DNA from: Sipunculus nudus
Taxonomy: Eukaryota; Annelida; Sipuncula; Golfingiida; Sipunculidae
NCBI GenBank assembly: GCA_026874595.1
Contig: CM049309.1
Coordinates: 48,468,079 to 48,532,078, forward strand
Direction: 5' to 3'
DNA: 64,000 nucleotides
Made by a program: the position numbers and the translations under genes. Below are positions 1 to 64,000 of this stretch, piece after piece. The notes beneath the pieces are model-generated. The model saw nothing but the letters and a program-made list of their open reading frames with translations, had not been told where the DNA came from and did not search any database. How positions within the stretch are numbered: position 1 is the stretch's first letter; each line of letters starts with the position of its first letter.

Positions 1-493
1 TAACTTTTGTCAGAGTGAGGCGGTCTATATATACACCCGATCAGAGAGTTACGTCTGTTCCATTGAATTTGGACCCAGATTACTTCTAGATGATCATTAG
101 AAATAAAAGGACATACGGTAGATTGCAAGGAACTTTGTACATAAATGGCAACACCTCAACCATGTCTATTTCGGTCTTTTCGGTAGAGAGTATACCCCGG
201 GATTTCGATTTCATGGGTTGCGATACTATCGTCCAGCCAAGTCTCAGTGAGACATACTACATGGACCGAACCAACCTTTAAGAGGAGCACTAATTCGTCG
301 AACTTGGGAGGAAGACTTCTTACATTTAAGTGGATTATAGTTAGGCCGTTCTTCTTTCGGATACACTGTAGGAGTGTTTCATTGAGGAACCATTATCATG
401 CGTGTTTGAGGAAGGCACGTTTTGATAATCGGGAATGAACCCGTCATTGTTGTGACCAGGTAAGTAACTCTCGTTGTAAGGGGTACTGTTCAT
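1..493 (-). pseudogene. CR1-like retrotransposon ORF2, N-terminal endonuclease part, broken
   Basis: Reading the minus strand downward from an ATG at 493-491 gives an N-terminal segment starting MNSTPYNESYLPGH. A frame change near 345-365 then leads into an AP-endonuclease domain. Recognisable motifs are LTIIHLNVRSLPPKFDEL, VVCLTETWLDDSI, IPGYTLYRKDRNRHG, GVAIYV and IGCIYRPPHSD, which match the start of ORF2 in CR1/L2-type non-LTR retrotransposons. An in-frame TGA (minus 158-156) sits where the family has Gly. RT would follow beyond base 1, outside the window. The frame change and the stop make this copy non-functional. The ATG overlaps the ORF1 stop as ATGA. Confidence 0.85.
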
Positions 494-1690
494 GTTAATT
501 CTATTGCTGCTTGCTTGTGAAAATTTTTAAGAGAGGTTGCGATTTTGATTACATCACATATATTTGAACGGAATGCCTTTGAGCCTTTCTTGTTTAGATG
601 GAGGTTGTCAGATTTTAGTGTAAATGGACCAAGGTTATCAGTCATTAGCAGAGTCCATCCGTTTTTTTCAGCGTAGATTTCTAGTGCGGCATTCAGAAGT
701 CTTATTCTTTTAGAGTATATCTTAGAGGGTCTGCTAATCACTGTGCTAATTGTGACGTGCTTAATACTAGGATTCTGTTTTATAATTGGCACAATCTTAC
801 GGAACTTACGAATGCTAGTGTCTGCATTTTCTTTGCTTACATGATTTGTACCGATGTGTATGAGAAGATGGTCAGATTTGACTTGCTTGATCCTATCAAT
901 AGCATGATCAAAAGTAAACACACTTGAGTCCACATGCACATTGACTTTGGTTTTATCGGAGAGGTCAGAAGAGTTCAAGTTCTTTGTCATTGAGTCCCCC
1001 AGGACTTTTTCGTAAGAGGATTGGCAGGGCCTTGTTTTGTGTTGTTTGTGTTCGTGTGAAGGCTTGGGCGTAGAGTTCCCTGATTTCTTCTGAGCTCTGT
1101 TTACATGGCATGTTGCTGGGTTTACATTGGAGTCGTTGTGTACTTCTGTGGAAGCGTCTGTGCTAGGACACGCGTTTACGTCTCGGAAGCTGATATTTGA
1201 GGCTGTTACAGACGAATCTTCACTCGTTGAATTTGATAGTGTGGAGTTTAGAAGAGTAATGGGTGTACTGGTATTCAGCGTAGTCTGTGTTGCAGTGGTC
1301 TTGATTTTTGGAGTTGAGGGTGGATCATTTACTGGTGATGACGAAAGGCAGTTTGTTGTTACGTTACATTTGCATTGACAGCATCGTGTTGAGTTCGATG
1401 GAGTGATACGTTCCATGAGGGCATTAATCTGGGTTTGAAGGGCTATGTTTATCTCAATTAGCGACTCAAGGCGGGTAGCAAGGAGGTTGATTTTGTGTGG
1501 ATAGTTTCTGCACGTTATACACGTCCAGATGCCAAGAGTTCCACTATCCTCTCCTACACATACTGGATGGAACCAGCTCATACAGATGCAGCATCGAACC
1601 ATAGATTCATCAGCATACTTGCGATCATATACACAGTCCTTAGAGCAATATGATTCTTCTTGATCTTTGGTTTCAAGGTTACGTTTTGTT
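490..1690 (-). pseudogene. CR1-like ORF1, C-terminal part: PHD finger plus SGNH/GDSL esterase
   Basis: The open frame (Met codon at 1602, but open further upstream to about 1690) encodes a PHD-type zinc finger followed by an esterase-like domain. The finger reads YCSKDC, then RCCICMSWFHPVC (C-x2-C-x4-H-x2-C), then WTCITC. The Met at 1602 lies inside the finger, so it is not the true start. A low-complexity Ser/Thr/Pro linker follows. The esterase has block I GDSM, block III IHIGTN and block V DNLHLN, the Ser, Gly/Asn and Asp-x-x-His positions of SGNH hydrolases. PHD plus esterase in ORF1 is a known feature of CR1-like elements. The frame differs by one base from the upstream half of ORF1 (to 2378), so this copy carries a frameshift. 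Confidence 0.85.
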
Positions 1691-2378
1691 GCACTTTAAA
1701 TGATGTTCTTTTTTTTGTATTACGTGTCTGACGTTCACATGTAGCTTTATCAGGTGTTAGTTTATCACAGTTTGATTTTGTGTTCACCTCATTGTATGAA
1801 TTAGGAGAGCAATGGGTGTTATCATTCAGCTCAGCGTGTGAAATAGGGGAGCAATGGGTGTTATCATTCAGCTCAGCGTGTGACATTACACTAATATCCA
1901 GAGGTGGTGGAGGCGACGTAAAGGCTGGCGATAATGGAGAGACTTGAGGTATTGATGAGTTTATATCAGGTAATGGACTCATTGAGTTGGAATTTTGAGG
2001 GGTCTTCTGGAAAAGATCCCCCAGGATGTTGTCTTTTGTTGTTGACCCTTTGTTCTCAATTGGGGATGAAGCGATGACCGCAACACTGGTTTCTCTCAAT
2101 CTGGTTTGTACTCTGTTGTTTATACCATTAGATATGAATAACGCTTTGCATGAAAGTACAGGTTTTGGTATTGACGGGATTATATTGGCAAGTTCTGCCT
2201 GGATTGCTGACTTGCATTTTGTTTTCCTGAATTTGTTTAGGTCACACTTCTTCATATTATGAACAGTGGTATTCCAGTTATTTGTGACGTCTCTGATGGC
2301 TTGCTCGAGTTTTTCTTTTGTCGGCACAGGCAAGCTATCGAGCAGCATGTTAGATTGTTGAATCAGTTTGTCAGACAT
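1578..2378 (-). pseudogene. CR1-like ORF1, N-terminal part (266 aa frame)
   Basis: The frame starts MSDKLIQQSNMLLDSLPVP and is rich in Ser, Thr, Asn and Pro. It carries a short internal tandem duplication (SHAELNDNTHCSP twice, near 1790-1890). It ends in a basic stretch (KKRTSFKVQQNVTLKPKIKK) and then runs out of frame across the first PHD cysteines, which are read in the adjacent frame. The intact protein was therefore probably one ORF1 polypeptide of about 620-640 aa spanning 2378 to 490, now split by a one-base frameshift near 1650-1720. No domain is recognisable before the PHD finger. The 5' UTR probably lies above 2378, but its end is not visible. Confidence 0.7.
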
Positions 2379-3078
2379 GATTTCTTTTGCGTATACACTA
2401 ATATGAATTCGATAAAACGTCTTAGTGACTGTTTATAGGAAGATGAGAGAACAGGACGCGGGGTTTGTTTACAGTTTCCAGGGGCGACGTCTTGAATGTT
2501 ATGATAGATAAACTTACTTTTCCGTCGCTGAAATATCACTCAAACATCCCCACAACACAGTGTAGGGGAATGCATGGAATATCACAGTTTGTCTTCTAAA
2601 ACATGTGCTTGTAAAATCCGTTTAAGAGCGTAAAATCCATTAAAATCCAAGTAAAAATGTGAGCACTGAGAAGTTCGTTCTCGTACGCCCGAGTCTGCGC
2701 AATGACAAATTATGTTAACGCAATAACTTGAAAAGAATTTGACGCACAGTCACTAAACTTGCAACATAAATACACCTCATAAAGGGCTAGGTCCGGTTTA
2801 ATTACGGATGACCTTGACACATTTTTCAAGTACAAGTGTTAAAGTACACTTTAATATTATAAGTAATGTTTATTTAAATACCCCAAGTATGTTCCGATAA
2901 ATAACTCCGGAGTATTTTCAGTTTAAAGGTTGGTCAGACCAGAGATACCCGGCTATAATGTGCTCGTGACCGATACCCAACATTTAATGCCAAAAAATAC
3001 AGTTTTTAAGTGGAAAGAATGTACTTATTACTGCCTGAAATATCTCTATTAAGGTACCTTACCACACGCCTTTTTCAG
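2379..3078. other. CR1 5' leader and AT-rich intergenic DNA
   Basis: No coding segment is seen. The part next to 2378 is presumably the 5' untranslated end of the CR1-like element. The rest, up to the lectin exon, looks like intergenic or intronic DNA. No upstream lectin exon could be found here. Confidence 0.4.
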
Positions 3079-3332
3079 AAGACGAGGTGGAGGGCGCTTG
3101 GTGGAACGGGTTATGGATTGGTGGTAACGATCGTGACGACGAGGGAATATGGAGATGGGCAGCATCTGGTGATAGAATGTTTTATAATGACTGGCTTCCT
3201 AATCAACCAGACAATAGTTATGAAGAGGATTGCGCCAACATGTTTGGGAAAGGTCAATGGATGTGGAATGACATCAAATGTGACTGGAAAATGCGGGGAG
3301 CAATCTGTGAGAGGATTGGCAAGTTCATGTAG
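3079..3332 (+). CDS. C-type lectin-like protein, terminal exon
   Basis: A splice acceptor (cctttttcag, ending at 3078) precedes a frame encoding the C-terminal two-thirds of a C-type lectin domain. It has the WIGGNDRDDEGIWRW core, then YNDWLPNQPDN, EEDC, WMWNDIKC and AICER, and stops at 3330-3332. QPD is the galactose-type calcium-site motif and WND is the second calcium-ligand motif. The last three domain cysteines are present and the first would be in the missing upstream exon. The product would be a secreted or membrane carbohydrate-binding protein of the kind common in mollusc immunity. Upstream exons were not found; the CR1 element occupies 1-2450, so the exon may be an orphan or belong to a gene extending left of the window. 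Confidence 0.75.
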
Positions 3333-3398
3333 GTTAAGTGAAAGCAGTCCCTGGAGCAATGTCCGCCTGAAACTGGACAGAACAGGCCTCATTCTAAT

Positions 3399-3404
3399 AA
3401 TAAA
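3399..3404 (+). terminator. polyadenylation signal of the lectin exon
   Basis: AATAAA lies 67 bases after the lectin stop codon, a normal spacing for a short 3' UTR. Confidence 0.5.
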
Positions 3405-3893
3405 ATAGATGACTTAAGAGTAACTACTTGAATGGCATGGGTTGACTTGAAATTCAAAACTCTGCGGTAATTTACGATGTTTCCATGCAACAATATTATT
3501 AGAAGAGGGTTGCGTATCTATTTCATAGAACATTTTGTGACCATCTTTATCACAAGCGGAGTTGTTCATTTGGAAGTTTCGTCTTATAAAGTTTATCTTT
3601 GTTCATAGGCCTTTTGTGTGTTATGTTTGTCTAAGATTATTTTTAATTAAGTCAGATTTGGATGCCTCAATCAACCCACTTAAATGCAAAGAAATTACTG
3701 CAGATAAACTTGACTAGATTGCCTGCGGTCCGGCCGCAAGGTGAGAGTACCTTGAAATAGAATATAACGAGTAAATCATATTCCATGATCAAATCACAAT
3801 ATCTTCAAACACCCTTGGTATGTAGATACTTTTATATGCTGATAATGTGACTGTTACTTACTTTTTAGCCTTAAATTATATATATATATATAA

Positions 3894-3941
<48 letters not shown>

Positions 3942-4638
3942 TGTTGACGATATTTTTTTCAAATTTATTTTAATTCATTAGCTACATTTCAGAAGGAAGT
4001 GTTGGGATTTATAGTTTTTTAACGAGTATGGAATAAATATATACTTTAGTTGTGATTGTATCGGTTTTAAATTTCTCGATAAGCTAATTAATAAACCAGG
4101 CGCGCGACCATACCCGTTTTTTTATGAAATGAGAGAGACGCATGAGTGGTGTAACAAAGGTCGCTTAAAAGTGATAAGAACAAAGTATTAGGACGTCATT
4201 GTGTATACCGTAATATGTGTTTCGTATAAGTTCATAGACCATAATTGGTTGAAATTTTGTACATGTGATTATCATACGTCATTACAAATTATTTTAATGT
4301 AATTCACAGATAATCCGTACATATTCCCCGATTTTCCTTAAGATTAAATGAAAATTAGTTTTAGTGCCTTTTATAAAATTAATATCAGAAATAGAATGTA
4401 GTCAGCACTCAAGTACCTCCGTTATTGTTCTTCTAAAACGTTGGTGTTTCCTACGTAAGCATGAACTGTACTATGTAAATGGAATGAAAAATATGTGTCA
4501 CGGTTCACCAGCTTAATGGCCGCACCAAGGAACACCTTTGCAAAGGCGGACCATACTTCTTTTAAGTAAATCAAGCCCTCAACAAGAATAAACTGAATAA
4601 AAATCATGTTGATATTTACTAGTTATATTTTATTTTTT
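3405..4638. other. AT-rich non-coding stretch with TA microsatellite
   Basis: No coding signal is seen. It contains (TA)n tracts at about 3877-3892 and 3899-3939. Confidence 0.5.
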
Positions 4639-6815
4639 AGCTCAGCTGACTGTAAATCATCTGAGCTTTAGCGATCACCCTTTGTCCGGCGTCCGTTTGG
4701 TTGTCCGTCCGTTAACAGGGCACAAATCGTAATCGTTAGACCTAGAAACTTCTTACAATACATCCAGGGAGGTCCTGGGCAAATCTCCATGGAAACCTGA
4801 AATTAGTTTTTTAGCGTCCAGACAGTCAGACGGGGCACAAATTGTATGGATAAGGCCGTGACAGTTAGGGAGATCCTAGGCAAATCTCCTCGGAAACCCG
4901 AAATTAGGTCATTGTGACCTATTTTTTGTCACCTATAGGCCGAAACCTGATTCCGGGCACACTGAATGTCAGATGGGGCAAATCGTTTCTTGGGGCCTAG
5001 AATCTTTTAACTCAATATCCTGGGAGTTTTTAGGCAAATTTCCTTGGAAACCTGAAATTAGGTCATGGTGACCTATATTTTTTTAACTATGGGCCAAAAA
5101 CATGATTTTCAGCACCGAGACAGTTACGCTCCATAAGCAGCGGCTACGCTACACTCAACTATTTGCTACACTACCCACTGCATTAAACCGCAGTTGCCGG
5201 TCAGGTTTGGCCATCAGGCGGTGGAATTCCCCCTGCGTTATATTTAACCAAACACATTGCAGGTATCACCAACACAAACGGATGTTCTTCGAGGTACCGG
5301 TCACTTTACACTGCTGTGGAAAGCTCTTGGTAGCACAGACTTTTTTCACCCCGATTAGAATACACACGATATAATCGTCAGCTTTAGCAGTCTGTATACT
5401 GACTTGCCTGAGGCCAGTTATCCCCCACTGTATGCATATTTCATGTATTGCGTGCTACACGAGCTTGTCACGAGCATAGATATGTTTGTTTACACGCCAA
5501 GCCAATCAGATTTCTTCTACCAGTTCTGCAGATTTGTTTAAACGCAGAGCCAATCATATTTTACTTTATCCAGCGCAAACTGACTGGGTGTTGCCAAACC
5601 TAAAAAAATCCTGCTATTTCTCACAGCGGGTGAGTGGAAGGTCACCAGAGCGTACCAGACAGTCAGGTGGGGCACAATTAGTATCCATTAGGCCGAAAAT
5701 CCTCCAACATGACAGGTCCTAGGCAAATGTCCTTGGAAATCTGAAATAAGGTCATTGTGACCTATATTCTGCGACCTATGTGAAAAAGATGTCGTATGAA
5801 CACCCTGAATGTCAGATGGTGACAAATCGAATCTGTTTGGCCCTTTTTAAACAATTTCCTGGAAGGTTCTAGGCAAATCTCCTTGGAAACCTAAAATAAG
5901 GTCATGGTGACCTACATTTACGAGACAAAAACCTGATTTTGAGCCTCCTGAATGTCAGATGGGCACCAGTTATACCTGTTATGCCTAGAATCTACTAATG
6001 CAACATCCTGGGAGGTCCCAGGCAGATCTCCTTGAAAACCTGAAATGAGGTCAAAGTGACCTACATTTTGTGACCTACAGGCCGAAAACAGCACCCAGAA
6101 AGTCAGACAGGGCACAAATTATATCTGTAAGGCCTAGAATCTTCAAAAGTAATAATCTGAGATGTCCTTGGCAAATGTGTGTGGAAAACTGAAATCAGGT
6201 CACTATGACCTATATTTGCGACCTTCAGGAATAGAAGTCATATAAGTACCCAGACAGGCAGTCAGGGCAAACATTGTTTCTGTTCGGCCTAGAATCTTCT
6301 AATGTAACATTCTGAGACGTCCTTGGCGAGTGTCCTGGAAAACCGAAATTTGGTCACCATGACCTATATTTTGCAACCTTTCAGTGTTCATAGTGACCTA
6401 TATTGTGTGATCTATGGGCTGAAAAATGATTTTTGCGCACCCAGACAGACAAGGCACAAGTTGTATCCGTTAGCCCTTGACTCTTCTAACATGACATTCA
6501 TGGAAACCCTTTGCAATTCTCCTTGGAAACCTGAAAATGGATCATGGTGACCAATATTCTGCTAGCTATGGACAAGAAACATGATTTTGAGCAACCAGAC
6601 GGACGGTACAAATTGTATCCATATTCCTTGGAACCCTGTATTGTGAAATCCATTGGGGTTCTAGGCAGGTCTCCTATGAATCCTGAAATTTTTATTTTCT
6701 GTCCATTTGTTCAACACCTTAACTTTAGCCTTAGGCTTACAGACAATATATAACATCAATAAAAAAACTGAGCACCCAGCCAATAAGCTGAGCGTCATGG
6801 CCCATGAGCCACTTG
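4639..6815 (+). mobile_element. pearl/Helentron-like non-autonomous element with ~150-bp tandem core
   Basis: The left end has AGCTCAGCTGACTG followed by AATCATCTGAGCT. The right end has AAGCTGAGCG followed by a near-perfect hairpin (TCATGG-C-CCATGA) and GCCACTT. GCTCAGCT is therefore repeated in inverted form at both ends. The interior holds ten diverged units of about 150 bp. Each contains a GGAAACCTGAAAT-like block (near 4790, 4889, 5043, 5733, 5881, 6031, 6179, 6333, 6521 and 6672) and a GGTCATGGTGACC-like inverted word. A related copy with the same two ends lies at 38945-39890. A tandem core of ~150-160 bp between unique ends matches the published description of bivalve pearl elements, later linked to Helitron-type elements. 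No protein is encoded. Confidence 0.7.
5125..5655. mobile_element. insertion of ~530 bp nested in the tandem core
   Basis: The tandem core is interrupted between two copies of its AGACAGT word (5118-5124 and 5657-5663). The inserted DNA begins TACGCTC and ends GAGCGTA, a 7-bp terminal inverted repeat. The flanking word may be an 8-bp target duplication with one mismatch. No transposase is visible. It is probably a small DNA-transposon derivative; the class is uncertain. Confidence 0.5.
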
Positions 6816-7430
6816 TTTTATATTTGTATTTAAATTCATAATACTAGAAAACTAATAAATTAATATTACTGGAAATTTAAGGAGAAATATCTATGTGATT
6901 AAATCTAAATATTTTCACTTTTTATCCTTTACTTGGATACATGCAATGGGATTTTACATCAAATATAATATAATCACTGTATCTGATTATTAATTTTAAG
7001 GAATTTTTTTTTCGTCTTAAGCATTTTCCATTTCAATCATCATTGTGGTTTTGATCTCATAAAAGCAAAACAGGTATATTTATGTGGGGCCTAAATGGCT
7101 GTTACATTAAATGGATATTAGTCCGCATCAAAGAAAGTAAATTACACCTTACCGAACTTTTTTGTTAACTAGCCGCAATCCTCGATGGAATACACTGGAC
7201 TGAATAAACACAATTAAAGACCATTTATGCAAACTGAAAACAATAAACTAACAAAGCTGTGGCAGAAGAGATAGTAACATTCTAAAAGCGTCGTTTATCT
7301 TGAAATGGTCTCTTTTACTGAATTCTCATAAAAACTCGAAACACTGACGATAGCCTTTCTCGTTTTTTTATGAATCGTCTTTTGAACGGTTGCTTTCTAA
7401 GTGTATATTAATGAAATAAAAATTGCATTT
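6816..7430. other. AT-rich non-coding stretch
   Basis: Nothing recognisable. Confidence 0.4.
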
Positions 7431-9410
7431 TGAACACGTGGATATAATTATGTCTGGGGCCGGGCGTGTTACAATACCGAATCTTTTGACCTTTGGAACA
7501 CATGTGAACCTTAGTGTCTGGGGGCTTGCGTGTTAGAATCCTGAATCCCTGACATTTGGAACACGTGGTTATCTTAGTGTCTGGGGGCTTGCGTGTAAGA
7601 ATCCTGAATTCTTGTCATTTGGAACACGTGGTTGTCTTAGTGTCTGGGGGCTTGCGTGTAAGAATCCTGAATCCCTGACATTTCGAACACATGGTTGTCT
7701 AAGTGTCTTGGGGCTTGCGTGTAAGAATCCTGAATCCCTGAAATTAGGAACACGTGGTTACCTAGTGTCTGAGGGCGTGCTTGTAAGATTACTGAATCCC
7801 TGACTTATGGAACAAGTGGTTGTCTTAGTGTCTGAGGGCGTGCTTGTGAGAATCCTGAATCCCTGAAATTAGGAACACGTGGTTGTCTTAGTGTCTGGGG
7901 GCTTGCGTGTTTGAATCCTGAATCCCTGACATTTGGAACACATGGTTACCTTAGTGTCTGAGGGCGTGCTTGTAAGAATCCTGATTCCTGACATTTGGAA
8001 CACGTGGTTGTCTTAATGTCTCGGGGCTTGCGTGTTAGAATCCTGAATCTCTGACATTTGGAACACATGGTTACCTAGTGTCTGAGGGCGTGCTTGTAAG
8101 ACTCCTGAATCCCTGACGTATGGAACACGAGGTTGTCTTAGTGTCTGAGGGCGTGCTTGTAAGAATCCTGAATCCCTGATATTGGAACACGTGGTTGTCT
8201 TAATGTCTGGGGGCTTGCGTGTTAGAATTCTGAATCCCTGACATTTGGAACACATGGTTATCTTAGTGTCAGAGGGCTTGCGTGTAAGAACCCTGAATTC
8301 CTGACATTTGGAAGTCGTGATTGTCTTAATGTCTGGGAGCTTGCGTGTTAGAATGTTGAATCCCTGACATTTGTAACACATGGTTAACTTAGTGTCTGAG
8401 GGCGTGCTTGTAAGAATCCTGAATTCCTGACATTTGGAACACGTGGTTGTCTTAATGTCTGGGGGCTTGCGTGTTAGAATCCTGAAACCTTAACATTTGG
8501 ACCACGTGGTAACCTAGTGTCTGAGGGCGTGCTTGTAAGAATCCTGAATCCCTGACATTTCGAACACGTGGTTGTCTTAGTGTCTGAGGGCGTGCTTGTA
8601 AGAATCCTGAATCCCTGAAATTTGGAACACGTGGTTGTCTTAGTGTCTGGGGGCTTGCCTGTTGGAATCATGAATCCCTGACATTTGGAACACATGGTTA
8701 CCTTAGTGTCTGAGGGCGTGCTTGTAAGAATCCTGAATCCCTGACATTTGTAACACGTGGTTGTCTTAGTGTCTTGGGGCTTGCGTGTAAGAATCCTGAA
8801 GTCCTGACATTTGGAACACGTGGTTGTCTTAGTGTCTGGGGGCTTGCGTGTTAGAATCCTGAATCCCTGACATTAGGAGCACATGGTTACCTTAGTGTCT
8901 GAGGGCGTGTTTGAAAGAATCCTGAATCCCGGACATATGGAACACGTGGTTGTCTTAGTGTCTGAGGGCGTTCTTGTAAGAATACTGAATCCCTGAAATT
9001 AGGAACACGTGGATATCTTAGTGTCTGAGAACATGCTTGTAATATTCCTGAATCCCATATGTCTGAGGGCATGCTTGTAAGAATCCTGCATCCCTTACAT
9101 ATGGAACACGTGGTTATCTTAGTGTCTGAGAGCGAGCTTGTAAGAATCCTGGATCCCTGACATTTGAAACACGTGGTTATCATAGGGTCTGAGGGCGTGC
9201 TTGTAAGAATCCTGAATCCCTGACATTTGGAACACGATGATATATTGATGTCTTGGGTTGTGTGAATACGTATTCAAAATCATTGGCAGTGTGAACACAT
9301 GGATATCATAGATTCTGTAGCAATGCGTGTAAGAGGTCCGAACAACTGACATTTTGAACACGTGGACAGTACGGTGTCTGGGGACGTGCGTCATTGACAG
9401 TTTGAACGTT
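7431..9410 (+). repeat. 63-bp minisatellite, about 31 units
   Basis: The unit reads approximately GAACACGTGGTTGTCTTAGT, then GTCTGRGGGCKTGCKTGTAA, then GAATCCTGAATCCCTGACAT and TTG. Unit starts recur every 63 bp from about 7434 to 9359. Units differ mainly at GGGCTTGCGTG versus AGGGCGTGCTTG and at CACGTGG versus CACATGG. Because 63 is a multiple of three, open frames persist on both strands. On the minus strand they give 21-residue Cys-x2-Cys-bearing repeats, but indels break the frame repeatedly, so these are not taken as genes. Outer units are the most diverged. Confidence 0.9.
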
Positions 9411-10720
9411 GAAGAATATTATAGTTTTGTTATCATAAGAGGTAACAAAGGTAGGTTATCAAATACAGCGAGATTTTCCATGAATAGATTTTACGGGTAG
9501 GACGGAACGCTTAGTATTAAGCCCAGCCCGCGTATTGTCATATCGTCAATGCAGGTCAAAATAATGGCCATAACCGGGACGTGATATTGTGCGGAATTTC
9601 AGGTCGATGTGTAATACGTTTTTTTCTAATCAAGAGGATGCAAACGCGTTCATTGAAAAAAAAATCACATAAATCTAAAATCATATATTTTTGTGCTCCT
9701 TATAGCTTTATGTGCTTTTTATTTTTACACACACTGAGAAATTCTTGATAAATATACCTCTAGCCAAGACATGGGGTGTCAGCACAAATGACTTGGGGTC
9801 CGAATCACAGGTTAAATGTTAAAAATAATATTGTTACATTGGTAGACACGCGGGGATATTTCCGCATAATGCATGGTGTAAAGAAATTGTCAAAGGGGCA
9901 GTGCCTTTTAATTAAGCAAACAGGCATTTCAACTTAAACGTGTGCATAGAACAGGAATTACCCATTTTTCGGAGGGCAAGTGTATAGCTATTGGCTCAAA
10001 CTTCAACAGGACACATCTTGTTTCAATACACCTTAGCCCCTAGATTAGTTCAGTGTGATCTATTTATATTCAGTATGGCCTTTAAATATATTTCAAACTC
10101 AAATTAAAACTCCTCGATGTTAAAAATAAGCCATTCCCGTGATTTAGCTGAGCACATAAACACCTGTTTACTTAATTAATGTTATAATTTAATATGTTCC
10201 TACGTTTCTCGATCCTAATATTTTCAGCATTTCAGGGACAAATCTGAAACAGACTCAATGAACAGGCCAGTTCTATCTAGTTAAGAAAGTATACCACATC
10301 ACATCTGAAGATTGGGGTATCATTTTTCTTGTTAGTTCCATTAATATGTCTTTTTCACCTCTCTCTCTCTCTCTCTCTCTGTAATTTTCAAACAAGGTAT
10401 TTTTTAAATGATCACTTGCACAGAATGTGAATTATTATGCACAAACTGTAAAACGCCAATTTTACACACACATAATGTGTGACATTCGGTCTGTAACAAA
10501 CGAAAACTATTTAGGAGTTCGCTCTTGTCAATAAGTCCATAATGCATTTGGGGTTTGAAATGAAACGCTCCATGGTTCAGATACAACTTAATGAATGCGC
10601 CGAATTTAAGCTCGGTGTATCAGCAAATCTTGATATATCCATTTTGTCCAATGAAAATATTTTAAATTGAAAATGTGATGTGATCTTTTGATTCAATAAA
10701 ACGTTTATGGATCAAATGTT
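9411..10720. other. non-coding stretch
   Basis: No gene or repeat is recognised apart from a (CT)n run near 10359-10380. Confidence 0.4.
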
Positions 10721-10773
10721 TGTGTTTGTTTAAGGTGTTATCTGATATTTATAAAGTGAAATGTATATGCAGG

Positions 10774-10925
10774 AAAGTGAAGAAAGAATGTAGCAATGAG
10801 AGACAAATGAGCACAGCAAGTGGATGTGGGGATAATGTTGAACCTATGATCAAAAGCAGTGCACGCAATATATCCGTGGGCCAGTACGATCCTATGGCTC
10901 GTTATATTTGGTACCATCAAGGGAC
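10774..10925 (+). CDS. weak candidate exon, unknown
   Basis: An acceptor-like ATATGCAG is followed by an open segment encoding KVKKECSNERQMSTAS, then NVEPMIKSS and GQYDPMARYIWY. It is basic at the start and hydrophilic, like a cytoplasmic tail of a receptor. It may pair with the segment ending at 11891, since both contain a K/R-x-MST motif. There is no homology I can name and no clear donor. Confidence 0.2.
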
Positions 10926-11577
10926 TCGTTTTCTTTACTTTGTGGATGTTTGTCAGAAAATATTATCATTCAGTAGAAACTTAAATAGCAGCTGTGCGAA
11001 TAATTGTTATCCTATATTCTCTGCACTGATGATTCATTTTCTTTTCAATGTAGTCGAACCCACGCTTTGTCTTTTTTCTAAACTTGTTTGGATAATCTGC
11101 TTAAAATTATCCTTGCCTAGTGGATAAACCTTATTCAACAAACTTGTTGCACATGTCTTATTTTCTGAAAAAGAAATAATTTGGCAATTACATGTGTACT
11201 ACCGTCTAGTTCAGTTATGAAACTGTGTCCAGAGCAATCCGGCGATTTTTAAACATATACACCACAAGAACAAAATGTTTCTTTTTGCTTCCTATTTATA
11301 AAACACCCTCCATATGAAAAAAAGGTGGTACCAATGAAATAAACAAATTGGTGCATATTATCGTGGTTGTACTATCCTTTGCAACAAACCAAAAAAATAA
11401 GATTTCATTTTAACCATCTAAATTTGGAGCTAAATAATATGAAGAAACTGACAGTACACTGTCAATTTTAAAAGGTATATGTTTCCTATTTATCTCATTC
11501 GAGAAAAAACATTAAGCTTTGGAGGTGTTCTTAAACTTTCCTTACGGTCGCTCAAATTTGGGATATAGTTAGATCAA

Positions 11578-11582
<5 letters not shown>

Positions 11583-11633
<51 letters not shown>

Positions 11634-11668
11634 TTGTATATATATATAATATTATATTATATTATATT
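11583..11668. repeat. TA and TATAT microsatellite
   Basis: (TA)n followed by a short (TTATA)n array. Confidence 0.8.
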
Positions 11669-11891
11669 ATATTGAGGGTTGAATCAATCAAATAATGTAA
11701 CCAAAATGTCCACTACAGCTTGCGAATACAAATATTTTACATTTGATGAAAGTCATCTGTCTGGACTTACAGGAGTGGAATCCATCTTTGACATCCCGCA
11801 AAGACGTAACAATAATTCAGTTGTTCAGATCAAAATAAGACCAAGTATTGACATATATGAGAACTGCGTATATAATAGCAATTTAGAATAA
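11669..11891 (+). CDS. weak candidate terminal exon, unknown
   Basis: A 70-residue frame ends at a stop at 11889-11891. It contains VTKMSTTACEYKYFTFDESH, then GVESIFDIPQRR and IDIYENCVYNSNLE. Clustered tyrosines (YKYF, YENCVY) resemble a receptor cytoplasmic tail with SH2-type sites, but this is only an impression. A (TA)n/TATAT tract lies immediately upstream (11583-11670), and no good acceptor is visible. Confidence 0.25.
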
Positions 11892-12445
11892 TCGGAGAAA
11901 GGGCATGAAGTGGGTCGAGGCTTTTTTCTATAGTATCTCCTTTATTTTTATATGATAATAGCTATGTAACATACAAGACATCTATCAATTCAGTAATATA
12001 AATCAGCCAGTCTTTTGTAATATTCTGATAATTTTTCAACATGTCATTCGTCAAGGTCTTTTTCACATGACAGAGGTAAAGTACAAGTACCAGTCATTGA
12101 TATCGAGGCTTATTATGACTCGAGCCGATCATCACTGCTTCAGTGCTCTTCACTACATTTTAAAAAGGATTTATCTGCCAACTTTCCTCAGACTTGCCGA
12201 ATGATTGACTTAACGTCTGATCAAAAACAATTTTCTTAGAATGGTCGGGAAATGCAAGACATATGAACGTCTTGAAAATACTCAGATATATTAATTTTAT
12301 TTGCCAGTTTCAAAATACCCACTGAATCCTCCTACAAAAATTAAAACCGTTTTGTTTTTTCTTGTTAGGCTTCTATTCAAATATTCTGAAATAAGGTGCG
12401 CAGAAGGTAAGATAATATTTAATCCTGAAGGAAATAGCATTTTGT

Positions 12446-12448
<3 letters not shown>
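11892..12448. other. non-coding stretch
   Basis: No feature recognised. Confidence 0.4.

Positions 12449-12501
<53 letters not shown>
12449..12501. repeat. (TA)n microsatellite abutting a Penelope-type fragment
   Basis: A pure TA tract directly borders the end of the element at 12502, as if the element had inserted at the tract. Confidence 0.85.
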
Positions 12502-12502
<1 letters not shown>

Positions 12503-12743
12503 CCGTGTTAGTCTGTAGTTGAAGCGTAGGTTAAGATAAAGAGTGACGCCTTTTAAATAGATAAACTTGTTTTTTAACACACGAGCTTTCGAAGCACACA
12601 GGCTTCTTCGTCAGGTGGTTAAACACAAGAAACGTGTATGACGACCAAAAGTAAGTAGCACCAGTAAGGCAATAGTAAAACTCTGAACTTGATATGATCA
12701 CATGTGTTATCAATAAGAGGCCTATTATATAAAACAATAACAC
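12502..12743 (-). mobile_element. Penelope-type terminal fragment carrying a hammerhead
   Basis: About 100 bp of this segment (for example AGTTGAAGCGTAGGTTAAGA, then GAGTGACGCCTTTTA, then ACACGAGCTTTCGAAG) recurs in opposite orientation at 47090-47178, next to a Penelope-like element. It includes a hammerhead ribozyme at 12574-12622. Its minus-strand end abuts a TA tract. No protein is encoded here; the hydrophobic minus-strand frame across it is not considered a gene. It sits just beyond the 3' end of cyclase gene 1. Confidence 0.6.
12574..12622 (-). ncRNA. type I hammerhead ribozyme, minimal helix III
   Basis: On the minus strand the core CUGACGA is followed by a stem GAAGC/GCUUC with loop CUGUGU, then GAAA, then GCUC, with predicted cleavage between 12583 and 12582. 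Helix I pairs CAC with GUG and, after a bulged U, UUAAC with GUUAA. Helix III is reduced to the palindrome AGCU with no loop. That cannot fold within one copy but could pair between two copies. Minimal hammerheads of this layout, acting as dimers, are known from Penelope-like elements and related retroelements. One A between the core and stem II is unpaired. Confidence 0.75.
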
Positions 12744-12764
12744 AGCCGAATTACGTCTGAAGGC

Positions 12765-12770
12765 TTTATT
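12765..12770 (-). terminator. polyadenylation signal of cyclase gene 1
   Basis: AATAAA on the minus strand lies 20 bases after the gene 1 stop codon, just before the Penelope-type fragment. Confidence 0.6.
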
Positions 12771-12789
12771 TAAACAAAACTACTACTTT

Positions 12790-14141
12790 TTACTTTAGCA
12801 CGATTTCTGTGGCAATACTTATAATCATCGACCAGATGGCTGCACCGGGAAACAGCTGAGGCGCAGTGCTCACGGTCGCCATCATTCGAGGAACCCGTAT
12901 CCAACAATCATTGGTATTGGTTCTGCACCCTGTGGAACGCTGTGGCCGACAAAATACTTCACGAGTGTCACTGTAGGATACATATACCATAGGAATAAAA
13001 AAGTTTAACGGGGAAATATACTAACATACACACACAAAAATGATCTTTCCTGGATAAGGCTTATGTGGATAGTTATTTAAAAAAAAAACTTGTATCATGT
13101 CATTTTTTGATGTGAGAATATCCTCCCTAGAAATATCATAGCATGGTTGATATACAGTAAATCACGCGAAAATAAGCAACACACAACTCATTCTAGCTGC
13201 AAATATTACATTAACTATAAATTGTTACGAGATGTACAGAAACGTAAAGGAGATATAAAACACCTATGCAATGAAGATTTATACATTCATATATTGATAA
13301 GCTATTGTATCACCGTGAAATTAATTAAAGGAGCTTAAAAGCTACGCAACATCGAGCAAAAAAGATTAATCCTGTTCAACCAGGAAGGCCATGTTGACGT
13401 CACCTTAATTTTTATTCATAAGAGGTGAATATGTATAATTATATTCATAATATATGAAGGCTTTGTTGATACGCACTCAAGATTATCAATACACTGGTAT
13501 CCTTTGAGGTGGTAGGTGTTAGTAATCAAGTCCTCCAGTCTTTCCAGTGATCCCTGCCCACAACGTTCTCTGAGAAGCAATATGACAACTGTTAAAACAT
13601 GTGGATCTTCATCATGCCGTGGTGCGTCCATGCTTGATTTTAACGGATACTTTGATAAATAAATTACAAGAGAAGATTGTGGGAACTTAAAATTCATGAC
13701 CATCTCTATTGTTGTTAACTGTATAAATATAACTGATTCGTCAATAAAGCGCTCGGATATATTATGTTATATTAGGTTTATCGGAAACCACCGCATGTAG
13801 CTCCAAAACAAATCCTGTTTAACCTACTCTGGTGAGTGGTCGTCATTGCCAACGACATATACGGTCACCCCGGTAACCAATTCACTGTTTAAACTTGGCA
13901 GCTCATCCCGAGCAAAGATCCTGAAATTACAATCGTATAATCATTTTAGGATATATACGTAATTTTACAACACTTATTGATGCATGTCAACATTTTAACT
14001 ATATCCCAACTTCTGCACGCTTTACTTTAAAAAGTACCATATATCAAATATTGGAACAACATTGCAAGAAAAAGTCATGATAATTTAATGTTTGAATCTG
14101 TTTATTACCAGTTTACCTACAGTTTGTTAACGGAAAAGTAA

Positions 14142-14196
<55 letters not shown>

Positions 14197-15533
14197 TTAC
14201 GTCTCCTCATAGAAAACTTGTTCATACAACCCATCCAGAAGAATCCGCACTTGTCCTCTAGCCAGAGTCGCGTACTTAACATAGAGAGAATCCATTGTGA
14301 CCTAATTATTTCTATGGTGCATGATAAATATATCTTCTCTTAGGTATTACCTTATCGATAAACAAAAAATATAAAAATGGTTCGAAACAATTTATCAATA
14401 TCAGTTGAACATACCTCTCTAGATACACGGCGCCAAAACGCTCTTTCTGTGGTGCTTGTTGGTTCATTTTCGTTTTGTATTACATAACCATACCCATTTT
14501 CGTTGTTAGGATCAGATATCCAATGGGTACCATTGACTGGCAAACCTGCTCGTAAATAATATCTCAAACATACGACTGGGATGATATTATATTTCCTTTT
14601 ATAGTAATCTCTTTGTGTCTATGTGTCAATTTGGAAAGGAATGATAAATTCCTACGAACTATTGCTCGTCTTATAGCAAACACAAGGGGAAACTAATTAG
14701 CTAAAATTATTATCCGATTACTAACCTAGCATAGTCTTGGATATCGACACATAATCCTCTTTGATGCCACATTCCCTCAGGCCCGAATAAAAGGTTACCT
14801 ATATAATATCACATCGAAGACATGTAGATAAACGTTTATATTCACACAAATACATGTACATTATCATATGGCATAATTGCAATAAGCCTCTGGGTAAAGA
14901 CGTTCACCGCGCAACCCCTCTGGAAACAGATAACATCTGTTTTCAGATACCGAGGTAATAATGGATTAATAAACTTAATCATTCATTATATCATTTAAAA
15001 GATGGAAAGAGAGGACATTCAGGACGTGGTTGTCGGGTGGACAAGGACAGGGGTATCAATACAGGGGGATATATATCTCCTAACTATTAGCAACAGGTGA
15101 TGATCAATGTATGTCATGCCCGTGCTATTCAGAGAAAAAAATTAAGAATGATAGACTTGATCCCATTTCTCCACATTTCATTTCTCTATAAAATAATAGA
15201 TATTTTAGCCTTGTTTAATCTTAATAAAACCTTTCTTCAAACATAATAATATCTATTTTTATCTTATACTTAGCTATAATATTTAAATGGGTCACAAAGA
15301 CAATATATATATACATGATGTATATATATATATTTATGTGTGTGTGTATGTCTAGATTTAAAATAAACTAATCCTTAGCTATAATATATTTGAAATGGGT
15401 CACCCAGACAATATATATATGTGTGTGTATTTATAGCTAGATAGAAAAATGTGATATTTCAATAATAATATTATACAAGGCGTTCACCCAATCCACGAAG
15501 ATAACTGGACGAAGACGCAGAACAGCTCTCATC

Positions 15534-15585
<52 letters not shown>

Positions 15586-17283
15586 AATCTATATTGAAAA
15601 AGCAAGTAATAACGACACTTATAAAGCATTCTACAAGAGTGTTGATTTTAATGTTTTCTTCATGCAACATTTCCCAATACAGCCGTATATATCGGTCTAT
15701 TTCCCAAATGATGCGAACATTTTAAAAAATATTTTCCTCATCAAAATTAAATCATGTTATGTTATTCCATCTGAAATACCGTCACTTGTAATTTTTCCCT
15801 TCATAAAAAGATATACTAACCAGATAATTAAAATGAAATATGTTTGACCATTTGTATTCTTCAAGATATTAGGTCCAGGTCAAAACTAAATATCATTTGT
15901 AATTGTTATTGAAACCAAAAGGTAAATTATTCAATCCCCAATATAAGAGATCTAGCGCAAACAGGGAAGAAAAAAGAATTCGAGGTGAATGAAGAAAGCC
16001 AAATGATACAGAAAAAAAAACAAAATTAATCATCAAACTATATATACCTCGTCATAAATTCTCGAGGGAGAACAACAGAAATGTTCCTTTAAAATTAAAG
16101 AAATGTGAATATAATTTTCTTTTCTTAGATTATTCTCTTTTAAGGTGTATTAAATAAAAAATCATACATAATCCTCAGGTAGACTGTGGCTGGCTGCTCC
16201 GGCATAATCATCGTAGTCAGGCTGATCAATGTCTTTGTCCTCCTTGTTACAAAAACCATCACGGAATTTTCTCCAGAGGTCCTGACACTTTCCTCCATCA
16301 CTGCTCAGTGTGTCGTTTTGAATACAAAATTAACCATTACAATTTTAACGACGTCTATGTTACGAAGCGCATATTCGAAAAAAAAATAAAGATGTTGAGC
16401 AACAGAGATACAAATATTTGAATTTGCAAGATTTTTAGTCGTCCGTATTTTTGTTACTTAATTTTTTTTGGTACGGTGTTGGTTGTAAAATGTCTAATGT
16501 GGAATTTTAATTGTTTAACCCTATTCTTGAGTTCTAGGATGTAATGTATGTCATGGACAGGGGGGTACCTTTTCGTAAGATTATCTGCGTTGTCTGTTTT
16601 GTCAATGATACATAACATTAAACTACATGCAAAATTATAGTTGAAAATATTAAGTCTGTATAAAATATCGCTTCACTGACCAGTAACAAAATTTCATTTT
16701 TATTCTACATATGACTTACTGGGTAGCAAGGGTTATCTATGACTTCATCTGCCAAACACTCTCTGATTTTGATGCATGTCATGTAAGTCCTTTTTAGATG
16801 ATAAATTATTATCGCTAACTCCAATACAATTTTAGTAGTAGTAAAACCAAAATTTATAAGAACTGATGATTTGAATTATTCGATCTTTAACATGAAGTGT
16901 ATATGACCTAGCAAGTAGATAATTTGCCTTCTCGAGGATTATATAAATATATAAATATTTTTATTCAAAGATTAGTTTATTTTAAATATGTACACATTTG
17001 AATGATTATAAACTTAATCATAGGATATATCCAACCACTTGTTTATCTTGGTTTCGAAGCTCGAACGCTGATATGCCTGCCCCTTTTCCTTGCTTAGGTT
17101 GCCTCTATTAAAAATGATGAAACATTTATATATGCTAAGTTCTGGAATAATGTCTTACCTTTCAAGGAACCCGCATCGCCCTAAAAACGGACTTGTAAAG
17201 GGCCCATTATCACAGTCTGGTTGGGCCTTGACAACACATACAAGAAGCAGGATGACAAGGGTGACTGTCCAAGCTGTCTTCAT
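12790..17283 (-). CDS. ADP-ribosyl cyclase family protein (gene 1), eight exons, ~300 aa
   Basis: Exons (minus): 17159-17283, 16168-16300, 14726-14798, 14415-14545, 14201-14274, 13828-13920, 13477-13569, 12790-12970; total 903 nt. All junctions have GT/AG with matching phases. Exon 1 gives a signal peptide (MKTAWTVTLVILLLVCVV), then PFLGRC. Later motifs are GKCQDLWRKF, VTFYSG, ERAFWRRVS, VRILLDG, RDELPSL (catalytic Glu), RERCGQGSL and YQCIDN. The protein ends in a hydrophobic segment (AAIWSMIISIATEIVL) suggesting a GPI anchor or membrane tether. The family converts NAD to cyclic ADP-ribose, a calcium messenger. Ten cysteines are present. The first active-site Trp is replaced by Tyr (FYSG) and TLEDTL is replaced by SISKTM, so activity may be altered. 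The family assignment is strong; the reaction is inferred. Confidence 0.9.
14141..14196. repeat. (TA)n next to an exon 5 donor
   Basis: The TA tract lies a few bases inside the intron after gene 1 exon 5 (donor GTAAGTAT, reading downward from 14200). Confidence 0.85.
14799..16167 (-). other. intron 2 of cyclase gene 1
   Basis: Contains TA/TG microsatellites (about 15306-15330, 15411-15430, 15534-15583) and a short dispersed word (GTATCAATACAGGGGGAT at about 15052). No other exon-like segment is seen. Confidence 0.5.
16720..16762 (-). CDS. possible optional exon of cyclase gene 1
   Basis: A 43-base open segment (ECLADEVIDNPCYP) has a good acceptor (AAAATCAG) and a strong donor (CCCA|GTAAGTCAT). 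It lies in intron 1 between the signal-peptide exon and the next exon. It starts in phase with exon 1 but ends out of phase with exon 2. Inclusion would shift the frame to an immediate TGA unless another exon is used. It could be a poison or alternative exon, or chance. Confidence 0.3.
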
Positions 17284-17315
17284 TGTTCCTGTATATATTG
17301 ATATAATTGTGCTTG

Positions 17316-17317
<2 letters not shown>

Positions 17318-17392
<75 letters not shown>
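17318..17392. repeat. (TA)n about 37 units, upstream of gene 1
   Basis: A pure TA run begins about 35 bases upstream of the gene 1 start codon, in the 5' UTR or promoter. No other TATA-type promoter is evident. Confidence 0.9.
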
Positions 17393-17396
<4 letters not shown>

Positions 17397-18374
17397 ACTC
17401 CCGTTTATTCGCCGATTTAGAGGTGACAATGGCGGTAGACGAGGGTAGCGGTTCATCAAGGTTGTCGGTGAAAAGAAATAGATAAGGGATATCGTACGCT
17501 CTTTACACAGCGCTTTAACTATAGGCCTATACTCCCTATATCGTAAGCGCTGTTTATTATGACCTCGTATCCTGAATTGCTACACCAGGGGGGAGCACTG
17601 TATTTTTGTCCAATTAGATGAGACCTTGTGCTGGAAAACACGGCCAAGCGATGAATACACGTAGCCAATCATGTTCTTTCGTTTTGAGTGACAGCTCATC
17701 GCCCCGGTAACCATCTGAACAGGCCACAGGCTCAAAGAGAATTGCCCCAGACGTGGTATGCTTAGAGCCTTTGGCCCATAGGATGTCCGGCCGGTGAGCT
17801 GTAATTCACACGAAACGTAACTACAAAGGCTGCGATCATACCTCGCTGGCTGGCTTTAGTTCTGCAGACAATAGATACGTGGCTACGCTAACACAGTCAT
17901 AATGTCATAATCGAATCGGTCGCTGATGCGAGAATACAGAGGGGGTAATTAAAATTTGACCGTTACTCTCTCACCAAGCGGCGCTTGAAGCGCAGCTATG
18001 GGCGGAGCCAGGATGCCTGTCGAGTGTTTGTTTATTGGCATCTGGTTGGCTGCTTGTCACATCATACGCACTTTTTTTTCAGCGGACAGCGAACCGCCAT
18101 CTGGTGTCTAAATATATCATAAATGGTCAAAGCTGGCAGCGTGAAAATCAGTTGCTTCTTTAGAAGCGCAAGATTTTCACTGCCTCGGGAACTTGGGAAA
18201 ATCGGGAATTTGTGAATTGTTGGCGAATGGTGAGTTTGGCGTATAAACGGGCAGCAAATAAACGAGAGTAGAATATATATATATAGAGAGAAATTGTATG
18301 GTTGATAACGGTACACATTAAAGAAGTTTTATGTTGTGTGGAGAATCCTTGGTTAAGAAATGGTTAAAGGTTAT
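17393..18374. other. non-coding stretch
   Basis: No gene recognised; moderate GC and no clear repeat. Confidence 0.4.
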
Positions 18375-18488
18375 CCCACAGGCACCTGTCGTATCAACTG
18401 AGTCTTTCAGGGAGTACAGGGAGGGTCAGGGTTCCTCGGCATGTGTACTCTCGCAAAGACTCACTTGATACGACAGGTGCCTGTGGGT
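18375..18488. repeat. inverted repeat, 33-bp arms, ~47-base loop
   Basis: The left arm (CCCACAGGCACCTGTCGTAT, then CAACTGAGTCTTT) and the right arm (AAAGACTCACTTGATACGAC, then AGGTGCCTGTGGG) are reverse complements with one mismatch. Part of each arm (CAGGCACCTG) is itself palindromic. Confidence 0.85.
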
Positions 18489-20080
18489 TATCCGGTACGT
18501 TTGTTGCTTATCTATATAATTTATACGGAGTTGGGTTTTTTTCTAGACCACGGTTTACTTGCTTCCGTTCTGATTTGACTCAACAAATTCGGCAGACGTA
18601 TCGGTGGTGTGCTCTTCTAGGACAAGTTTGTTTTATTTTGTGGGATTATGCCCTATTAAGCTGAAAAATTTTAATATTTCCCCATTAGGTGCCCCTATTT
18701 TTTGTGCTGCAAGGTCCTCCACGCCTGTGACGCTTTTTCAGGAGGCGCCTCGGGGATTTTCACTGGCCTGTTAAGACCGTGGCCAGAGCGCATGTCCTAC
18801 CCAAAAGGCATTTCCGTGCAATACGCGATCACGCGGGTCCACTATAATCCCCATTGACCCCCCATATCCACTGTAACGCCTCTAAAGGAATTTCCCTTCT
18901 CAAAAGGAAGTAAAGATTTTTAATCCAAAGACCACATGAGTCCGCTTTCAATGCGAGGTATTTTCAGTTTGATCAATACTGGATACTAAGTCCAGTAATG
19001 TGACCACCGTTTGACAATTTTTTTTTATGGGTAACAGGTATGTTGATTTTAATACATTCAAAACTATCTTTCCATGATAATCATGCTTTCAAAAATTCGA
19101 CCAAGTCATGTGTTTTATGAAGTTTTTTTTTTACAAAGAAGCTCCACAACTTAATTATCATTCAGGTTGGGGGGGGGGTTCACATATATTTGTAAAGATC
19201 AGTTATCTTTAGGGACGCTAAAACATGAAAAAAATATCACCAGTACATCTTTAAATTGATAACAAACTAGAATCTGTTGTCAGGGCATACAGACTTCCAT
19301 TAGAATCTCCTTTAATATCAGTAATGTGTTCACGTGAATCCGTTTCATGTGTGAACACTGTCATGCTTCAGTAAACACGTACGAGATCACCTTGCGAGTG
19401 GCAGAATAAATAAATACGAATGAGTGGCTTCAACACGGGGACAAAGAAATGGTCCTTTTTCATAATGGTTTTTAAGAAAATATATGTTGTGATGATTCTT
19501 ATTACCCCCAAAATAAAATGGACTGTGGACAATGCAACGAACCATGGCTGAAGTTGTTTCTTTGCTAAATTCTTTCATCAAAATATATCAACCTGCTTTC
19601 TTTTTACCTGGGACAGTTGTCAATTTTGCATTAGACCTGCTTATTCCATGACAATTTACAGTACTTAAACCAAACATTTGTTGGAATATATTTTTCTCAA
19701 CTGACTACACTGAATAAACATCGTATTTTACAATGTCGCCTGAGCTTCAACTAATACAAAGCATCTTTCATATAATTTCACGGTAGAACGCTTCTTTATA
19801 CAATTGTTATATCTATGATATTTCCCAAGCAATGAAGCTGTGGAACCTATGTTGTTTATTGGGAAAAAAATATTGTTTGTGTGATTTCAGGAATGGAATA
19901 AATTTTCTTTCTATGTTGATTTTTTTGGGGAGCGTGTTCCTGGGGAACTCAGCAGAAGTAATCTTTATATCATATAGGTGAAACACATGACAAAAGTTCC
20001 TGCAAAACCTAAGAATTAAAATATGCGTCGTTTAGTTCCTATCAGCTCATTACAAAAATATACATAAGATAGAGCCGTGG
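18489..20080. other. non-coding stretch
   Basis: No gene recognised. A poly-G run occurs near 19169-19179. Confidence 0.4.
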
Positions 20081-20098
20081 ATTTTCCACGGGAGCAGC

Positions 20099-20185
20099 AA
20101 GTCTATATATTAATAGCGTAAGGCGATTTTTGTAACTTTCCGTATCTCCTCTGATACCACCGTACGGATTGCCGTGATTTTCGAC
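20099..20185. repeat. dispersed repeat, copy 1
   Basis: Shares TATATATTAATAGCGTA, TTTCCGTATCT, GATACCA and CGTACGGATTG, in order, with a second copy at 21485-21600. Unknown family. Confidence 0.6.
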
Positions 20186-21484
20186 AAACATATGCTCCGG
20201 TCGTGTCCGAAAAGATTCCACCCAGTTAAGTTTTATTTGCAATATTTGCGTATTACGTGCATAATTAATAATTTTAATATTTGCTCCCCCGCGGGCGCCT
20301 CTTTTCTTTGTGTCCTCGGGTCCCGTAAGACAATGACCAAAGAGTGTGTGATGGCCGAACAGAGTTTTACTCGGGGGCCCTATCTGGGTTATTTGTACAT
20401 TTCGCGGTCACTGGCCCGAAATAATCCCCTTCTCAAAAGGGAGATATTTGAAAGAATTGTTTGACAGGCCTTCCTTTCACCGGGATATCGCACGAAGAGG
20501 GCTTCTACCTGCGGCCTGATATGCTTGAATGCACATGTACCGCGTCCAGGGCGTTTGACAAATGAGCGAGTCGCATGCGACTAAAATCGTGTCCCATGGT
20601 CAAACAAACCTGTCTTTATCGCATTTGGTTTGTCGCAACTGTCTTTCATGTGCGATCAAAGGAAGGCAACCATGAGGCAATACATGACACATACAAGCGT
20701 CAAACAGATGACGATAAGTAGTTTTGTCCTTTCAAATCAAGATTTATGCCTGTAAACCTAAATGATATTTCAGTAAAATATAACAAATAATTATGTTTTA
20801 ATTAAATTAATGTGGGATATGACCCCCCCCCCCCTCCCCCCATGCACACATGCACACAAAAATAATTGTCCTGGCGCCCGTGGTTAACGCTTTATTTTGC
20901 CTCCACCTTAAATGTCACTTTTATTGCATCAAATTCATTGTTGCAGTCTTTCAGTGATACATATATAGTAAGATGCATGTTGAGTGTTATAGACATGATG
21001 CTTCCCTACATTTATTCCCCTATGAACTTTAATACTCATATTTTGGTAATGGAAGTGTGGGCTTCCCCGATTTCACGTCATGAAGTGGAATCCCCTGTGC
21101 GTTTAACGGATGCGTTCATCGCAAAAGTCGAGCAGGACTCAAGGTCTGCGATAAACGATTGCATGCGTTGATCGCAGCTGATAATCGTTGCCGGAGGTAT
21201 GTGTCGTGTAATTGAAAATATAGTGTCCAAAAGTTTTACACGGATGCGATGAACGGATGCGATGATCGGATGCAAATAAACCTTGGATTATGTCACCAAT
21301 TTTTTACACGGTCGATTTTGTCTCAAGAAAATTCGGAGGGCAACTTAAAATAGCGATGTTCAACATAATATATTTTTATATAAAATTATTTCATTTATCA
21401 TATCAACTTCTCCGAAAACATCTCCGTCCAATCTCTTGGCTTCAATACGATGTTTATGCATATCACCCTACATATAATGTATCT
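20186..21484. other. non-coding stretch between the two dispersed copies
   Basis: Holds a 96-residue plus frame (20174-20464) that I cannot assign, a poly-C run at about 20823-20839, and clustered GATGCG/CGCATC words at 21100-21275. No gene supported. Confidence 0.35.
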
Positions 21485-21600
21485 ATATATTAATAGCGTA
21501 TCGCGATTTGTGTGATTTCCGTATCTCCCGATTTTCGGTGGATTTCCGATACCAACGTACGGATTGTTTCGTTCGTCCCAAACCGTGCGTAGCACGGGTA
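21485..21600. repeat. dispersed repeat, copy 2
   Basis: Same orientation and order of blocks as the copy at 20099-20185. It ends with a CCGTGC..GCACGG hairpin near 21585-21599. Confidence 0.6.
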
Positions 21601-22099
21601 TTTGCTATTTATTACTTAATGACAAAGTACAAGTTGTGGGAAACCGTTGATTGAGAACGATGTTGCGGTCTGGAAAGGCACGGTCCACGAAGCGCATATT
21701 GTTCTTGTACAATAGTTTTTCGGTTTCAGGTGGTGTTTTGTCATGGGCATTTCCTGAACAGCATTATCTTAAAGGAACGGGTCTTCAAGGAACAAATCTG
21801 TAATAACGGCGATTATTATTATTCTTATTACTATTTTAATAATATAGGGGAAAAATCAAAATGTACTCAAGATCTTAAAAGAACCGTTCTTTTTTTCTAG
21901 CATAACCTTTAAAGTGATAATGGGATATTATAAAAAGATTATAATTTGACTGAAATCAGTTTCATATACAATTATTCATTTATATGATTTAAATTATAAT
22001 TAAATATCAAATTATGCGGAGTATTATTATTATTATTTTATAATTATTGTATCTGCCAAAACAGATACCACTGTAACCACTGGGCGGAATTTTTAAAAA

Positions 22100-23140
22100 T
22101 TCGGGATTATGATCAGGTCACAAGTGAACTGTTGCTCCCTCATTTTTGGTTGGCCTCTGACCTTTTCTCTCTGCCCAGCGTCCATTTGCGCGTCTGTTTC
22201 CACACATAAACCCACATGTCTCGAGAACCGGTTGAACGATCAGGCTAAAAATTTTGCACACATGTAGCCATTGGATATCTTTATAACATACACTAATAAT
22301 GTTGGCGCCACCTGCAAACATTTTGCACACCGTCCATCTGTTCATCTGCCTTTAGATAAAATCACCCATATCTCTGCATTGGTTGGACCTATCCACCTGA
22401 AATTTTGCATGTGTATACATCTGGGATAGCTTTCTTGATTTTATGTCAGGTGGCGCCACCTACATTCACATTTACAACCGCAGACATCCAAAATCATATC
22501 TCGGGAACCGTTTGACCGATTGGGCCAAACCTTTGCATGTGTATAGATCTCACATAGCTCATTGTCATATGCAAAACTGGAGGCACAACATGCAACCATT
22601 TTTGCACAGCGTCTGTCTGTTTTTATCTGTCATGGGATAAAATCACTCATATCTATATCTCAGTAGTGGTTTGACTTATCTGTCTAAAATATTGCAGGTT
22701 TATACGTCTTGGATAGCTTACTTGATTTTATGACAGGCGGCGCCGCCTACATTTATGTTTATGCTGCAGACTTTCAGGCTTATATCTCATGACTGGTTTG
22801 ACGTATCCTTCTGAAATTTCACATAGCTCTTAATCATACACAACATTGGTGGCACGTACACCTGCCACCAATTTTGCACAGTGTCCTTCTGTTTGTCTGC
22901 TGTGGGATAAAATCACTCATATATAAGTAGTGGTTTGACTTTTTGCATATGTAAACAACTTGGACAACTTTCTGGATTTGTGGTAGGTGGTGCAACCTAC
23001 ATACATATTTCCGCTGCAGACATCGATGATAATATGCAACACACCGCACGCTACTTTCCCTTGTTGTTCAGTCCATGCCTCACTTCATCCGTTCCACAAT
23101 GGTTTCGGCGGATACACGTAGTCGCTTGTCGACTACCCGT
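22100..23140. repeat. diverged tandem repeat, ~280-bp units, about four copies
   Basis: Recurrent blocks are TTTTGCACA..GTC(C/T)..CTGTTT, GGGATAAAATCACTCATAT, AGTGGTTTGACTTATC, TTTGCATGTGTAT and GGTGGCGCCACC (a perfect 12-bp palindrome). Similar palindromes occur at 39416, 55449 and 56586. It resembles the tandem cores of bivalve Helitron-related elements. Confidence 0.65.
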
Positions 23141-25080
23141 TTTCTAGTATAATTTATAATTCCCGTATAATGTTTTATCATATTCAATTATCTCAACTTT
23201 TAAAAGTGAAAGTTTTTTTATAAAACTACAGTTGTATAGTAAGTGAGTGTAACAAGTAAAGTCATTGTAAAATATGTCCCTGTTGTTGCTGGAATCAGTA
23301 ACAACTGATCCAAATTAAAAATGGAAACTGGTAGCCAGCTATATCACGTCTCATTAAGATGTAATCAACAGAGTGATTGATCAGCTCCTTGATCCATCCA
23401 GGCCATATCAATATTTACCCATGATAACATGGGTATAAATCAGCGAGACCTACCCATGATTGATTTTTCTGTGTATCCCTGCTTATCACAAATACTGCTT
23501 AACTGACCGATTGTTCCGCAGAACTAAACCAAAATTTGTCAGCAAAGACAAACAGAAAAAGGCTTGGTTGTTTAGAAGCCAGAGAAGACGAAGATCTCGC
23601 TTAACTACTCACTGGGTGGGGTAAAGTAGATCGTCATTTATTTAAATAATGTGTCATGTACACTCAAATATTAAGTTTTTTTGCAAATCAGCTGTACAGC
23701 AAATCGGACATTTACATTTCCCTGGACTTCGAAGTAAAGGTTGTCTCTTCATTTTTATATTGTATTGATAAAGTGATTAGATCAAGATTCCAGATGTAGG
23801 GCCAAAGAAAGAATGGCATTTGTGAATGAACCGGTTTAAGATTACAACATGAATGACTGGGTACTTGGACATGTTGGTATATTCCTTAAATGAAACAGGA
23901 CTTGAAATCAATGTATCTTTTCCTTATAAAGGTTGCCATTTTCAGAATACTCTCGAAACTCTACAACAGCCAGGGTTTCTTTAGATTATTTTCTGGGACG
24001 AGCAGTGCCTTTGGTAAGACTGAACGGCATTAGGAAGTAAGTGACAGGTGGTTCATTGTTCAGGCTCAAGGTCAAGGTCAAACATAAACATCAGGCGCAA
24101 ACCTGTGGCCTTCGACTAATACTGCGCCCAAATTAAAGTTTTTGAAAATCAGCCATATTAGAGGTCTAGCGCAAACATAAAATGACAAAGAAAAAATAAA
24201 AAATATAGAAAAATTAAGAATGAGTCGTAATTCATAATTTCAGAAAACATAAGAGTTTCTGTTCTGCTGTGTTTTACATAAAATTACGGCTGTGTTTTCC
24301 CAAAAAAATCTTTAAATAATTTCCTTGTACCGCAAAAATAACATGAACCTTAATAAAATATTTAAACATATCTTTATCTTGCCATATTGTTGTAAGTGAC
24401 TGAGAAGAAACATCGTTAGACTAGCCACAGCCAGAGCATGGTTTGTGAAAGTTTCAAAATATAATAAATCTCTATTAAATAACTTTGCCGCTCTTTGATG
24501 TCGACTGACCGAAATACGAATAATACATTTTTAGATGTTTCGTAACAAAAGGACACGTTTTCATGCATTGTGTAAATATATATGTTGTACAATCTGAGAA
24601 AAGAGTTTCAGGCGGAAAACAAAATGGTTTTTCGCAGTAGATTGATTGAAAACATTTAAATATTTTAACTGGAACTTTGAATTTATGGTTCTTTTTTTAA
24701 AATTGCCTGAGAGTTCTTTCATAAATACTAGCATGTTCCTGCAGAAATTCTTAAAGTTTCAGAAAGGACCCTTAATGGTTCAGTTACGGTAATGATGGTT
24801 AAACTTGTGAACCCCTGGTGTATGGTTATTTTTCAAATCTTTAGTAGAGGCCTATCTTTGAAAAAGTCGTTGGCGTTATTTAACGCAATTTGGATCATTT
24901 ATGATGAAGGATATAGGCCATTTTTGGTGTTTCTGTCTATCTATAAAAGTTGTTCAGGGAGAGCTATAGCCTTTAATATTTGTTTGTAAAGTAGTAACGT
25001 GGCCAATTGACCTATCCATGGACTCTATGTGACCTTAATCGCATACTAATATAAAGAATAATCATAAGCATAGGACTTAC
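23141..25080. other. non-coding stretch
   Basis: No gene or recognisable repeat. Part could belong to an unannotated intron or intergenic region upstream of cyclase gene 1. Confidence 0.35.
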
Positions 25081-25220
25081 GAGCAACCAATCAGGTGACC
25101 GTTGGCATTGTAACCGTCAATCATCTGACAAGTAGGCCTACAAAATTTGCATAATTTGGCAGGGCTCTTCCAAAAAGAACACTTGTAGTCTCTACCTGTA
25201 TCCTTGTTGCGGATCCACAA
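25081..25220 (-). CDS. candidate Cys-rich exon, unknown protein
   Basis: A pyrimidine-rich acceptor (CCGTATCACAG) precedes an open segment LWIRNKDTGRDYKCSFWK, then KLCKFCRPTCQMIDGYN and NGHLIGC, ending at a strong donor GTAAGTCC. Five cysteines in about 46 residues suggest a secreted disulfide-rich module. An overlapping minus frame (25192-25380) begins with a signal-peptide-like MAPATFSLGLLLLSPLY. The two frames differ, so at most one is real at the overlap. No family recognised. Confidence 0.3.
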
Positions 25221-25525
25221 CTGTGATACGGTCACATTGTTGACGGAGAGGAGCAGAGCGGATCAGAATCACACGTCTTTGGCCGAGACAACCTGTATCC
25301 ATGTAGGCATGTTTTCGGAATATTATTTTATACAAAGGAGACAGTAAAAGAAGTCCTAGGCTAAAGGTTGCAGGAGCCATTCCTCCGAATACCGAGTGAA
25401 TAATTATGCCTTACCTAACAAGTATTTCATATGAGACAAATAATCCAAAATATGGCAAGACAGTTATCAATCACTGCTATATATTCAACAATGGAGAAAG
25501 CAAATTCAGTTGATGATGTCAGTCA

Positions 25526-25568
25526 ATGCGACGTCACGCGTCATCCACCTTTGTGACGTCATTATAAA
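25526..25568 (+). promoter_or_regulatory. CRE-like cluster plus TATA-like box
   Basis: A CGACGTCA (25529-25536), a perfect CRE palindrome TGACGTCA (25554-25561) and TATAAA (25563-25568) lie within 43 bp. The arrangement suits a cAMP/CREB-responsive promoter reading to the right. No clear gene starts downstream. Confidence 0.35.
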
Positions 25569-26349
25569 CAGTTGTTGCAACCATGGACATGGGAGACCTT
25601 CTGTGTAGGAGCGTTTAGGGGCTCATTATATTAACTGGGTTAAAGGGTGGAGCATATGGGCCGTGGTGGATAGGTCAATTGATACAAGTTAATGCTGCCT
25701 TCTTGTCTTCTGTTCTGGAAACAGTTTCTATGGATCATGGAACAAAATCTAAAAGTATTTCTCACTGAATGTGGGAAAATTACTTGCAGCCATAACAGTG
25801 TGGAGTATCAGAGTTCCAGAAATGTTTTATTCTGCATCAAGACACTAAAAGACGTACTACGGTACAGTGACGTAAATTATATGGGGGCGGATATAACACC
25901 ATATGTTTCGTAAAGTTGTCATTATGGAATAACATTTATAATATATTATTTATAGACACACATGAAAATTGCGACATACTTACAGTTTACTCTGTCAGTG
26001 TGATCTCTATGCATCCAGCGATTGACTAAGTTTGTTTGTTGTGTACACGTATGTTCGCATGCATGGGTATATGATAGGTTTTATGGTTATACACTAAAAA
26101 ATCTTTAGTTCTCTCTTATCAATTAGCAACACGAAGAGATATATCACACTAATCATGTGTCCTTATCAGGCTCAATACTTTTTTTTGGCATGTGTCATGG
26201 CTTCCTGTACAAATATGTTTCATGATTTGAGAACATGTATCCATATCATTTGGTGATAGTTGCCATAATTGCTTATCTGTGTATGAGACACTGCAAGAAT
26301 CTACACATGTAGGGATCACGCTATATGACACAAATATTTGACAATAATC
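25569..26349. other. non-coding stretch
   Basis: Contains a 73-residue plus frame (25692-25913) without recognisable features. Confidence 0.35.
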
Positions 26350-26485
<136 letters not shown>

Positions 26486-26821
26486 TATAGCACATGTGAT
26501 CTTTATATCATGTACAATTGTCCCTGTGAAAAGCACAGGATGTAAATCTGCGGTATGCAGTCCCTATAAGCTCATTAGAAAACCATATATCATATAGAAC
26601 AGTGGATTTCCACGAGTGCGTCTGGTTATAAATATTATTAATTACCTGTGTACAGCCCAAATCTGAACTGACTCCTGCAGCACTCATTGAAATGTTGTAC
26701 AAAATGTCGATATATTAAATATGGTAAATTTTAACTATATTTCTGAAAAAAAAAGATATTATTATTTTGTTGGCAGAGAATGTCCAACATTTCACTGACA
26801 TCACCTATCTTCCATGTTATG

Positions 26822-27243
26822 CAGGGGCGTAGCCAGGATAGAGGGAGGGTAGGGGGGAGGGGCATGATCAATGGCGGATCCAGATATTCCAAAACGGGGG
26901 GGGGGGGGGGGGGTAGGGGCGCTTATATGCATGTATGGGTAATATGAAATCTGTTATATTTACGTGAATATGTCATTAAGGTTAGTTACAGGTACATGGG
27001 GAGGGTATGGGAAGGGATATCCCCCTCCAATATTGTGAATTTTTTTTAATATATGCAATGTATAAAGAGGAAATTTTGAGGCAATTTTCACAAAAAATGG
27101 GGATCTCCTGCTCCTGATAAACAGTTCCTGTAGTCAAAGTGTAGAAAGGTGCAATATTAAATATTTATATTTCTTCAAAATAAGGTTATAAAATTTCAAT
27201 CGCTTTCAAACAGGTCAATGGGTACCATGAATATGTTATAAAC

Positions 27244-27293
<50 letters not shown>

Positions 27294-27956
27294 TATTATT
27301 ATTTATTATTATTTCTATACTATATATGTTTTAGTGTATGAAAACATAATTTTTGTTTATTTTAAATTATGAACCATGGTTTCATTAAGGTTAGTTACAG
27401 GTACATCGGGTGGGTATAATATTAAATATTTATATTTATTTATATATATATATATTATTTATATTTATAATCGTTTTCCAACAAGTCAATCGCGCACAGG
27501 CGAATTTACGTTTGTTACTTGCAAAATATTATCTTTAAAATGTAATGCTCGGAGTGAAATAACGGACATGTTGAAGTCTTATGTTAAATTTTGCATTTTA
27601 CGGGGGCCGTGGTCTTGACAGCACACGGGTCTCCTTAGACCACAGATCGCGAGTTCGAGTACCGGTTTCACCGGAGGAGCCGTGAGATTGTTCACGACCC
27701 CAACCAGTGCCTGGTGCTCTGCAGTTGTTCTGCAGCTGTTATTATTATCCTTATACTAAAATAAATTTGAAAGTAATAACCTGAAGATAATTTAAACAAA
27801 ATCTTATTGCTGATTAATGAAAAAGAATTAGAAAAACAAAAATTTATCACGAAAATTGGGAAATTAGATAAAATGACAGATATTGCAGCTCAACAGGGGG
27901 CCCGCGCGCCGAAGGCATCCTCTCTGGATATGCCACTAATAGCAAAGGCAATTTCA

Positions 27957-28011
<55 letters not shown>

Positions 28012-28053
28012 GGGGGATCTGCGTTCTACCCCCCCCCCCCGGCTACGCCCCTG
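26822..28053. mobile_element. region bounded by hAT-type terminal inverted repeats
   Basis: CAGGGGCGTAGCC at 26822-26834 and GGCTACGCCCCTG at 28041-28053 are a perfect 13-bp inverted pair with the CAGGGGC start typical of hAT elements. Inside are poly-G (about 26897-26914), poly-C (28031-28040), two TA tracts, a partial duplication (GTTAGTTACAGGTACAT near 26985 and 27391) and a SINE at 27601. No transposase is visible. A clear 8-bp target duplication is not seen, so the pair could come from two elements. Confidence 0.5.
27601..27730 (+). repeat. tRNA-derived SINE
   Basis: A tRNA-like head (CCGTGGTCTTGACAGCACAC, then GAGTTCGAGTACC as the RNA polymerase III B box) is followed by a short unrelated body. 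There is no complete cloverleaf. Confidence 0.5.
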
Positions 28054-28154
28054 TTATTTTCGCCAAGTAGGTTGTGTTTTCACCCATGCCTGTCTGCCTC
28101 TTAATGATTTATATATCTGTTAGCAGAAATACACAGAAACGTTGACTTATGAAA

Positions 28155-28163
28155 AATGTTTTG

Positions 28164-28225
<62 letters not shown>

Positions 28226-28500
28226 CTTGGCTTTTCTGTCTCAACACCCGGCACTGAGCACATAATTCCTACCCCTTGCAAACCAAATAGATTGTTTACT
28301 GATTTCAACAAAGTCCGACCAAGTCATTAGCTCTGACCAAGGCTTCAGGGTTAGCAGTTAATTAAGCAATGTTCTGTCTGCATGTATGATATCTACATAA
28401 AGTGACTGTTGAAATGCTGGCGTTGATGTCTCTCCACTGTTTATGTTGATTGACTGTTTTGAGCCAACACCCGCGGAATTTAAAAATTATATATATATAC

Positions 28501-28562
<62 letters not shown>
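28155..28562. repeat. two long (TA)n tracts
   Basis: TA runs at about 28167-28222 and 28488-28562, separated by ordinary non-coding DNA. Confidence 0.9.
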
Positions 28563-28565
<3 letters not shown>

Positions 28566-29974
28566 CTTACTTCACTTGCGGAGAGTGGCGGTGCATATGA
28601 AACTTCTACTGGTTAAAAATTTACTTCCTCTGAAAGGCTGACCCATCGGGTCCATGTTTCTGTTTTGCCAGTGCAGTTTTATCAGTGCAGTAACTGTATT
28701 TAATCCTGAATTTTCCAAGTCATAGATGTAGGATAATCGCTTATCTCCTCGTATGTGCAGAGGAAACATATAACACAAACATAGGTTCTCTCCTTGAATC
28801 ATTTCAAGGAGAAAGGGAAACATTCCTATGCATTGTAAATGAGAGAACCGCTATGCCTCCCCCCACCCCCACCCCCCCCCCCCCACACTCCTTCCCTCTT
28901 TCGAAATGCAAAACTGAAAAATACAAAATTACACGTGCCCAAGAGAGTGCCGAAACTTCCCCAGTACTGCACCACTACCCCTCCGATACCCTCCGCATCT
29001 GCCGTGATGTTTGCACCCCTTCCCTATTCTGAAATCATGTTTCCACCCTTGTGATGATCATATACAGTGGTCAAATGTCAATTCAAACTATAAATATGCA
29101 TTCTCAAGCATGTGGGTGGTCTTAATAATGTGGGGTCTCCTCAGCCCGTGTTTTAATTCACTTATTGGCCAATATTCCCAGGTTCATTTGGGCATAATTT
29201 CACCAAAAAGTGTTTGCATCCATTTAATCTGCCTATATTCCCATGTTCAACTGTGCATATGTGACTGCACATTTGTTAATATTCCTTGAAGTTCTTCCTG
29301 CATCCGGATCATGAGCAGGGCCCACAGAAAATTCTAATCGTTTCTTCATTACTCCATACTCCAGGGGGCGCTTATATATGCAATCTATTAAAACCCGGTT
29401 ACTAATAAAATAAGTGAAAAATCCAAACAGTGGAGAAAGGAAGGTGACGCATCTAATAGGAGCCATCTTGCATGTCAACAAATTAAGTGTTCATTATTGG
29501 TCTATGGCCGACAGATGGCCATCCGCATTAAGCAAATACGGCAAACGCAGATGCCACATCGTCCTTTAACAAATAACTCACGTTCTGTATACAGGGCGGT
29601 GTTTGCAATCTCCTGGTGTCACTTTTTATGATTGGTTGACACACTATCCCGCTGTCCTATTTTGAGTGAGATAACCCACGAAGATGTATAACCACGAACC
29701 CTAAAATATACCCATGCCATCGAAACATATCATGTGCACATATCATGTGCACACAGTGCTGAAAACATTGATGTTCATATCAATCTTCTCCCAGACCAGT
29801 TGCCGTGAGTATAATCTTCTTTTTTCTTTACTTAATATATTAGCGGCCACATATTTTTTGGTATGGTCAGTTTGTTATTTGTACATTTGTTAGGAGCAAC
29901 TTTCAGATGTGGAAAGCATTACCCCTATACGCACAGGGGCGTCAATATAGGGGGATGGGGGTATGTATCAAATG

Positions 29975-30013
<39 letters not shown>

Positions 30014-31180
30014 AGGAGGGTAAGGCTAAAAAATAGGCATATACACGCTCTCGCTGTCTAAACCGCTCGAAAATTTAGTGAAATAGTTCACTCGATACTG
30101 CGCGAGTAACACATCTCAGTACGTAAACATAGACACTCGGATATATGGAGATATGTTAACCAGGAAGTAGGGAGTTTTTGCGAGTGGATGTTTTTTCTCG
30201 TTATGTGTGATGTATATGGATATAATAAAACATGACTTTTCAGGGAAAGCATGACTTTCAACGAAAGTGTCAGATATAACGAGTATATATGTAGACATGT
30301 GGACTCCTCGCGCGCTGCTGTCGTTGTAATTCTTCCAGTACCGTAAACCGGGGCTATTTTGAAAATTATTTAATAATATTTTTTACAATATAAAAACTGC
30401 AGAAAATGGGATGTGATTTTTAAAATATTTAAAAAATAAATTGAACAATTTCAGGTTATTTTTTTTAAACTGCAGATTTTTCTGTGAACTGGAGGCAAGT
30501 CCTGCACTAACTATCAAAATGGCCGCCCCGCAAAGTGGTTTTTGACATGTGGTCCAACTTAAATCCAAACAGATAAAGATATAAATATGCAAGTCTCATA
30601 GCAGTAACCAATGCTTCTGTTATTTAGTGTTGCATAAAAAGAATATCCTTTTATTTTGAAAGCCTGATGTAAATACTCAACTTGTGTCTGTTTTTGACCT
30701 TGCGCATACTTTGAACAGGTTGAGGGGGCTACTTTCAACAGTTCCAAGTAGCCCTTTATGATCCATTAATGATACGAATACAGATATATTGGAATGAAAC
30801 GTACCTACCCGTCACATGACAGCCCTTTGCCCAGGTATAATGAATGATATACGGAATATCCATAAATTATATAACAAAATTTTTTTCTAGATGAAACTCC
30901 AGGTGTCAGCACTGTATCATGAGTGTATGGCCAAGCTTCAGATAGTATATTTGACATTTGTGAATAAGCTGTAGCTTGTTTTGTTTTAACCATAGATTAA
31001 TTTACTCATAAGCTTATTGTTTGAATTTTTTGGTGAGTTTTAGAGTCCGTTTCTCCACTGGAATGGAGACTAGTTGATGTGAAAAACTTGCACCCAGGAG
31101 CTTAACTTCATTTTGCCCGAATACCTTTATTGCCCCTCTATTACTGTAATAGAGTTGGTTGGGATTACTTATATTAAAGA
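28563..31180. other. non-coding stretch with small repeats
   Basis: Contains a C-rich tract (28856-28885), a block near 29160-29300 similar to 32190-32260 (CACTT.ATGG.CCAATA..CCC and GGTTCATTTG), a CAGGGGCGTCAATATAGGGG word at 29935 and a TA run near 29980-30011. No gene recognised. Confidence 0.4.
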
Positions 31181-31194
31181 GCATTTGAAGTGTT

Positions 31195-31315
31195 ACTTGA
31201 CAAGTGCATTTGAAAATAAGATTAGGCCTACTCGAGTCCCTAGATTCAAACTAATTACTCGAGCCCCAAACTGGGACTCGAACACCCGTATTGCTGCTCT
31301 AGATTTAGCCACTAA
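31195..31315 (-). repeat. tRNA-like SINE fragment
   Basis: The minus strand has TAGTGGCTAAATCTAGAGC followed 20 bases later by GTGTTCGAGTCCC, resembling A and B boxes. The body beyond is short. Confidence 0.35.
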
Positions 31316-32768
31316 TTAAATTGACTGTAGATATATTTGTTTCCTTCAATCAAGTTTTATGTTCTTGTATGTTAAAGTGTCATCAGTGCCGAAGTTATAC
31401 ACATATATACTGAGAGGGCTGCAGCTCAAGACCTTACAATCTATCGGGGCCTTGGCTTTGTGCTAACAACATTAAAATTTTCCTTTCATTTATTTCGTTT
31501 GTAACGCTAAAAATGAGACCAAAATAATGTTTAAAATAACATATGTGTGAGAAACAAATTTTGGGAAAATTCTTGAAGAAATTGCATCGAAAAAATAAAT
31601 GGAAAGCAATTACTCTAATAACTTTGTAGAGACTGTAGCATGCCTGTTAATATTTGTGTCGTCATTATTAATATTATACAGTTGCTAGCTTACTAAATGT
31701 AGTAAATACATAAAAAATCTCTTTTATAAATGACATATTTTCCAATGTTCTTCTTGTAATGCTTAGATCATGCAGTATAGTTATGATTTTTTTTCATAAT
31801 TCTGGGGGCTTCCCTGGGTTTCGTAGCCAAGGGCCTGTAAATGCTCAAATCCAGCACGGACCATCTCGCGTTTATAAAAAAAAATAAAATCTGTCGGTAG
31901 ATGTTTCCACAAATGATGACAGAGCGCACGATTGTAACCTATACAAGCGCAGTCAAAGTGGGTTCATGATGTGGAATTGGTCGGACATTGCTCCTAGAAA
32001 AACGCATGTCCTTTCAGTATTGGGTAGGTTTATGAATGTCTGGCAAAGAGTCAAATTATTGACTGTTAAAAGATATGGTATGGCGTGGAAAATGATGACC
32101 TCTCTCAGGCTATCCGCCTCAAGCTATCCCTAACACTGAGGCGATATCAAGGAATCAGATGTGCAATGCTCCGAAAACCGTGTGTGCATTCACTTAATGG
32201 TCCAATAATCCCTGGTTCATTTGTGAATATTCCTGGAAGTGCTTCCTGGACACGGGTCCACACACAAATACAGGAACGGCGATGAACACATATCCTCCTG
32301 ACGAAGGGTGTAAATTACCGGGTGAGCAGTAAACCCCATCGCTTTGGGACATGTGATGTCAAAACCCGTTAAAATGTAGGTCAAAGTGGTCGCTATGTAA
32401 CGGATCCATTGGGAATTCCATTTATCCGCGTGTCTCATACCGCATATCGCAGAGTAAAAAAATGCTTGTAATAAAATGATTGCAGCAAAAAAATCGTTCA
32501 GCAAACTGCATACCGCGTGCGGCGCTTTTAACCGAATCATTTTTTTTTTTTTGCGTCGTGTGGGCACTTATATCGCTTACAACGGAAAGGTGATATTATT
32601 AGAAACAGAGGCTCATAATCAAATTTGGTTTATTTACTGAAAATGACTATCTGACTAAAAGATTCCGTTATTAAAAACGTATCAAATCTGAACTTCCATG
32701 CATTAGCACTTGAAATTAAGGCTTTGGACACGTGTGCGGAGTCTTTACGCAGAAGGTCTTTAAAGTTT
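31316..32768. other. non-coding stretch
   Basis: No gene recognised. It includes the 32190-32260 block shared with 29160-29300. Confidence 0.35.
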
Positions 32769-32908
32769 CAGAAGTGGGTCTAGAGGACTGGGGGGGGGGG
32801 GGGGTGAGTGGGTTCCAGGAGGTTCCAATTTTACGGCCTTTTATAGGATTTATCATTAGTCCTCCTCGGTTGGACCCTTATTTTTCCTGAATCCTGGATC
32901 CGCCCCTG
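32769..32908 (-). mobile_element. short hAT-type MITE
   Basis: The right end GGATCCGCCCCTG and the decayed left end CAGAAGTGGGTC match the ends of the MITE at 48194-48387. The first half also matches (GGTCCAACC.AGGAGGACTA on the minus strand). It has a poly-G run and is internally deleted. Confidence 0.6.
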
Positions 32909-33210
32909 TGTTTTGTTCGGGTCTGTGATAGCCGCCATCACACCAGTAATTACACATTCCGAATATATTTGTAATTTGTATATACTATGTAACTTTATAT
33001 ATACTATTTTCCATGTTTTAAGCAGTATGTGATCTAGACGCATCATAATATAGCTCTTGCATTATATCCTGGTCGTATCACGTGATATAAGCCAAAATTA
33101 CAACTTTATTGAAGATATTAAGTGATGTATTAAAACCTATATTTTCATATTGCGGTGTGTTTTAATCAGTACTTATCCCGTTGAATTTTAGACTTAAGGC
33201 TTAAAGAGTG

Positions 33211-33218
33211 TATAAAAG
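33211..33218 (+). promoter_or_regulatory. TATA box of cyclase gene 2
   Basis: TATAAAAG lies about 100 bases upstream of the start codon at 33312, a suitable distance for a core promoter with a ~70-base 5' UTR. Confidence 0.5.
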
Positions 33219-33311
33219 GGCACCTTCATGTAAAATAAACGTAACCTCTGATCATGCGATTATATGTACATGTATATATTTATAGTTTTAACGCCAATTT
33301 ACCAGCAAAGA

Positions 33312-36251
33312 ATGGAAAATCACAGGACAGTCTTCTTATTTCTACTTCCCATTTACACCGGACAAAACTGTGATCCCACCAGCCTCAGCAGCATCTTCAC
33401 ATTCCAATGCGACAACGTGAACAAGTGAGACTTACTGACAGTTTATGCGAGAATGTTTATTATGAAATATGGTATATCCCAATGCGACAACGTGAACAAG
33501 TGAGACTTACTGACAGTTTATGCGAGAATGTTTATTATGAAATATGGTATATCCCAATGCGACAACGTGAACAAGTGAGACTTACTGACAGTTTATGCGA
33601 GAATGTTTATTATGAAATATGGTATATCCCAATGCGACAATGTGAACAAGTGAGACTTACTGACAGTTTATGCGAGAATGTTTATTATGAAATATGGTAT
33701 ATCCCAATGCGACAACGTGAACAAGTGAGACTTACTGACAGTTTATGCGAGAATGTTTATTATGAAATATGGTATATCCCAATGCGACAATGTGAACAAG
33801 TGAGACTTACTGACAGTTTATGCGAGAATGTTTATTATGAAATATGGTATATCCCAATGCGACAATGTGAACAAGTGAGACTTACTGACAGTTTATGCGT
33901 GAATGTTTATTATGAAATATGGTATATCCCAATGCGACAATGTGAACAATTGAGACTTACTGACAGTTTATGCGAGAATGTTTATTATGAAATATGGTAT
34001 ATCCCAATGCGACAACGTGAACAAGTGAGACTTACTGACAGTTTATGCGAGAATGTTTATTATGAAATATGGTATATCCCAATGCGACAACGTGAACAAG
34101 TGAGACTTACTGACAGTTTATGCGAGAATGTTTATTATGAAATATGGTATATCCCAATGCGACAACGTGAACAAGTGAGACTTACTGACAGTTTATGCGA
34201 GAATGTTTATTATGAAATATGGTATATCCCAATGCGACAACGTGAACAAGTGAGACTTACTGACAGTTTATGCGAGAATGTTTATTATGAAATATGGTAT
34301 ATCCCAATGCGACAACGTGAACAAGTGAGACTTACTGACAGTTTATGTGAGAATGTTTATTATGAAATATGGTATATCCCAATGCGACAACGTGAACAAG
34401 TGAGACTTACTGACAGTTTATGCGAGAATGTTTATTATGAAATATGGTATATCCCAATGCGACAACGTGAACAAGTGAGACTTACTGACAGTTTATGCGA
34501 GAATGTTTATTATGAAATATGGTATATCCCAATGCGACAACGTGAACAAGTAAGACTTACTGACAGTTTATGCGAGAATGTTTATTATGAAATATGGTAT
34601 ATCCCAATGCGACAACGTGAACAAGTGAGACTTACTGACAGTTTATGCGAGAATGTTTATTATGAAATATGGTATATCCCAATGCGACAACGTGAACAAG
34701 TGAGACTTACTGACAGTTTATGCGAGAATGTTTATTATGAAATATGGTATATCCCAATGCGACAACGTGAACAAGTGAGACTTACTGACAGTTTATGCGA
34801 GAATGTTTATTATGAAATATGGTATATCCCAATGCGACAATGTGAACAAGTGAGATTTACTGACAGTTTATGCGAGAATGTTTATTATGAAATATGGTAT
34901 ATCCCAATGCGACAATGTGAACAAGTGAGATTTACTGACAGTTTATGCGAGAATGTTTATTATCAAATATGGTATATCCCAATGCGACAATGTGAACAAG
35001 TGAGATTTACTGACAGTTTGCGCGTGAATGTTTATTATCAAACATAGTACATCCGAATGCGACAGTGTGAACAAGTGAGACTTACAGTTTGTGCGTGAAT
35101 GCTTATTATCAAATATAGCAACAGTACTAAGCTTATTAAAACTTATTTACATATTATTTTAACCTTGTTCGATGGTACTTAGTGGTTATAAAACGTAACT
35201 GACAGGAGCGTCTATACAGGGGGATGTGGTCAAGGGAGAATTCAGAGAATAATATTTGTTTGGAAATGAATTAAAGCGTCCCAGCTCAAATCACTCATTT
35301 TATTTTACACCTTTTGGCAGCAAATATCGTTATGGAAAGGACTGTCATGCCTTGTGGGAACTCTTTCGAAATGGATTTTACTACAAGAAAGACCACGAGA
35401 TATCTAAATCCAGTTATGATGAGTATACCAAAGAAGGGCGCCACAGCCTAACCAAAGACGAGGTATGATCAGTTATAAAAATGAAAAGGTCACACATTCA
35501 CGATCTGGACCATGGTCTGTCCCGACTAATCGTAGCCACGAAAGTCGTGTGTGGTCGTGTGAGAAGTTCCACCATATCAACTCCTACGACTGTACTATAC
35601 GATACTGCTGAGATAAAGCAAGGTGGCTCCAGGACCTGTCACGACTTAAGGCAGAAATTTTTAATACAATGTGTAACTGAAAGGCACAAATTAGAACGAT
35701 TCCCCCACCTTCACGGGCCGAAGACACACGACCCTCTGCAATAAGCGACGATTCCTATATGAATAATCACGATGCATTAAACACGTAGGATGTCGTAAAA
35801 AATCGTAGCAAACCGTGATATATCGTAGTAACACGTACCACAACATCAGAGATGTCCGACGACTGTCCCGGATTAACCACGATATATGCCGACTAGGCAC
35901 ATGTTAACGTCTGATCAAGTTCATTTTAACGTTTGTCTCCTGATGAATGACTATCGACTTAGGATGGAGCTACGATTGGAAAATATTCGTATGGGCTCCA
36001 CAACAATTTCAACCTTTCCAAAATAGTCATAACCCTCGCCCGACCTATCATGGCCCATCCCGACCTCCACGATTCATAACGACTGCGCCACGACCTTGGT
36101 CCCGGCAATCACGATTTCAAACCGTAGCTATATCGTAGTTCAAATCGTGAAGATGTGCCATTTTTCTCTTTTTTTTTTAATTTGTTCATTTTAATTTGTC
36201 ATGATTTTTTCCTCGTTTTGAATTTTTTGTTAAAATATTGAAGTTCTATAC

Positions 36252-36329
<78 letters not shown>

Positions 36330-38533
36330 TCGTATTCGGATTTCTGTGGATTTGACTAAAATACTGACCAGTTCACCACAATTTGATATCCTTATGCTTT
36401 ACACGCAAGGACACTGATGGTGCCCGTATTATTGTATATTTTGTGATATCGTTCGCTTTCCCACAGGAATTTCAGGATACCAGTATACAAATGCATGTGC
36501 GTTTGAAAATGTCGCATTTGTATGTGAATGCAAGTCCATCGGGTATTCGTAATTGCCAATATACGACTACTGAAACATTCTGACATTAACTGATGTTCAC
36601 CCTGTTATAAATATATATCAATCAGGTTTACCTCTTTTTTTACCTATCTAATTAGAGTTAACAATTTGCATTTAAGTTATATGAATTATGTACATTTGCA
36701 TTTATATGTAGAGTTCCATTTGTCTCCAATCTGGGATATTTTTTATCTGAACTCTAACATTTTTTTTCCTGTGTGGAAGATTACTTTTAAAGGTTACATT
36801 ACCACTTTTTTGTACTCCTAAACAAGGTCACATTATATTCTGGATTAAAGGAAAATGGCATCAAAGACGATCTCCTTTCAATATCAAGGACAATGCTTGG
36901 TAAGTTGGAGTTGAGTCCCAGTAAGTGATAAATAACTGTTAATAAATGTGTCATGTGACAATGTGGATATATGTAACAGGAATATACACGCTGTATTGGC
37001 TTAATATATTCCATGGCTTTAGCATTTTTTATGGTTATCAGACTGACAAATTTCCTTTACTTTGATGTTCTTTTATCATTTATGAAACGTTGTGTAATTT
37101 TTTTTATAACTGATGATTTCATTTTATTGGAAATTTAATTCCACCAGGTTAAACTAATAGGTAAACTAATAGTAAACATAATAATTTTTAAATCTGCCGA
37201 TAGGTGGCCCTGTTAACGGGGTTCATTGGATTGCTGATCCAGTGGTGGGGTACAGGTTACCGAACGACAGTGGAAGTAATACCGAGACGATGTTTTGGCG
37301 CCGAGTCTCAGAAGAGGTAAATTTAGCGTATAATTTTATTTACGATTAATTATTTTATGTGATGACAAGATTCTATTTAGAACCATGTTTATATTTGTAT
37401 TCATAATTTTTCATAAATGTATACAATGGGCTTCGTTTCAGGAGGGGGGGGGGAGCGAGGGATGTAAACAAAGTATCCTTTGTAACCCTCATTTTATAGG
37501 AGAATTAAGCGCATAAATTTGTACATAGCGATTTCAAGACTGAATTTCCGTCTTTCGCTTTTTGGTTTTCATCCTATTAACCTGTTAGAAATATTTTGTT
37601 TCCAACAGTATGCTGCTCTGGCTGAAGGAGAAGTAAGGGTTCTCTTGGATGGAACCAGAGAGAATGCTTTTAAAGAAGACACGTAAGAATTACTACATGT
37701 AATTAACATCCCGGACTTTTTTATTACAATATGTTATCCGTGCAGACATAACATGAAAGAGGTCCTTCATGCCTGGACACATCCATTTTTTATGTGATCA
37801 GTTTCAGGATTAGCTGATGATGCACAGCTTAAATTCTATCGTCATGACAACATGTTGTTTATGTAGTTTTATTTTCGGTTTCATTTATATGGCAGTACGA
37901 CAAAGCGTGCAGTGCATTGTTAATTTCAAGTAAGGACCTTTTGTTTAAATATGGAAGGTAATTTTACAGAAGTAAAAAAGGACCGTTTGTGCGACAAGCA
38001 CGGACAGTCCTACCGGAATTAATTATTAGAAGTCTTCACGATCTTATCTGAAAACGGGTTCCCTTGATATTGCAAGTTGGTAGTTTTGTTCATGAAGATA
38101 TATATTACTTTAACATAAACATGATTTTGTATCGCTTGTCAAGCGTCAAATCAGGAAAAAGACGCTTCAGTCTATTTATCTTTACAAAATAATAGACTAA
38201 CGCGGGTCAGTAATTCAACCTGCTGCTTTAAGACGCCTGACGCGCGCTGGCTGAAATAACTTAAGACAGATTTTCCCTCCCCTGCATTCGAATTCAGTAT
38301 TAAACTGCACGCTATAATTGATTTGACTATAATTATTGATGGGAATCTGGTTAGAAAACGTGCAACAAAGCAACACAAATATATAATATCATTGTGAAGA
38401 AAGATTGGTCTCAAACAGATACATATTTGTATACATTTTATCCAATGCTGATCATCAAGATTACTAGTTTTACAACGATTAACAAAATATACAACATGTA
38501 CTTGGTTAATACCATACAATCTGATGAATTGTC

Positions 38534-38567
<34 letters not shown>

Positions 38568-41500
38568 AGCCATGAAATATGCAATGAATATGTAAAAAAT
38601 ATTTCAATGTAAACCTTACTTATTAAATTTAATCTACTGAGATTTATTTCAGCATCTTGGGAATAGAAGAAATCCCTAACTTAAATAGCGCAAATGTGAA
38701 CAAAGTGACGGTATATGTAGTTACTTCTGACAGTGAAAAAAGGTATGTTTAATAATTAGTAGTAACAGCACTGAATGGTGCGGTAGAAGTACCAGGGTAT
38801 ATGTTATTTGATGTGTTTGTCCAAAAGACTTTAATGTGTCCGAACGCTATGTCTATTTTTTTTTCTTTCTCTCATTCTGTCATGGCAGCCCGGGATTTAC
38901 CATTTTCTCTTTTTTACTCAAGATTTTTCATTTGTTATTAATTTAGCTGATTGAAAATCATCTGAGCTATAGCGAAGGGTTTTTGTCTGGTGGTCCGGTT
39001 GCCCAGTCGTCTCTTAACAGGTCACTAATCGTAACGATTAGACGTTGGAATTACACCCTAGGGAAATCTTAAATTCTTAAAATCTTAAAAAGGGAAATCT
39101 AAGGTGACCTAAAGCCTGTGAGCTATGGGTCAAAAACATGTTTTTTTTGTAATCTGATTGCCAGATTTATGTCACAGTTTAAAGTTGCTGAACATCTATT
39201 TTTGCATTAGATCATAAAATTAAACTTACTTGTGCTAAATTTACACATTTAAGTACTATCAGCATGCAGAGTTTTATCAGAATCGGATACGTTTCATATA
39301 TTCGAATACATAAGCTAGGTTATGTCTGTTACCCCATGTGTCAGGAACAGCTGGCGCTGCGACCAATGAACATAACAAATCTATTGAGCCTGTTACAGGT
39401 TTATCAGTGTACAGTGCAGGTGGCGCCACTTATATTGACTCAGTTTCTGTTTGATAAAACATTCTTTTCCACTACTTTTACCTCAAGCAGGAAAACAGAG
39501 TAACAATTTAACTTTTATGTTAAGGTTAATTATAGTATGTAGGATTAATGAGTATTAGTTCATCTTAATTATTTTCAAAATGCCGTTTTGTTAATTGCAG
39601 TATTTGATTTCTTTGTTTGTTTAGAATATGTTATTCGTTACAAAATAGTGTTAAATTGTGAATTGTATTCTTGGGTCTCCTGTTAAGAACACCTATCAGT
39701 ACAGATATCAGTGTGATACTTAGCAGGGCACATATAGTAACTATTAGGTCAGGGTTATTCAAACTTAATATCCAGCAACCAGGTACAAGTAAATTCAAGC
39801 TGTAACCCCTAACTTGGTCACTTTAACTTATATGATTTATCTTTCAGTAGTGTGTCCTTTTCAGCAAAGCGTCATGGCCCATGGCCACTTTTTTTCATAC
39901 TCTGAATTTTCGTTTTTCTCTTTACCAATCAGATTTGCGATTTGCTCTTTTCTTTACAGGAATACGCTTTTGTTCTTTCCTACTCCAAAAGTATATCATT
40001 TTCTATGTTACAATTCTGTTTATGCTTTCGACAAAAAAAATATTTTTTGTCGTGTCCTACTTTCACTAGTTTACATTTTTAATCAATACATCTTTAACCT
40101 TGAAGGAGGGAAATAACTGGTGATCTACAATGCTTATTCCAGGCGTTTTGTAAAATTTATTGATTAAGATATCCGTACATAATAAAATAAATTCATCCAT
40201 ATAATTTAAGAGGATCAGAAGACTCCTTGTTGTGTTGTATACAAGGAAAATAAAATAACCGTTTTGTATCGTTTTTGTCATATCATAACATTACAAATAA
40301 GCGATTTGTGCTATTTTTCAAAGCACGTCTATTATATATTGTGTAACTAATATTTATGTTCTAATATTATTTAATACATTTTTGTCTGGTAAGGGTTACC
40401 CTCCTCGAACAGCGTTTGTACACTGCAGTTGTATCAGATCCCGTTCCAAAAGCTATTTCGAAGTCTCAACAACAGTGCTGGCACAAGGTCAAGAATCAGA
40501 CCAACGAGAGCGGGGTGTCACGATTTTAGACGTTGAGTTGCATGCACAGTCCTATACTCCGCTGTCATTGGTCTGATCAGAATCATTTGCACTGCTCCCA
40601 CTCTGGTGGTGAGAGCCGGAGAATCATTTTTTAAAGATATTTTGGTGGAGGTAACCGCTCCCTATTTTTTAATGCGTGTACATATGCACAATTCAATTTC
40701 TTTATCGGACTACGTGACAGGGGCTTGCAGGCGATAATTCTGTCGTCAACCAGCTTCGGTGTATCACTCCTGCAGGTCCTAGGTGTGTATTATTCCAATT
40801 GCTGGGTCTTAACACCGAGGAACCTGTGAAAAGGTGCACTCGTTTGTGAGTGAAACACGTCTGTTGGGCACAGTCTCCCCGTTACCCTGAAGTATTTCAC
40901 CTCCTTGACTGGGATTCGAACTCACGATCTCCCGGCTTTAAGCCCTCCTTGAGCCACAATCCCGAAGAATCATGCTATATAGAGCAGCGGTTAAAACGAA
41001 GGCGATCTGGAACAATTGCAGTGTATACCTGCTGCGTAAGGGTGAAGGTGAGAATTAATCATTTGCTTTTAATTTCTGCGGATCGAAAATGTTCGTGCAT
41101 TTCTAATTCTATGTTTCCAACCTAATCTATCTTGAACAGACGAGACTCGTGTGGAGGGGAATCGTTGATTAGACTGAGATATCTGATAGAAAAGAAGGGC
41201 ATCATATACTGCTGTATTGACAACCAGGCGTAAGTACATGATGATAGTTATCTCGAAATGTTTATGACGATCAAAGCTCAATGGCATGCATGATTTGTTA
41301 TAATTTACTTTCTTTCTAATCTCTTGCTATGGTAGGAGGACAGTCCAATCAATATGTGTGCATGGTAGAAACGACCAGTACACGGTCTGAGATAGTCCGA
41401 GCTGGCCAACTGGCCCAGTCTACTCGACAAGAAGGTAGTTTTCTTATTGGAAAGGTTTGAATGTGAACAGCAACATCTTTTGGCCATTAAGGACTGCATG

Positions 41501-42364
41501 GTATTAGGCCATTGTATGTTTTTGATAAAGGAGCTTTGTATTGAGGGAAAATTTGTAATGAGAAGTACACCCTCCCCCGACATAAGGACACCCGCTCCAA
41601 AATCTCGCCCTGCGCCCACTTAAGACAAACAGGACAAAATCTAACACTTAGGATAGTTTTCTTTAATCCTACCCTATTTTAGAAATAATTTCTCAGTTTT
41701 CAGTACCAATTATTACATTTGATTTACATATTCATAACCTGGGCTTACATATAGACAATAAAATTAGACAATTGAAAAATGTAATATCATAAATGTTCTA
41801 AATATAAGATGCATAACTGAAATATTATTGAAGAGGTTTCACGAAAATATAAACTGTGAAATAATGTTCTCGAAATTTAGACATTTTTTTTTATTTCCCT
41901 CAAAGGTGAGGAGGACAAACAGCACTTTGTCCACCACAATTAAAAAAGTGGGGATGATGTTTACCCAAGAAACAAGGCCCATGACTTCACTGTTGTTTGT
42001 AATGAACAATATAAAATACTCATAAAAACTAATTTGACCATTAACAAGAGTTAATTTACATTTGTAGAAAAAGAGAGAGGATCAGCTATCCAGGAAAATC
42101 ACATTTTCGCATTTTAGAAATTACCTAACATGGCAAAACACATATATATATTTAATTTTCCCATTTTTAACCTCTAGTATATATATTTTTTACAGTGAAG
42201 CTCGGAGAGTGTTTTGTCCCCCGAACAGGAAGCGGGCCACTGGATGTTGCGATTGTTGGACACGAGTTCCGGACATTGTCGTCAACAAGGCGCCGAAGAT
42301 GTCTGCAGCGCGATGGCTGGCACTGATAGCTTCCGTCTTAAGCTTCAGAATCATCTGTGCTTAA
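33312..42364 (+). CDS. ADP-ribosyl cyclase family protein (gene 2), eight exons, ~287 aa
   Basis: Exons: 33312-33424, 35321-35462, 36827-36899, 37204-37316, 37609-37682, 38653-38742, 41140-41229, 42196-42364; total 864 nt, all with GT/AG and phases identical to gene 1. Exon 1 encodes a short signal peptide (MENHRTVFLFLLPIYTG) and ends at donor AACAA|GTGAGA. Later motifs are KDCHALWELF, VTLYSG, ETMFWRRVS, LAEGEVRVLLDG, IEEIPNL (catalytic Glu), DSCGGESL and CCIDN. The C-terminus is WLALIASVLSF-like, a probable GPI signal. Spacing from ALW to V-x-F/L-W/Y-SG (35 residues) equals my recollection of Aplysia cyclase. As in gene 1, TLEDTL is absent (ISRTML) and the first active-site Trp is Tyr. Two cysteines present in gene 1 (GFC, REC) are both lost. 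Intron 1 holds a 75-bp array; intron 2 holds a transposon. Confidence 0.9.
33404..35120 (+). repeat. 75-bp tandem array, ~23 units, overlapping exon 1 end and intron 1
   Basis: Each unit runs from CCAATGCGACAACGTGAACA through AGTGAGACTTACTGACAG and GAATGTTTATTATGAAATAT to GGTATATC. The first ~20 bases of unit 1 are the last codons and splice donor of gene 2 exon 1, so the exon-intron junction itself was amplified. Most units keep the donor (AA|GTGAGA). One has GTAAGA (34551 region) and one has lost GT (33948 region). The last units (from about 34830) are the most diverged. The array reads open in one frame for 546 codons because 75 is divisible by three. Confidence 0.95.
35485..36165. mobile_element. 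~680-bp terminal-inverted-repeat element in intron 2 of gene 2
   Basis: The left end GTCACACATTCACGATCTGG and the right end CAAATCGTGAAGATGTGCC are inverted repeats of about 20 bp with few mismatches. The interior is unusually dense in CACGA/TCGTA words. No transposase is readable. Confidence 0.55.
36256..36328. repeat. (TA)n in intron 2 of gene 2
   Basis: A pure TA tract of about 70 bp. Confidence 0.9.
38537..38566. repeat. (ATT)n microsatellite in intron 5 of gene 2
   Basis: About ten ATT units, shortly before the exon 6 acceptor. Confidence 0.85.
38945..39890 (+). mobile_element. second pearl/Helentron-like copy, in intron 6 of gene 2
   Basis: It begins AGCTGATTGAAAATCATCTG and ends AAAGCGTCATGGCCCATGGC, the same termini as the 4639-6815 element. 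Its tandem core is largely lost. It contains a GGTGGCGCCAC palindrome near 39419, typical of the related ~280-bp repeats. Confidence 0.6.
40493..40584. mobile_element. short MITE, copy 1, in intron 6 of gene 2
   Basis: The ends are GAATCAGACCAACGAGAGCG and GTCATTGGTCTGATCAGAATC-like, an inverted repeat of roughly 20 bp. A second copy lies at 45223-45341. Confidence 0.55.
40830..41000 (-). repeat. tRNA-derived SINE in intron 6 of gene 2
   Basis: The minus strand has TTGTGGCTCAAGGAGGGCTT (A-box region) and GTGAGTTCGAATCCC (perfect B box), then an unrelated body containing CACCTAGGACCTGCAGG further down. There is no full tRNA fold. Confidence 0.6.
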
Positions 42365-42547
42365 CGGTTTTGTATAAGGCCTTAAAAAACGTCAACCTTG
42401 AGTTGAGGTTTATTGACCACATTGTTTACATTTCAATGGTGGATACATTGGGTTATGCTGTTATAAGAGCCTTCTTTATGATTTGCATACTTCGTACCTG
42501 ATGCTTAGGATATAATCCTGAATCATAACGTAAAGTTTATGATAAAA

Positions 42548-42553
42548 AATAAA
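42548..42553 (+). terminator. polyadenylation signal of cyclase gene 2
   Basis: AATAAA lies 184 bases after the stop codon. Confidence 0.55.
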
Positions 42554-44860
42554 TCATGATGTACTAGGATACAATCTAGTACATAATCATTTAAATGATA
42601 TCATATTTTATTTAATTATCTAATACAGTATCATGCCTGAAATATCGAACGAAAACGCATCGAAATTCTATTGACCACCAAGCTGGGGCCATGGGTAATT
42701 TCTATATGAAAGGACCAATCATTTCACGTAATGATTGTTCATTGTCGAAAGGACATTTTGTTGTATTGTATTGTATTGTAATGTATAGTATTGCTTTGTA
42801 GTTTCCATGTAACAAGCTTGAAGTATTCAGGGGCATGATTATAATAACTGTAATTCTGCATTTAAAAGTATACACCTCTAGAGATGAAAAATGCTTCAAT
42901 ATTTATATATTCCTATAATTTTTTTCCTGCTTTTGGAGTTTGGATTTGCATACATCATTCAAATCATATATAGCAATCTAGTTTCAACGATGCACGCTAC
43001 CAATATTTTTAAAAACTTGTCAACAAATGACAAAGAATGAATAAAACACTGTGCATTCGGACCGTCATTATGGTGGGCCGTGTAGACTTTGATGGTTATT
43101 TGGCAAATGGTGTATATTTGCAAGAAAAAAATGCGTTCTCAGGCAAATGGTATATTTAGCCCATACCCATGTGTCATAAGCATCATTTGTATGAATGCCA
43201 CACCTTTTGAAGGAGGGAGAAATTTGGTCTTAAAAAACAGATTCAGCAGAGTTCCCGGTGGATTTTAGAATTTATACAAGAAATTCGCTTGATTATATTT
43301 GTCCCGGAAAGGTAGGAGGAGCAAATAGTTCTGCTTTATAATGTTCAGAATTTGAAGCCGTGCATATTACCAGGCTTGAGTAATAGTGTATTATAATATT
43401 AATTATTGATATCGTATGTATGATGAACAAGGGTGCGGCTTACATATTAACGAAGGGGATTATCATACAGTTTCGTGTCTATTTTACATCTGCCCAGCCT
43501 ATGATAATGGCGTTTAATGGTGTTGTATGTCAAAAAGAAGTTATCAGCACTACTGACACCGACCTCTCGTGTGATTGAACCAAACAAGCCACAGCTCAGT
43601 GAACGGTCACGGATGTTAAAAGCATTTTAAATGCATCTTTTGTACAACTTGTACATGGAAAATTGACAGTGTTTTTATTTCTATTTGTAGGAGATATACC
43701 TTCGTGTGTTACACTTGTATAAGGTTCTTCGGTAAATCCGTTATATACATCAGTTGTTGTAAAATAACAAGATATAAAACAGTAATTTTCTACTATTCTT
43801 TTACCCTCTCAAACGAAAACGACTATATTTAAGAAATATCATAACAGAGAGAGAGAAAGAGGGATGAAATAACGTTGTCTTCTTCTATACCGATCGTGCA
43901 CAGTTGCACCATCCGGTTCACAAAGAACCCTCAACCATAAAAAAGAAACCTCAACTATTCAAACATAAGCAGAAAGACGCTGAAAATTAAACAGCACTAA
44001 ACTTAACTTCAGAGAAATTCTTCCGTATTAATATTGTTTAAATGGAAGTGTGTCGCTGAGCTATAAACAATGTAAAAGTTCTAGATACTTAGTTATGATA
44101 CTTTTATAGATGATACTAAGCATCATCGGAATGTTAATGTTTCCATACTTGTGGGGAGATCATTTTGAGGCTTATAAAAAGGATAAGAATGTAGGAGAGC
44201 TATAGCCATAAAAGGCCGAGAGTTTAGCATATGTTTTTAAACTGGAGGCGAGGTCACAGGTTAACGGTGAATTGGTCCCAGGCTTTTGGCACATTGTACA
44301 ATTAAGGTGACCTCATGCATTAGATTTAGTTTAATGACTTAAATAAGAGACATTGCTGTAATATTTTCCTTCCCGTTTCCCTGAGATGGAATATTCATAA
44401 ATGATTCAAGTATTTGTATAACCAGAATGCTTACCAAATACCCATGCACAGCGTCATTTCCCGCTAAAGTACAGATATCGCTAACGGATTGCTCGAAAAC
44501 TCTATATTGACTTGTAACGAGCAACAACGAACCAAAAGAGCCGTGTGAGTATATAACGCAGTTTTTTCGGTTTTTTTAAATGTATTTACTATATCATATG
44601 TTCTTTTTGTTTATTCAAATGGTACTCTCTGTCCCAATGTGTTTTGTCCATGGCATTTGTGTAAAGTCTGGATAGGAAATTCGTGATCAGTTGCATCAAA
44701 TTTGAAAAGTCCTTTACACTTACGATTCCATACCGCAAGAGTCATTCATGCCGTGATATCAGATGAGAGAGAGAATATTATATATCTACATGTGTGTGTG
44801 TGGGGGGGGGGGGGTGTTGTGTTGGTGCGGGAGATTCCTGCTAAAGGAAACCGGAGCACA
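42554..44860. other. non-coding stretch
   Basis: No gene recognised. A minus-strand segment at 44430-44502 ending in a GTAAGC donor is similar to 53386-53461 (see findings). Confidence 0.35.
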
Positions 44861-44869
44861 CGGAGAGAA

Positions 44870-44985
44870 CCACGGATTACCCACATTACCACACACTGTC
44901 ATAGCCACGCCAGAAATCAAACCCGGGTCTCCAGCGGAAAGGGTCGAGCGTTTTACCACTCAACCAGCCAGGCCAAGGTCAGCTC
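44870..44985 (-). repeat. tRNA-derived SINE
   Basis: The minus strand reads GGCCTGGCTGGTTGAGTGG (A box), AAACGCTCGACC, then GGGTTTGATTTC (B-box-like). A poly-G/TG tract lies at 44789-44815. Confidence 0.5.
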
Positions 44986-45222
44986 AGAGAAGAACATTTT
45001 GAAGTCTTGTGTCTTAATATTCCATCCGTACCAAATGTCCAACCAACCAAAGCTGGGCTTTCATGATGAGTGACCCAGTGCTTCCCTCCATGAATACCCT
45101 ATATACGCTCCTCACGGTTATACGGTTATACATGGCAGCCGTCCCAGACCTTGTTACCGCTTGTTTGTATAGCGAGATTCTCCGGGTTCGAAAGACCTAT
45201 GCGGACACAGAGTAAAGAAGTG

Positions 45223-45341
45223 TAATCAGACCAATGAGAGCGTGGTATGATAGTGCATCTAGCTCAAAATTTTAAACATGCGACACCCACTCTTATCCGT
45301 CTGAATACACAAGGACACCAGCAATCGTTGGTCTGATTCTT
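45223..45341. mobile_element. short MITE, copy 2
   Basis: The ends are TAATCAGACCAATGAGAGCG and CAATCGTTGGTCTGATTCTT, matching the copy at 40493-40584. Confidence 0.55.
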
Positions 45342-45472
45342 GGTCCTGTGGAAGCATCAGGTGTCAATATGTCCTTGTCCACTGTCACCACGAGCGTTCA
45401 AGCCCCCAAGTATAGCAAGATTCTGTCTTCTTTTGGACCGTGTCCAAAATCTTACGAGTTTCTGGTAGAATT

Positions 45473-45474
<2 letters not shown>

Positions 45475-45527
<53 letters not shown>
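45475..45527. repeat. (TA)n microsatellite
   Basis: A pure TA tract of about 50 bp. Confidence 0.9.
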
Positions 45528-45529
<2 letters not shown>

Positions 45530-47030
45530 ATATATATTGTTGGTTCAGCCTTGATTAAACTTACAGGATTCAGACGCTTTCAGCTGTAGTTTGCACGGTC
45601 TCACTTATGACGTTCCCCATTCTTTGTGTTGTGTGTCAGGCAATTAATAAATATGATGGGGGCTCATATTAACCTAATTTTCAAAGCCGATCTAATAGGA
45701 TAAACAGGTAAGACGACACTGTGGAATTGCAAAAAGATAATATGCTTTATGCTTTAGCAATGGTCAACTCGGCAAAAGAAGATGTGCTTTTTTCACGATT
45801 ACGATAATAATCATTTAAATAAAAAGAGAATTGTAGTGTTGACTATTTATGGTTTCATATATAAAAAATGGCCAAAATAATATTTAGTGCTGTTTGATTG
45901 AAATGTATACAGTAATTTATCTGCAAACATGAATGTGAATGAGAGTGCAAAAGGAATGCTGCCTTTATATCTTCATTCTTAAATTAGTTGCATTTGTAGA
46001 CTGCATGCTAGCTGTTAACCACTCGTTCACTCTTGAGCTCTTTACGGAGTGTCCATCTGTTCGGTCTCCGTCGACATTTTTTCAAAATCCATCTACTCTT
46101 TCCTTGCTTATTTGATATGGAAGGACTATTTATGGGCTTCCAGTTATTCAAACAGAATTCCTATTAATTCCTTTTGCACATTTATTCAAACTGTATAGAA
46201 AAAAATGCTTCTTTTTATTTTTTTGACTGACTATAATTTTAGATTTAATAGGCTCAGGCTACACATTTTTTAATTTTTTTAATTGGGCATATCTTGTTTA
46301 AAATTGTTTAAACTAAAAACAAAAATGCTTCTTCTGCCTTATTTCTTGAGCAATTTTTATTATGTTGGATTTATCAGGCAAGGCTAAGTGTACCTTTGAA
46401 ATTTTTTAATTTATTCATAACGCAAATTAGGTTTTTAATTTCTACACTTAGTAAAAATTGTTAAAGCTTATGTTGCCGGATGGGTACCGGATGTGCAATA
46501 CCACATTGACGTTTTACTTTAGTAACTTCACTACATAACGTCATCATTTAAAGCATGGGATGATTATTAAAGAACCAAGACTGTTTAATGGATTAAAAGT
46601 TACATATTTAATATATCTGAATGATTTTGTTGCTGGTAGATTGTTTTCCAAAACACACCTTATCACACTAGGTTGTCTTATGCTTACTCCCCACCTTTTT
46701 TGCTTTCGATAGGAATTGAATAATTCAACGTTATCAAAATATAATTATGAAAGGATATATATTAAATGCTGGTCTTCTCTGTTGGAAACAAGCTTCTTGT
46801 AGAATTTGAGAACACTAAATTATGAAGACTTTCAGAAAACTGACTTTTTATACCTTAAAGGCAGCAGAACTTCTTCAATATTAAAAGCTTTCTCTTCAGC
46901 CATGGTTCAAGCCTGCTGGTCCATCTTCTGCAACTGACCTACGGGCAAGATCTGATGCTGGAAATGTATTTTTAGGCATTTATACAGTGCTCAAGTGTCG
47001 GTCGGATCGCCGATATATATATATATATAT
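45528..47030. other. AT-rich non-coding stretch
   Basis: No gene recognised; a short TA run lies at 47013-47030. Confidence 0.4.
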
Positions 47031-47035
47031 ATGGA

Positions 47036-47182
47036 AGGTTAAGATGTATAGTTAACTGGTTTATTAACACACGAGCTTTCGAAGATGGTACTTCGAAAGC
47101 TCGTGTGTCAATAAACTTGTTAGCCTATCTAAAAGGCGTCACTGTTTATCTTAACCTTCGCTTCAACTACATACTAACACGT
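47036..47182 (+). mobile_element. Penelope-type terminal fragments joined head to head
   Basis: A 24-bp near-perfect palindrome (47073-47126, 6-base centre ATGGTA) joins two 3' halves of the hammerhead seen at 12574-12622. Each half keeps CUUCGAAAGCUCGUGUGU but lacks CUGACGA. The right half continues into the same ~100-bp terminal sequence (AAGGCGTCACTGTTTATCTT, then AACCTTCGCTTCAACTAC). Confidence 0.65.
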
Positions 47183-47605
47183 CTATATCAACATGATAAG
47201 TATATTGCCGACATATTTTTAAAATAGATACATCAGGTGAATGTGGTTAGAATGAAGCTAACGGCGAGGTTTGAAAAGCCGAGACTTTACGAGATTACGA
47301 GATTTTGCTTTGTGCGATTCGGGGGGGGGGGGGGGGGGGGCATGTGAAAGACTGACACTGATTCTATTGTCCTCGGGGGCTCAATAGGATCGGTCGGGGT
47401 ACACGTGCGATACTGGAACATAACAGGGCAAAGAGGTTTGTTGTTGTTTTTGTTTATATATGATACAAAGATATATACCAGGATGCTCAATTAGCATAGT
47501 AAACTGATTTGCAATAGGGTCCTGGAAGCAGTGAACATATCAGTATAATAAATGTGATATAAATACACAATATAATATGAAAATACACAATATACAATAA
47601 ATAAA
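47183..47605 (-). repeat. Penelope-like element, left inverted terminal segment
   Basis: Reverse complement of 50412-50985 over most of its length, including a poly-G run (47321-47340) facing the poly-C of the right arm. Relative to the right arm it lacks about 160 bp starting inside the hammerhead core (CTGATG). Short frames here are spurious. Confidence 0.75.
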
Positions 47606-47906
47606 TAAATATTTAATATAAAAGACAAATATACTATACTATACTCATATCGAGTGGACTCCACTCGATAAACTCACCATGGGGTAGTGGTAACGCCATG
47701 TCCCTCAACACTGCAGTAAGAGAACAACTACCTGATCAGGTAAGTCTGCCCAGCAGATCCTCGTGGTGGGGGGGGGGGGGGGGTTGGATGAGGGGGCACG
47801 TATAATATTAGTAAGAATGCTAGGTTTTAAAACATATTAGAGTGAATTTGTTTTTATGGCGGCACTTGGAGAGAATTTCAGCTCTTGAGTTCAACAATGA
47901 TACAGG

Positions 47907-47924
47907 GGGGGGGGGGGGGGGGGG
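47907..47924. repeat. poly-G run within the endonuclease remnant
   Basis: Eighteen Gs encode a spurious poly-proline on the minus strand between LHIAT and VSLLNS. Confidence 0.8.
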
Positions 47925-48193
47925 CGTTGCTATATGTAGCTCTTCGGACAAACAGAGATCACACTTTCTAGTCCGACAGAAGTAAGGTGCTGCCTTGGCA
48001 GATATTTCCCAGGAGAGCTTGTAACTGATATTGTTATCTTTTAGTGACCAGATGTCTTTAGACATTTCAGTATTTTTAACTTTGGATCTGTTACGAAAGG
48101 ATTGTTTGTGGTTATTGTATCTAGTCTTGAAATAACCTTCAGTACACCCTATGTAGTGTTTCTCGTCATTGTCTGTCCTAACTTTTGCCTTAT

Positions 48194-48387
48194 CAGGGGC
48201 GGATCCAGGATTTAGGAAAAGGGGGGGTCCAACCCAGGAGGACTAATGAAAATCCTAAAAAAAAGGTCATCACGTCTGGAAAAAGGGGGGTCCAGGCCGC
48301 AAAATTACGTCTAAATCCCCTTAAAAAAGGTTGCTTCGGGTGAAAAGGGAGGGGTCTGGACCCCCCCCCCCCCCGGATCCGCTTCTA
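48194..48387. mobile_element. hAT-type MITE nested in the Penelope-like element
   Basis: It starts CAGGGGCGGATCC, ends GGATCCGCTTCTA, and is flanked by CTTAT on both sides (48189-48193, 48388-48392). Removing it brings the two parts of the GIY-YIG region together in one frame, which identifies the insertion exactly. The interior has poly-G and poly-C blocks and no gene. Confidence 0.8.
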
Positions 48388-49205
48388 CTTATAGACATTG
48401 CATCTCAGCTGACACTGACCATTCATAGGACATTCGTCTTTTTAACGACAGTTACACTGTTTTTGAGGTACATTTACAGCTTTGTCAGTATTTAGAACCT
48501 TCATATTATGTTTACTGATCAGGTAAGACATGTTGGGTAGACAGCTGTAGCTTATTTTCAAATTGTTCCTGTTGAATAACCTGTGGTACCTGTGATGTTT
48601 TGGAAAGAGTTTTTCAACTAGTTTCATGAATTGTCTGCCAATGTTGGTTTTTACAGGACGGCTGTAGGGGGGATTGAACCATATTATTTTCCTTTTCCTG
48701 TTTCTTTTGCTTTTCACTGTGGGTTCAACATATTTTAAGCTTTCTGAGAACCCGCTTTTTGCTTAAGCTTTGTCATACATGGGTTTGGCTTTCATAAATA
48801 GCTCTTCATTGGCAGGAGGTGTCGGATACACGCTTGCTGATCATCATAGGTATCTGCCTGATAATTGCTGGGGGTGATTGGGTTGTGCGTGGACATAGAG
48901 CGGATCTTTGTTCGGTTTTCTGTAAGGGTAGAAAATGTCATTTTTTGAGGTCAAATGTTACGTCTAAGAAATCTGTGCAGGTCAGGTTATTTTCAATGGT
49001 TATTTTTAACCCAACATTGGAAAAGAGTTTGATCATTTTCTTACGGGTGCTAGCAGCTGTCTGCTTTGGGTCCAGACATGTTGGGGAAACAACCTAAACC
49101 GTCATCTCGATACAGGCCTAGAGCATTTTCACCAAATTCCTTTTTCAACATATCTCGGATGTATAAACCAACAATTTTGCATACTTCAGCGCCATCAAAA
49201 CAGAA

Positions 49206-49445
49206 GATCTATTCATGAAAGCCCTCAAATTTGCCAAAACCATGGTCTTCATTCCAGATGATGTTATCAAATTCATCCTGCACAGCAGGAAAAGCTTACT
49301 GTTTAGCAATGGTAACATCTGGGTGAAAAAAGATCATACTAGTTTTGACGTCACCATGGGCAGTTTTGATGGCGGTGAAGTGTGCGAAATTGCTGGTTTA
49401 TACATCCTAGATATGATGAAAAAGGAACTTGGAATATTATACTAG
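49206..49445 (+). pseudogene. second Penelope-like RT fragment, opposite strand
   Basis: The plus strand encodes KALKFAKTMVFIPDDVIKF, KSLLFSNGNIWVKKDH, FDVTMGSFDGGEVCEIAGLY and MMKKELG, the RT segment just before YRDD, then stops. It overlaps in homology, but not in sequence, with the start of the minus-strand copy (FDGAEVCKIVGLYI). Two different copies are thus joined head to head at about 49205. Truncated inverted partial copies are common in Penelope-like insertions. Confidence 0.8.
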
Positions 49446-50411
49446 CTGATAAACCCGGTATACCGGGCTTTTTACCGGGGTTTGGGATATTTAAATGAGA
49501 TGTGGAATGTTGGCTGAATTTTTTATTCTAAAAGTTAAAAGAAAATATAGGTTACATTTGGGATATATATGGGATACTATCTCAATAAGATATGTATGAA
49601 TATTTTTTAGAAAGTTCATACCTCCGTATGTTTACCTTGAAGACCTGGTCAGTGATGTTAACATTGCGGAACCGGAATGAGACGCGGGGGCATTCAGGTT
49701 ATCGATGATATTTGACTGGATTCTATCGTTGGACGTATAAAGATTAGGTTGAAGTGAGCAACGCATGAAAGATTAATTAAATGTACGTTGCATGGAAACT
49801 GTTCCTGAAGAAAGCAGAAGCGGACCCAACGGGACTCCATGCAGAGGGTCCCGTTTCCTATTTTCAGCCGCCGCCATTTTTTTCATCGTATCAGACAAAT
49901 TTAAGGCCTGAAACCCCCGCAACCACTCCACCCCACCCTAGATCCTGAAATTGGCACCTTGAATTAGGTTTTGTCAGTAAACCTTCCTGGGTTGAACCCT
50001 CCATTTTATGAAGCGAGAAACCTGTGTTTTTCACTTTTACTGACCACGCATGTGGATGAGAGCCTGGGTCAAAGGCCAGACATGCTCAAATCCCTCACCG
50101 AAAGCAAGCGTTATTCATATGAACAATAGTCCTTAATGGTGTGTTTGAGGTTGAGTGACCACGATGCACGCTTTCCGGTCATTGCCGAAGGCAGTTCGGC
50201 TGGGTTCGGTGTAACCTCAGAAAAAGTCAGTAAAAACTGAAAAAATCACTCAAAATTATTAGTACATTAAAATTCATTTATTCTCATATCGCCTATGTCA
50301 CTGCGGGAATAATAACCTTAAAATGAGGTATGGGACTGTGTCATACGCAACGCGGTTTCACAGAACATTGCGAACAAAGGTGGACCGAATTCCTTTTATA
50401 AGTATTAGATT
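49446..50411. other. non-coding stretch inside the Penelope-like pair
   Basis: No coding match is seen. A small hairpin ACCCGGTATACCGGGCT lies at 49454-49470. Confidence 0.4.
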
Positions 50412-50985
50412 TTGTGTATTTTCATATTATATTGTGTATTTATATCATATGTATACTACTGATATGTTCACTGTTTCCAGGGCCCTACTGCAAATCAGTT
50501 TATTATGCTAATTGAGCATCCTGGTATATATCTTTGTAATATATAAACAAAAACAACAACAAACCTCTTTGCCCTGTTATGTTCCAGTATCGCACGTGTA
50601 CCCAGACCAATCCTATTGTGCCCCCGAGAACAATAGGATCAGTGTCAGTCTTTCACATGCCCCCCCCCCCCCCCCCGAATCGCACAAAGCATAATCTCGT
50701 AATCTCGTAAAGTCTCGGCTTTTCAAACCACGCCGTTAGCTTCATTCTAACCACATTCACCTGATGATCGGGTCGCATCCCGTGAAACAGACGGTTGTGA
50801 ATTTACAGTGTTGTTTTTCTTCAGAGTTATATATATATATTATCTGAAGATACTCATATCCGTGTACAGCAACTGCATATTATGAGACAAATAGCCGGTG
50901 ATCAAGTCAGTTGCCTTTATCATGTATCTATATTAAAAATATATCGGCAATATACTTATCATGTTGGTATAGATTGACGGAGAAA
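50412..50985 (+). repeat. Penelope-like element, right inverted terminal segment with hammerhead
   Basis: Inverted partner of 47183-47605. It contains a poly-C run (50661-50677) and a hammerhead ribozyme at 50755-50802. Inverted terminal segments are a known arrangement of Penelope-like elements. Confidence 0.75.
50755..50802 (+). ncRNA. type I hammerhead ribozyme with 2-bp helix III
   Basis: Helix I is AUUCAC (50755-50760) with GUGAAU (50797-50802). The core CUGAUGA is at 50761-50767. Stem II pairs CGGG with CCCG around the loop UCGCAU, then GAAA (50784-50787). Helix III is AC/GU around a five-base loop, with U at position 17 and predicted cleavage after 50796. One U-U mismatch closes stem II, so the motif may be partly decayed. 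Its location in a Penelope terminal segment agrees with known hammerheads of that class. Confidence 0.75.
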
Positions 50986-51229
50986 GACAGAATCTGGTAT
51001 CACGAATAAGCTCTCTTGGACGGTTAATCACAAATTTGTATTCATGCGAGAGTAAAGTGCAATATTTTTCATTATGTGAATATTAGCCGGGAGCAGAGTC
51101 ATGAAAAAGTTGTGATAAGAAATGCTCTTGATAATAGGGCGCTCGTTAAAGCAGGGAAATAACGTTTATATAACTGTGACAATTAAATATATAAAGTGTA
51201 TATCAAGTGAGTAGTGACACTAAGCCGTT

Positions 51230-51537
51230 ATTAAGAACAGGTCAAAGATGAGTATTATCTCATATCTAGATGTCGCCGAGCGTTCGCAGGACAAGCCTCC
51301 ATGTAATAATCATAAAAATTCTGAAAAGCGGAACCTACCCTTAACTGTACCAGCGATCACGCTCTGAAATCCTGTTTTTCCACTCCCAAAATTTCGGACT
51401 GTTATTTAGGTGAATAAAATCTGAGGAATTCAATTTGCTGGCATTTTTATTCATCAACGGGCACCGGGGTTGACATTTAATGATTTAATCACAAAGTAGA
51501 AAGTTTATATATCATTGTATACATATCCTATACAAAT

Positions 51538-51568
<31 letters not shown>

Positions 51569-51790
51569 CCTATAAGTATCCCAAAAGCAAAATTATATGT
51601 GTGTTAAACATTTATATAGAAATAAAATATAAAGTAAACTTTAATGGGTACACAGATTTATAGGGTACGCACGGATTGGTGTAAGGATATGCATGCATGT
51701 TGATGTAAATGACAAACATATAGGCAGAGGTTATCATGGCCAGCTTGGCCTACCATATGTTCAACCTTTGCATCGATCATTTATGACTAT
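51230..51790. repeat. duplicate block, copy A
   Basis: It shares CACTAAGCC.TTATTAA, GGAACCTACCCT..ACTGTA, TGTTATTT.AGTGAATAAAAT, ATTATATGTGTG and GGGTACGCACGGATTG, in order, with blocks at 53600-54700 and 63160-63850. Function unknown. Confidence 0.6.
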
Positions 51791-53340
51791 TATTTTAGCC
51801 AAAGGTTAGTATGAGAATGTAAGTACTATTGCAGATCTAGCGAAGTTGGTGATAATTGAGGCTCTGCTAATGATTGTGCGGCCCTGAGAATAAGGTTAAG
51901 ATAAAAAAAAATTAATATCATGTAATACACATTTGCAAACTAGGACTATTAATGAGCCCACATTTCAGTTTTTGTAAACAGTCATATTGGCGATAAAGCT
52001 CAAAAAGAAAATGGCAGAAAAAAGGAAAATAAAATGAAATCTGTTTTTTTTATTAATATGGACCTTAAGAGGTCTGTGTTTCCAAAATATGGACATAAAG
52101 ATAAAATCCCTACTGGGGAGGCTTAAAAATCCGCCTGGACATGCTTTTCTTACACTATATATGTCTCCTTCTTGTTATCAAATCGTCCTCTCACTCTTAC
52201 ACTTTAATGACATTTCGGCCCTCTGGCAAATGAGAGTCTACGACAAGCGTACTCTGCGTCAGAGTGCCTTTACATCCTTTAACAGGACCACAGTTAGGCG
52301 CTGTGAGGATGCAAACATTTTAGTAATTTTTAGAATAGTACGCTGTCACTTGACATAAACCAGACCAACAAACCAGAAAAAATTCGTTTTAACTCGGCAT
52401 ATTTGTAAATCATTCTGCATATCTGTTGTATTTCTAACCGCACGAATACAAACATGGTTTCCACGAGTTACTGAACGAGAGCCAACTTGTGATAGAGGAA
52501 AAAACTCCTTACCATAGAGAAGATTTTCAGTTGATTTGTGAGGTCAAATATATTATTTTGTTTTAAATCATAACTTGTAGCCTAATATTAAGACTCTGCT
52601 GTTTGCTTGATATCAGTGCAACAGAATGACTCAGCGCTGCAATACATTCCCCCATATGGCTTGTATCAAGAATCTTGTCAGGCTTGGCAGCCCAATATAA
52701 ATGCCTACTGTACCTTGTATAAACGGCTAGCTCATATACGCACAAAATCACGCTTGCGTTATCTACCTGCATACATATTGATACGCTAATGACTCATAAA
52801 ATGCTGATAAAATATAGTCCTTCAAACACACAAGAAATTCCTCAAAGTTAATTGTTAAAACAAATAATGGAAGACCCATTTCTTCGATAACTAAAGTTTC
52901 AACTTTTTTTAACCAATTGATTTAATTAGGACACCCAAAAGGTCTGATTGGCTAATCATAAGTTTCATTGAATTTCAGCTTGAAAAAGGTATGTTTACCT
53001 AACTAGGGTTATAAAAGTTTTCTTTTACTGCTGATATAGTAATTTGAGCGATCTTCCAATGTAAAACATACATTAATCAGACGCTCATTAGATCCGTGTT
53101 TTATTCACATTATAAAATATTATAAGCCTTATATTATCATAATAGTTCCAGAGATTTTTATTTGACATTTTGCAGAAACTATTTATCTGAGACGATTCAA
53201 AGCTTAAGGAAAATACATGACAAATACCATTTATTGGAAACCATGTTGTATTAAGAGTGAAATATTGTCATGCTCTTCCAAAGGGTACATTGGTCCCGTA
53301 AAACATGCATTTGTTATCAAATTTGTAATTTATTTATTCA
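51791..53340. other. non-coding stretch
   Basis: No gene recognised; several short frames without features. Confidence 0.35.
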
Positions 53341-53599
53341 GGTTGTCTGATAAGGGAGATCGATCAAGCATATAAAACCACACGGCTTACCAGATACCCA
53401 CGCACAGCAACACGTTCCACTACGTATATAGATCACTCTGAAGACAGGAAGGCGAACACTCGGACGGCTGCTTGATCTCTGGAAACCCCAAAGTGTAAGT
53501 TTTACATAATTTTCATATTATGTTTTGTTTCATTGTGCAATCCATATATGAAATACCTTACATTTCATTCAATTGGTCTAAATTGTAACATAGTTACAA

Positions 53600-53861
53600 C
53601 TTAGTTGTAAGCTGAACCTACCCTGAACTGTAGCGTCGATCACTCTCTGTCCCAAATCCTGCTTTTTCCAAATCCCTCATTTCTGTTATTTCAGTGAATA
53701 AAATTTATATTATTCGATTCGTCGTGACTTAATTTCTAATAATACGTATCAATGTCCTATACTTTCTATAAATAGACTATAAACAAAATCATATGTATAT
53801 AAAAAAAAACATATAGAAATATAACAAAAAACTTAGCTTAAAATGTTTTATATATATATAA

Positions 53862-53912
<51 letters not shown>

Positions 53913-54700
53913 GAATGTTTACTAAGAAATGTTTTATACATAATATCACTTCAGAAATCAGGAAATAATTCACTTCTGTAGAATTCAATTCTCAAGTCGG
54001 CATTTTTTCCTGCTCAAACATAAAACAAAAACAAAACAGACCATCAATATCTGCAAATTTTACCTGCACCACTAATAGAATGTCATTTGAATGTAGTTTT
54101 ATTCATATCATATCCTTTGTCTTTTTTTCCTCCATTTGCCGTCATCTCAATTTTTTATTTCTGTATAGTCAAAACAACACAATGATAACGTTTATTTTAA
54201 ATCTAGTAAACATCCAGACATACAGTGTCACTGTACATTGAAGACATTGGTGTCTTTTTACAAGATTTTGAATATAATATTTTACAGACATTTAATTCTC
54301 AATAAAATATTATTCATGAGCTTTTATATGACACATATTTGATTGTAACATGCTTTTTAACAGAAAAAAGAGAGGTTCGAGCCATATTCTGAGTGTATCA
54401 GCCATGCTGTGTTTGATCCATCGATCCATCAGCCCTTAACGTATACGTAACGGAATGCTGTATTGGTAATCAACAAGACAACCTTTCATATAAATGATAA
54501 ACGCCGTATGTGACCTGCCAAGGTAAAACAGGCGCTGCTTGTTATCTCCTTAACTTTTTTGATCAGGATTGATCCCTTCCTGGTTTATTTGTGGTACCAG
54601 CTTTCACCTTGCACGGCCATGTAATATCATCTACTTGAGACAAGTTGAGGCCGATGACATTTGCAAAAAGAGAAATAAACAGGCAGGCATGGTATAAACA
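53600..54700. repeat. duplicate block, copy B
   Basis: The first part matches 51321-51420 (CTACCCTGAACTGTA, then TGTTATTTCAGTGAATAAAA). The later part (54463-54660) matches 63418-63690 (AATCAACAAGACAACCT..CAT, then GATAAACG, AAGGTAAAACAG and CACCTTGCACGG). A TA tract lies at about 53877-53908. Confidence 0.6.
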
Positions 54701-54949
54701 GGAGAAGCCTTAATGTATCATAAATGTATTAAAATATATGTTTAAATCTGCTTTAATCATTATGAGATACAAGTAATACATGATCAGCCAAAGGCCGTTT
54801 AATAGCATTAAGGAATTATTGGTATCTAGTATATAGTATCGCTGGGGATATCTAAATGAAATAAAAAAAAAAAAAAGATTTAAAGTAACAGTAGTGTAAT
54901 CTAAATTATATTCTTTCCGTTATAAGTTACATCCTCCCCCCCCCCCCGA

Positions 54950-55830
54950 AGGAATGGACTTCCGGGTTTTTAAGCGAACCTGTGAGCTTATGCGATGGTG
55001 CGGCGACGTCCGTCGTGCGTCAGTGCGTCGTGCGTCGTCTGTCCGTTAACCCATACTATCTAGAAAGTGGCAAGAGCTAGCATCACATAACTTTATGTCA
55101 AAATTCAGTCATCTAAAAACTCTATCGGATTTTGTTTATTTTTTGGCTATCTGCATTTACTTATATTTAATAGTGAAAAGGCTTAAAAACTTTTTAAAAT
55201 CTTCTTCTCCGAAACTGTCCAGCCAAATTGTCCAATATTCCACAGAAATAATTAATCCAAGGAGAATCATTCTCAATTTTGTTCGAATAGTTCCGATTCG
55301 GTGATTTTTGGCCGAGTTACAGGAAGTTGAACTCAGTCATCTGTCTAAAAAGCATACTAAAATTTCAATCTTAGAAATGGCTGGAGCTATCATCACCACA
55401 TTTTATGCCGATGTTGGTCACATGAGTCATATCTGAAATTGAGGTATTGGTGGCGCCACCTGCACCGGCCTTTTTTGTACGGTGGTCATCAGTGCCTGTA
55501 TCATACTGAGGGATACAAAAAACTTCTTCTCTGAAACCATATGGCCAAATTGTTTAATATCGCAAAGAAATGATTTTAGGTTAGTGCTTTCTGAAGTTTG
55601 TTCAAATGGTCTTTGTTTAGTGACTTTTGGCTGAGTTATGGGAAACTGCATTTAGTCATATGCCATGACAGCCCATTTAAGCTAAGTGGCTACAAAGATC
55701 TTCTCCTTAAAAACTACTGGACCAAACTCTTAAATTTCACAAATTAATTATCCTCAGATGTTGATAATTTAAGTGCTTTTTGGCTGAGTTACGAGAAGCT
55801 TTTAAAATATAGATTTATCATTTAAATAAT
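54950..55830. repeat. diverged tandem repeat, ~250-bp units, about three copies
   Basis: Recurrent blocks are TCTTCTCC.AAA.CT, CCA.ATTGT.TAATAT, CACA.A.ATAATT, and TTTTGGC(T/C)GAGTTA(C/T)..GAAG. It begins with a GTCCGTCGTGCGTCAGTGCG stretch and GTCTGTCCGTTAAC, similar to the left end of the pearl-like elements. It includes GGTGGCGCCACC at 55449. Confidence 0.6.
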
Positions 55831-56199
55831 TCACAATTTCAGGCAATGTTTCAGTCATGAATATTCAGCTCTCTGTGGCTATATAAAGACGGCTGTACAT
55901 GGATTATAAATAATTGGTATCCGTACTCACCTTAATTCATGAATTTGCTATCAGAGAGATGTATCTGTATAATAATTTTGCATTCAGTATGCATCTGTAA
56001 ATTTTTTCATAGATTCCTGATTTCTTTTTTATCAAAAGTCAGCTGAAAAGCAGTATTGGGAAAATTTATTTCAAAGTTATTTCAAGTAGGGACCACTTTT
56101 GTGTACAAATGGCAGCACTTGGTTTAGCATGGGCAGATTGCCATGATTTGCCAGTGACTGGATGTTAACGATAAGCCAAAATGATTTCAGCTCTATAAA

Positions 56200-56890
56200 T
56201 AGCTTGGCACAGCCACGGTTGGAAGAAGTGCAGCAAGGTATAGGTCAAGAGTTCCCTCAGTGAAGTAGCAGCATTCTCTTTATAGCTTTGACAGACTTCA
56301 CACTGCATCAGATTTAGCACCAAAGTTCAGCCTTGATCTATTCGTAGCTTTGGCAGACTGCCAACTGTGTCAGATTATGCAACAGGTCCAAGTTCACTCA
56401 GTCTAACAAGCTCCAGGTCAAGAGTTCGCTCAGTGCAGAAGCTTGAGCCAGCAATTTGTCATAGTTCACTCGGGGGAACTGCCTTTCTCACCTAAGCCTG
56501 GTCAGCCCATTGCATCAAACTCAAGGGAAGTTTGATGTATTGGCCTTCCAATTTTGACCTGTCTATGCGCCATTGATGGCTTTCTCGTTCCAAGACAGGT
56601 GTCGCCACCTGCATTGAATTTTGCACAGTGCATGTGTCTGCATATTTCTACGGAGGAATATGGTGTATCAGGCTGAAATTGGCCATATTTATACATATCG
56701 GATAGTTTTATCGTGTAAAAGATTGGTGTCGTCGCCTACAATAATTTTTGCACAGTGTATGTCTCTGCTTATTTCTCAGGAGGGTTTGACATATTAGACT
56801 GACATTGGGCAAATGTATATAACTTTGCTAGCTTCGTTGTATTAAAGATTCTTGGTGCCAGCTACAATAATTTTTGTGCTGTGTGCACCC
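56200..56890. repeat. two small diverged tandem repeats
   Basis: At 56200-56480, blocks GGTC(A/C)AGAGTTC.CTCAGTG and TAGCTTTG.CAGACT recur. At 56530-56890, about three ~145-bp units contain TTTTGCACAGTG.ATGT.TCTGC and a CGCC-type centre. Confidence 0.5.
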
Positions 56891-57584
56891 AGGCTAGAAT
56901 TTCAGCAGTGACGTTTGTGTAATTGTTTCTTGTTCAAAATGTTATGTACTTGCATTGTTCATATACATGTTTCACATGTACTTGAAAAGTAATGGTCCAG
57001 CATTGAAGCTTACCTGGTGTATATCCAATTGCACAGGCTCGCATTGGGCCTGTACATGTGGACCTTGTTAAATATTTAGTTCAGATGGCTGAATTACATA
57101 CACACAATAATCCACACAGTCGTTATAATAAATCCAATAGCACAGAGTCCTGGTTACACTTGCATAACACAGTCTTGGTTATAATGATATTGAATCCGAT
57201 ACCATATATATACCCATATACAACTGGAATCAGTCGACACAATGTAATGGTCCGTGCGCACTGAGCTGCGACTCCTGATCTACATATTCTGTGTAGAATA
57301 GCGTGGAAATACTCCAGGGAAAAAACTCTACGTGTATAAACACTGAAGTCGCATTCTCAATCTGCCCAAGTGAGAAACCTTACCATTGTATTTCGTCTCA
57401 ATAACTGTATCACAATCAGTACTTACCAATGACCGTAAGGCTTCAACAGCCATCGATGACGCACCGCAAACATATACTTGGTGATTCCTGTAACTTCGTA
57501 CGAAATATTACTATTGCTCACTTTTATGCGCAATACATGTACTTTGAGAATTTCAGCGTCCGTTCTAGGCACATTGGATTTTCC
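56891..57584. other. non-coding stretch
   Basis: No feature recognised; it may include the 3' end of the Ty3/gypsy element, but no LTR is evident. Confidence 0.35.
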
Positions 57585-58345
57585 TTAGCAGAGTGAGATT
57601 GATTGTTGAATACCCGGTGCTAAGAAAGTGGCCCAAAAATTCAAGGTAACGATATCCAACGAACATCCTGGTTTAACCGCAAAGGTGGCTCGATCGTACT
57701 TGGCTAACATTTCTCTGGGCGTTTTGGCATGTTCGTCCCATGTTTCTGCGTATACAAATGCATCGTCTATAGAACGTTTGACATATTCCTGAACAGTTTT
57801 CGCATCATTGGGGTAAAAACTGCCCCTGCAGTCACTCAACCGAATGGTATTATCCTGAATTGGTAATGTCCGTCAGGCGTGACAAATGCAGCTTTGTCCT
57901 TTGATTCCTCAGAATTAACCAATAGCCTTAAGTCAAATATACCTTGGTTTCTGCATTTGGCTACCTCTGTGAATAGTTTTTTGTCGGATTTTGCATCTGA
58001 TCCGGGTCAAACACTACTGACTAGTTCAGTCTACGGAAATCGATCACGAATCTGATCTTCCTATCCTTTTCACGTAAGCGCAAAACCTGATTCCGATTTC
58101 TCGATTATGCCTCATTCTAGCATATCATTGATCTAAGAAATTCTCTTATTTCGAACGGAACACAAAAGGGTTTCGACTTCAATGATGTATCAGAAATTAA
58201 TAGAATGTTACACTCGATGACATCGGTGCTTTTGGGGGCATCTGTTAACATTTCTCCAAATCGGTTAAGCAAATAACGCATCTCGCGCTTCTGTCGCTTG
58301 TCAAGTAAGGCATTGATCTGCAAGTGGCGTTAGGTTCGGCAACGT
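57585..58345 (-). pseudogene. Ty3/gypsy-like reverse transcriptase, decayed
   Basis: Downward from about 58340 are NRFGEMLTDAPKSTDVIEC (the usual pre-RT segment), then LREKDRKIRFVIDFRRLN (RT fingers) and, at 57839-57590, SIDDAFVYAETWDEHAKTPR (the Y-x-DD palm motif, here S-I-DD) with FWATFLAPG after it. Several stops and frame changes separate these blocks. The usual Tyr of the YIDD motif is Ser. No RNase H is seen after it. Confidence 0.75.
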
Positions 58346-59575
58346 ACTGTGGACGATAAGGACACATGGGATGTTTCGTCTACTCCGTCGGTTTAGCTTA
58401 CCGCCGAATGAGGATTCAGATTCTCAATTCGAATTATCCGGTTCTCGACTCGTACGGTTGCTCCCTGCCCTTTGGCAGCTGCTGTTAAGACATGCTGATA
58501 TTCGGCCCTTGTCTCATATATCTTCAGTATGTGCACATGGAAAGTCTTGACATTGTTACCGACCTCGACCCGATAGTCTGGGTCACCTACTTTACCGCAC
58601 CCCTAACACCACGCCCGTAGAACAATTCAAAGGGCGAGAAACCTATGCTCTCGTGTGATGTCTCTGTATAGGCAAACGGGCACCAACAATCCGTATCCTG
58701 CGATATCTCATTTGCATGTTCGTTTTAACCCTGTTTCAGGATGCCATTTAAAGCTTTCAATCATCCCATTGCACATCAGGTGATATGGTGTGGTAGTTAG
58801 CTATCTCACATAAGATGGAGGGTCCGACTATCTTCTTTCATGAGATCAGAAATAAACTGATTCCCTATGTCTGTGAGTACTTCCAATGGCACTCTCAGGC
58901 GTGTACACACATCGACTAACGCATCGGCTTCTGTCGCGGTGTCTCTGTCCTTTAAGACCACTGCTTCAGGATAGCGCCTAGCATAATCCCTGATGGCCAG
59001 TATATATCAGTGGCCTTTGTTGGACGCGGGATGGATCGGTCCGATAAGATCTATTGCAATCCTGCTCCAAGACTCGTCCATCAGGGGCATCTTTTCTAGC
59101 GTTGCCCCGACACTGCCTTAAGGTTTAATTATCTAACATATTGGGACACGACTTGCAGAACTCTGTTGTATTGGCCCCCTTCCATGAGAACTGGGCACCT
59201 AATGCTCATTTGTCAAATCTACACCTTGATGCTTCGCTATAATTGCTTCGTGCCCATCTTCGATACATCATCCTCTAACGGTGGGCACCACTTTTCTCGA
59301 TCCATCCGGATCACCGAGTTCACCGCAAAACCTGACAAAAAAGTCTGTAATCTAGAAAGTTCTATCAATTTCGCCAGCTGTTCTAAAAACTGCTTCCAGT
59401 ATTGAGCTAGCAACGTATCTCCCTCCTGGGTCTTCAAGAATTTGGCCAGACTTGCATCAGCGACTGGCGTGGCTACATGTAAACTTCGCGTCGGTGACTC
59501 TTGCCTATGTGCAGCGGCACATGCTTCTACTGCGGACCTCACCTCAGGTCGATACTCTCCGTTGTCACGCACCAT
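58346..59575 (-). pseudogene. Ty3/gypsy-like integrase, decayed, upstream of the RT
   Basis: Downward from 59575 come a spacer (ASLAKFLKTQEGD, FAVNSVIRMDRE) and the end of the HHCC zinc finger (FCKSC near 59150). The catalytic core follows, with IAIDLIGPIHPASNKGH, YARRYPEAVVLKD and LEVLTDIGNQF, then a C-terminal segment (DPDYRVEVG, KTFHVHILKIY). A TGA interrupts just after NKGH and further stops follow. Integrase lies 5' of RT, the reverse of the usual Ty3/gypsy order but as described for Gmr1-like elements. Confidence 0.75.
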
Positions 59576-60179
59576 GTATGAATTCCTGTCGGACTTCCAT
59601 GTTCGATCTGGATGGTTCGTATCCTGCGCTCAAGATACGTTCTCTAACGTATCTGTCTGAAAGGGCCCAGATTTCACATATGTTTGCGTACTCCCGCTGA
59701 TTAGCAAGCACAGTCGTGTAACTCTTTGGCTGCCTTGCCGTTTATCAACCCATCTGAAATGGGTTAAGAACGAACGACCTCTTCAAGAGCAGTCAATCCT
59801 GATACTGTTAATCAGTAACTATGGTTACGCATTTTGGGGGGAAATTCACGATATTCGAAAATAATGAGTCTGATTTTTCTAACTTTGTCAGTGATAAAGC
59901 TAGAGAGGTCTACGTTTTTGCATCAGGAAGGATTTAAGTAGTGTTACAAAAATTTATTACAAGTCTCACAATATCCTGCACAATATCTCGTCAAACGAGA
60001 TTTTGCGAGAATTTATTCATGAATTCCTTGAGGCCACAAACTTGAAGGAATAATTTTGAAACTGATAAAACTGATGTTCTATTTGAATATGGCCGCTAGG
60101 GGGCGCTACACCTTAACCACTACGACATATAATCGTTTGGCCATATCTCCAAAATTATAAACCTTACCTACATAACCTA
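59576..60179. other. non-coding stretch
   Basis: Probably the decayed gag-side remainder of the Ty3/gypsy element, then unassigned DNA. Confidence 0.3.
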
Positions 60180-61400
60180 TTGCTCATTTTGTTTCCTTTT
60201 ACCTTCTGCATAAGATTATCTAGACATCTGTTATCTCGGATGTGTCATTTTGTCAGTATTTCTGTCAGTTCGTCTGTTGCTGTCAGCTTTTTCTGCTTGT
60301 TTATTCTTTTGTCTTATATATGTCATTTTACAGGCAACATGTTCACAGTAATCACTCTGAAAGTCATTCAATTGATGGAAAACTGACATTATGTTCTTTC
60401 TGTCTGTCGGTCTGTCATTTTAACTTCCGGTAAGTGCTCTACCTATGGTCGTGTAGTCTGTCTGCCTGTCTGTTTGTCTGTCTGCCTGTCTGTCCCCTCT
60501 TTACAGGCCACAATTTTGCAGCAATCGCAAAATTTCAAACTTATACAGTTGATGGATAATCAAAAGTAACAGGAGCTTATTGTTTTTGGTTTTTGGTCAA
60601 TATAGGTCAAAGATCAAGGTCATAAAAAAAATTATTTTGCATCATTACTTCGTCAATATTAGTCCTATCATGATAATCTTAGGCTCAATTCCTTCCTCTG
60701 GGTCTTCTCCATAACCTGCTCTAGTCAACTACTCTTTGTGTCTCTTTGTCAGTATGTCTGTTTGTTTGTCAGTATCCTCCATTCCGCCTGCTTTCTGATT
60801 CTAGCCTCTGACATATACAGGTCACAGTTTAGCAGGAATCTCTTTGTATCTTACACATATTGTATATTGGATTATATCTGGAAGTCGTATGTGTATTATT
60901 TGAAAAGCCAAAGGTCAAAGTCTTCAATAAAAATCAAACTATTAGTACCTCATTACTTTGTCAATATTGGTTCTAATTTCACAAACTATGGCTCATTTTC
61001 TTCCTCTTCATCTTCTACATCATTTGGTCTAGTCATCTGCCCTCAACTTTTTGTCACTTTGTCAGTACATCTGTCTGTTTGTAAATTACAAATATTGTAT
61101 TTAGAACCAGTTTCTGAAAGTTCTATGTATATTATAAATATCGGTAAAAGGTCAAGGTCATCAAGACATCAGAATCTTATTTTCATCATAGCTTTGTCAA
61201 TATCGATACTATTTCACAAACCTTTTTTCCTCTTCAACCTATACACACATCCTATAAATATCATCTTATATAATATGTATAGATTATTATTTTTTTTATC
61301 TCTTATTTGTTTTGAAATAATGTCTCAGAATTATCATTTTAATTTTTTTTCTTTTTCATCATCGACATCATTACGGTAACCAAAAACATTACAATACATT
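60180..61400 (+). repeat. diverged tandem repeat, TGTC-rich, ~300-bp units
   Basis: Units recur with CTGTCTGTTTGTC-like runs, then ACAGG.CACA.TTT.(A/G)CAG.AATC, GTTGATGGA..A and GGTCAA.GGTCA. A 213-codon open frame (60738-61379) runs through but shows only repeat-derived Ser/Phe/Tyr-rich sequence. Confidence 0.6.
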
Positions 61401-61429
61401 TATTGTAAATAATAAAAAGGATGTAGCAA

Positions 61430-63100
61430 CAAAAACTCTTCATGTGGCTTCACAATAATCAAGAACTGTTAAAAATGGCGAGAATTTGTCCCCATTTTAT
61501 AAGATGCTTATCTAGGAATTGATTCTTTTCTGCTGTTTTAAGTTCGATCTTCTCATTATGCTTCACATGCGGAAGGAATGTTGACAGTGATGGGACATTG
61601 CCCTGCCTACGTTGACTAAATATGATTAACTTATAAATAAATGACAGGAAATCAACAAGCTGTTTAAACGGCGTATCATCCAGGCAACCCATATACACAG
61701 TTTCAGGTGTTAATGGTGGATTACAGATGCCAGCCGGATGCGCCCAATCTATAATGTGAAAGTTAAGATATTTAACCATAAAACATTCACAGAAAAAATG
61801 GACAACTGATTCTTTATCCATAAAACAGTATGAACATGTGTAACTGTCAATCAGTCTCCATGTGTATTATTCATCATTGACAGTTAATATATTATGTAGG
61901 ATTTTGAAATGAAACTGTCTTAAATACACATCCAAAGTATTTTTATATACATTTTTACAGCTTTTTTCCAACAAACATTCAGATCAAGATTTTTGCAAAT
62001 TTATTATTCACTGGTTCTTAAACTTTGTCCTGAATTAATCGTGAGTAGACCAGTTTGCAATTTACATTTGCAGCATTAACTGTATTTTTCCCTCCAGAGA
62101 AAATGTTTTCAAACTCTGTTTCCTCGCAAGTATTTGGGTTCCTTAACAGTTCTTTCCATTTTTGCGGAATGGCCTCCTGTAATCTCTCCAGTGAATAAAA
62201 TAAATTGTATAAGCAGCATTTTCAGATATAGCGTCTGAAAATGCCTTTTTCGTCCCTCTTTGTGCAATACATGATACACATATTTTATCCCCAACTCATC
62301 TAAATATTTTATATTAATAGATCCACATTTTTCACATTTGTTGATTAAATATAGTACTAGTATCAACTGAGTCTACAGTCATGAGAGTAGACCATGACTG
62401 TAAGCAATGTCGAAAGTACTTGGTTATATTTCCATTAATAACATTTATATTTATATATTTTGATAAATTAGCTAGACCACCAAATTTACGTAAAAAATGA
62501 TTCGGTACAACAATGCATTTTGCTTTCTTCATGTCCTTAATCTTAGCGATCCACATTATCCTCTGTGTTTGTACTATAGCGGCTATATCTGGCAAACCAA
62601 TTCCTTCATTCTCTTTGGCAATTAGAATGACTTCATATTTAATTTTTGGCTTTCTTCGGTAGCATATAAAGTCAACAACACAACTTTTCACTTTCTTTAC
62701 AAAGTTCACAGGAGGTTCTAAAATATTTGACACATAAAGTAGTTTACTGATGCCCAGCGATTTTACAATTGAATTTCAACAAAAAAATCAATGCTCTCGT
62801 TTTGGACATATTAAATAGGACTACTTTATTGTGAATGTTTTCAAAATTTAGTGTATCCGAAAGTGTCTTATCATAAGTGTACCAGATTCCAAGAATTGTT
62901 ATCGCTTTTTCATGTAAATTTATCCATTTATTATCATCTTGTTCCGGGGTTTTGCTTGGAGGGCAGCCGATAATAGATTAAAAAATTCAATATAAAATTC
63001 TTTTGATAATCCGTCATTTCTAGGTGTTTTGTTATTTTTCATTTCCCTAAACACGTTTTTAATTTCATCCTTTGTAATTTCACTTTCACATATATTAAAC
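61430..63100 (-). pseudogene. L1-like non-LTR retrotransposon ORF2 relic
   Basis: Downward from about 63090 come EITKDEIKNVFREMKNNKTP, RNDGLSKEFYIEFF (RT fingers), then a gap lacking the RT palm. Next are AITILGIWYTYDKTLSDTLN, the thumb region (62733-62332: KPKIKYEVILIAKENEGIGL, RIMWIAKIKD, INVINGNITKYFRHCLQSWS), and a C-terminal Cys-His motif CSYCFMDKESVVHFFCEC (C-x2-C-H-C). Frameshifts and the missing catalytic segment show it is dead. The closest group is L1/Tx1-type; the exact clade is not determined. Confidence 0.8.
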
Positions 63101-63159
63101 TCAATAATAATATAGATATATATAATATATAATATACATGAATATATATATTATTATGT

Positions 63160-63553
63160 TCAATGAATAAATATATATATATATATATGATATGCAAAAT
63201 TATATGTATGCCTGACATTTATGTAGAAATAAAATAAAAAGTCATCTTTAACAGGTATATAGATACACAGGGTACGCACGGATTGCTGAATGTACACGTG
63301 CCTGCGTCCGTGCATGCTGATGCTATTGACAAATATATGGGCAGAGGTATTATGGCCAGCTGGACCTACCATATGATCGCCCTTATTAGATTTACGCATG
63401 TATTTGCATACCAATTAGGTTATCAATAAGACAATCTGTCATATTCATGATAAACGTCCTGCTGCCAGAGGAATTCCTGTAAGCACTGGAAGCGTTCAAT
63501 AACTTTTGTAACCTGGTAAGGTAAAACAGATACTGCTTTTACCTGAATATCAT

Positions 63554-63605
<52 letters not shown>

Positions 63606-63850
63606 CAATATTAAACACTAGATTACTGCTTTATTCCTGATACCACTTTCCACCTTACACGGTGAAGGCCGTCCACCTAAGACAAGTTAGGTTTGTTGTC
63701 ATGGTTTTTATCATGCATATATATCATGGACAAACATATACATCGAACAGTATAGACACTAAGCCCTTTATTAATGGTTGGTCAAATTTGAGCATGATGT
63801 CTTAATTTTTGCAATCACCGAACGATCGCAAGAGAAACCTTCATATCCCT
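63160..63850. repeat. duplicate block, copy C
   Basis: It contains ATATGTATG, GGGTACGCACGGATTG, GGCAGAGGT.TTATGGCCAGCT, ATCAATAAGACAATCTGTCAT, CACCTTACACGG and GACACTAAGCCCTTTATTAA in order, matching parts of copies A and B. A TA tract lies at 63558-63602. Confidence 0.6.
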
Positions 63851-64000
63851 ACCACTCTCTCACCTCAAACCATAAGAGTCTTAAATCGTCTCTTCATGGT
63901 TACAGCAGTAGTAGAGATTAATCAAATTATGAACTTAATTAGGTCATACTTATAGGACTCGCAAATAATTCGGACCTTATTGTTAATGTTTAAGTCAAAA

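Follow-up and report, generated by a model that had tools for sequence, protein, structure and literature searches.

Tandem arrays that grow out of an exon's own splice junction have already been described in human genes. In ABCA7, the first two bases of each 25-bp unit of the intron-18 VNTR constitute a splice donor, the first of these donors being that of exon 18 itself (PMC5954066). According to the available text of the same report, retention of one unit, which adds 25 bp and a premature stop, amounts in the measured tissues to about 2%, whatever the length of the array, and longer VNTRs go along with more skipping of exon 19 and less expression; the VNTR is located in a C-rich region, its smallest allele counts 12 units and its alleles extend to 9711 bp (PMC5954066). 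In the human CBS gene, the 31-bp VNTR c.1444_1467+7(16_21) is built of 24 exonic and 7 intronic bases per unit, present in 16 to 21 copies (PMC2630376). By this name, each CBS unit spans the exon/intron boundary, thereby repeating the exon end together with its donor. The exon concerned is exon 13, and a 2001 study by Lievers is said, by its title, to associate the VNTR with reduced CBS activity. Finally, tandem duplication of AGGT segments is described as a route of intron gain, with a potato case in which the duplication runs across a splice boundary (PMC4974935). Perlucin splice variants (PMC4019660), ELFN1-AS1 (PMC3953637) and an earthworm metallothionein (PMC12783039) were also considered as precedents and set aside, what the available text of each describes not being the same thing. 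A literature search on cyclase genes in bivalves found nothing.

The array reported here lies in a window of 64,000 nucleotides of Sipunculus nudus, which is the whole stretch of DNA that was analysed. Its host gene (hereafter A) is modelled with eight coding exons separated by GT-AG introns, which join into an open frame of 287 codons. All on the forward strand, exon 1 occupies 33312-33424, with a signal-peptide-like start and a phase 2 end at FTFQCDNVN, and is followed by exon 2 at 35321-35462, which is covered by both the gene model and the Pfam search with exons 1-2, and by exons 3 to 8 at 36827-36899, 37204-37316, 37609-37682, 38653-38742, 41140-41229 and 42196-42364, the last of which includes the stop codon (42362-42364). 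The start codon is ambiguous, further in-frame ATGs at 33264 and 33270 adding 16 or 14 codons, respectively. The product matches the ADP-ribosyl cyclase family (PF02267) with an E value of 6.9e-37, over residues 24-244 and profile positions 3-237 of 241, and it is matched by PDB chains of CD38 and of the Aplysia-type cyclase with E values of about 5e-19. Exon 1 alone has no Pfam match, and exons 1 and 2 together reach 26.6 bits versus a curated cut-off of 25, over residues 24-84; since this match starts at residue 24, it runs through the exon-1 tail that is encoded by the array unit. Judged from its sequence, the gene encodes an intact-looking CD38-like ADP-ribosyl cyclase, an enzyme that processes NAD, and is a clear member of the PF02267 family. 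In addition, its N-terminus looks like a signal peptide, and the hydrophobic C-terminus encoded by exon 8 looks like a GPI-anchor signal.

Intron 1 (33425-35320, 1896 bp) consists for about 89% of the array, followed by 204 bp of unique sequence up to exon 2. Tandem Repeats Finder (TRF) delimits the array at 33404-35116, with a period of 75, 22.9 copies and 98% matches, and the unit table gives 23 unit starts (33404, 33479 and so on up to 35054), always spaced by 75 bp. In a full unit, 21 nt from the end of exon 1 (33404-33424 in unit 1) are joined to 54 nt from the start of intron 1; unit 23 is degenerate, carrying a short deletion. A preliminary description of this DNA had placed a 75-bp unit with the last 20 or so coding bases of exon 1 and its donor in 23 copies at the exon-1 junction, inside intron 1 of a cyclase gene, and it is upheld on each of these points by TRF, the unit table, the gene model and the PF02267 match. 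Within units 1-22, 13 are identical to the consensus, among them units 1-3, and the mean pairwise difference amounts to 2.4%, or to 1.0% for units 1-19; divergence is strongest in units 20-23, at the end of the array distal to the exon. A 23-fold array at 98% identity is no chance product. When the genome (1,426,538,692 bases) was searched with the unit, 23 matches were obtained, all 23 within the array, which is therefore a single locus as far as a search that skipped very common words and limited scoring to the best candidates can tell, this evidence being strong rather than absolute.

The unit thus includes the donor of the host exon, the array is continuous with the predicted exon, and it is found at one locus and not dispersed, so that it can reasonably be described as a junction VNTR of the ABCA7/CBS type, an arrangement that has precedents. 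As described for ABCA7, the array starts at the exon's own donor, brings a donor GT with each unit, and would turn the retention of one unit into a premature stop, making the mRNA a target of nonsense-mediated decay (NMD). The ABCA7 unit is however 25 bp long and begins at the GT, leaving the later donors without exon context, and its effects were measured, whereas the cyclase array has 23 copies of 75 bp, each with 21 nt of exon, adjoins the first coding exon and is known from the sequence of one assembly. The CBS VNTR differs in that it is situated at a later exon and has a much shorter intronic part. The first coding exon, the longer unit, the 21 nt of exon context per decoy and the non-human gene therefore set the cyclase array apart from both. 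With AGGT-mediated intron gain, it shares tandem duplication, which in the potato case also crosses a splice boundary, but the cyclase array implies no new intron, being devoid of AGGT and of good acceptors; intron gain by AGGT duplication was accordingly rejected for lack of any duplicated AGGT in the array. With respect to the CD38/Aplysia ADP-ribosyl cyclase family, the array is a feature of the host paralog's own among the four genes with a placed exon 1. It places a non-human case beside the human junction VNTRs of ABCA7 and CBS, suggesting that junction arrays form wherever a minisatellite expands over a splice junction, and it is a natural test case instead of a new kind of system.

As to the donors themselves, the 9-mer CAAGTGAGA is present in 21 of the 23 units, CAAGTAAGA in unit 16 only (GTAAGA) and CAATTGAGA in unit 8 only (TT instead of GT). 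GT is thus kept in 22 of 23 units, which leaves the real donor and 21 possible decoys. The donor of unit 1 (GTGAGA, 33425-33430) is presumed to be functional, given the frame into exon 2 and its donor score, and is followed, in 75-bp steps from 33500 to 35080, by 22 later donor positions, 21 of them with GT. The frame into exon 2 is kept by the donor at 33425 and by 0 of the 22 later positions. Scripted splicing from the latter, a count that takes in unit 8 in spite of its lost GT, puts a TGA directly after codon 38 in 22 cases out of 22. Seven exon junctions lie downstream of this stop and, by the usual rule, a stop upstream of exon junctions makes an mRNA an NMD target; mRNAs spliced from the later donors would consequently be such targets. 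The earlier claims that nearly every unit has an intact donor, that use of a later one brings a stop after about 38 codons and that some 20 decoys are on offer hold in the sequence, the last with 21 GT-bearing later copies that would generate the stop if used. GTAAGA had further been presented as an improved donor in one unit; it does occur, in unit 16, but the improvement is doubtful, its score being 6.9 versus 7.5 for the GTGAGA form on a matrix of approximate human donor frequencies, good for ranking only. On this same approximate matrix, the unit-1 donor ranks third among the seven donors of the host gene, and of the 3781 GTs in the window, 91 equal or exceed the score of the array donor. 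Outside the array, donors of such approximate score occur at about 1.1 per kb on the same strand, compared with 21 in the 1.7 kb of the array, and 350 of 5000 random 75-bp stretches carry one on one strand.

The reading that we favour, with a probability of roughly two in three, is that the array is a junction-born, single-locus minisatellite and mostly a tolerated passenger, with rare use of its decoys and an array length that may lower expression modestly. In a single ADP-ribosyl cyclase paralog, the junction between exon 1 and intron 1 would have been duplicated in tandem and have expanded into the minisatellite, whose units would be kept uniform by unequal exchange or slippage. Productive mRNA would be possible only from the first array donor, at 33425, which is probably the one used, and the 21 GT-bearing later copies would act as intronic decoys, with an expected low rate of use. 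Each such use would lead to the stop after codon 38 and to an mRNA open to NMD, by which minor leakage from the later donors would probably be removed. If 175,000 donors are assumed in 1.43 Gb, chance alone would place about 1% of 75-bp founders over a donor, so that junction arrays should exist in such genomes without having a function. Nevertheless, certain points speak against a passenger. Since each decoy has 21 nt of exon context and the same 9-mer is found in 20 of the 22 later units, competition from these decoys may be stronger than in ABCA7. Among identical competing donors, the intron-proximal one is often favoured, and if this preference applied here, leakage would be large. Besides, the fall in ABCA7 expression with repeat length is a point against the passenger reading.

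The first alternative, which we regard as unlikely, is that the decoys take a large and copy-number-dependent share of splicing and that the length of the array thereby sets cyclase output through NMD. It draws on the GT present in 22 of 23 units, with an identical 9-mer in 21 of them, on the same early stop being reached whichever of the 22 later donor positions is spliced, and on the lower expression reported with longer VNTRs in ABCA7 (PMC5954066). However, in the available text of that report, one-unit retention in ABCA7 stays at about 2% and is not length-dependent, and NMD is, according to its authors, unaffected by length (PMC5954066). Furthermore, no sign of selection keeping the donors was detected: across units 1-22, unit 23 being left out, 3 of 27 exon and donor positions are variable versus 9 of 48 others (Fisher p 0.52), a weak test with little power in view of the few events. 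A more specific version, to which we give slightly less credence again, treats array length as a heritable rheostat, where longer arrays would bring more decoys with exon context, perhaps in part hidden by pairing between units, and the productive share would fall stepwise. Should the decoys compete, the array would offer a natural set of 5' splice sites that hardly differ from one another, each preceded by 21 nt of exon and set at a constant 75-nt interval; as the length of array retained tells which unit was used, positional rules of donor choice could then be read directly from RNA.

A further alternative is a self-masking array. Each unit contains the near-palindrome AGTGAG-A-CTTACT, and 6+6 bp of pairing across 75 nt are predicted between adjacent units, whereby donors would pair with the anti-donor of a neighbour and the decoys, perhaps even the true donor, would be hidden. 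We consider this self-masking improbable. In its favour, the predicted probability that the 9-mer is unpaired is 0.0009 in the tiled array compared with a median of 0.015 for units with shuffled flanks, 3 of 100 of which are as low, and under global folding the donor hexamer is unpaired with a mean probability of 0.35 with one copy and of 0.17-0.24 with two to five copies. Nonetheless, under local folding, an equally low value (0.0009) is predicted for the donor of exon 2 and for that of exon 3, which adjoin no array, and the first donor goes from 0.0021 with one copy to only 0.0010 with 23; energy-only folding of a long pre-mRNA is, moreover, unreliable.

The remaining alternatives concern the origin and the nature of the unit, and here the paralogs are informative. 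A genome search with the host protein yielded further cyclase genes. Paralog B is encoded on the minus strand of the window, C and D lie on the same contig no more than about 100 kb off, and E is separated from the host locus by 40 Mb; a family search gave others on another contig. The loci are C4:48480000-48583000, with four genes in about 100 kb, C4:88484000-88488200, with the fifth, and C11:33581000-33623100, with more distant ones. By sequence comparison, this gene set is a lineage expansion of CD38-like genes. Paralog B runs from 17283 to 12817 on the minus strand, with exon 1 at about 17283-17159, a donor AAG/GTAAGA, exon 2 near 16300 and later exons down to about 12817, and its intron 1, which is under 1 kb and lies in the window, contains no TRF array. 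Compared with FTFQCDNVN-AA/GTGAGA in the host gene, exon 1 is predicted to end at FLGRCGFLE-AG/GTAAGA in B, at FGDRCRSLN-AA/GTAACA in C, whose donor is weak (2.9 on the approximate matrix), and at FDSKCGELIK-AA/GTAAGG in E. Exon 1 is in phase 2 in all of A, B, C and E, and the conserved Cys is followed by four residues in A, B and C and by five in E. The last six exonic bases, GAACAA, are common to the host gene and C, and the Cys of QCDNVN is shared with B and E in an alignment of the three sequences.

Exon 1 of B had first been met by tblastn. For C and E, part of this agreement is built in, their exon 1 having come from scans that required phase 2 and a late Cys; for this reason, a control scan was repeated over three phases and both strands. 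With the F..C motif, A, B, C and E each returned a single candidate, on the sense strand and in phase 2, and the five regions gave no antisense candidate; the only other candidate, in D and in phase 1, was set aside as exon 1 of that gene, being in our judgement unlike a cyclase start. A looser scan, asking only for a Cys near the end, gave more candidates, in other phases and, in C and E, also antisense. For D, which is the closest paralog, no exon 1 was located in the about 21.7 kb upstream of exon 2. The array unit was absent from the fetched paralog loci (140 kb) beyond one weak 28-bp match in L042 (E 0.036), and the array is private to the host paralog among the four genes with a placed exon 1. 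Since the exon ends of the paralogs agree without an array, the exonic 21 nt are best seen as an old exon, the repeat having been made from the junction and not the reverse; these 21 nt are thus, as far as sequence comparison goes, very probably older than the array, which would have grown from the junction in the host gene.

That a dispersed satellite or mobile repeat landed at the junction and supplied the exon end is hence barely credible: the high identity of the copies is found in many satellites, but all 23 matches of the genome search, which scored only its best candidates, are the array itself, the position, phase and Cys of the exon end agree with those of the exons predicted in the paralogs, and the Pfam cyclase match of exons 1-2, from residue 24, spans the unit-encoded tail. 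Recursive splicing or removal of mini-introns within the array is likewise very improbable. It had been proposed from a sequence in each unit that resembles a branch point plus acceptor, and TTACTGACAG does occur 22 times in the array, being absent from unit 23, but the recursive removal itself finds no footing: the array is without any AGGT, the CTGAC that resembles a branch point immediately abuts its AG, which puts the branch A 3 nt away from the final G, and the four AGs per unit are preceded by 33-56% pyrimidine versus 61-72% at the seven acceptors of the host gene. Ratchet sites were also looked for and rejected, the combination of an AG/GT junction and a pyrimidine tract not being present in the array. 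Finally, a coding array, put forward by one forward frame that is open for 557 aa (33374-35047) and listed as an ORF with a 25-aa repeat, is scarcely tenable: of 4000 random 75-mers with a similar composition, 1036 have at least one endless forward frame, 8 of the 12 variants seen in units 1-22 alter a residue or create a stop in the 557-aa frame, and this frame gives only a sub-cut-off Pfam match.

Some minor observations were made along the way. By inspection, the start of host exon 2 at 35321 seems to lie 9-12 nt upstream of where exon 2 begins in C and D, a gain of three to four residues; the exon 2 acceptor reads CATACAG before ATAT or ATAC in C and D and ACCAG/ATAT in E, and the corresponding AG is missing in the host gene. 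The window also contains a C-type lectin exon at 3039-3332 (PF00059, E 7.7e-8) and, on the minus strand at 490-2432, a pair of long ORFs that could possibly, at a guess, be part of a retroelement; one of them matches a GDSL lipase below the Pfam cut-off. A survey of tandem arrays over 194 kb, a biased sample made of the window and 13 fetched cyclase-locus stretches, from which arrays below 2.5 copies were dropped, counted three distinct arrays with five or more copies and a period of 25 or more. A second minisatellite of the window, at 7510-9236, has a 63-bp unit, which TRF lists in rows of 24.6 copies and of 2.9 copies with 83-87% matches; many of its units contain GTAAGA, and its best consensus donor scores only 5.3 on the approximate matrix. 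On contig C11, a large 57-bp minisatellite (L018:2224-6532, TRF rows of 70 and 46 copies) lies some 14-18 kb away from an exon of a distant cyclase.
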